From the IMG/VR virus record IMGVR_UViG_3300032117_000118, positions 1 to 29,262 of that record: a stretch of 29,262 bases of DNA. The stretch is one strand, 5' to 3'. Positions within the stretch are counted from its first letter, which is position 1, and each line of letters begins with the position of its first letter. The notes below the pieces were generated by a model, which saw nothing but the letters and a program-made list of their open reading frames with translations, was not told where the DNA came from and searched no databases. The stretch comes from a virus. This document shows, piece after piece, positions 1 to 29,262 of the stretch. The position numbers and the translations under genes are program-made.

Positions 1-924
1 ACTGCATCCTTGTCTGGTGGCGTCAGTTTCAGCAACGCAAACGGCCTGACATTCTACACGTCCGCCGGTAACGCGATTGTTGGCTCTTACAGCGTTCCAA
101 CCGTTCCTACGTCTTACGTCTCAAACGTCAACGGGTCGTCTGGCGCGGTATCTGTGGCGGGCTTGGGAACGGCCCTCAATTTAACCAACCTGACGGGCAC
201 CCTGAGCGTCAACACGGCAGGCGTTAGCCTGTCTCTGTCGGCCAACTCGGGCGGCGGCGGCGGGTATACGACGCCACGGTTTGAGCCGTTCCCCGCCAAC
301 TCGGCCACATCGTTCGCGGCGAACAGCCTGTACTTCGCGGCTGCTTACCCGCAGGCGGCTATCAGTTTCAGCAGCCTGAACCAGATGGTCTCGATTGCGA
401 CGATCCTCGGCACGTCAACGTGGGGCAACACGTTCACCGGCAGTTATGCGCTGTACTCAAAAGACAGCGCGAATGCCAACCGCCTCACCCTGATGAGTTC
501 GTCGTCGTATGTGCTTGCGATCAGCGGTTCGTCCACGCAGAACGGCGGCTTCACCTTGTCGCAGGGCGCGGGCAGTTACACCGCCAGTTCGACCAACCTG
601 AACGCTATTCCAAACGGCCTGAACCTGATGTCCATGCCATTCTCCGGCAGCATTGCCGGTAGCGGCGAATACTATGTGGGTATGGCCATCAGCACGAGCG
701 CGGCGGGCGCTACATGGAACCTCAGTTGGGCGGGAGCGACTCGTGGCACTGGCGCCATAAATGCAGCCATCTCGCCAACGACGTCGGTGACCAACGCCGT
801 GTTTGACCAGTGGGGCTTTAGGTATACATCGACATCCAATGCTTGGCCCTCTAGTATTGCGAGCAACTCGATCCAATCTGTTAGCGCGAATTTCGCTCCG
901 TATATTCAATTTGCCTTGTATTAA
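1..924 (+). CDS. Tail fibre-like virion protein, 5' truncated by the window edge
   Basis: The reading frame is open from base 1, so the true start lies upstream; the TTG at base 10 is only the first start-like codon inside the window. The visible 308 residues are rich in Ser, Gly, Thr, Ala and Asn. Roughly the first 80 residues hold beta-type repeats (for example GLGTALNLTNLTGTLSVNTAG) ending in a Gly run, the usual pattern of phage fibre shafts and hinges. The rest is a low-charge, aromatic-containing C-terminal part that could be a distal receptor-binding domain. It is followed after 11 bases by a glycosyltransferase-like gene. A fibre role is inferred from composition and context; no catalytic motif is seen. 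Confidence 0.7.
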   Translation, partial: TASLSGGVSFSNANGLTFYTSAGNAIVGSYSVPTVPTSYVSNVNGSSGAVSVAGLGTALNLTNLTGTLSVNTAGVSLSLSANSGGGGGYTTPRFEPFPANSATSFAANSLYFAAAYPQAAISFSSLNQMVSIATILGTSTWGNTFTGSYALYSKDSANANRLTLMSSSSYVLAISGSSTQNGGFTLSQGAGSYTASSTNLNAIPNGLNLMSMPFSGSIAGSGEYYVGMAISTSAAGATWNLSWAGATRGTGAINAAISPTTSVTNAVFDQWGFRYTSTSNAWPSSIASNSIQSVSANFAPYIQFALY

Positions 925-935
925 AGGAGGGTGTT

Positions 936-1670
936 TTGAAACCACAGATCGTAAACAATCACGACCCCGGCTATCACAACGAGGACTTGGACAAGTCGGC
1001 CACTCGCGTGTACGAAGGCGGCTCGTGGAAAAAGCAGCGCGTCATCGTCATTTTGCCCGCTGCGGCAACCATCCCGACGAAGGTAGCCCTTTCTCACTGG
1101 GGACTGGCTTTCCCGCCCAATCAGGCGGTGCATCGCATGTTGGCCCTTGGGCAGGAAGTGGGCGAAGCCTACAGTAACTGCATCAATGAGATTCTGGCCC
1201 ATCCAGACTTGAGCCAATGGGAATACATCCTGACCATTGAGTCGGATAATTGCCCTCCCGGAGACGGCGTCATTCGCCTGATCAAGCAGATGGAATTGCA
1301 CCCGGAGTACTCCTGCATCGGCGGGCTGTACTGGTGCAAAGGCCCGGAGGGCTGCGCGCACATCTGGGGAGACCCAAAAGACACCCTGAACTTTAGGCCA
1401 CAAGTCCCGGTCCCAAACCAGTTGGTCGAGTGCTGCGGAACGTCCATGGGATTCAACCTGTGGCGTCTTAGCATGTTCAAGGACGAGCGCCTTCGCCGCC
1501 CTTGGTTCAAGACCCTAAACGGCTCAGAAGGGCAGGGAATCGGCACGCAGGATTTGTATTTTTGGGGCGATGCTCGTAATTATGGGTATCGGTGTGCGGT
1601 AGACTGCGGCGTTCTCGTTGGCCATTACGACCATGAGGGCAAATTCGGTCAACCCGACACCATGTGGTAA
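936..1670 (+). CDS. Glycosyltransferase-like protein (GT-A type)
   Basis: This 244-residue protein has a beta strand (KQRVIVILP, about 34-41), an N-terminal helical part and an acidic motif in YILTIESDNCPP (E102-S103-D104-N105). That motif sits where GT-A enzymes carry the DxD motif that binds the metal and nucleotide sugar. A Cys-rich stretch follows (YWCKGPEGCAH, VECCGTSMGFN). The start is TTG at 936, chosen because AAGGAGG ends five bases upstream and no ATG fits. It lies between a fibre gene and a sugar-nucleotide dehydratase, which supports a role in glycan synthesis or transfer. Donor and acceptor are unknown. The family call rests on motif resemblance only. Confidence 0.6.
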   Translation: MKPQIVNNHDPGYHNEDLDKSATRVYEGGSWKKQRVIVILPAAATIPTKVALSHWGLAFPPNQAVHRMLALGQEVGEAYSNCINEILAHPDLSQWEYILTIESDNCPPGDGVIRLIKQMELHPEYSCIGGLYWCKGPEGCAHIWGDPKDTLNFRPQVPVPNQLVECCGTSMGFNLWRLSMFKDERLRRPWFKTLNGSEGQGIGTQDLYFWGDARNYGYRCAVDCGVLVGHYDHEGKFGQPDTMW

Positions 1671-1694
1671 TCAGTAACCTATCTAAGGAATTCG

Positions 1695-2696
1695 ATGAAA
1701 ATTCTACTTACCGGCGGTGCCGGTTTCATTGGCCATCATGTCGCTGAACATTTGCTCCGCAACACGGACGCAAAAATCACTTTTCTAGACCGTTTGGACT
1801 GCTCAGGAAACTTGAATCGCATCACCCAGATTAAGGGGTGGGACGAATACAAGACTCGCTGTCGTTGGGTGTTTCACGATTTGCGTGCGCCAATCAACGA
1901 CCAGTTGGCAAGCCAACTAGGAGAACACGATGTCATTCTTCATCTCGCAGCCCTCACCCATGTTGACCGAAGCATTCTTTCGCCCCTCGACGCAGTGTGG
2001 GATAACGTATTCGGGACAGCCCATATCCTCGAACACGCCCGACTTCGTGGCTGTGAACGATTTGTCTATTTTTCTACGGACGAAGTTTTCGGACCTGCGC
2101 CTGTGGGGACGGCGTACAAAGAATGGGATCGGTATAGAAGTACTAACCCTTATTCCGCCACGAAAGCCGGTGGAGAAGAACTCACGCTCGCTTACCACAA
2201 CACTTACGGTGTCCCGGCCATCATTACCCACACGATGAACGTGTTTGGTGAGCGTCAGCACCCGGAAAAGTACATTCCATCCACGATTGCCAAGGCGCGT
2301 GATGGAGGATTGGTCACAGTTCACGCCAACAAGGAAAAGACGCAGGCCGGAAGCCGCTTCTATATCCATGCACGCAATGTTGCCGATGGCCTGATGCATG
2401 TGCTGAACCATGGCCAAATCGGAGACAAGTACAACCTTGTTGGCGAAGTCGAGTGCGACAACCTGCGTTTGGCTCAGTTGATTGCCGAATCTGTCGGCAA
2501 GCCGCTGAACTACGAAATGGTGGACTTTCACTCCAGTCGTCCGGGGCATGACCTGCGATACGCTCTGGATGGCTCCAAAATGGCTTCTATCGGGTGGACT
2601 CCGAAAGTCAGTTTTGAGGCCAGTCTTGACCGGGTAGTCCAATGGTCTCTGGCAAATCAAGATTGGCTAATGGCCGCACCGAAGGAGGGAGCATGA
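1695..2696 (+). CDS. NAD-dependent epimerase/dehydratase, dTDP-glucose 4,6-dehydratase-like
   Basis: An extended short-chain dehydrogenase/reductase of 333 residues, close to the usual length of RfbB/RmlB. The N-terminus has the NAD-binding motif TGGAGFIG (6-13). The catalytic triad of the dehydratase branch is visible: STDEVFG with T128-D129-E130, and YSATK with Y153 and K157. The C-terminal signature RPGHDLRYALDGSKMASIGW is also typical of dTDP-glucose 4,6-dehydratases. In that family the enzyme converts an NDP-hexose to the 4-keto-6-deoxy form. AAGGA lies eight bases before the ATG. The gene overlaps the next one by four bases (ATGA), so the two are probably translationally coupled. The exact sugar nucleotide is not readable from sequence. 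Confidence 0.88.
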   Translation: MKILLTGGAGFIGHHVAEHLLRNTDAKITFLDRLDCSGNLNRITQIKGWDEYKTRCRWVFHDLRAPINDQLASQLGEHDVILHLAALTHVDRSILSPLDAVWDNVFGTAHILEHARLRGCERFVYFSTDEVFGPAPVGTAYKEWDRYRSTNPYSATKAGGEELTLAYHNTYGVPAIITHTMNVFGERQHPEKYIPSTIAKARDGGLVTVHANKEKTQAGSRFYIHARNVADGLMHVLNHGQIGDKYNLVGEVECDNLRLAQLIAESVGKPLNYEMVDFHSSRPGHDLRYALDGSKMASIGWTPKVSFEASLDRVVQWSLANQDWLMAAPKEGA

Positions 2697-3223
2697 GTAC
2701 CGAAGAGAAGAAGCCGCTGAAACTCGACATCGGGTGCGGCAAGAACAAGGCAGAAGGGTTTACGGGTGTCGATTCGATCGCCTTTGACGGCGTGGACATC
2801 GTCATGGACGCCAGTAAGCCGGACTGGCAGTGGGCGGATGGCGAGGTCGACGAAGTGCATTGCAGCCACTTCATCGAGCACCTGACCAACAACGAGCGCA
2901 TCGTGTTCTGGAACGAACTGCACCGCGTCCTGAAGAAGGGCGGTCAGGCTCGGATCATCACGCCGCACTGGTCGAATGCCTGCGCCTACGGCGATCCGAC
3001 CCACCAGTGGCCTCCCATGTCCGAGTGGGCGGTCTACTACCTGAACAAGGACTGGCGCGAGGTGAACGCCCCTCACGCCCCCCTGAAGTGCGACTTTGAC
3101 TTCGTCATTGGCGGCTCGTGGGATGGGTGGCTAGAGACCCGAAATCAGGAAATGAAGATGTTCGCGATGGGTCGCTACATCAATTCATACCGCGATTTGA
3201 TCATTACGCTCACCAAAAAGTGA
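2693..3223 (+). CDS. Class I SAM-dependent methyltransferase
   Basis: A 176-residue protein with SAM-binding motif I as LDIGCGKNK (11-19), an acidic residue at the end of strand 2 (GVDS, D27), and VDEVHCSHFIEHL (52-64), which is common in small Rossmann-fold methyltransferases. ATG at 2693 is chosen over upstream in-frame starts because GGAGG precedes it and it overlaps the dehydratase stop as ATGA. With the two upstream genes it forms a three-gene carbohydrate-type cassette, so a sugar or glycolipid substrate is plausible; nucleic acid or protein methylation cannot be excluded. It is the last gene before a palindrome and hairpin region. Confidence 0.82.
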   Translation: MSTEEKKPLKLDIGCGKNKAEGFTGVDSIAFDGVDIVMDASKPDWQWADGEVDEVHCSHFIEHLTNNERIVFWNELHRVLKKGGQARIITPHWSNACAYGDPTHQWPPMSEWAVYYLNKDWREVNAPHAPLKCDFDFVIGGSWDGWLETRNQEMKMFAMGRYINSYRDLIITLTKK

Positions 3224-3224
3224 A

Positions 3225-3239
3225 GTAATAGCCTATTAC
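3225..3239. promoter_or_regulatory. 15-bp palindrome, possible operator
   Basis: GTAATAG-C-CTATTAC is a perfect inverted repeat with seven-base arms and a one-base centre, two bases after the methyltransferase stop. It differs in sequence from the operator family of the right-hand early region. It may be a protein-binding site for control of the virion genes downstream, or simply the base of a larger RNA structure with the hairpin that follows. No regulator can be assigned. Confidence 0.4.
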
Positions 3240-3244
3240 GGTAT

Positions 3245-3270
3245 TCCCGGCGGTGGAAAAGCCGCCGGGA
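3245..3270 (+). terminator. GC-rich hairpin, possible terminator or RNA-processing structure
   Basis: TCCCGGCGG (3245-3253) and CCGCCGGGA (3262-3270) form a perfect nine-base-pair stem around the loop TGGAAAAG. There is no T-tract after it, so efficient intrinsic termination is doubtful. It separates the modification cassette from the connector gene at 3347. The remaining bases to 3346 contain TATGAT and TAGAAT hexamers without a convincing -35 at normal spacing. Confidence 0.5.
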
Positions 3271-3346
3271 GTGTGTATGATTTGGTAGGAAATTCTGAGA
3301 CTGGGGTAGAATTCCGAGCAGCATTCTTTCGCAATGGGGCGGGCTG

Positions 3347-4033
3347 ATGGCTACGAGCAACACATACGCCTTCAATCCGGGGCTTGGAGAGTCCACGCTC
3401 TATGCGTTCAATCTGTGCGGGATCCGGCAGTCTGCGCTACTTCAGGAGCACCTCGAAAGTGCCCGCATGGCGACGAACATGCTTCTGGGCCGGTGGAGCA
3501 GCCAAGGCGTTAACCTCTGGGCGGTAGACCTGCAATGCGTCAACCTGACGCAGGGCGTCTGCACCTACAGCGTGCCTTCCAACACCATCGTGATGTTGGA
3601 CGCCTACATCCGCCAGAGCACCGGCAGCGTCGTTGACCGCATCATCATGCCGATCAGCCGCACGGAGTACGCCTCGTACCCCAACAAGGCGCAGCAGGGC
3701 TTTCCGACGACCTTCTGGTTCGACCGCCTCCTGTCGCCCACCGTGACCCTCTGGCCCGTACCGGACGGCACCGTGTCCCAGTTGCGCTACTACCGCGTGC
3801 GTCAGATTCAGGACGGTGTCTTGGCCGACGACGCGCAGGTCGAGGTGCCGTACTACTTCTTGGAAGCCTTCGTCTTTGGCCTAGCCCAACGACTGGCGAT
3901 GATCTGGGCACCCGACAAGGTTGCCATGCTGAAGCCTCTGGCCGACGAATCCTATGCTATCGCTGCCGCTCAGAACATTGAGACCGCAGCCCAATATATA
4001 TCGCCCACGATCTCCTCCTACTTCAGGCCGTAA
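3347..4033 (+). CDS. Head-to-tail connector, P22 gp4-like
   Basis: A 228-residue protein whose N-terminal part (about residues 15-55: ALLQEHLESARMATNMLLGRW and the following SQGVNLW) matches the helical pattern of P22 gp4-type head-completion/connector proteins, which bind under the portal and help seal packaged DNA. The middle is beta-rich and the C-terminus helical (LEAFVFGLAQRLAMIWAP). It is longer than P22 gp4 (166 residues). It opens the virion block after a hairpin-containing gap. The start is ATG at 3347; the upstream GGGGCGGG is a poor match to a ribosome binding site. The portal gene, normally near, is not in the window. Confidence 0.7.
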   Translation: MATSNTYAFNPGLGESTLYAFNLCGIRQSALLQEHLESARMATNMLLGRWSSQGVNLWAVDLQCVNLTQGVCTYSVPSNTIVMLDAYIRQSTGSVVDRIIMPISRTEYASYPNKAQQGFPTTFWFDRLLSPTVTLWPVPDGTVSQLRYYRVRQIQDGVLADDAQVEVPYYFLEAFVFGLAQRLAMIWAPDKVAMLKPLADESYAIAAAQNIETAAQYISPTISSYFRP

Positions 4034-4036
4034 GCC

Positions 4037-4789
4037 ATGGGCTACGCCTCACGAGCAGGTCGGGCGAGGACGAATGCCGCCAACCCGCAAGCGCACGCTA
4101 TTTGCGACCGCTGCGGGTTTCGGTACAACTTCGTCGACCTGACGTGGCAGTTTGAGTGGCGCGGAGCCACCCTCCAGAACATCAAGATTCTGGTCTGCAA
4201 CACCTGTCTAGATACACCGCAGGAGAACGTCCGGGCCATTGTTATCCCGGCCGATCCGACGCCTATCGTCAACGCTCGCGTGCAGGACTTCGTCGCGGCT
4301 TCGACGGACGATATTGCCTTCGCGGGGTCCGTCATCGACCCGAAGACAGGCATCCCGATGCCGTCCCAGAGCGTTCTGGCCGACAATGCCGGGAACAATC
4401 TCGTGGTGCAGCCCATCGGCCCCAATCCGAATGGCGTGGGCGATGGCCTGACGCAGCAGGCGTTGATGCCTCAGTTTGAATCGACCGCCTACAGCGTCCT
4501 GCTGCCGGTGGCGTCGGTTCTGGCTAACGGGACGACCACGATTACGGTCACCTGTAGCGCCCCTCACGGCCTCTCGACCGGAGCGGCTATCTCGGCCCTC
4601 GGCCTGAGCAACAAGGCCGCAAACGGGTTCTACACGGTCACCGTGACCACGGCGACGGCGTTTACTTACCGGATCAGCCAGATTTCGCCCATCGCGGCGG
4701 GCTCCTTGCTGACCTCGACGACCCGAATCGTCACCGCCTATGTGACCGGCCCGTACAACTTCAACCAGATCCCGCAGACGGGTAACTAA
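4037..4789 (+). CDS. Zinc-ribbon-containing virion-type protein
   Basis: The 250-residue protein begins with a basic stretch and a CxxC...CxxC zinc ribbon (C23, C26, C54, C57). The C-terminal half, about residues 155-245, has a beta domain of the kind NGTTTITVTCSAPHGLSTGA, similar to a module in the nozzle-like protein at 8538. It lies three bases after the connector gene and just before small virion-type genes. Comparable zinc-ribbon proteins occur in tail regions of several phages, but I know of no assigned function. A structural or assembly role is inferred from position. Confidence 0.6.
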   Translation: MGYASRAGRARTNAANPQAHAICDRCGFRYNFVDLTWQFEWRGATLQNIKILVCNTCLDTPQENVRAIVIPADPTPIVNARVQDFVAASTDDIAFAGSVIDPKTGIPMPSQSVLADNAGNNLVVQPIGPNPNGVGDGLTQQALMPQFESTAYSVLLPVASVLANGTTTITVTCSAPHGLSTGAAISALGLSNKAANGFYTVTVTTATAFTYRISQISPIAAGSLLTSTTRIVTAYVTGPYNFNQIPQTGN

Positions 4790-4790
4790 A

Positions 4791-5081
4791 ATGGCAAATG
4801 TTGCAATCCCAAACCTGCCCACGGTCACTTCGGTGACGGGTCTGGAGCAGATTCCGGCGGTCCAGAACGGCGTCACGGTACGCCTGACGGCGGCTCAGAT
4901 CGCAGGGCTGACGCCTGTCGGCTCGATTTACACCGTCGCAACTCTCCCGGCCAGTCCGATCAAAGGCCAAAGCGCCTTCGTCTCTGACGCCACGTCCCCG
5001 ACGTTTCTTGGGATCGTGACGGGCGGCGGCTCGACCTTCACCCGTGTCTTTTTCAACGGCAGCAACTGGGTTGCCGGATAG
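4791..5081 (+). CDS. Small virion-associated-type hypothetical protein
   Basis: A 96-residue protein. The N-terminus (MANVAIPNLPTVTSVTGLEQ) and the motif VRLTAAQIAGLTP resemble the short segments phages use at the start of tail or fibre proteins. The C-terminus (STFTRVFFNGSNWVAG) resembles the end of many fibre-tip or baseplate modules. It starts one base after the preceding stop codon and has no strong ribosome binding site, so it is probably coupled. It could act as a small decoration, chaperone or stand-alone fibre module. No catalytic motif is seen. Confidence 0.6.
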   Translation: MANVAIPNLPTVTSVTGLEQIPAVQNGVTVRLTAAQIAGLTPVGSIYTVATLPASPIKGQSAFVSDATSPTFLGIVTGGGSTFTRVFFNGSNWVAG

Positions 5082-5089
5082 GAATCACC

Positions 5090-5398
5090 ATGGCTAACAC
5101 CTATACAACCACAGTCACCTCACTAGAGACAGCGACGGTTAACGGCCTCGATAACGTCGTCGTCGTTATCAATTGGCAGATCAGTGGTACGGACGGCACG
5201 AACACGGTCTCCTACAACGGCTCCAATGTCATTGGCGCGCCGGACCCAACCAATTTTGTGGCGTACTTTAGCCTGACGCAGGCACAGGTACTGGCGTGGA
5301 TCCTGAATCCACTGACCGCGACCGCCATGGCGAATATCGATCAGGCACTTGCTCTAATGTCCAACCCACCGGCACCGACGCCGCTTCCTTGGGGCTAA
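5090..5398 (+). CDS. Small conserved phage-type protein of unknown function
   Basis: A 102-residue protein starting MANTYTTTVTSLETATVNGL, with alternating hydrophobic residues in VVVVINWQISGTDGTNTVSY that suggest a beta sandwich. It then has an Ala/Leu-rich helix (FSLTQAQVLAWIL) and a Pro-rich tail ending in PLPWG. The arrangement of a beta domain sensing or displaying a Trp-containing strand, followed by a helix, recurs in small proteins of phage tail regions. AGGA overlaps the upstream stop and positions the ATG at 5090. It lies four bases before the glycine-rich gene. Function is not recognised. Confidence 0.6.
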   Translation: MANTYTTTVTSLETATVNGLDNVVVVINWQISGTDGTNTVSYNGSNVIGAPDPTNFVAYFSLTQAQVLAWILNPLTATAMANIDQALALMSNPPAPTPLPWG

Positions 5399-5401
5399 TC
5401 C

Positions 5402-6049
5402 ATGACTGGCACAGCAACAGTATCGTTTTGGGGCGCTGCAGGCGGCGGTGGTGGCGGGTTTACGCCGCAAACTGTTGTTATTACAACGACAGGCTCGTTC
5501 ACTCAAGCGATCCCCACTGGCGCGACCAACATGGTCATTGAAGTCTGGGCCGGTGGCGGTGGCGGTGGCGGTTACGATACGACCAATACGAATCCCGGCG
5601 GCGGTGGCGGTGCGGGTGCGTATGCCATTACTGCAACCGCTTACAACGTCAGCACGGCGTCGGGGCAGACAATTGTCGGTTCGGTTGGTGCGGGTGGTTT
5701 GGGTGGCGCGTCAAATCTTAGCGGCGGTAATAACGGCTCAATCGGAACGTCGTCGCTCATCAATACATCGGGAACTTACGCAAGCATCAATGCGATTACT
5801 GTTAACCCCGGAAATTTTGGTAACAAGGGATCGGTAGGAACAGGTGGTGCCGGTGGTACAACAACAACCGCAACCAACTGGACATCGACGGCAGGTGGTA
5901 ATGGACAGTCGGGAACAACAACAGGAGCGGGTGGTATTCCTGTTACCGGTGTACATGGAGGCCCTTATGGCGGAGGCGGCGCGGGTGGCGCGGGTACAGG
6001 TACTGCGCCGTCCGGATCTAACGGCGCCGTCGTCTTCTACTTCACTTGA
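5402..6049 (+). CDS. Glycine-rich tail adhesin-like protein
   Basis: A 215-residue protein dominated by Gly. A beta module (TTGSFTQAIPTGATNMVIEVW) leads into Gly runs (AGGGGGGG, GGGGGAGAYA), followed by spaced GG pairs and the terminal strand GAVVFYFT. This pattern of a small beta module followed by polyglycine segments matches phage glycine-rich tail proteins, where stacked polyglycine-II helices form a receptor-binding tip. A shorter Gly run near the N-terminus (GAAGGGGGG) looks like a second copy of the motif. It follows the small protein by three bases. Receptor binding is inferred from composition and position, not shown. Confidence 0.65.
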   Translation: MTGTATVSFWGAAGGGGGGFTPQTVVITTTGSFTQAIPTGATNMVIEVWAGGGGGGGYDTTNTNPGGGGGAGAYAITATAYNVSTASGQTIVGSVGAGGLGGASNLSGGNNGSIGTSSLINTSGTYASINAITVNPGNFGNKGSVGTGGAGGTTTTATNWTSTAGGNGQSGTTTGAGGIPVTGVHGGPYGGGGAGGAGTGTAPSGSNGAVVFYFT

Positions 6050-6057
6050 GATCAATC

Positions 6058-6348
6058 GTGAAAACATTCATCGCGTTGATTGCTGTCGGAGTGGTCACCT
6101 TCTCCGGCTGCTCAAGTTCATCCAACGCGCCCATTCCGGTCGCGGTCGTGACGCCTTCTTTCTGGGCGCCTAACACCTCGTTCCCCACGAATGCCGACAT
6201 CAACTTTTCCGTCTCGGGCGTGGTGTTCCACGCCGTCGCCACGACGGGAGGGAAGACAGGCGCATCGCAACCCGTCATCCCCGTAAACGGAACTGCTAAA
6301 GACGGCACCGTCGTGTGGCAGTACTCCGGGCCGGGCGCAGCCGAATAA
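6058..6348 (+). CDS. Predicted lipoprotein, start of lysis cassette
   Basis: From GTG at 6058 the protein has 96 residues and a clear N-terminal export signal: MKTFIALIAVGVVTFSGC, with the lipidation Cys at position 18 (lipobox TFSGC; Phe at -3 is not ideal). Ser at +2 favours the outer membrane in a Gram-negative host. A TTG at 6046 overlapping the previous stop is an alternative start but would put charged residues before a normal signal peptide. The mature part is Ser/Pro-poor and beta-like, unlike Pro-rich Rz1. It precedes a single-TM protein and a holin, so an outer-membrane spanin-like role is possible but unproven. Confidence 0.65.
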   Translation: MKTFIALIAVGVVTFSGCSSSSNAPIPVAVVTPSFWAPNTSFPTNADINFSVSGVVFHAVATTGGKTGASQPVIPVNGTAKDGTVVWQYSGPGAAE

Positions 6349-6361
6349 CCAAGGAACCATC

Positions 6362-6598
6362 ATGGAGTTCAATCCATTGGATACGCAGAAACTTATGAGA
6401 GCGTCAGCAGGCTCACCAAGAGACCTTATGGGGGTTCTACTCGCCATTCTGGTCGCGCTTATCGCATGGATTGGCACTTCGTTGATCAATCGCGTCGATC
6501 AGTTGGCAGAGAACTTCAATTCCTACGCTTTGAGAATGGAAAACCGCGTGACTGCCATCGAGCAGAAACTGCAGACCGTCACCAAAAAGGATCCATGA
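6362..6598 (+). CDS. Single-pass membrane protein with coiled coil
   Basis: A 78-residue protein with one strong transmembrane segment (about 23-42, MGVLLAILVALIAWIGTSLI) and a C-terminal amphipathic helix of about 35 residues with heptad-like spacing (VDQLAENF, ENRVTAIEQKLQTV). It lies between the lipoprotein and the holin and shares ATGA with the holin start. Candidates are a short inner-membrane spanin subunit, an antiholin or a second holin. The coiled coil is short for spanning the periplasm on its own. AAGGA lies upstream of the ATG. No sequence signature decides between these roles. Confidence 0.65.
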   Translation: MEFNPLDTQKLMRASAGSPRDLMGVLLAILVALIAWIGTSLINRVDQLAENFNSYALRMENRVTAIEQKLQTVTKKDP

Positions 6599-6936
6599 TG
6601 TTCAAGATGCTGTCTCAGATTCCCAAATTCTTTGAATTGTTCAAGGAAGGTAAGGAAGTCGCTGATCCGGTGACGTGGAAGAATCGCACGATTGCGACCA
6701 ACGCAATCCTTGCGCTTCTGGGCACGTTACTGGCCTTGGGTAAGGCGTTTGGGTTCAACGTGGAGTTGGACAGTGACACCACACAGAATCTGGCGGCGGG
6801 CGTTGTGGCTATCGTTACTGCTTTTAACGCAGTCATGCACACCATTACGTCAGCAAGGGTTGGCGTGTCACCCAACAGCGGCAGTGGTCCCACCGAAGGA
6901 AACGCCGCTGACAGTGATAAGCCTGCAGAAGGCTGA
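6595..6936 (+). CDS. Putative holin, two transmembrane segments
   Basis: A 113-residue protein with two hydrophobic segments, about 31-53 (RTIATNAILALLGTLLALGK) and 64-84 (LAAGVVAIVTAFNAVMHTIT), and a hydrophilic charged tail. Length, topology and the motif FNAVMHTITSARVG resemble small phage holins, which open the inner membrane to release lysozyme. ATG at 6595 (overlapping the upstream stop) is followed by a second ATG at 6598, a dual start that in some holins yields proteins with different timing; here the two products would differ by one Met only. It lies upstream of the lysozyme gene, as expected. Confidence 0.75.
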   Translation: MMFKMLSQIPKFFELFKEGKEVADPVTWKNRTIATNAILALLGTLLALGKAFGFNVELDSDTTQNLAAGVVAIVTAFNAVMHTITSARVGVSPNSGSGPTEGNAADSDKPAEG

Positions 6937-6979
6937 ATTCGACATTGGATTTTCGTGCAACTTAACTGAGGACTGAACA

Positions 6980-7333
6980 ATGACTTTTTTCGCTACGCTT
7001 GAGCAGGACGTTGCCGCACTCGGCAAGTGGTTCAATGGCAACCCGGTTGGTGCCGCTATCGAGGCTGACTTCAAGGCCGCTGTGGCGGAATTGGAAAGCA
7101 TCGCAGTGGCTGACCTTGAAAATGCGGTCAAGGTAATCGGCCTCGCGGCCCTTACCGGCTTGGCCACGGGCGGCACGGCGGGCGCCATCGCGGCGGGCAT
7201 CGCCTCGGCTGAGACCGAATTCAAGTCGTTGGGTAAGGACGTCACGTCGAAGACGCTGACCACGCTTGTCACGACGGTCGTGAATCAGGTCTCGGCGGCA
7301 ACGACCCCTACGCCGGTGGCTGCGCCGGTATGA
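6980..7333 (+). CDS. Small Ala-rich helical protein in the lysis cassette
   Basis: A 117-residue protein with long Ala-rich amphipathic helices and a Gly/Ala segment (LAALTGLATGGTAGAIAAGI, about 55-74) that is weakly hydrophobic and might associate with membrane. The C-terminus is Thr/Pro/Val-rich. GAGGA precedes the ATG, and the stop overlaps the lysozyme ATG, so translation of the lysozyme is probably coupled to this gene. Similar small proteins lie next to endolysins in other podophages. It could be an accessory holin or lysis regulator; I do not recognise its function. Confidence 0.6.
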   Translation: MTFFATLEQDVAALGKWFNGNPVGAAIEADFKAAVAELESIAVADLENAVKVIGLAALTGLATGGTAGAIAAGIASAETEFKSLGKDVTSKTLTTLVTTVVNQVSAATTPTPVAAPV

Positions 7334-7761
7334 AAGTCGACGGCGACTGCCTGTCCCTTACCGAAGGCAGTGAGTCATGCCGACTCACTGCCTACCCAGA
7401 TCCCGTGGGCATCTGGACCATCGGTTACGGTCATACCGGCCCGGACGTACATCCGGGTCTGGTCATCACTCGTGAGCAGGCTGAATCGCTTTTGGAAATG
7501 GATCTGGCGCACGCAGAACTTGCCGTGAACACCTACGTTAAGGTGCCGCTCACGCAGCACCAATTCGATGCCCTCGTGGACTTCACCTTCAACGTAGGCG
7601 CGGGCAACTTCTTCAATTCGTCTCTTTTGAAGTACTTGAACGAGAAGAATTACGTTGCGGCTGACGGCGAGTTTAAAAGATGGGATTTGGCGGGAGGCAA
7701 GAAATTGCCCGGACTGACCGCGAGACGTGCCGCTGAAGCGGCGCTGTTTGCGAAGGATTGA
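7330..7761 (+). CDS. Endolysin, phage lysozyme (glycoside hydrolase family 24)
   Basis: A 143-residue T4-type lysozyme that would cleave the MurNAc-GlcNAc bond of peptidoglycan. The catalytic triad fits T4 spacing: E15, D24 and T30 in ESCRLTAYPDPVGIWTIGYG, corresponding to T4 E11-D20-T26. The C-terminal part has the family motif FDALVDFTFNVGAGNF and ends with GLTARRAAEAALF. No signal peptide or SAR anchor is seen, so export should depend on the holin upstream. Its length is slightly below T4 lysozyme (164 residues). It is translationally coupled to the preceding gene by ATGA. Confidence 0.93.
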   Translation: MKVDGDCLSLTEGSESCRLTAYPDPVGIWTIGYGHTGPDVHPGLVITREQAESLLEMDLAHAELAVNTYVKVPLTQHQFDALVDFTFNVGAGNFFNSSLLKYLNEKNYVAADGEFKRWDLAGGKKLPGLTARRAAEAALFAKD

Positions 7762-7763
7762 CC

Positions 7764-8534
7764 ATGGCTAATACGACGCCACTGACTTACAACGGGTACG
7801 TTAACCAGATCGCCACCATGGCCGTCGTCAACACGACGACGGTCAACGGTGTCGTTCAGGGCGTCGATGCGGCCTTCAACGCGATCCTCCCGCAGATGCT
7901 GAACTATGCGGAACTCCGCATACAGCGCGACATGGACCTACTGCCGTCCATTGTCTCGCGCAGTTACACGCTGACGCCCTACACCAACCTGCTTCAGATC
8001 TCGGTAGACGACTTTGTCACCGTGCAGACGATGCAGATCACTCAGCCGTACCTGCCTGCCGTCACGCTTCAGCCGGTATCGAAAGAATACCTGCAGATGG
8101 TGTTTGGAAATCCCAACACGCTTGGCGTCCCATCATTTTTTGCGATGACGGGCGGCGATCTGGCGTCGGGTGGAAGCACCTACAACAACATCCTGTTTGG
8201 CCCGTACGCTGACGAGATCTATCCCGTCACGCTCTACGGCACCATCCGCACGCCGACGCTGTACGAATTCGCCAACACGGCGCAGGCGAACACCTCGACA
8301 ACGTTCATCAGCACCTACCTGCCCGATCTTTTGATCATGGCTTCCATGGTTTACATCAGTGCGTATCAGCGCAACTTCGGTCGCATGAGCGACGATCCGG
8401 CCATGGCACAGAGTTACGAGGGTCAGTACCAGAGCCTCAAGAACGCGGCGGTCATCGAGGAGTACCGGAAGAAATTCCAAGGCTCCGCGTGGTCGTCTAT
8501 GTCTGTCCCGCAGGGCGCGACGCCGACGAGATAA
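7764..8534 (+). CDS. Head-tail adaptor-like structural protein
   Basis: A 256-residue protein starting at ATG 7764, chosen over TTG 7758 because AAGGA lies six bases upstream. The N-terminal helix (ILPQMLNYAELRIQRDMDLL), the central motif TLQPVSKEYLQMVFG, and the C-terminal block (YLPDLLIMASMVYISAYQ, then SDDPAMAQSYEGQYQSLKNA) match a widespread family of phage adaptor proteins that sit between portal and tail. It directly precedes the nozzle-like gene. It shares only general layout with the gp4-like protein at 3347, so the phage may carry two ring-forming connectors. The name is family-level inference. Confidence 0.7.
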   Translation: MANTTPLTYNGYVNQIATMAVVNTTTVNGVVQGVDAAFNAILPQMLNYAELRIQRDMDLLPSIVSRSYTLTPYTNLLQISVDDFVTVQTMQITQPYLPAVTLQPVSKEYLQMVFGNPNTLGVPSFFAMTGGDLASGGSTYNNILFGPYADEIYPVTLYGTIRTPTLYEFANTAQANTSTTFISTYLPDLLIMASMVYISAYQRNFGRMSDDPAMAQSYEGQYQSLKNAAVIEEYRKKFQGSAWSSMSVPQGATPTR

Positions 8535-8537
8535 GAC

Positions 8538-10871
8538 ATGCCCCACTCAAGCGTAAAACTGAAGCCCGGAGTTGATCTTAACGAGACGCCCACCCTCAAC
8601 GAGGCGGGCTTTTCGTTCAGCAACCTTATTCGCTTCATCTACGATTCGACTTTGGGTGCCCTTATTCAAAAATTGGGCGGTTGGACGAAGTTTTACCCTT
8701 ATTCGTTCAGCCAAACCATTCGGGCTCTTTGGGCTTGGGAGACGACGCAGTCCGTGGCATTCCTTGCCATCGGTACGCAATCTCCAAGCCCTTCTACGGC
8801 GGCGTCTCTTTTGGTCATTCCGCAGGGTGGCAACTCTCAGGACATTACGCCGACCTATACAGTCAACAACATTGCGGCATCCGTTAACGCGCCAACGCTT
8901 GGAAGCCCGTACTTTGTCATCAATGACTCAGTCGTAACGGGCATCACCAGTTACGACTCTGTTTACATCGCGACGCACATCTCGGTGGGCGGCGTCATCC
9001 TTTTTGGCCTGTACCAATGCGATCCCAATGGGTATCTGAGTTCTGGCAGTTACTCTGTCATGGCCACGGACATCCTTGGCAATGCGATAGGCCCTAATCC
9101 GATCATAGAAGCCACTACGGCCGCGAGCGGCACAGGGTCCACGGCGACCATCTCTTTTGCCGCGCTGCCTGTAGCGCCTCCCGTGGGCTCTACCGTCACG
9201 GTAGGCGGCGGAATCTCCCCAAGCGGATATGCCGGTACTTATACGATAACGGCGTCGTCCACTACGTCTGTTTCGTACGCAAACACCACGACCGGCTCGC
9301 AGACGGTGGCGGGGACCATTTCCATCCTGAACGCGGCGTCTCTCGCGCAGTTCACGACGACATCCAACTCCTCCATCGTCACAGTGACCCTCCTGAATCA
9401 TGGCTATTCGGTGGGATCCACTTACCCCGTATTGATATCGACTTCGTTGAATGGCGTCACGCTGTACGGAAATTACATCGTTCAATCCGTCGTCAACGTG
9501 GATCAGTTCACCATCACCGTAGGCAATACGGCGACAGGAGCAGGATCCGCCTACATCAACGGCAATCAGGCTCGATACATTTACAATTTTGGCGTGGGCG
9601 CCATCCCTGCCGGTACCGGGTACGGCATTGGGACGTATGGCTCAGGGGGCTACGGAACAGGCACGGCCGTTACGCCGTCTACCGGGACAAAAATTGTCGC
9701 CTACGACTGGACGCTTGACAACTGGGGCGAGATTCTGATCGGCGTTGCCGTCAACGATGCGGGGTACAGCGGTACACCTTACTCGCCCATTTACGCATGG
9801 AACGGCTCAGGCGGATCGCCAACGGCAGTCACGATCCCCAACTGCCCTCCGGTCAATGAAGGCGTCTTTATGGCGATGCCTCAGCGCCAATTGGTTGCCT
9901 ACGGAACAACCTTTACGGGCATTCAGGATCCGCTTTTGATTCGTTGGTGCGACGTAAACAATTTCAGCGTCTGGGTTGGGCAGATTACCAATCAGGCCGG
10001 GTCCTACCGACTTCCCAAGGGCTCTAAAATTGTGGGGGCCATTCAGGGTCCTCAACAGGGCCTGATATGGACGGATATTGGCCTTTGGGCGATGCAGTAC
10101 GTCGGCACCCCCGACATTTACTCGTTCAACGAAATCGGATCGGGCTGCGGCTTGATTGCCAAGAAGGCTGCAGCGGCCCTTAACGGCATCGTCTATTGGA
10201 TGGGGCCATCGCAGTTCTACATGCTCTCTGGGAGCGGCGTAGAGCCATTGCCTTGCCCTGTCTGGGACGTGATCTTCCAGAACCTTGATCAGACCAACTT
10301 ATCCAAAATTCGCGTTGCGGTGAATTCGCGCTTTGGCGAGGTCAGTTGGTACTACCCGACGACGACCAGTAATGGCGAAGTATCAAATTACATCAAATTT
10401 AACGCTTACCTAAACGTCTGGGACTTCGGCTCGCTTGGAAGAACGGCTTGGATTGATCAGTCGGTTCTGGGACCGCCCATTGGTGCCGACCCTTCTTCTG
10501 GGTATATCTATCAGCATGAAACGTCTACAGACGCAGATGGACAGCCTTTGTTGGCGTCTTTTCAGACGGGTTACTTTGCTCTAAACGAAGGCGATCTGAA
10601 GACGTTTGTTGATCAAGTCTGGCCCGACATGAAGTGGGGTTACTACAACGGGTCGCAAAACGCGACGGTCAACCTGACTTTTTATGTGGCCGACTATCCG
10701 GGTCAAACGCCGATTCAGTATGGGCCCTATTCGCTAACTCAGCAGACAACCTTCATCACGCCAAGGTTTAGGTGCCGTCTCGTCTCGATAAGTCTTTCGA
10801 GTAACGATGTCGGTACTTTCTGGCGATTGGGTAACATCCGTTATCGAAGTCAGCAGGATGGTAAATTCTAA
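8538..10871 (+). CDS. Tail nozzle/hub-like protein
   Basis: A 777-residue beta-rich protein. The N-terminus (SVKLKPGVDLNETPTLNEAG, then SNLIRF and LGGWTKFYP) is a signature seen in podovirus nozzle or P22 gp10-like tail hub proteins. Residues about 190-340 hold inserted small beta modules (for example ISPSGYAGTYTITA and NHGYSVGSTYPV). The later part has Trp/Gly-rich blades (GGYGTGTAV, YDWTLDNWGEILIG, WCDVNNFSVW, GLIWTDIGLWAMQYVG) fitting a propeller-like fold. It lies three bases after the adaptor and overlaps the next gene by one base. It would form the DNA exit tube beneath the adaptor. No enzymatic site is visible. Confidence 0.75.
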   Translation: MPHSSVKLKPGVDLNETPTLNEAGFSFSNLIRFIYDSTLGALIQKLGGWTKFYPYSFSQTIRALWAWETTQSVAFLAIGTQSPSPSTAASLLVIPQGGNSQDITPTYTVNNIAASVNAPTLGSPYFVINDSVVTGITSYDSVYIATHISVGGVILFGLYQCDPNGYLSSGSYSVMATDILGNAIGPNPIIEATTAASGTGSTATISFAALPVAPPVGSTVTVGGGISPSGYAGTYTITASSTTSVSYANTTTGSQTVAGTISILNAASLAQFTTTSNSSIVTVTLLNHGYSVGSTYPVLISTSLNGVTLYGNYIVQSVVNVDQFTITVGNTATGAGSAYINGNQARYIYNFGVGAIPAGTGYGIGTYGSGGYGTGTAVTPSTGTKIVAYDWTLDNWGEILIGVAVNDAGYSGTPYSPIYAWNGSGGSPTAVTIPNCPPVNEGVFMAMPQRQLVAYGTTFTGIQDPLLIRWCDVNNFSVWVGQITNQAGSYRLPKGSKIVGAIQGPQQGLIWTDIGLWAMQYVGTPDIYSFNEIGSGCGLIAKKAAAALNGIVYWMGPSQFYMLSGSGVEPLPCPVWDVIFQNLDQTNLSKIRVAVNSRFGEVSWYYPTTTSNGEVSNYIKFNAYLNVWDFGSLGRTAWIDQSVLGPPIGADPSSGYIYQHETSTDADGQPLLASFQTGYFALNEGDLKTFVDQVWPDMKWGYYNGSQNATVNLTFYVADYPGQTPIQYGPYSLTQQTTFITPRFRCRLVSISLSSNDVGTFWRLGNIRYRSQQDGKF

Positions 10872-11263
10872 TGGCCGCTTCACTTAGTGACATCCTGTCA
10901 GCACTCAAGAATGGTGTGATTGCCATCAACAATCTGGCATCAGCCTATTCTTATTCTTTGATTTCTCAGTCCGCGCTTACGACGACAACAAATGTCATTT
11001 ACACGGCAGGGTCTTCTTCGACCGTTTACCTAAATGACATTTGTTTTTGCAACACGACTGGAAGTGCAGTTTCTGTGAATTTGTATTTGGTTCCTACCAA
11101 CTCTGCGGTGGGAACTGGGAACGCTTTGTTCTACGGACTGAGCATTCCCGCGAACACAACCTATCATTGGACGGGCACTCAAGTCCTTAATAGCGGCGGC
11201 ACAATTCAAGCATCCGCTTCTGCGGCCGGGTGTACCTTGATGATCTCCGGGAGGGTAGCGTAA
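10871..11263 (+). CDS. Small virion-type protein
   Basis: A 130-residue protein with an N-terminal helix (LSDILSALKNGVIAINNLAS) followed by a beta-rich Ser/Thr domain with strands such as VYLNDICFCNTTGSAVSVNL and LFYGLSIPANTTYHW. The pattern resembles small beta-barrel or beta-sandwich proteins in tail and ejection regions. The ATG overlaps the nozzle stop codon by one base and its own stop overlaps the next ATG in the same way, so three genes are tightly linked. I recognise the type as virion-associated but not a specific function. Confidence 0.6.
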   Translation: MAASLSDILSALKNGVIAINNLASAYSYSLISQSALTTTTNVIYTAGSSSTVYLNDICFCNTTGSAVSVNLYLVPTNSAVGTGNALFYGLSIPANTTYHWTGTQVLNSGGTIQASASAAGCTLMISGRVA

Positions 11264-11871
11264 TGCCGTTAACCAGTGGCAAAAGTCAGAAGACCATAAG
11301 CCATAACATCGCGGAGATGATCCATGCGGGTCACCCTAAAGATCAGGCTATTGCTGCGGCGCTTTCTACGGCCCGCCATTCAGCGCACGGCGGTCCTCGT
11401 ATACCTAAGCCTCATGGTCCTCATGTTCACGGGGGAAAACTTCACGTTGGCCCAATTCACAGTTCTGTGGCGGGCCGCACTGATCATCTTCCTATGCATG
11501 TTCCTAGCGGGTCTTATGTGATTCCGGCGGACATCATTTCTGCCATGGGTGAGGGCAACACCATGGCGGGCTTTAAGCACATGAAACGAATTTTTGGAGG
11601 TACGCCTTATGGCGGTGGGTCAGCGCCTTATGGTCAGTCTGGCGGTCCTTATGGCGCTGAGATGCCTCATCGTGCGGATGGCGGCGCAACGGATGGAGGA
11701 GTCCCCATCGTCGCCGCAGGCGGAGAGTACGTCCTCGCCCCCCACCAAGTAATCGAGGCGGGTGACGGCGACCTAGATCGCGGGCACAAGGTGCTCGACG
11801 AATGGGTCAAGCGCATGAGAAAGAATACGATCAAAACCTTATCCGATCTACCCGGCCCAAAGAGAGATTAA
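11263..11871 (+). CDS. Gly/His-rich phage structural-type protein
   Basis: A 202-residue protein starting at ATG 11263, overlapping the upstream stop. The N-terminal motif SGKSQKTISHNIAEMIHAGH with PKDQAIAAAL is a short phage module found alone or fused in virion-type proteins. A His/Gly/Pro-rich middle follows, then VPSGSYVIPADIISAMGEGN and repeated PYGG units. Finally RADGGATDGG-VPIVAAGGEYV and a basic C-terminus. The RADGG/GG motifs recur in the large protein encoded at 12377. It lies four bases before the acetyltransferase gene. A role in virion assembly or DNA ejection is inferred from neighbours. Confidence 0.6.
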   Translation: MPLTSGKSQKTISHNIAEMIHAGHPKDQAIAAALSTARHSAHGGPRIPKPHGPHVHGGKLHVGPIHSSVAGRTDHLPMHVPSGSYVIPADIISAMGEGNTMAGFKHMKRIFGGTPYGGGSAPYGQSGGPYGAEMPHRADGGATDGGVPIVAAGGEYVLAPHQVIEAGDGDLDRGHKVLDEWVKRMRKNTIKTLSDLPGPKRD

Positions 11872-11875
11872 TCCC

Positions 11876-12373
11876 ATGACCGATCCAGTTGAACTCAAGA
11901 TTCGCCTCGCCGGTCCTCAAGACCTTGACGAAATCATGGCGATTGCCATGATGGCGTGCGATGAGAATGGGTTCCTAAATCCGAATCCGGCCAAGTTGGC
12001 GGCTGAGATCTGGCCTGCGCTGCATCAGGATCATGGCCTGTGCGCGGTCATCGGCAAGCCCGGCGGCATGGTCGAGGGATTGGTCCTGCTTCGGATCGGA
12101 AGCATGTGGTATTCCGACTCGCAAGTCGTCGAAGAGAAGGCGATCTTCATTCACCCGGACTACCGCAACGCCAAGGGTGGCCGGGCGTCTAAACTGTGCG
12201 AGTTCAGCAAGAAGGTCGCGGACACTTTGGGTATTCCGCTGATCATCGGCGTGCTGTCCAATCACCGCACGTCGGCAAAAGTCAAAATGTACGAACGTCA
12301 ATTTGGCCCTCCCAGTGGCGCGTTTTTCCTTTACGGCGCGCAGACTGGCAAGTGGCAGGGAACGGAGCACTAA
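11876..12373 (+). CDS. GNAT-family acetyltransferase
   Basis: A 165-residue protein with the GNAT fold pattern. It has an N-terminal strand and helix (IRLAGPQDLDEIMAIAMMA), the central strand EEKAIFIHPDYR, and motif A as RNAKGGRASKLCEF (97-110), which should bind the pyrophosphate of acetyl-CoA. A later strand is IPLIIGVLSN, followed by KVKMYERQFGP, typical of the C-terminal GNAT motif B. It lies inside the virion block, three bases before the first ejection-type gene. Similar acetyltransferases occur at this place in several podophages. Substrate is unknown; a virion protein or a host protein are both possible. Confidence 0.8.
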   Translation: MTDPVELKIRLAGPQDLDEIMAIAMMACDENGFLNPNPAKLAAEIWPALHQDHGLCAVIGKPGGMVEGLVLLRIGSMWYSDSQVVEEKAIFIHPDYRNAKGGRASKLCEFSKKVADTLGIPLIIGVLSNHRTSAKVKMYERQFGPPSGAFFLYGAQTGKWQGTEH

Positions 12374-12376
12374 AAA

Positions 12377-15300
12377 ATGGGCGGCAAGACCTCACAAAGT
12401 TCGCAGAAGATTGATATCCCGCCGGAAGTATGGGCGAGATACCAATCTGTCAACGCGCAGGCTCAGCAAGCCGCTCAGACGCCTTTTCAGACCTACGGCG
12501 GCGAATTTGTTGCGGGACTAAATGCTCAACAGCAGCAGGGCATTTCAGGGATCAACGCCGCCGCCAATCAGGCGCAACCGTCGTACCAACAGGCTCAGGG
12601 GACCGTTAACTCAGCCTACGCCGGGGCTCAACCTTATAACATGGGCGCCACGGCCTATGCTTTAGGCGCCGGGCAGGCCGTGGATCCGTCACAGATCAAT
12701 GGCGCGGCTATCAATCAATTCATGTCGCCCTACCTGCAGAATGTCGCAGGCAGCGAGGCGGCACTGCTTAATCAGAATCAGCAGCAGGCAATGGCGGGTC
12801 AATTGGGCAACGCCATCACCTCCGGCGCCTTCGGCGGAGACCGCGCAGGCATCGCAGCCGCCAACCTCAATCAGCAGAACCAGTTGGCCAACGCCAACAT
12901 CTACAGCAACATTCTGAACCAAGGCTTCAACACGGCCTTGGGCGCAGCCCAACAGCAACAGGGCGTGAACCTGAGCGCAGAACAAGCCAATCGAGCAGCC
13001 CTCGCGCAGGCGTCTGGGTTGCTTTCTGGCATTGGTCAGCAGCAATACGCACAGGGCCTTGGGGCGGCGCAGGAGACGGCGGCACTGGGCCAAGGCGCTC
13101 AGGATGCGGCTCTGCAGGGCGCTCAGGCTCAGATCGGCGCAGGCACCCTTGGGCAGCAGACGCAGCAGGCGCAGGATACGGCGCTCTACAACCAGTTCCT
13201 GCAAAAGCAGGCCTATCCATTTCAGGTTGCCCAATTCCTTGCAAACATTGCCGAAGGCACGGGAGCGTTGTCGGGTTCGACGACGACAACCACGACGCCG
13301 GGAGGCCTGATGGCCGCTCGGGGTGGCGCCATCAAGCGCGAAGGTCGCGCGTATGGCGGAGAAACAAGTCAGGGCGGCGTTGTTGGCCTTGCGTCCGCAG
13401 GCGAAGGGTTTGCCTTTGGGGGGCAGCCAACGCTTCCCGGAGTCTCTTCAATGGATTTGGCGTCAATTTTGCAAGCGCAGGAGCAAATGTTTGCTCCATA
13501 TTCCAATCAGACGGGTCTTTATGGTGGACAGCAAGGGAGCACCCCTTACGGAGGGGCAGGCCATGTTCCTGCGGCGAATGTCCCTGTTTCGCACTTGTCG
13601 GTGGCAGGCGGCTTACCTCAGCACAAATCAGGCGCTCAATCCTTGCACGACCAAGTGCAGTCGGCGCAAGACGTTCAGGACTTATGGAAAGGGAAAGACG
13701 GTAAAGGCGGCGTAAAAGGCGCTTATAACTCCCTCGTTCAAAAGTTTTCTGGCCCGTCTGTGCAGCCACAGTCGCAATCTCAAGGTATTGCTCCGACTGC
13801 ATCTTCCCCTACTGCGCCTCAATCTGTAACGCCTGACGGCGGTCAACAACTTGATCCTGATGTCACAGATCAGCCAGAAGAGCCGCATTATCGCGGCGGT
13901 TTGGTGAGATACGCTGACGGCGGTTCTGCGGAAGATGAGCCGGGGGTTTACGGCAATTCGTCTTCGCCGACGCATTTAGATATTCCAGAAGAGCGACCGG
14001 ATTTGAAATTGCCGACGCCGGGGCAATTACCCAGTCACCAGTCCGGCTTGGGACAACTGGGATCGATGGCATCAAGCCTGAATTCGCTTGGAAGCCTTGG
14101 AAGCAACATTGGCGACGGATTGTCAGGCTTGTTCAGTTCAGGAGCAGGCGATGCGGGCGCAATTTCTGGCGCAGGCGACGCCATGGACGTTCTTGCCTTT
14201 GCCGCTCGCGGTGGCGCGATAAACCGCGAAGGTCACGCCTACGGCGGTGTGCCGGGTATGAATCCCGCTATGCCTCATTCCATGATGGGGCAGAGTCAGC
14301 AAGGACTTATGCCGGGCATTGGCGTGGGCAAAGGCACTGTCAGCGGCCCGATGCATCCCGCCATTCGCCATGCTCTTGAAGGACTGCGCCGGGCTGAAGG
14401 TGGCCGAATTCATAAAGAAGATGCGGGCAGCGTTAGCGGCGATGGTTGGGATGATAATTCCCCATTGCCCGATAACTCTGATACAAGCGTCGATTATGGG
14501 TTGCCACCATTTTTGAATCAGGCAGAAAACGATCTTCGTCACCCTATCGCCGCTGTCAAACGTGACCTTGGTGATATTGGCGACTGGTGGACAACCAACG
14601 TCACAGGGAAACCGGGACATCGTTCTGGCTTTGGCCAATCTCTGGACCAAGGAGCGACTTTTGCAGAACAGCAAAGGCAGCAGGCTGCTGAAGAGCAGAA
14701 GCGCAATGCACTGGCAAAGACAACGTCATTCTTTTCTCCGGGAACTCCTGAAGAATTGTCTGCGCGTAATGCTGCACTTGCGGCTCAAAATGAACGGCTT
14801 GCTCAATTTCAGAACAATGGCCGTCCACAAGCCCCTCCGCCTGCGGGCGTAAAACCAACAGCGCCTCCTGCAACACCGCCTGCAGCGGCTCCTGCAGCGG
14901 CTCCTGCAACGCCTTCTGCAGAGCCCTCTGCACCGCTATCAAGCGGCGTAAACCCCGCAGAGCCTGTGCAGCCTCCAGTGGAGTCTGCGGCTGCTCCGCC
15001 CCCTGCGGACGCGGGTCTTGCGGCCAAAAAAGATTTGGCTCCGTCAACAAACGAAGTGCCTTACGGAACTCCGGTCACTGGCGTTGCTCCTCCTGCAGAT
15101 CAGTCCAAAAAGCCCGGGCTCGTGTCTCAGGCTCTTGGAATGCTGAAAGACAAGAATGGCGAATATGACTCAAGCAAGATCATTCCGCTTCTGTCTGGAA
15201 TTTCTGCGGCAATCAATGCGCCGACGAAGCATCGCCTAAATGCATTGGCATACGGCACAGAAGTCGGGGCTCAGTCTTATCTCCCGGCACAAGCCCAACA

Positions 15301-16396
15301 GGCTCAAATTCAGCGCACCAATGCTGAAACGCAGACGGCTATGTACAACATCGCCGCCTTAAAAGCCCCCGCAGGGTTCCAACCTATTGCCGGACCGCCT
15401 AAGAATCCAAATCAGCAGACATTCAAGACGCCTGATGGAACAGTGTGGCATTACGAGCCGACGTACAATCTTACGGATTGGAATTACAAAAATTCGTCCG
15501 CTCCGACGCCTTCAGGGACGCCGTCTGTTGCGGCAACCATTTCTCACGTTGCACCGCTTCAGCGTGGCGATGATGGACAACTTCATATTGGACCTTCTGA
15601 CGCGACAAACAATTGGCTGATGTCAAATTACGGATTCGATCCGTCATTGCCGCCAAGGGCCAATATCGAAAAAGCGGTTGCCATGGGGTATCGAGACGTT
15701 GCTCACGATTACAGGCCAAAACAGAATGCTTGGAATCAGGCCGGTTTTGATGCTGACAGCCAGATGATGAACTACGTTCAACTTGGCAAGGCAATCAACT
15801 CCCTGCGAGACGATTCATTTACCGGAGCGGGTCCTGCTGCAGAAGATAGAACCTCATTGGCCGCCGTTTATAATTACGCGGCTAAATTGATGGGCATCAA
15901 CGACGCCATCGATCCGGTTTCAAACAAAGAAATCACGGCCCAACAGATCATTCAGAAAATTACTGCCCTACAGGGCCCTCAGATTGCCAACCAGTATGGT
16001 GAGCGTGCCGCAAACATCGCTCATTCTCTGTCTAGCGTTCTGCCGGGAGCAGGAACAACGAAAGAAGCCGCAAATACCAATCTTGCGGGCATGATGACTC
16101 AGAACCAAAGGCTGCGAGACTTTAGGGACTACGCTAACAACTACGTTTCTAAGTGGCAGACAGACGCGGGCCTTGAGCAAGGGTTTAACCGTGACTTCAC
16201 GCCTATCTACGCTCGTGAAAAGGAAAAGATTCCTGAGTTGTTCAAAAGAGGAAAGGCAAACGTAAGTCGCGCAGAGGCTTTCTTATCTAATCCGTCTAAA
16301 GAGCGAATTGAGAAAATTGAGAAAGGATTTAAAGGCGTTCCCGGCGTTCCTGCGTATAACGGCCTTGGCGAAGGCATGACTAGGTATTTGAACTGA
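12377..16396 (+). CDS. Giant internal virion / ejection-type protein
   Basis: A 1339-residue protein. The first 300 residues are Gln/Ala/Asn-rich helix (NAQQQQGISGINAAAN, NQNQQQAMAGQLGNAI), typical of podophage internal proteins ejected with DNA. Two near-identical segments, RGGAIKREGRAYGG and RGGAINREGHAYGG, lie about 300 residues apart, with related LRRAEGGRIHKED and YRGGLVRYADGG. A Pro/Ala linker occupies roughly residues 815-880. The C-terminal third is helical and more charged. No enzymatic motif is seen. It starts three bases after the acetyltransferase and precedes the transglycosylase-bearing gene. The ejection role is inferred from size, composition and position. Confidence 0.65.
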   Translation: MGGKTSQSSQKIDIPPEVWARYQSVNAQAQQAAQTPFQTYGGEFVAGLNAQQQQGISGINAAANQAQPSYQQAQGTVNSAYAGAQPYNMGATAYALGAGQAVDPSQINGAAINQFMSPYLQNVAGSEAALLNQNQQQAMAGQLGNAITSGAFGGDRAGIAAANLNQQNQLANANIYSNILNQGFNTALGAAQQQQGVNLSAEQANRAALAQASGLLSGIGQQQYAQGLGAAQETAALGQGAQDAALQGAQAQIGAGTLGQQTQQAQDTALYNQFLQKQAYPFQVAQFLANIAEGTGALSGSTTTTTTPGGLMAARGGAIKREGRAYGGETSQGGVVGLASAGEGFAFGGQPTLPGVSSMDLASILQAQEQMFAPYSNQTGLYGGQQGSTPYGGAGHVPAANVPVSHLSVAGGLPQHKSGAQSLHDQVQSAQDVQDLWKGKDGKGGVKGAYNSLVQKFSGPSVQPQSQSQGIAPTASSPTAPQSVTPDGGQQLDPDVTDQPEEPHYRGGLVRYADGGSAEDEPGVYGNSSSPTHLDIPEERPDLKLPTPGQLPSHQSGLGQLGSMASSLNSLGSLGSNIGDGLSGLFSSGAGDAGAISGAGDAMDVLAFAARGGAINREGHAYGGVPGMNPAMPHSMMGQSQQGLMPGIGVGKGTVSGPMHPAIRHALEGLRRAEGGRIHKEDAGSVSGDGWDDNSPLPDNSDTSVDYGLPPFLNQAENDLRHPIAAVKRDLGDIGDWWTTNVTGKPGHRSGFGQSLDQGATFAEQQRQQAAEEQKRNALAKTTSFFSPGTPEELSARNAALAAQNERLAQFQNNGRPQAPPPAGVKPTAPPATPPAAAPAAAPATPSAEPSAPLSSGVNPAEPVQPPVESAAAPPPADAGLAAKKDLAPSTNEVPYGTPVTGVAPPADQSKKPGLVSQALGMLKDKNGEYDSSKIIPLLSGISAAINAPTKHRLNALAYGTEVGAQSYLPAQAQQAQIQRTNAETQTAMYNIAALKAPAGFQPIAGPPKNPNQQTFKTPDGTVWHYEPTYNLTDWNYKNSSAPTPSGTPSVAATISHVAPLQRGDDGQLHIGPSDATNNWLMSNYGFDPSLPPRANIEKAVAMGYRDVAHDYRPKQNAWNQAGFDADSQMMNYVQLGKAINSLRDDSFTGAGPAAEDRTSLAAVYNYAAKLMGINDAIDPVSNKEITAQQIIQKITALQGPQIANQYGERAANIAHSLSSVLPGAGTTKEAANTNLAGMMTQNQRLRDFRDYANNYVSKWQTDAGLEQGFNRDFTPIYAREKEKIPELFKRGKANVSRAEAFLSNPSKERIEKIEKGFKGVPGVPAYNGLGEGMTRYLN
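13313..13359 (+). repeat. 47-bp coding repeat, copy 1
   Basis: This segment encodes ARGGAIKREGRAYGG and is closely matched by 14201-14247, mainly with synonymous changes. The repeat lies in the giant ejection-type gene. Conservation of residues rather than third bases suggests selection on the peptide. Confidence 0.75.
14201..14247 (+). repeat. 47-bp coding repeat, copy 2
   Basis: This segment encodes ARGGAINREGHAYGG, the partner of 13313-13359. It differs by Lys/Asn and Arg/His substitutions and several silent changes. A third, weaker relative (GLRRAEGGRIHKED) follows about 140 bases downstream. Confidence 0.75.
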
Positions 16397-16406
16397 GGAA
16401 TCAATT

Positions 16407-19358
16407 ATGAGCCAAGATCAAATTGATCCTTTAGATTTGGCAATGCAAGAGGACGCCCCTTCGGCGCCCTCTCGCCTACAATTGCCCCCGCAATCGCAGC
16501 CACAATCATCCGCATCTGACATCGACCCTTTGGACCTTGCGATGCAGGATGATTCGCCTGCTTCGCATGTGGTCGCTCCGCCTGCAAGTCGTCGTCGAGC
16601 GCAAGGGACCTATGCCGAAAGGGTTATGGGGGCCGAATCAGGCGGCAATCCAAACGCGAAAAACCCAAACTCAAGTGCAACGGGGCTTGGTCAATTCACT
16701 AAAGAAACATGGGTGGAGCAGGTAAAAAGATGGCGCCCGGACTTGGCTCAAGGCAAGTCAGACGATCAAATTTTGCAGATGAGAACCGATCCGGAACTTA
16801 GCAAGCAAATGATTGACGCTTACGGGAATCAGAATGCAGATTACCTCGGATCTCATGGCGTCCTTGTCAATGATGCAAGTAAGTATGGCGCCCATTGGTT
16901 TGGTCCATCTGGTTTTGAGCAAATTTACAAAGCGCCTTCAAACACGCCTATTGAAAAGATCATCGGAGCGCGAGCGGCTGCCGCCAATCGATTGACTGGC
17001 ATGACGACCGATCAGGTCAAAACGCTTATTGCCCAAAAGATGGGCGGCGATTACATGCCAGAAGATCTTTCGGCAGAAGACACTTTGTCGATGGCGGCAC
17101 ACAACTTGTTGCCATCAACCAAAAAGATGGCCGCAGGCGTGGCCAGTTCTATTCTGCATCCATTCGACACGGGCAAGGCTCTTTGGAATCTTGGCGTTGG
17201 CCTTCGATCAAAGATTGATGGCGCAGCGGGTAAGGAACAGGATCCAGATAAGAAAGCGCAAGACGAGGCCGCTATCGATGCGCTTATGGACTCATACAAA
17301 GAAAAGTATGGCGACCTGAATGGGTTTAAGTCTTACCTAGCGCACGACCCTGCAGGCGTTTTGATGGACTTGTCCACGGTTCTCGGTGGAGGAGAAATTG
17401 CCGCCACGAAAACAGGTTCTTTAATTGGTAGAGCGGGAGAAGCCGCTTCTCGGATAGGCGCCGAAAGTGTCGGCGCAGCAACAAGTGCCGTTGGAAATGC
17501 TGTTTCTGATGCCGGTCGATTCGCCGGTAAAGTAGGCGCCAACATCAATCCTTTGAACCCTTTAAGCATCCTTAATCCTGAGTCATCGGTTCTTTCTGCA
17601 AGAAAATTTGTAGATGGCGCGGGCAATCTGAGTCCGAAAGTGGACTCTATGCTTAACCGGGTATCGGGAGGCGTGCTGTCGGCATCGGACTTTTCGGATC
17701 CTCTTGCGCGTCAACATTTATTGGAAGTACTTGATCGCAAAGGATTGACGCCTGAAAGCGTGCGAGAAGGCATTCTTCGGTCACAGGGTCTAGAGGCTCC
17801 TACTGCTGCAGTAACAGGCAAGGCGGCGCCTGTAGCGGCCGCTGAGACAACTCGAAATGCTATTGAGTCAAACGCGCAGCAGTTAGCAGATCGCGCAAAA
17901 CAGATTGGCGGCGCTCAAATGTCAGGAGGCGAAATTGGATCGCATCTTGAAAGGGCTTTTGTTAATTCAAAAAACAGTGCCATTGATAAGTATTCCGACA
18001 TTCGCAACATGCCCGGTGAATTTGTTCACGGCAGTTTAGGTGGCGCTGACTTTAATCAAAAATTAGCAAGCCACTTAGGCACGTCTGGATTGCCGACAGA
18101 CCCTTCGCTTTTTTCTGCCAATGGTCTCGACAAGGCAAAAGAAGCACATGACCTGATTGATAGCGTCCTCAATCATGGCAATACGCTTTTGAACGGTCCG
18201 GGCGGGAAACTGGACTCTTCTGAGATACTTCGCGTTCGTCAGCGTCTTAATGACATTGCAAAAGATGCTAAAGGCACTGACATCCGCGCAACTAGAGACG
18301 TGATCAATGCATTTGATGATCATGTTGCTGACGCATCCGCCAATGGCCGGTTCATTGACTACCAGAAGAATGCGGCCAACACGGACTTGGCGAATAAGAT
18401 TCGCGAAGCAAGTGACGCTTATCGCAATCACATGAACACGTTTGAGGTCAGCAATGGCCAAAACAACAATATTGTGAGCGCCGTAAAGAAGTTGAAGGAC
18501 GGCATCACGACGGATCCCACGGGGAAACTGATTGCATCTGGCGATGCAGACGCGCACGTCGCGGCTCAGTCGGCTCTTGAAAAGGATTTATTCAACCCCG
18601 CCAAAGGTGGTCTGACGCACAGTAAGTTAGTAGAAGCCTTGGGAGGGCAGGGAAGCGCGGGTGAAGAAGCCGTCAACGGCACCGTTCGTAACGCTCTAAT
18701 GAATTCAGAAAACGGCGTATTCCGCCCCCTCAAAAATTCAGACGAACTCTTATCGAACCCTAACTCTGTCGTTTCTCGCGCATTTAGAAACAATCCAGAA
18801 GCCTTAAAGGAGGCTCGCCGCATTCACGTTGCTCACAAGATCAACTCAAGCAAGCCTAAACCGGGGACGCAAGCGCAGTCTTTGCTTCGCGGCACCATCG
18901 GTCCTATTGCCGCTCGATCTGTTGCTACGGCGCTTGGCGCTCACTTCTACAATCTTCCGGGCGCTCTTATTGGCGCATCCTTAGAGCATGGAGCGGAAAA
19001 GTTGTTGGCAAAAAGTGCGGCAAGACATGCCTTAGAAGGCGCTCCAAAATCAAAAGGTCTTATCCGAAAAGCAACCGACATTGCGAGCCGATATACGCGC
19101 CCCACTCGGGTCAATCTTTCTCGCGCCGCTGAGTTTGAAAAAGAGCGAGAGCAAGACATGAAAAAAGCAGCAGCGACGGGCGGCCGAATCGGCCGCGCAA
19201 GCGGCGGTCGCCTCAGCGACATAGAGCCTTTGGTACAGCGCCTTATGAAGCGCCATAAAATGGCCAAAAAGATGACCGACAAGACCACAGAGCCGCTACT
19301 CAATGCGCCCGATGAGCACATCGTGCAGGCGTTAAAAGTCGCGCAGGACGCAATTTAG
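16407..19358 (+). CDS. Ejection-type protein with lytic transglycosylase domain
   Basis: A 983-residue protein. Residues 65-105 carry the SLT-type catalytic region, AESGGNPNAKNPNSSATGLG followed by QFTKETW, with E77 as the likely general acid. Such domains cut peptidoglycan during DNA entry, as in T7 gp16. Before it, the motif IDPLDLAMQ-E/D-D occurs twice (6-16 and 39-49). The rest is long helical Ala/Lys/Asp-rich sequence. The C-terminus has ATGGRIGRASGGRL and TEPLLNAPDEHIVQALKVA, an ending typical of podophage ejection proteins. GAGGA lies upstream of the ATG. It follows the giant protein by ten bases, so the two may form one ejection complex. Confidence 0.83.
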   Translation: MSQDQIDPLDLAMQEDAPSAPSRLQLPPQSQPQSSASDIDPLDLAMQDDSPASHVVAPPASRRRAQGTYAERVMGAESGGNPNAKNPNSSATGLGQFTKETWVEQVKRWRPDLAQGKSDDQILQMRTDPELSKQMIDAYGNQNADYLGSHGVLVNDASKYGAHWFGPSGFEQIYKAPSNTPIEKIIGARAAAANRLTGMTTDQVKTLIAQKMGGDYMPEDLSAEDTLSMAAHNLLPSTKKMAAGVASSILHPFDTGKALWNLGVGLRSKIDGAAGKEQDPDKKAQDEAAIDALMDSYKEKYGDLNGFKSYLAHDPAGVLMDLSTVLGGGEIAATKTGSLIGRAGEAASRIGAESVGAATSAVGNAVSDAGRFAGKVGANINPLNPLSILNPESSVLSARKFVDGAGNLSPKVDSMLNRVSGGVLSASDFSDPLARQHLLEVLDRKGLTPESVREGILRSQGLEAPTAAVTGKAAPVAAAETTRNAIESNAQQLADRAKQIGGAQMSGGEIGSHLERAFVNSKNSAIDKYSDIRNMPGEFVHGSLGGADFNQKLASHLGTSGLPTDPSLFSANGLDKAKEAHDLIDSVLNHGNTLLNGPGGKLDSSEILRVRQRLNDIAKDAKGTDIRATRDVINAFDDHVADASANGRFIDYQKNAANTDLANKIREASDAYRNHMNTFEVSNGQNNNIVSAVKKLKDGITTDPTGKLIASGDADAHVAAQSALEKDLFNPAKGGLTHSKLVEALGGQGSAGEEAVNGTVRNALMNSENGVFRPLKNSDELLSNPNSVVSRAFRNNPEALKEARRIHVAHKINSSKPKPGTQAQSLLRGTIGPIAARSVATALGAHFYNLPGALIGASLEHGAEKLLAKSAARHALEGAPKSKGLIRKATDIASRYTRPTRVNLSRAAEFEKEREQDMKKAAATGGRIGRASGGRLSDIEPLVQRLMKRHKMAKKMTDKTTEPLLNAPDEHIVQALKVAQDAI

Positions 19359-19366
19359 GAGCCGAA

Positions 19367-20623
19367 ATGCCAACCCCGCCTAGCAGTTTCACGACAAACA
19401 AGACGTTTGAGCAGCCCGCCAACGGCGCCTACAGCAACACTTGGGACACGCCCGTCAACGCGGACTGGGCGGCTATCGACGCCTGCTTTGGCGGCACGAC
19501 GACGATCAATCCAACTTCTACGGGCGCGTCGGTCGTTGTCCTAACGCTGACGCAATACCGGCCACCTAACATCGTCATCTCGGCAGGCACCCTGACTGCC
19601 GGGTACACGAATGTGACGTATCAGATCCCGTCCGGCGTCGGCGGCTTCTGGTCGATCTCAAACGCCTGCCCGACCGGAACGCCTTCGACAACGTCGTACA
19701 CCGTGACGATCACGTCGGGCGGTGGCGGCACGAGTGTTGTCATTCAACCCTCGACGCGAGTCATGCTCTTCTGCGACGGCACCAACGTCTTCACGGCGGT
19801 CTCTGGCGCGCAGACTGCGGCCGGGTCGACCAACCAAGTGCAGTACAACTCCGGCGGGTCACTCGCGGCGGGCGCCAATCTCACTTTTGATGGCAACATC
19901 CTGAAGGTTGGCGACTCGACGACGACCGCAACCTTTACGGGGTCGACAGACGCCACAGGAACCGTTCTGACGGTCTCTGGCGTCACAGGGAGCATCGTCG
20001 CGGGCCAGACTGTCTATGCCCCCGGCATCCCGTCAGGCGCCGTCATCAGCGGCTCTGGACCGACCTACACGCTGTCATCGTCCTACCCAAACCTTCCGGC
20101 GCAGCCCATGTTCAGCGCGACGACGGGCGAAACGGTTAACGGGTTCCAGAATTCGCTTTACGCCACCATCGGCCAGATGGTGCTGACGCGAGCCGCCGCC
20201 CTGTCTGGCCTGATCTCGATCACGGGAACAGGCACGACGGGCACGATGGACAACATCAACATCGGTCAAACGACGACCGCGTTGGCTCAGTTCAAGCAGG
20301 CGGCAACTCCGTCGGTCAACATTGGCAACAGCGGAACCGCTTTTACCATTGACTGCTCGGCATCGAACGTCCAGACCTTGGTGATGACGGGCAACGTGCC
20401 CAACACCGGGTGGACGATCAATAACAAGGTCGATGGCCAGACCATCAACTTGTTTATCACGCAGGGATCGTCTTACACGCTCGCATGGCCCACGGCATTC
20501 AAGTGGCCCGGCGGCACGGTGCCCGCCATCTCGACCACGAGCAGCGCGGTAGATCTTCTGGTGATGACCTACCGCAGCAGCACGGGCTACTGGTATTGCA
20601 CGCTCTCAAAGGCCTTCGCATGA
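19367..20623 (+). CDS. Tail fibre / tail-tip protein
   Basis: A 418-residue protein. The N-terminal module (NGAYSNTWDTPVNADWAAID, then FGGTTTI) is a widespread phage tail attachment or shaft segment. The middle includes AGSTNQVQYNSGGSLAAGAN and LTFDGNIL, a common fibre repeat linker. The C-terminal module runs from NVQTLVMTGNVPNTGW to AWPTAFKWPGGTVPAISTTS, with the conserved ending VDLLVMTYRSSTGYWY. AGGAG gives a good ribosome binding site seven bases before the ATG. Its stop overlaps the next start as ATGA. Receptor binding is plausible but the target is unknown. Confidence 0.78.
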   Translation: MPTPPSSFTTNKTFEQPANGAYSNTWDTPVNADWAAIDACFGGTTTINPTSTGASVVVLTLTQYRPPNIVISAGTLTAGYTNVTYQIPSGVGGFWSISNACPTGTPSTTSYTVTITSGGGGTSVVIQPSTRVMLFCDGTNVFTAVSGAQTAAGSTNQVQYNSGGSLAAGANLTFDGNILKVGDSTTTATFTGSTDATGTVLTVSGVTGSIVAGQTVYAPGIPSGAVISGSGPTYTLSSSYPNLPAQPMFSATTGETVNGFQNSLYATIGQMVLTRAAALSGLISITGTGTTGTMDNINIGQTTTALAQFKQAATPSVNIGNSGTAFTIDCSASNVQTLVMTGNVPNTGWTINNKVDGQTINLFITQGSSYTLAWPTAFKWPGGTVPAISTTSSAVDLLVMTYRSSTGYWYCTLSKAFA

Positions 20624-21081
20624 CTTTCGCGACGCGCACTCTAGGCTATTTGGGCGGCATCAACGTGTCGGTGATTGTCGGCACCATGACCACCACAACG
20701 GGACGCAGCACGTTGACATGGTGGGGATGGAGCACCATCTCTGGCAGCGGGAGCATCTACTACCCAGACTCCCCCGTGGCTGGTAGCGTCATTCCGTCAC
20801 CACTTTACATCAACGGCGTGCAGATTCTTGGAATTGCGTCGGTCAGCACGCCTGCAAGCACCACCAGCGCTTCGGGCTACTACGTTTACGTCGCGGGGAA
20901 CAACACCACGCTGATCAGCACGCTGACGGTGGCGGGCGTGACCATGACATCGCCGACGGCAACATTCGACAACGCGGTGTTAGCGAATGTGGCCAACACG
21001 CGCTATCTGTTCTCTCGATCCGATACGACGACGCTGTTTGGCACGACTGTCGGCGCGTCTGTGCCGGTACTTCTGACTTAA
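20620..21081 (+). CDS. Virion-type hypothetical protein, last gene of the late block
   Basis: A 153-residue, Ser/Thr/Gly-rich beta-type protein (MTFATRTLGYLGGINVSVIV, STLTWWGWSTISGSGSIYY, SGYYVYVAGNNTTLISTL). ATG at 20620 overlaps the fibre stop, which makes this start preferable to in-frame starts further upstream. Composition resembles a fibre tip or a small protein attached to the fibre, such as a chaperone or adhesin. Its stop codon overlaps the stop of the converging minus-strand gene. No enzymatic motif is seen. Confidence 0.6.
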   Translation: MTFATRTLGYLGGINVSVIVGTMTTTTGRSTLTWWGWSTISGSGSIYYPDSPVAGSVIPSPLYINGVQILGIASVSTPASTTSASGYYVYVAGNNTTLISTLTVAGVTMTSPTATFDNAVLANVANTRYLFSRSDTTTLFGTTVGASVPVLLT

Positions 21082-21305
21082 GGCGTGTAGGGCTTGATCT
21101 TGCCGATGTGGCTTGTGTTGATCGCAAGCGGGCCGACGTTGCGAGTGCTTGGCCCGTCCTTGTAGATCTCGTCGACAATGACGAAGACGTTGTCGTTGCA
21201 ATTCTGAACGAATTCTTCAAACGAATTGACGTTGGCGTCGCCAACAATTTGGTGAACGAGGCTCTGTGCCCGCGAGGGCATGTTCAAGGTAATCTGGAAT
21301 CGCAT
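21078..21305 (-). CDS. Small conserved-looking phage protein
   Basis: A 75-residue protein with the pattern MRFQITLNMPSRAQSLVHQI, a central acidic helix (NSFEEFVQNCNDNVFVIVDE) and an ending in NTSHIGKIKPYTP. The strand-helix-strand pattern with the terminal HIGKIK motif looks like a small alpha/beta phage protein. GGAGAG lies upstream of the ATG. It is the last gene of the minus-strand recombination operon and lies after a terminator-like hairpin, so expression may be lower or attenuated. It converges on the late block with overlapping stops. Function unknown. Confidence 0.6.
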   Translation of the reverse strand: MRFQITLNMPSRAQSLVHQIVGDANVNSFEEFVQNCNDNVFVIVDEIYKDGPSTRNVGPLAINTSHIGKIKPYTP

Positions 21306-21316
21306 CGGTCTCTCCG

Positions 21317-21347
21317 CAAAAGGCGGTGAGGGCTGTCCCCCACCGCC
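21317..21347 (-). terminator. Rho-independent terminator or attenuator on the minus strand
   Basis: Read on the minus strand, GGCGGTG and CACCGCC form a seven-base-pair stem (plus positions 21341-21347 and 21322-21328) with extra GGG/CCC pairing in the loop, followed directly by TTTT. It lies between the SSB-like gene and the 75-residue gene, eleven bases before the latter's start, so it may reduce readthrough into that gene. Confidence 0.65.
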
Positions 21348-21355
21348 TGCAGAGG

Positions 21356-22003
21356 TTAACCGAAGTCGTCGGCCGTTCCCATATCCACGCGGGTGGAACC
21401 CGTGCTAGGAGGCGCTGCAGCGGCCACAGACGCAACAGGAGCGGCAGTAACTGCCTTTGGGACGTACACGAGGTCCGCCGGACGAGGCTTCCACGCGATG
21501 ATCTCAAAGACCGGAATGTAGTTGGTGGACTTCTTCGCGCCTTCGCCCGTCGTGACAGGCGTCGTGCTCTTCAGTTTCACCACAGGCAACATACCCGGAT
21601 TGGCCTTCACGCCCGCGAGGTACGCATTGTGAAGTTCGTCGATGCCGCGCAGGCAAGCCTTCGCGGTGGAAGCGAACTCACGAATCGTGCCGCCCAGAGC
21701 GTTCGACAACTTCAACAAGACCCGGAATCCCGGCTTGTGGTTGGCCGAAGGCGGAGCCGGAATGCGGTCACCAAACTTCGCCACAGCAAACGACGGCGCG
21801 CCGCCCGTGCTGAAGTCGATGCTGCCCGTCTCGATGTTCTCGACATCGAAGATGGCCGCGAATTCGTTGGTGATGTCCTTCGTGACGTATGCGCCGTCGA
21901 CGTAATCGCGCAGGCTGAAGCGGCCTGCACGCGCATCGAACTTCACGATGGGGATGATCGAATCGTTGCCACCTTCGGTGGCGAAATTAAAACCAAGTGC
22001 CAT
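21356..22003 (-). CDS. Putative single-stranded DNA-binding protein
   Basis: A 215-residue protein (start ATG at 22003, seven bases after GGAG; an ATG at 22009 is too close to that site). The N-terminal half is beta-rich (IIPIVKFDARAGRFSLRDY, FAAIFDVENIETGSIDF), then KPGFRVLLKLSNALGGTIRE and FASTAKACLRGIDELHNAY, then TNYIPVFEIIAWKPRP. A Pro/Ala linker leads to an acidic tip, DMGTADDFG, like the acidic C-terminal tails of SSB proteins and T7 gp2.5. Its position next to a RecB-type nuclease and RuvC supports a role in replication or recombination. The fold cannot be proven by eye. Confidence 0.6.
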   Translation of the reverse strand: MALGFNFATEGGNDSIIPIVKFDARAGRFSLRDYVDGAYVTKDITNEFAAIFDVENIETGSIDFSTGGAPSFAVAKFGDRIPAPPSANHKPGFRVLLKLSNALGGTIREFASTAKACLRGIDELHNAYLAGVKANPGMLPVVKLKSTTPVTTGEGAKKSTNYIPVFEIIAWKPRPADLVYVPKAVTAAPVASVAAAAPPSTGSTRVDMGTADDFG

Positions 22004-22021
22004 TGTCATTCTCCAAAATGC

Positions 22022-22037
22022 AGCAGTCTGGCCTGCT
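22022..22037 (-). other. Short hairpin between nuclease and SSB-like genes
   Basis: AGCAG and CTGCT form a five-base-pair stem with a six-base loop, followed on the minus strand by GCATTTTGG and then the SSB-like ribosome binding site. It is weak for a terminator. It lies in the only gap of more than 50 bases inside this operon and may influence SSB-like translation. Confidence 0.3.
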
Positions 22038-22066
22038 ACTTGCCTTCGGGCACGTCGCCCAATTCG

Positions 22067-22822
22067 TCAAACGCCCCACACCTCAAACGCCGCTTGGCGC
22101 GCCAGTGGGTCGTTCCAGTAAAACGAGTCAACGTCAGGAGTCACCAAGGAGGCAATCTCCATCGGGTCATCCGACAACGATACCAGTTTCTGGACCGTCA
22201 TCGCGATTTTCACGAGCGCATTGAAGTGCGCGTCAGCATTCTCAAGCCGGTACGTCGCCGACTTCTTCGGCGTGACGTAAGCAATCATCGGGTCGATACC
22301 CTTGTCGCCCGCAGTGACGCCTTTCGAGTAGAGCGCCAACTGACGTGCGTGAGGCACGCTGATCTTCGACGGCAATGCGTGCGTCGTCTTCAGGTCAACA
22401 AGCGCGCCCGACTCAAACAGCATGTCGTAGTAGCCGAAGAGCGGCACCTCAAGGCCGGGAACTTCGATGCGGACCTCGCCCTGTGTCGAGATCAAGCCGC
22501 CCATCGGCAATAGTGCCTTCAAGCCTTCCTCAATCATCAGGATGATCGCACCGGCCTCTTTCTCGACACGCGGATCCGACGACAGCGCCGTCAGCGTCTG
22601 AAATTTAGAAATCGCCACCTCGCAGCAATCGCGAAGAGAAGCCTTGCGATTCTTGAGGCCAAAAACAATGCCATCCTCGACGCACGTCCCGCGATGAGCC
22701 GCCGCGCCAACAGGCTGCGTGCGTCCCAAGATCTTCTGCATCACGAACATCGCGGGCTGCGCCGCAAAGCCGTTCAGCGTACTCGGCGACAGGTGCTTGA
22801 TACCGAATGCGGCAAATGACAT
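22067..22822 (-). CDS. RecB/Cas4-type PD-(D/E)XK nuclease
   Basis: A 251-residue protein with the full motif set of RecB-like exonucleases: AAHRGTCVEDG (H43), FGYYDMLFES (D133), LVDLKTT (D143 and K145, the metal-binding core) and the ARQLALYSKG motif (Q161, Y165). Family members digest DNA ends and often act with recombination proteins. The Cys residues of the Cas4 iron-sulfur cluster are not evident as a C-terminal set. The ATG overlaps the upstream gene's stop (TGATG). An SSB-like gene follows and a RuvC-like gene precedes, giving a coherent recombination module. A possible frame-shifted acidic extension follows its stop. Confidence 0.85.
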   Translation of the reverse strand: MSFAAFGIKHLSPSTLNGFAAQPAMFVMQKILGRTQPVGAAAHRGTCVEDGIVFGLKNRKASLRDCCEVAISKFQTLTALSSDPRVEKEAGAIILMIEEGLKALLPMGGLISTQGEVRIEVPGLEVPLFGYYDMLFESGALVDLKTTHALPSKISVPHARQLALYSKGVTAGDKGIDPMIAYVTPKKSATYRLENADAHFNALVKIAMTVQKLVSLSDDPMEIASLVTPDVDSFYWNDPLARQAAFEVWGV

Positions 22823-23016
22823 CAGGCATTGCCTTCGGTGCTGTCGGGCGGCGTGACGGAATTCAACACGTTGATCAGGTCCTGCGCGAGGTAGACCGCC
22901 TGATGCGTGTTGTAGTTTCCGTTCTGGACCATGGCCGCAAAAATGTTGATCGCAAAATGCTCGCGGATGGTCAGAGATTGCGCCATCGAAAAACCATCAA
23001 TCGCCCTGAGACTCAT
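22822..23016 (-). CDS. Small protein of unknown function in the recombination operon
   Basis: A 64-residue mostly helical protein (MSLRAIDGFSMAQSLTIREH, FAINIFAAMVQNG, HQAVYLAQDLINVLNSV) with a polar C-terminus. Both ends overlap neighbours: its ATG overlaps the RuvC-like stop as ATGA and its stop overlaps the nuclease start. Such packing argues for a real gene. The start region shares a 15-base identity with the start of the 63-residue gene at 23677. It could be a nuclease cofactor, but nothing in the sequence shows this. Confidence 0.6.
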   Translation of the reverse strand: MSLRAIDGFSMAQSLTIREHFAINIFAAMVQNGNYNTHQAVYLAQDLINVLNSVTPPDSTEGNA

Positions 23017-23489
23017 GCTTCTACTCCGTGCTTTGCGCCGTAAAAGGCGATCAACGTCGCGTCAGCGCGGCCGTCGTCTTTCTTGCGCTTGAACAACTCT
23101 GAATACTTCGGGAACAGAGCCATGGCGCGCTCGCGTGAGCCGTCCTTGCCATCGCGCAAATTCAGCGCCTTCTGCCATGTGCGCGGCGGCACGATGGTGA
23201 CGGGAATCTCGTACGCGCCTAGCACGCCTTCGACGACGCCGACTGAACGACCCAACGAGAACATGCTAGTGACGCCCTGTCCCGGCATTGCCCCGACGCG
23301 CTCAAGGTAAGCCGCCGCAGCGGCTTTGCCCGCGATGAGGTCAGCGACCAGAGCAGCAACAACCTCACGCTTCGTTTTTCCATTCCGCGTCACCTCGACG
23401 ACAGGCATGTCGTGGACCTCAAGCGTCCCCTCAACGCTGTCGTAAAGCGCAATCGCGCCGTTTAAGCCGGGATCGATGCCGATGATCAT
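23013..23489 (-). CDS. RuvC-like Holliday junction resolvase
   Basis: A 158-residue protein with the RNase H-like fold of RuvC: IIGIDPGLNGAIALYD (D6), YLERVGAMPGQG (E63), FSLGRSVGVVEGVLG and IVPPRTWQKALNL. The acidic cluster is KKDDGRADATLIAFYG (D138/D139 and D143). These supply the metal-binding carboxylates that cut four-way junctions. ATG at 23489 is chosen because it overlaps the upstream stop as ATGA; the longer reading from 23561 adds a basic stretch within the preceding gene. In phages such enzymes resolve branched DNA before packaging. Confidence 0.88.
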   Translation of the reverse strand: MIIGIDPGLNGAIALYDSVEGTLEVHDMPVVEVTRNGKTKREVVAALVADLIAGKAAAAAYLERVGAMPGQGVTSMFSLGRSVGVVEGVLGAYEIPVTIVPPRTWQKALNLRDGKDGSRERAMALFPKYSELFKRKKDDGRADATLIAFYGAKHGVEA

Positions 23490-23677
23490 CCTTTTGCCTT
23501 CTTCAATTCCATCTGCAACTTCGCAATTTCTGCGGCGTGATGGTTGTTGTTCTTGCGCCAAGCCTCAAGCCCGTCTAGGTACGACTTCCGCAACTCGATG
23601 ATGACCTTTGCGGCATCTCTGGACGTTTCGTCGTTCCGCTCAAGCAGGCGGTCCACGATGTCGGGTCTGAGACTCAT
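23486..23677 (-). CDS. Small helical protein of unknown function
   Basis: A 63-residue, highly charged helical protein (IVDRLLERNDETSRDAAKVI, LRKSYLDGLEAWRKNNNHHA, EIAKLQMELKKAKG). Hydrophobic spacing suggests an amphipathic helix or coiled coil. Start and stop both overlap neighbours as ATGA. It sits between a ribbon-helix-helix regulator and a RuvC-like resolvase. It is not a recognisable toxin or antitoxin. Function unknown. Confidence 0.6.
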   Translation of the reverse strand: MSLRPDIVDRLLERNDETSRDAAKVIIELRKSYLDGLEAWRKNNNHHAAEIAKLQMELKKAKG

Positions 23678-23832
23678 GCTTGCACCTTCAGAAAGCGCCT
23701 GAGAGCCGCTACAACGACCTGTGAGGTCGACGGAGCCATAGCCCCACGGGTAGTCGCTTTCAGGGCCTTGTGGACCTCCGCAGGAAGCCTGACGCTGATT
23801 CGGCGGTCTGACGTGTCTGATTTGGATGACAT
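23674..23832 (-). CDS. Ribbon-helix-helix DNA-binding protein
   Basis: From ATG at 23832 the protein has 52 residues. RRISVRLPAEVHKALKA fits the DNA-contacting strand and first helix of the Arc/MetJ/CopG fold, and SQVVVAALRRFLKVQA the second helix. An in-frame TTG at 23868, preceded by AGGGG, would add 12 residues (MNFFFEKSILRL) and is a possible alternative start. Family members bind inverted repeats as dimers of dimers and often repress their own promoter. The gene is divergent from the early operon, and an operator-like palindrome lies in the gap. It is therefore the best candidate regulator for the five-site promoter family. Confidence 0.7.
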   Translation of the reverse strand: MSSKSDTSDRRISVRLPAEVHKALKATTRGAMAPSTSQVVVAALRRFLKVQA

Positions 23833-23876
23833 GAGGCGCAGGATGGACTTCTCGAAAAAAAAGTTCAATGCCCCTG

Positions 23877-23905
23877 TTGCATCTTAGGACGAAACGTCCT
23901 ATTCT
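23877..23905 (+). promoter_or_regulatory. Early promoter 1 with operator in spacer
   Basis: TTGCAT (23877-23882) and TATTCT (23900-23905) are separated by 17 bases. The spacer holds the perfect palindrome AGGACG-AAA-CGTCCT (23886-23900). TTCGTCCT at 23905-23912 repeats the right half with two extra bases and pairs with AGGACGAA, making a possible second half-site. The promoter would drive the genes from 23944 and its operator lies next to the divergent regulator gene. Confidence 0.7.
23881..23886 (-). promoter_or_regulatory. Possible -10 of the divergent minus-strand promoter
   Basis: On the minus strand TAAGAT would give a transcript entering the ribbon-helix-helix gene, and it directly abuts the 23886-23900 operator. 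The -35 at 17-base spacing (ACGAAG) is a poor match to TTGACA, so the assignment is tentative. Confidence 0.3.
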
Positions 23906-23920
23906 TCGTCCTGCCCGATT

Positions 23921-23933
23921 TATCTACCTATCT
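23921..23933 (+). repeat. Leader element TATCTACCTATCT
   Basis: A member of the TACC-repeat leader family found before four early genes; here one of the units is changed to ATCT. It is followed at once by GGAG (23934-23937) and the ATG at 23944. Confidence 0.55.
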
Positions 23934-23943
23934 GGAGAGCCTC

Positions 23944-24324
23944 ATGAAACTTGGAACCGAAACCGGCAGCGTCATCAACCACCTGTACTCGCGCATGGTC
24001 GTTGGCGAGCCGACCCCTGCCGTCGGCATGGGCGTCACCCTGCTGATGTGGACCGACCGCGCTGCGGGCACCATCGTCGAGATCCGTGGCAACGTGCTCG
24101 TCGTCACCGAAGATGAAGTCAAGCGCGTCGACAACAACGGCATGAGCGAATCGCAGCAATACCAGTTCACGACCAACCTGCGTGGCCGCAAGTCCTACTT
24201 CAAGAAGGACCGTAAGGGCATGTGGGTCGAGCACTGCTACAACGACAAGGGCCGCTTGGTGATTGCGCGTGGCTGCGGCCTGCGTGTCGGCGAGCGCGCC
24301 CACTACCACGACTTTTCGTTCTAA
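23944..24324 (+). CDS. Conserved phage-type early protein, unknown function
   Basis: A 126-residue protein, first gene of the plus-strand early region. Its sequence (NHLYSRMVVGEPTPAVGMGV, TLLMWTDRAAGTIVEI, RVDNNGMSESQQYQF, then GRKSYFKKDRKGMWVE and RVGERAHYHDFSF) reads as a compact beta-rich domain. I recall related proteins as a family common in phage genomes without known function. GGAG is six bases before the ATG. It probably shares promoter 1 with the five genes that follow. Confidence 0.7.
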   Translation: MKLGTETGSVINHLYSRMVVGEPTPAVGMGVTLLMWTDRAAGTIVEIRGNVLVVTEDEVKRVDNNGMSESQQYQFTTNLRGRKSYFKKDRKGMWVEHCYNDKGRLVIARGCGLRVGERAHYHDFSF

Positions 24325-24334
24325 GGGGAATGCT

Positions 24335-24601
24335 ATGAACATCGCACATGGCAAGAGCATCTCTTTCAACGAGAAGGGTGAAGTGGAGATCCGCCTGTAC
24401 ACGGCGGGTCAGCAGGTCGAGTACGTCGATGGCGATTGCAAGGTCCGCGCTCGTCGCGGTTGGGTGACCATCACCATCGACGCTGACCAGTTGGCGCGTG
24501 ACTCGTCGAACACTTTCTTCTTCTCCAAGTCTGCCACGTCGCGTCGCGTGCGTGGCGCGATCAAGATCAAGGCCGATAAGCCGACCATTCAGGAGTTTTG
24601 A
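24335..24601 (+). CDS. Small early protein of unknown function
   Basis: An 88-residue, beta-rich basic protein (SISFNEKGEVEIRLYTAGQQ, VEYVDGDCKVRARRGWVTIT). ATG at 24335 is chosen because AAGGGG lies upstream and the longer in-frame reading overlaps the preceding gene with no ribosome binding site. The C-terminal part is Lys/Arg-rich (SRRVRGAIKIKADKP). It may bind nucleic acid, but no specific motif shows this. Confidence 0.6.
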   Translation: MNIAHGKSISFNEKGEVEIRLYTAGQQVEYVDGDCKVRARRGWVTITIDADQLARDSSNTFFFSKSATSRRVRGAIKIKADKPTIQEF

Positions 24602-24603
24602 TC

Positions 24604-25002
24604 ATGGACTTCAAAAAGGACCCAATCATTCAGGTGTACTCATACGAGTGGCTGCGCGACACCGGCCACAACCGCGAGGGCACTCAGGTCATCGTCGCCG
24701 ACTTTTACGTCGCCTTCGAGACCCACTCGGGCCGTCGCTTCCGCCACAACCACGGCTTCATCGGCCGTGTCGAGCACGACGACCTCGACTTCTTCCCGTG
24801 GCCGGTCCACGGCGATAAGGCGGCCGCCGAGCGCCTTGCCTCGCGCATCGAGAGGCATCTTGCGCTGGGCGGCACCGTCAACCTCGATTTGTGGTGCGAG
24901 CAGGATCCGGCGTACGGCTCAAGCGCGTACGAGGATCTGGATCGCACTGGCTTCTTCCGCCAGCGCGAAATCGCAGAAGACCGTCAGGCAATGTGGAGAT
25001 GA
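24604..25002 (+). CDS. Early protein of unknown function
   Basis: A 132-residue protein with ATG at 24604, eight bases after AGGAG; a TTG at 24598 overlaps the previous stop and is less likely. It contains aromatic and His-rich segments (SYEWLRDTGHNREGTQVIVA, RRFRHNHGFIGRVEHDDLDF, FPWPVHGDKAAAERLASRIE) and an acidic C-terminal part (LDLWCEQDPAYGSSAYEDLD). It looks like a small soluble alpha/beta protein. No family is recognised. Its stop overlaps an ATG of the next gene. Confidence 0.6.
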   Translation: MDFKKDPIIQVYSYEWLRDTGHNREGTQVIVADFYVAFETHSGRRFRHNHGFIGRVEHDDLDFFPWPVHGDKAAAERLASRIERHLALGGTVNLDLWCEQDPAYGSSAYEDLDRTGFFRQREIAEDRQAMWR

Positions 25003-25004
25003 TC

Positions 25005-25280
25005 ATGCAAGCAATCAGAACAAAGTACATCGGCCCGACCGACACCAAGGGGTCGCGCATTCAGGCCAAGTGTGAGGTCAAGACGATCTACCTGCCGTAC
25101 GACTGGGCTCTCGACAGCGACGACAACCACCGCAAAGCGTGCAACGCTCTGCGTGTGGTCATGGGATGGTTGCCGTCAGCAGGCCGCATCTACGACGCGC
25201 CCATGGTCGGCGGCTGGTTCGACGGCTGCATTTACTGGGTTTGGAAAAACGAATTTCTCGATACGGAGGCACTGTCATGA
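25005..25280 (+). CDS. Small conserved-looking protein, unknown function
   Basis: A 91-residue protein (MQAIRTKYIGPTDTKGSRIQ, AKCEVKTIYLPYDWALDSDD, then NHRKACNALRVVMGW and GGWFDGCIYWVWKNEF). The opening IRTKYIGPTDTKGSRI is a motif I associate with small proteins widespread in phages and mobile DNA. ATG at 25005 has GGAG six bases upstream; ATG at 24999 is too close to that site. Function is unknown. The stop overlaps the next start. Confidence 0.65.
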   Translation: MQAIRTKYIGPTDTKGSRIQAKCEVKTIYLPYDWALDSDDNHRKACNALRVVMGWLPSAGRIYDAPMVGGWFDGCIYWVWKNEFLDTEALS

Positions 25281-25516
25281 AAGAGATGATCGGTAAGCAG
25301 ACGAAGAAGCGTTACGTCTTCCAGTCGGAGGCGGACCTGATGGACCACCTGATGGCCGACGACAGCGTCGGCTTCTGCATCCGCTGCGGTCACGAGCACC
25401 ACGGCATCAAGCCCGACGTCGACAACGCCAAGTGCAAGGAGTGCGGCAACAACGGCGTTTTCGGCGTCGAAGAGTTGCTCGTGCGCGGTCTGCATCACTT
25501 GGACCCGCTCACATGA
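25277..25516 (+). CDS. Small zinc-ribbon protein
   Basis: A 79-residue protein with two Cys pairs, CIRCG (C34, C37) and CKECG (C53, C56), which should bind one zinc ion. The N-terminal half is charged and helical (TKKRYVFQSEADLMDHLMAD). GGAGG lies seven bases before the ATG, and the start overlaps the upstream stop as ATGA, as does its own stop with the HTH gene. It could bind nucleic acid or act as an adaptor on a host protein; neither can be shown. Confidence 0.7.
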   Translation: MKEMIGKQTKKRYVFQSEADLMDHLMADDSVGFCIRCGHEHHGIKPDVDNAKCKECGNNGVFGVEELLVRGLHHLDPLT

Positions 25517-25701
25517 CGCCCGCACAGCAGTCTCAATTCATCCGGTCGGCCCTGACCAAGATGGGCGTCACGCAAGCCGCCATGGCGCGTTCTCTGGGCG
25601 TCTCAGAGCGCACCGTAAGGCGGTGGGTCAGCGGCAAGCAGGCGGTGCCCGCGCCCGTCATGGTCGCCATCAAAACTATTTTCAAGGAAGTGTTGCAGTA
25701 G
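25513..25701 (+). CDS. Cro/XRE-type helix-turn-helix regulator
   Basis: A 62-residue protein with a clear HTH: MGVTQAAMARSLGVSERTVR (17-36), followed by RWVSGKQAVP, the usual recognition helix and turn of the XRE/Cro class. At this size it is DNA-binding domain only, like Cro. Its stop codon TAG lies in the -35/-10 spacer of promoter 2. It is therefore a second candidate regulator for the early operator family, or a switch acting elsewhere in the genome. Confidence 0.82.
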   Translation: MTPAQQSQFIRSALTKMGVTQAAMARSLGVSERTVRRWVSGKQAVPAPVMVAIKTIFKEVLQ

Positions 25702-25721
25702 GACAAAATGTCCTGTAGCAT
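25693..25721 (+). promoter_or_regulatory. Early promoter 2 with operator in spacer
   Basis: TTGCAG (25693-25698) and TAGCAT (25716-25721) at 17-base spacing flank the perfect palindrome AGGACA-AAA-TGTCCT (25700-25714). The palindrome overlaps the stop of the HTH gene. The promoter would drive 25765-26536. Confidence 0.7.
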
Positions 25722-25734
25722 CCGGGTTGTCGAT

Positions 25735-25745
25735 TACCTACCTAT
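25735..25745 (+). repeat. Leader element TACCTACCTAT
   Basis: Two TACC units follow TTGTCGAT, a combination also present in promoters 3 and 4. The ribosome binding site CGGAG follows ten bases later, before ATG 25765. Confidence 0.6.
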
Positions 25746-25764
25746 CTTATTTCGGAGCCTCAAA

Positions 25765-26109
25765 ATGGACACAGCAAGCATCGTCTACCTGCACGACATC
25801 AGCGAGCAGGAAATCTTTGAAGTCACCAACCCGGTTGACGAACTGGGCCGCATCCGCGCTGAGATTGCGGCGCTCAAGGAATCTGAGGAGCGCCTGATCG
25901 CCCAGATCAAGGAAGCGGGCGTCGGCGCTTACGACGGTGTGGCGTACCGCGCCACGGTGTCGGAAGTCGCGCCCCGCGAGTCCTACGACACCAAGGCGAT
26001 GGAAGCCAAGTTGCGCGACATGGGCGTGGACAACCGTTGGTTCATCCACAACACCAAGACCACCGCCGGGTACGTCACCGTGCGCGTCTCGGCCCGCAAG
26101 TCGAAGTGA
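25765..26109 (+). CDS. Early coiled-coil protein, Gp157-like in pattern
   Basis: A 114-residue protein with ATG at 25765 placed by CGGAG. After an N-terminal segment comes a helix with heptad spacing (DELGRIRAEIAALKESEERL, IAQIKEAGVGAYDGVAYRAT), then EVAPRESYDTKAMEAKLRDM and the strand TAGYVTVRVSARK. The helix followed by a G-Y-A-T strand and a K-T-x-x-Y-V-T-V ending recalls small phage proteins of the siphovirus Gp157 type. That name is resemblance only. Function is unknown; association with DNA-repair proteins is known for some coiled-coil early proteins. Confidence 0.6.
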   Translation: MDTASIVYLHDISEQEIFEVTNPVDELGRIRAEIAALKESEERLIAQIKEAGVGAYDGVAYRATVSEVAPRESYDTKAMEAKLRDMGVDNRWFIHNTKTTAGYVTVRVSARKSK

Positions 26110-26117
26110 GGTGCAGC

Positions 26118-26327
26118 ATGGCCAAGATCAAATGGATCAAGTTCCCCAACGCGCCTCGCGGCGCTTGGGTGAGCGAGTGCGGCAAGTTCGCAATCGACCC
26201 CGTCTACGTTTGGCTGTACAGCAAGCAGATCGACGGGAGCCGGTTGTTCGTCAAGGGCCGACGCGACCTGTATGGCGAATACAAGTCGGTCACGGAAGCC
26301 AAGCGTGCAGCGGAGGGCATCAAGTGA
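26118..26327 (+). CDS. Small early protein
   Basis: A 69-residue basic protein with many aromatic residues (IKWIKFPNAPRGAWVSECGK, FAIDPVYVWLYSKQIDG) and a Lys/Arg-rich end (SRLFVKGRRDLYGEYKSVTE, AKRAAEGIK). The strand pattern and the final helix suggest a small beta-beta-alpha fold. GTG 26324 of the next gene overlaps its stop, indicating coupling. The family is not recognised. Confidence 0.6.
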   Translation: MAKIKWIKFPNAPRGAWVSECGKFAIDPVYVWLYSKQIDGSRLFVKGRRDLYGEYKSVTEAKRAAEGIK

Positions 26328-26536
26328 AATCCACGAACCACATGGGCGTTGATCAGTTCAACCAAGTCGTCACCAAGCCTCGCAAGGAATGGGTGCTGAT
26401 CAAGAAGCGCATCGAAATCGAAGGGGGCCGTTCGCGCACGATGCGCGAGCGTGACGGCAGCGTGACGCTGATCGTCAACAGCCTTGACCGGGTGGGTGAC
26501 CGCCCGGCAGTCGTCGTCGAAATTTTCAACTGGTGA
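26324..26536 (+). CDS. Small early protein with GTG start
   Basis: A 70-residue protein. GTG at 26324 is chosen because GGAGG lies seven bases upstream and it overlaps the preceding stop. It is basic and rich in short strands (KEWVLIKKRIEIEGGRSRTM, RERDGSVTLIVNSLDRV) and ends RPAVVVEIFNW. It is the last gene before promoter 3. Function unknown. Confidence 0.55.
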   Translation: MKSTNHMGVDQFNQVVTKPRKEWVLIKKRIEIEGGRSRTMRERDGSVTLIVNSLDRVGDRPAVVVEIFNW

Positions 26537-26546
26537 CCAACATGTG

Positions 26547-26576
26547 TTGACAGGGCGAAAGGCCCTGTCGCACAAT
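26547..26576 (+). promoter_or_regulatory. Early promoter 3 with extended palindrome
   Basis: TTGACA (26547-26552) and CACAAT (26571-26576) are separated by 18 bases. The operator AGGGCG-AAA-GGCCCT (26552-26566) is part of a longer inverted repeat, GACAGGGC and GCCCTGTC (26549-26556 and 26562-26569), which takes in the last four bases of the -35 hexamer. If transcribed from upstream it would form an eight-base-pair hairpin, so it might also end the preceding operon. Confidence 0.68.
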
Positions 26577-26590
26577 TCGCTTGTCGACAC

Positions 26591-26601
26591 TACCTACCTA
26601 T
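26591..26601 (+). repeat. Leader element TACCTACCTAT
   Basis: It is identical to the element at 25735-25745 and again lies after TTGTCGA. GGAG follows at 26611-26614, before ATG 26621. Confidence 0.6.
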
Positions 26602-26620
26602 TTGGAATTTGGAGATACAC

Positions 26621-27037
26621 ATGGCATATCGCATCACTCGCAACGAAGAAATCAAGATCGAAGATTACGTCATGAAGATTCGCGTGCATCACGACACGGT
26701 TTTTTCGGCCATTCAGGCGCTGAACGCCAAGATGGAGGAGGAGGCCCTCAAGGTCCGCGCCGCCATCGACGCCCTTGACGCCGTCAAGACTGAAGCCGCC
26801 GGGTTCCTTGAGGACATCCACCGGGAACACGAGGAGACCTTCGACTTGGCCGACGAGAAGTGGCAGGAATCCAATCGCGGTCAGGCCGTTCGCGACTGGC
26901 TCGACGAACTGGCCAGTCAGGTGCAGAACTTGGAGTCGGTTACCGACTGGGAAGCCCCAGAAGAGTCGGACCCCAACGACCTCGAAAACCCCGCCGGTCT
27001 CCTGTCCGACCTGTACCTCTCGCCGGAAGCCCTCTAA
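26621..27037 (+). CDS. Acidic coiled-coil early protein
   Basis: A 138-residue protein (ATG 26621; TTG at 26609 overlaps the GGAG site and is unlikely). The first 30 residues contain strands and then a long helix (FSAIQALNAKMEEEALKVRA, AIDALDAVKTEAAGFLEDIH) rich in Glu and Ala, with coiled-coil spacing. The C-terminal region is strongly acidic (DWEAPEESDPNDLENPAGLL). It stands alone between promoter 3 and a strong hairpin, so it is probably a monocistronic unit. Acidic phage early proteins sometimes mimic DNA or bind host enzymes; that is speculation here. Confidence 0.62.
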   Translation: MAYRITRNEEIKIEDYVMKIRVHHDTVFSAIQALNAKMEEEALKVRAAIDALDAVKTEAAGFLEDIHREHEETFDLADEKWQESNRGQAVRDWLDELASQVQNLESVTDWEAPEESDPNDLENPAGLLSDLYLSPEAL

Positions 27038-27052
27038 CCCTAACCAAAAACC

Positions 27053-27083
27053 GGGGGAGCCGTCTCTCGTAGGCGTCTCCCCC
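27053..27083 (+). terminator. Terminator-like hairpin after the acidic coiled-coil gene
   Basis: GGGGGAG (27053-27059) and CTCCCCC (27077-27083) form a perfect seven-base-pair GC stem with a 17-base loop that can pair partly. A T-tract is absent (TAAAATTAG follows), so termination may be incomplete. It ends the promoter 3 unit just before promoter 4. Confidence 0.55.
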
Positions 27084-27095
27084 TAAAATTAGTTG

Positions 27096-27125
27096 TTGAC
27101 AGGGTGTTTCACCCTACCCCATAAT
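27096..27125 (+). promoter_or_regulatory. Early promoter 4 with operator in spacer
   Basis: A consensus TTGACA (27096-27101) and CATAAT (27120-27125) with 18-base spacing make this the strongest-looking promoter of the set. The perfect palindrome AGGGTG-TTT-CACCCT occupies 27101-27115. It would drive the helicase gene. Confidence 0.75.
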
Positions 27126-27143
27126 CCAACCCGTCGATTGTTT

Positions 27144-27158
27144 TACCTACCTACCTAT
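27144..27158 (+). repeat. Leader element with three TACC units
   Basis: TACCTACCTACCTAT has one more unit than the leaders of promoters 2 and 3. CGGAG follows four bases later, and the ATG is at 27176. Confidence 0.6.
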
Positions 27159-27175
27159 TTCGGAGATCTTTCAAC

Positions 27176-28654
27176 ATGAACGCAGTCGCCACCGCAGTCG
27201 CCACCGCAGTCGCCACCGCCACCCGCTCGTGGTCCCCGTACCAGTCGTCCATCTTCGACTTCGTCGAGAACGGCACCGGCAACGCTGTCGTCGAGGCCGT
27301 CGCGGGCAGCGGCAAGACCACAACCCTCGTCGAGGCCTTCAACCGCATCAAGGGCAACGCCGTGTTCTTGGCCTTCGGTAAGGCCATCGCGACGGAGTTG
27401 GTCAGTCGCGGCGTCAACGCCAAGACCTTCCACTCGCTGTGCTTCAGCCCGGTGCTCCGCTTCTGCGGCATCAACAACATCGACAAGGACAAGTTGCGCC
27501 GCATCATCGCCGACAACCTGACCGACGCCGACGTCCGCACCTACGGCGCGTTCATCAACGAACTCGTCAAGTTGGCCCGCGAAGCCGGTGTCGGCTGCCT
27601 CGTCGAGGACAGCGAGCAGGTCTGGCTTGATATCGCCGAGCACCATGACCTTGAAGTCGAGGGCGACATGGCTCGCGCCATCCACCTCGCCCGCCGCCTG
27701 CTGCAGGCGTCGAACGAGTCGCCCGAGTGCGACTTCACCGACCTCCTGTACCGCTCGGTTCTGGAGGGCATCAGCCTGCCGAAGTTCGACTTCGTGTTCG
27801 TCGACGAGGCGCAGGACACCAACGCCATTCAGCGTGCGATCCTCCGCAAAATCTCGCACGCAGGCACCCGAATCGTCGCCGTCGGCGACCCGCGCCAAGC
27901 GATCTACGGCTTCCGTGGCGCCGACAGCCGCAGCCTCGACCTGATCACCGAGGAGTTCAACGCCATCCGCCTGCCGCTGACCGTGTCGTACCGCTGCCCG
28001 AAGTCGGTCGTCGCCTTCGCCCGCCAGTGGGTGTCGCACATCGAGTCCGCCCCGGCGGCCGCCGAAGGCGTTGTGGGCAACCTCGGCACCGAATGGAACG
28101 GTGCCATGTTCGACCCAACCGACCTGATCATCTGCCGCACGACCAAGCCCCTCGTGGCTCTGGCGTACCGCATGCTCCGCAGCGGTCAGGGCTGCAAGAT
28201 CCTCGGCAAGTCGATCGGCGAGGGCCTGCAGCGCCTGATCACCCGCATGAACGCCAAGGGCATCGACGCGCTCGTCGAGAAACTGCGTAAGTGGGAAGAG
28301 CGCGAGGTCGAGAAGGCCAAGGCTCGCGGCAACGAGGCCAAGATCGCCGCCATCCAAGATCAGGCTGAGTCGATCCTCTGCCTCATCGAGAGCCTGCCTG
28401 AGACCGACCGTACGGTCCCGGCGCTGCTCCGCCTGCTCGACACCATCTTCGATCAGGAGCGCGGCGTGACGACCCTCGCGACGATCCACAAGGCGAAAGG
28501 CTTGGAAGCCGACCGCGTGTATTGGCTCAACAGCAGCCAGTGCCCGTCCAAGTGGGCGCGCAAGGACTGGCAGAAGGAGCAGGAGGCCAACCTGTGCTAC
28601 GTCGCCGCAACCCGCGCCAAGGCGGAGTTGTACCTCATCGAGGAGGAGCGCTGA
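27176..28654 (+). CDS. UvrD/Rep-like SF1 DNA helicase
   Basis: A 492-residue ATP-dependent helicase with superfamily 1A motifs in order. These are motif I EAVAGSGKTTT (40-50, K47), Ia-like VFLAFGKAIA, and motif II FVFVDEAQDTN (D210-E211). Motif III is VGDPRQAIYGFRGAD (236-250), and motif IV VSYRCPKSVV. Motif V is TIHKAKGLEADRVYWL and motif VI LCYVAATRAKAELYLI. It is shorter than host UvrD (about 720 residues), as many phage helicases are. The N-terminus carries the in-frame repeat AVAT three times. It would unwind DNA in phage replication or recombination. Confidence 0.92.
   Translation: MNAVATAVATAVATATRSWSPYQSSIFDFVENGTGNAVVEAVAGSGKTTTLVEAFNRIKGNAVFLAFGKAIATELVSRGVNAKTFHSLCFSPVLRFCGINNIDKDKLRRIIADNLTDADVRTYGAFINELVKLAREAGVGCLVEDSEQVWLDIAEHHDLEVEGDMARAIHLARRLLQASNESPECDFTDLLYRSVLEGISLPKFDFVFVDEAQDTNAIQRAILRKISHAGTRIVAVGDPRQAIYGFRGADSRSLDLITEEFNAIRLPLTVSYRCPKSVVAFARQWVSHIESAPAAAEGVVGNLGTEWNGAMFDPTDLIICRTTKPLVALAYRMLRSGQGCKILGKSIGEGLQRLITRMNAKGIDALVEKLRKWEEREVEKAKARGNEAKIAAIQDQAESILCLIESLPETDRTVPALLRLLDTIFDQERGVTTLATIHKAKGLEADRVYWLNSSQCPSKWARKDWQKEQEANLCYVAATRAKAELYLIEEER
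27182..27217 (+). repeat. 12-bp tandem repeat, three copies, at the helicase start
   Basis: GCAGTCGCCACC occurs three times without change and a partial fourth unit follows. Each unit encodes AVAT, so gains or losses keep the reading frame. The repeat begins two codons after the start codon. Confidence 0.85.
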
Positions 28655-28663
28655 TCGACCCAG

Positions 28664-28692
28664 TTGACGGGGAGGGTGTTTTATCCCATACT
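28664..28692 (+). promoter_or_regulatory. Early promoter 5, diverged operator plus long inverted repeat
   Basis: TTGACG (28664-28669) and CATACT (28687-28692) are spaced by 17 bases. The spacer has AGGGTG-TTT-TATCCC (28673-28687), a half-conserved form of the operator. A perfect ten-base inverted repeat, TGACGGGGAG (28665-28674) and CTCCCCGTCA (28693-28702), encloses the site. The leader lacks TACC repeats. It may be under different or additional control. Confidence 0.6.
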
Positions 28693-28731
28693 CTCCCCGT
28701 CAGACATTTCAGACAACCGATGGAGACCCTC

Positions 28732-29028
28732 ATGACCTCTTTTGCATCAATCGAAAATTCTTACGAGGCGCGCGCGCTCAACGCCCACCTTTCGGGCCCG
28801 GACACGACGTACGCGCAGTACCTTGAGGAAAACGACTTGCCTCCTTTCGAGTACACGCTCCTCGACGAGGAACGCAACGACTTCCGCTGCCGCGCCAAGG
28901 ACGGCTCGGTCCACGAGGACCACGACTGGAAGGCTGACGGCCGCTGCAGCCGCTGCGTGTGGATGCTCCACAGTTTCTGGGTCGCCCAAGGCGGGATGAC
29001 TGAAAAAGAGTTTGAGCAGGAATTCTGA
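28732..29028 (+). CDS. Small Cys-containing early protein
   Basis: A 98-residue acidic protein (ATG 28732 with GGAG six bases upstream; ATG 28720 overlaps that site). The motif FRCRAKDGSVHEDHDWKADG followed by RCSRCVWMLHSFW holds C53, C72 and C75 with nearby His residues, a possible small zinc site with one irregular ligand. The N-terminal part is helical (SYEARALNAHL, YAQYLEENDLPPFEY). It is the first gene after promoter 5. Function unknown. Confidence 0.6.
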   Translation: MTSFASIENSYEARALNAHLSGPDTTYAQYLEENDLPPFEYTLLDEERNDFRCRAKDGSVHEDHDWKADGRCSRCVWMLHSFWVAQGGMTEKEFEQEF

Positions 29029-29029
29029 C

Positions 29030-29236
29030 ATGGCAATGGAACACGAATATCAATTGGCGAATCGCGTGGAACTCTTGGAGGACCACGCTTTCACGATGGC
29101 GAATCAGATCGAGGTCCTGCGCCGGGCTCTGCGCGAATGTGCGGAGCACATCGAGACCGCGCCGGGCCTTAACACTCGTGGCGTGATGGTGGCCTACGCC
29201 GCACGCCGCATTCTTTCAGGAGAATACGGACTGTGA
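29030..29236 (+). CDS. Small helical early protein
   Basis: A 68-residue protein with an amphipathic helix (YQLANRVELLEDHAFTMANQ, IEVLRRALRECAEHIETA) and the ending RGVMVAYAARRILSGEYGL. AGGA lies eight bases before the ATG at 29030; a second ATG at 29036 is possible. Heptad-like Leu/Val spacing suggests a coiled coil. Its stop overlaps a GTG (GTGA) that may start the next gene. Function unknown. Confidence 0.55.
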   Translation: MAMEHEYQLANRVELLEDHAFTMANQIEVLRRALRECAEHIETAPGLNTRGVMVAYAARRILSGEYGL

Positions 29237-29262
29237 CTTTGCACCCACCACACAAGCGCCCG
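29233..29262 (+). CDS. Possible start of a further gene, cut by the window end
   Basis: GTG at 29233 overlaps the preceding stop as GTGA, the junction type used at 26324. Only ten codons (MTLHPPHKRP) are visible before the window ends, so the gene is inferred from the junction alone. Confidence 0.3.
   Translation, partial: MTLHPPHKRP

Follow-up and report, generated by a model that had tools for sequence, protein, structure and literature searches.

A candidate o-spanin gene nested out of frame in the holin-like gene of a viral lysis cassette

The lysis cassette analysed here contains a gene, nested in the +1 frame of a holin-like gene, that is conserved and constrained as a protein and that probably encodes the o-spanin of the phage. 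The nested gene was absent from the preliminary description of this DNA and was revealed by comparing relatives of the holin. The window, that is, the whole stretch of DNA under study, is a 29,262-base IMG/VR virus record, possibly a fragment, in which the cassette, encoded entirely on the + strand, lies inside a block of virion genes (Table 1). We give a probability of roughly 0.55 to the explanation that the nested product is an o-spanin, lipidated at Cys22 and acting with an inner-membrane partner, for which the transmembrane (TM) coil protein encoded at 6362 is the likeliest candidate in the window phage. The preliminary description had instead put forward the lipoprotein encoded at 6058 as a candidate outer subunit paired with the 6362 protein, a pairing that is probably wrong.

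Table 1. Features of the lysis cassette and its surroundings in the window
Feature	Position	Strand	Remarks
First adaptor-like gene	3347-4033		Pfam SU10_adaptor, E 2.3e-9
Glycine-rich, probably tail, protein	5402-6049	+	Pfam Gly_rich_2, E 4.4e-8; phrog_356 minor tail protein, E 8.8e-5
Lipoprotein	6058-6348	+	GTG start, 96 aa; signal peptide, FSGC with Cys18
Single-TM coil protein	6362-6598	+	78 aa; one hydrophobic stretch, residues 24-42
Holin-like protein	6601-6936	+	Two TM stretches; 3' half overlaps the nested gene
Nested gene, o-spanin (Rz1-type) candidate	6773-6976	+	67 aa, GTG start; read in the +1 frame relative to the holin gene
Helical 117-aa protein	6980-7333	+	Regular neighbour of the nested gene
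GH24 endolysin	7330-7761	+	Pfam Phage_lysozyme PF00959, E 3.1e-48; phrog_7
Adaptor-like virion protein, downstream	7764-8534	+	Weak match to phrog_2941 virion structural protein, E 0.0014
Relative of a 'phage stabilization protein'	8538-10871		Related protein in MW202675

The location of the lysis genes between virion-type genes, as initially described, is borne out, and all the open reading frames (ORFs) named at that stage are present at their coordinates and answer to their descriptions. The interval between the first adaptor-like gene and the cassette is occupied by four genes (4037-6049). The endolysin has no TM stretch in a hydropathy scan and should, therefore, need a holin. Its placement is not special to the window phage, because a cell-wall-enzyme gene just 5' of adaptor/'phage stabilization protein' genes is found also in MW202675 (annotated as chitinase A) and MW202711 (lysozyme). 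The holin-like protein matches the phiLC3-type holin family TIGR01598 with an E-value of 0.0017 (18.6 bits, below the cut-off of 39.7) and, weakly, the holin family phrog_297 (E 0.0098), with no match to Pfam holins. Neither this protein nor the 117-aa protein had a tblastn match among 50,697 phage records, and scans of genome contigs with the holin-like protein and with the 6058 lipoprotein returned nothing.

The GTG start of the nested gene is located seven bases 3' of a GGAG motif, at holin codon 58, near the middle of the holin gene, and the frame extends 40 bases beyond the holin stop codon, ending three bases 5' of the ATG of the 117-aa gene. The holin relatives comprise 26 loci, several of them near-identical contigs, and each has an ORF in the +1 frame. 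Across 13 genotypes, the frame is open in all; 12 of them have GTG or ATG aligned with the start of the window, and the remaining one (L124) has a TTG two codons upstream. The overhang past the holin stop spans 31-115 bases in the 13 genotypes and in each carries a G-x-x-C motif a few residues before the stop. The open frame alone is weak evidence, because synonymous shuffles leave the overlap open in 10%-73% of trials per genotype and the genotypes are related. The pattern of silent substitution is more telling: differences at the four-fold sites of the holin gene amount to 0.58 before the overlap versus 0.30 within it (31 and 38 columns, respectively; permutation P 5e-5). No comparable drop was seen in two control genes, namely, the 117-aa gene (0.54/0.53, P 0.34, 10 genotypes) and the lysozyme gene (0.67/0.61, P 0.05, 11 genotypes), and the holin amino acids vary slightly more within the overlap (0.36) than before it (0.31). 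A profile of 14 nested proteins matched all 26 holin loci, one of which (L128) is cut by the contig end and many of which contributed to the profile in the first place, as well as L106, L205, L206 and L210. The last three, which were not among the training rows of the profile and were reached via the 117-aa protein, matched with E-values of 4.7e-12 to 8.4e-12, L205 and L206 being near-alike; their holins are 45%-46% identical to that of the window, and the nearest nested start lies two or six codons upstream.

The nested product (66-78 aa in the 14 rows of the alignment) begins with basic residues, followed by a hydrophobic core some nine residues long, a Ser-Cys-Thr motif and a short domain with two more cysteines. 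Besides the start, S21, C22, T23, C32, P34, G59 and C62 are invariant in the 14 rows; Ser-Cys is found also in L205, L206 and L210, with Met in place of Thr in L205 and L206. In the window, 46 residues follow from Cys22 onward, including the conserved Cys32 and Cys62, which corresponds to a short predicted periplasmic domain, as in o-spanins. A hydropathy scan detected no C-terminal TM segment in either the nested product or the 6058 lipoprotein, unlike in unimolecular spanins. The strict lipobox [LVI][ASTVI][GAS]C is present in none of the 14 rows, the residues preceding the cysteine being TQS, MPS, MQS, TPS or TAS. Deviating lipoboxes do occur in o-spanins, and an unusual one, AWAC, has been shown to work, according to the spanin survey of Kongari and colleagues (Kongari et al., 2018; PMC6139136). 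Apart from the off-consensus lipobox, the nested product fits a lipoprotein.

A permissive six-frame scan for lipoprotein signals, in which the records were searched in pieces of up to 20 kb and ORFs spanning piece ends were missed, recovered the nested ORF in all 11 records. It was the sole match in G003 (46 kb), G012 (36 kb) and G015 (26 kb) and was accompanied only by 6058 in the window; the other records (G001, G002, G004, G009, G011, G014 and G016) yielded one to seven further matches each, mostly short and on the opposite strand. The same scan found the lipoprotein-like ORFs used for comparison in all six loci (L018, L028, L212, L214, L209 and phage KL1). The 'only hit' results depend on the scan settings, given that, even in a loosened version, neither the G015 nested ORF nor the lipoprotein-like ORFs in L209 and L214 were detected; with a 10-residue core, the scan missed the nested ORF of the window itself. 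A lipoprotein-like 44-aa ORF on the - strand of G011 (25142-25276) lies far from the lysis genes. Searches of PHROGs and Pfam with six nested proteins gave no significant match: the best in PHROGs was to phrog_29066, of unknown function (E 0.0057, residues 20-38 of the L123 protein), and the L088 protein matched phrog_16495, 'Rz-like spanin', with an E-value of 0.11. Beyond the signal peptide, profile comparison of the nested family with the Rz1-like proteins encoded by L018, L028 and KL1 revealed no similarity, and tblastn against the 50,697 phage records produced one match (E 1), between unrelated genes.

Two alternatives deny the nested product a lipoprotein identity. An untranslated by-product of the codon and amino-acid constraints on the holin would be in line with the shuffled sequences, in which the overlap can stay open; nevertheless, the constraint on silent sites, which is confined to the overlap and missing from the 5' part of the holin gene, the conserved tail outside that gene and the retention of a start as GTG, ATG or TTG make such an origin hardly credible. 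Less easily dismissed, yet in our estimation still unlikely, is an antiholin-like lysis regulator of the RI type, released into the periplasm by signal peptidase I and bonded by disulfides. A regulator would be in keeping with the poor lipobox, the co-location with the holin and the two conserved mature cysteines; against it stands the invariance of Ser-Cys22 throughout the 14 rows and in L205, L206 and L210, for which simple secretion would give no reason.

The search for an Rz/Rz1 pair elsewhere in the relatives speaks in the same direction as the preliminary description, in which the spanin arrangement had been considered non-canonical. The Rz family PF03245 was not detected in any of the 12 relative records searched, up to 63.7 kb in length (in the control genomes, the same profile matched in 3 of 14 and exceeded the cut-off in one), and neither phrog_1275 nor phrog_1026 was detected in seven relative records each (controls, 9 and 12 of 14 genomes, respectively, at a loose limit). 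An Rz/Rz1 pair elsewhere in these relatives is, so far, rejected by these three families. Overlapping Rz/Rz1-like pairs are present between the endolysin and the adaptor in L018 (1795-2025 and 1946-2143) and L028 (2429-2659 and 2541-2777), the adaptors of which are related to that of the window, where the same place is empty; their matches to PHROGs spanins are weak (best E 0.0014).

As regards the partner, the TM segment of the 6362 protein is followed by a coil-like tail, and positive residues are more numerous on its N-terminal side in all five homologues (3 versus 1 in four of them and 2 versus 1 in L106). By hydropathy and charge alone, the protein has the type-II topology with a single N-terminal TM segment of an i-spanin, and it is the sole type-II candidate in the cassette of the window. 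It lacks cysteines, whereas the nested protein has two besides Cys22, which is the i-/o-spanin combination reported as the commonest in the spanin survey (PMC6139136). Comparison of the window with L092 indicates that both 6362 and 6058 look like real genes, since amino acids differ less than four-fold sites (18% versus 35% for 6362 and 26% versus 74% for 6058). The 6362 protein has no match to Pfam Rz families and an E-value of 0.18 to phrog_4349, 'Rz-like spanin', which weighs little, because such proteins are very diverse; the best tblastn match among the 50,697 phage records had an E-value of 7. Relatives of 6362 are present in 5 of the 13 genotypes, none was found in 9 of 10 records, and in all eight genotypes devoid of 6362 no convincing type-II ORF was detected in a region beginning 1,500 bases 5' of the holin and ending 300 bases past the endolysin; consequently, 6362 is not a general partner. 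The TM scan is a plain hydropathy window, and the simple gene caller keeps antisense artefacts; what the scan listed in these genotypes were the nested ORF, ORFs lying out of frame in tail genes, fragments of the holin or of the 117-aa protein and, in L122, part of a long tail-type ORF. L026 and L123 have small proteins with a TM segment nearer the C-terminus. In the window phage, 6362 may be the partner of the nested product or, alternatively, a holin accessory protein or antiholin.

The latter role is part of a different assignment, in which the nested o-spanin would work with the 117-aa protein, or with the holin. The 117-aa gene lies directly 3' of the nested gene in 10 of the 13 genotypes, and its relatives in L214 and L209 are directly preceded by stand-alone lipoprotein-like ORFs (3675-3911 and ending at 3959, respectively) unrelated in sequence to the nested family. 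Furthermore, Burkholderia phage KL1 and L028 both have Rz/Rz1-like pairs after the endolysin and nevertheless encode a TM-coil protein, before the holin in KL1 and before the endolysin in L028. The KL1 protein, annotated as a lipoprotein, resembles 6362 in its place before the holin, short N-terminus, single TM segment and coil, and displays weak profile similarity to it (hhalign probability 39.5%, E 3.1e-4); it is related to the L028 protein, which matches phrog_462. KL1 differs from the window phage in having its own pair annotated as Rz-like spanin. We nonetheless regard the 117-aa protein as a rather doubtful partner: its version in the window has no TM segment at the 1.6 limit (borderline in L120), its gene was not found in L106 despite the nested gene there, lies on the 5' side of the holin gene in L026 and L123, and in L212 is accompanied by an overlapped Rz/Rz1-like pair (4709-4942 and 4857-5060). 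The AlphaFold model of the protein is all helical (mean pLDDT 67.9). In L207 and L208, the lipoprotein-signal scan flagged no lipoprotein. A generalization of this assignment, whereby an o-spanin in the holin gene would define a fourth two-component spanin architecture, with the 117-aa protein or the holin rather than a type-II Rz-like protein serving as the partner in most of these phages, is tentative and similarly doubtful; if true, it would tie outer-membrane disruption to the holin's own message.

Even less probable is the arrangement in which 6058 and 6362 are separate o- and i-spanin genes upstream of the holin and the nested gene has some other role. Its appeal lies in the signal peptide of 6058, with a longer core and a lipobox nearer to the consensus than in the nested product (FSGC; ISGC in L092), in the charge distribution of the 6362 homologues described above and in the contact of Pfam O_Spanin_T7 with residues 5-30 of 6058 (E 0.008, 16.6 bits, cut-off 25), although the latter covers mainly the signal peptide. 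In the viral collection, 6058 was found in six loci, corresponding to two genotype groups, by a pattern scan sensitive to close relatives only, and 6362 occurs without it in L011, L088 and L106; furthermore, the same cassette contains a more widely conserved candidate, the nested gene. The C-terminal stretch of 6058, W..NT..GKTGA..P..GT..DGTVVW, can be aligned with a cyanophage protein, in an internal part, and with four other proteins at their C-termini, namely, a tail spike from Acinetobacter, two proteins of Gordonia phages and a capsid fusion of a Microbacterium phage; none of these matches is significant alone (E 0.3 to 4), and the protein of Streptomyces phage SendItCS, one of the six examined, does not share the pattern. 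The AlphaFold model of 6058 (mean pLDDT 44.9) was not used. On account of its distribution and domain, 6058 is rejected as the conserved spanin subunit; as far as its sequence indicates, it is probably an accessory lipoprotein in its own right, with a domain of the virion-surface type and perhaps a role at the cell surface.

Returning to the preferred reading, in which the nested gene encodes the o-spanin, we infer that this gene would be translated and its product exported, lipidated at Cys22 and, owing to the Thr at position +2, directed to the outer membrane, where Cys32 and Cys62 could form disulfides. Upon opening of the inner membrane by the holin and cutting of the wall by the GH24 endolysin, the nested o-spanin and its inner-membrane partner would fuse the two membranes; in the window phage, the type-II 6362 protein would be the likeliest partner and the 117-aa protein the second.

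The nested gene shares several properties with the embedded Rz/Rz1 genes of lambda and T7, as portrayed in the spanin survey (PMC6139136): a small lipoprotein-like product is encoded within a second lysis gene, in its +1 frame, starts near the middle of that gene and has periplasmic cysteines, which are predicted here. It differs in that the host gene is not an i-spanin gene but a two-TM holin-like gene, past which the frame extends by 31-121 bases, in that the lipobox is off consensus and in the lack of detectable sequence similarity. The separated PseT.3/PseT.2 genes of T4, described in the same source (PMC6139136), provide a parallel for separate i- and o-spanin genes, with an i-spanin devoid of cysteines and an o-spanin that has two; in contrast to T4, the o-spanin candidate overlaps the holin gene. 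A second product of a holin gene is also known from antiholins made from or within holin genes (PMC9144972 and PMC9025707). However, lambda-type antiholins are dual-start products of the same frame (PMC9671378), whereas the nested gene occupies a different frame and its product looks exported.

According to the spanin survey (PMC6139136), the o-spanin gene may lie inside the i-spanin gene, overlap it or stand apart from it, and no spanin was found in ~13% of the genomes examined. Embedded o-spanins are known inside i-spanin genes, and searches of the openly accessible literature revealed none encoded within a holin gene; the holin-nested o-spanin would be a variant not met there. If such o-spanins are real, annotation that looks beside Rz misses them, and some phages considered to be spanin-less may not be so. 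The sharing of the same bases by a holin TM segment and a signal peptide would represent a compact case of overlapping coding, and the nested gene renders the question of the inner-membrane partner directly testable.

Several minor observations concern the neighbouring genes. The glycine-rich protein encoded just upstream of the cassette looks near-identical in L113 (5320-5979) and L116, where the flanking genes are different, and half of its residues differ in the otherwise close L092, a pattern read as module exchange. Around the endolysin, L088 carries a hydrophobic 66-aa ORF (8896-9096) between the 117-aa gene and the endolysin gene, which is absent from the window, and L208 encodes an endolysin-like 249-aa ORF (3139-3888), the C-terminus of which resembles the end of the holin. 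Finally, a perfect 12-base tandem repeat of 3.2 copies (27181-27219) encodes a VATA repeat at the start of a helicase-like ORF (27176-28654).

Follow-up and report, generated by a model that had tools for sequence, protein, structure and literature searches.

Early leaders of the window phage

The window, the DNA analyzed here, comprises the 29,262 bases of one virus record; most of the genes scanned in it have no family matches. The product of its UvrD-like helicase gene (27176 to 28654) is 57 to 59% identical to the helicases of Nipunavirus (Queuovirinae) phages, and therefore the phage is, judged from this protein, a distant relative of that group.

Predicted sigma-70-type promoters lie upstream of all five leaders considered here (P1 to P5, plus strand); here and below, all promoters and start sites are predictions from sequence. 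Those of P3 (26547 to 26576; TTGACA and −10 CACAAT), P4 (27096 to 27125; TTGACA and −10 CATAAT), and P5 (28664 to 28701; TTGACG and CATACT) have recognizable −10 boxes. The promoters of P1 (23877 to 23905; TTGCAT and −10 TATTCT) and P2 (25693 to 25721; TTGCAG and −10 TAGCAT), both with a spacing of 17, are weaker predictions that fall below a strict promoter scan.

Each of the first four promoters has a perfect palindrome between its −35 and −10 boxes: TAGGACG-AAA-CGTCCTA in P1 (23885 to 23901), AGGACA-AAA-TGTCCT in P2 (25700 to 25714), GACAGGGC-GAAAG-GCCCTGTC in P3 (26549 to 26569), and AGGGTG-TTT-CACCCT in P4 (27101 to 27115), with shuffle P values of 0.0025 to 0.03. The symmetry is constant and the sequence varies (arms GGACG/CGTCC, GGACA/TGTCC, GGGC/GCCC, and GGGTG/CACCC); at P4 of the relative G001, described below, half of the palindrome has altered, and another pairing is seen (GACAGG/CCTGTC). 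These spacers may be operators or hairpins. An N4-type hairpin promoter was considered and dropped, since TTGACA and −10 boxes are present and the phage appears not to be N4-like. Candidate regulators acting on the palindromes are the product of a Cro/C1-type helix-turn-helix (HTH) gene that ends just before P2 (25513 to 25701) and that of a weakly supported ribbon-helix-helix-like gene on the minus strand, divergent from P1 (23674 to 23832). An inverted repeat (GACGGGGAG/CTCCCCGTC; 28666 to 28701) encloses the P5 promoter; it is kept in G001 with a changed sequence (GGACAGGCGGA/TCCGCCTGTCC) and may be the terminator of the helicase gene, overlapped by the promoter that follows.

Between promoter and start codon, four of these leaders carry a clear TACC-containing element, and all four precede the first genes of predicted early transcripts. 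In P1, TATCTACCTATCT (23921 to 23933) directly precedes the SD GGAG (23934 to 23937) and an ATG at 23944. The P2 element, TACCTACCTATC (25735 to 25746), lies between GTCGA (25729 to 25733) and the SD (25754 to 25757; ATG at 25765), and the P3 element, TACCTACCTAT (26591 to 26601), between GTCGA (26583 to 26587) and the SD (26611 to 26614; ATG at 26621). The P4 element, TACCTACCTACCTAT, has three units (27144 to 27158) and stands in front of the helicase gene, with GTCGA at 27133 to 27137, the SD at 27162 to 27165, and the ATG at 27176. P5 has a degenerate element, GACAACCGAT (28712 to 28721), followed by GGAG (28722 to 28725) and a likely ATG at 28732. The order in P2 to P4 is −10, 6 to 7 nt, GTCGA, 1 to 6 nt, TACC units, 6 to 12 nt, GGAG, and ATG. 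Because GTCGA follows the predicted −10 by about 6 to 7 nt, it is placed at or next to the predicted +1 in these three leaders. Apart from TACC and GTCGA, sequence differs among the five cassettes.

The first-pass annotation had reported repeats at 23921, 25735, 26591, and 27144, between the predicted transcription start and GGAG and in three cases preceded by GTCGA. The coordinates are right, the location is borne out for these four clear copies (relative to predicted start sites), and GTCGA is seen at P2, P3, and P4. Its count of two or three TACC units per leader applies to P2 to P4 but not to P1, which has one exact TACC and reads TATCTACCTATC.

These copies exceed what the window would contain by chance. 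Allowing one mismatch, TACCTACCT matches the window 10 times, whereas 1.3 matches are expected and none of 100 shuffles gave more than 4; TACCTACC occurs 4 times on the plus strand (0.08 expected) and not at all on the minus strand. TACCTAY is found at four places in the window, each in a sense-strand leader between a predicted promoter and GGAG; when overlapping matches on both strands are counted, all eight fall inside these four leaders, which make up 0.4% of the two strands. Equal occurrence in non-leader DNA, which the first-pass annotation had named as a refutation, is thus not what the window contains, and the repeat is a real leader element of this phage. A possible further copy with a weaker match, AACCTATCTAAGGA, lies at 1676 to 1694 on the plus strand, before a gene that is not early (ATG at 1695). 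It has no recognizable promoter, is not conserved in G001, and may be a chance occurrence.

Conservation in relatives and recurrence in other phages

The relative G001 is a 63,726-base record with about 75 to 88% DNA identity to the window in the main aligned blocks, and it holds orthologous P1, P2, P4, and P5. Its P2 leader reads GTCGATTTTATCTACCTACCTATTTCGGAG and its P4 leader reads GTCGAGTTACCTACCTACCTACATCGGAG; in both, the TACC units are kept (three at P4, as in the window), and the spacing and flanking sequence are changed. Free variation among close relatives, the other outcome that would have spoken against the element, is therefore not seen at these two leaders. The P1 leader of G001 reads GTCGATTAACAACCTATCTGGAG, with AACAACCTATCT at the place of the element; the exact TACC is lost, and GTCGA is present. 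The P3 leader and the whole P3 promoter are missing from G001. The fifth leader had been described as lacking the element, which holds only in part: the window retains a degenerate form there (G001 P5 reads GACCTACCTACTGGAG; the window counterpart reads GACAACCGATGGAG), and the orthologous leader reads GACCTACCTAC in both G001 and G004, with the element present in G001 as ACCTACCTAC. A further contig is 99.99% identical to the window and provides no independent evidence. Overall, the TACC-repeat leader element is probably functional.

The element does not extend throughout the wider helicase clade. TACCTACC was not found in three full Nipunavirus-like records, and no such cassette was found around the helicase of the other relatives; the idea that the element was already present in the common ancestor of the Queuovirinae-like helicase clade was rejected on these grounds. 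In the leaders of 34 unselected helicase relatives, ACCTA is mildly enriched, by about 3-fold (5 versus 1.5 expected). Among the most enriched leader 5-mers at these 34 loci (L005 to L042) are TTAAC and TAACC, possibly another leader motif (TTAAC, 14 versus 2.0 expected).

Recurrence outside the lineage was assessed in viral contigs with a promoter-anchored pattern (TTGACR-N32-56-TACCTACCTA-N0-10-GGAG) and, as a control, the same pattern with the motif reversed. The scan returned 26 loci with the motif and 24 with the reversed motif. After removal of duplicates (by eye) and of the window's own group, noncoding leaders of the form GGAG-N5-9-ATG accounted for 7 of the 16 distinct sites, versus 1 of 17 in the reversed control (Fisher P = 0.015); with one coding match included, the comparison is 8 of 16 versus 1 of 17 (P = 0.006). 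By this count, the element is present in about seven other independent phage lineages. Loose viral scans returned mostly chance matches in coding sequence, and a match was counted as evidence only if inspection by eye confirmed a leader. Two leaders first came to light in such scans. L234 carries GTCGAGTTGATTAGTACCTACCTACCTATTGGAG before a gene that by eye resembles the P2 gene, and ATCGATTWATTACCTACCTATGGAG is present at three loci (L098, L310, and L313).

The first 20 kb of one phage, G014, match nothing closely in the phage collection; this phage carries six genes with ACCTA ahead of GGAG or AGGA; its 13 SD-bearing leaders contain 6 ACCTA, versus 0.27 expected. Smaller sets of such leaders are found in G012 and G016, the latter with the variant ACCTAAC, and ACCTA is the top-ranked or a near-top 5-mer over all leaders of G014, G012, G016, and G001. 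G012, G014, and G016 were each chosen via one copy, so that their enrichment is overstated and their P values are overly favorable.

Other promoter and leader features were seen in these and further phages. On the plus strand of L098, near 9970 to 10020, the promoter TTGACATCTAAGGACGCCTCGCCCTAAT is closely like that of window P1 (AGGACGAAACGTCCTA), and the other genes of that phage look unrelated. In the record of L310 (G008, minus strand, near 3943), a promoter spacer has the palindrome CTAGGGC..GCCCTAG, and the leader has repeated TTTTA units directly 5′ of TTGGAG. In a different phage (L353, around 2928 to 4230, and L354), several early leaders form another repeated kind; a 5′ stem-loop that varies between them (GTAGC..GCTAC and ATAAGC..GCTTAT) begins each leader, ahead of GGAG.

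Bacterial chromosomes gave a different result. About 600 genomes were scanned, drawn from the order and the phylum to which an Acidovorax genome belongs, a choice that was a guess and may not match the host. In these, TACCTACC-N0-12-GGAG-N5-9-ATG was overall no more common than the reversed pattern, and most of the bacterial matches listed lack a further TAT. With no enrichment over the reversed motif in these genomes or in one separate genome scan, a leader element of host chromosomes was rejected.

Possible roles of the element in early mRNAs

The element lies 11 to 25 nt after the −10, and its last ACCTA starts 5 to 15 nt before GGAG and 15 to 25 nt before the ATG; such variable placing is expected if the element is flexible and single stranded. 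In the window group, all nine leaders are predicted to fold less stably than most genomic-substitute versions (fraction as weak or weaker, 0.00 to 0.11). The motif is predicted to be 54 to 91% unpaired, versus about 44%, and the SD itself is often paired, as a standby model expects. Some copies are without a good promoter within 60 nt, for example one in G014 and several in G016. The flexible distances, the weakly structured leader, and the copies that lack a promoter together favor an RNA-level translation-initiation element, a ribosome standby site or enhancer, over a DNA site of fixed position, and we give this reading about an even chance of being correct. The first-pass annotation had offered a regulator site, a stability or standby element, and a DNA site. 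A role in RNA or translation is favored among these because the spacing is flexible, the leader is unstructured, the sense orientation is fixed, and the element recurs beside SDs in unrelated phages; no regulator protein was identified.

As a standby site or enhancer, the element could work as follows. Host RNA polymerase would start at or near GTCGA and produce a leader of about 30 to 45 nt that is almost free of G between its first few bases and the SD, and the UACC units would remain single stranded. The last ACCUA would then sit where mRNA exits the 30S platform beside ribosomal protein S1, a putative contact. The ribosome would land on the UACC stretch and then open the weakly folded SD, and the outcome would be strong expression of early genes in a phage of high GC content, presumably through increased translation. 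Against this reading, P1 and P5 drift, and therefore not every leader strictly needs the element. Low leader structure could also come from G-poverty alone, with no need for the TACC sequence. The selection of G012, G014, and G016 through one copy each and the mild enrichment of ACCTA in unselected phages also count against it.

Alternatively, the UACC repeats might be recognized by a small RNA or by a specific RNA-binding protein of phage or host origin that switches early translation on or off, with affinity depending on the number of units. The helicase leader retains three units in both relatives, the element is common to several leaders of a single phage, as in a regulon, and the reversed-motif control favors sequence rather than mere composition. 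However, no candidate RNA-binding protein was recognized among the scanned window genes, most of which lack family matches, and recurrence in unrelated phages would require a common host factor. The complement TAGGTAGG is absent outside the leaders from either strand of the window, which counts against a small RNA and led us to reject a trans-acting antisense RNA encoded in the window. We consider recognition by such a regulator unlikely.

The element also travels with a promoter in most window copies, so a role in transcription is possible: the site could bind a phage transcription factor just downstream of +1 or tune promoter escape as part of the initial transcribed sequence. All four clear window copies follow predicted promoters, with GTCGA at +1 and palindromic spacers, and the HTH and ribbon-helix-helix-like genes adjoin P2 and P1, respectively. 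However, the −10-to-element distance is variable, the element is never upstream of a −35 or reversed in the window, and copies in other phages sometimes lack a good promoter, and we regard a DNA site as quite unlikely. There is also a slim chance that UACC repeats are a translation signal found only in phages and common to unrelated ones, a tag that lets a factor made or modified by the phage guide ribosomes to early phage mRNAs and that host genes do not carry.

An mRNA-stability or 5′-end feature, in which an unstructured, G-free leader would resist or direct RNase cleavage, appears very unlikely. The leader is G-poor and near the 5′ end, and hairpins would lie just upstream in read-through transcripts, but no conserved stem was found at the 5′ end, and single-stranded A/U-rich leaders usually favor RNase E entry over protection. 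Least probable of all is a promoter-leader cassette with no function of its own, copied around the genome while TACC grew by slippage in a G-free spacer; tetranucleotide repeats do slip, spacing differs between the window and its relative, and some copies drift, but the five cassettes differ outside TACC and GTCGA, and the element recurs in unrelated phages where the equally slippery reversed repeat does not.

Comparison with known leader signals

The TACC-repeat leader sequence looks previously undescribed. Rfam 15 covariance models gave no match up to an E value of 5 in 23600 to 29262, and a literature search for the element sequence gave no phage or leader paper among the papers listed. The nearest in kind is the Start-Associated Sequence (SAS/ESAS) of cluster K mycobacteriophages, a short asymmetric repeat found in essentially one orientation before nonstructural genes with long intergenic gaps (PMC3203893). 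It is not host chromosomal, it has inverted repeats just upstream in about half of the cases, and a role in translation has been proposed, its function being unknown (PMC3203893). The sense orientation of all four window copies before the first genes of predicted early transcripts is similar. However, the 13-bp SAS consensus, GGGATAGGAGCCC, includes the SD, is located 3 to 7 bp upstream of the start, and is found mostly in a single phage cluster (PMC3203893), whereas the window leaders read TACCTACCTAT..GGAG, the TACC repeat is upstream of the SD with its last ACCTA 15 to 25 nt before the ATG, and it occurs in unrelated phages. As for the inverted repeats upstream of some SAS sites, P1 to P4 have palindromes, which sit inside the promoter spacer and vary in sequence.

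The nearest demonstrated mechanism is that of ACA motifs upstream of the SD, which enhance translation, tolerate shifts in position, and occur in several copies in some mRNAs (yifK and dppA); they are known in Salmonella mRNAs targeted by the small RNA GcvB (PMC3879156). The window element is likewise position tolerant upstream of the SD. However, its common motif is TACC, with ACA only sporadic (e.g., in P3 and P5), and the demonstrated activity is that of ACA. Because the consensus and, for SAS, also the position differ, the element is a member of neither class. The T7 gene 10 leader also has an enhancer upstream of the SD (PMC8748333). As phage leader enhancers upstream of the SD, that leader and S1-binding pyrimidine-rich leaders are similar in kind to the TACC element and different in sequence. 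To our knowledge, neither contains a repeated TACC; a link of the TACC element to S1 is presumed.

The main new fact beyond the first-pass annotation is that the element recurs outside the lineage of the window phage. If the standby or enhancer reading is true, several unrelated environmental phages have settled on one short leader for early protein synthesis that is uncommon before host genes. It would provide a simple sequence with which to study the competition of phage mRNAs for ribosomes, a case comparable to the SAS of mycobacteriophages, themselves unexplained, and possibly an enhancer module for expression in GC-rich bacteria.
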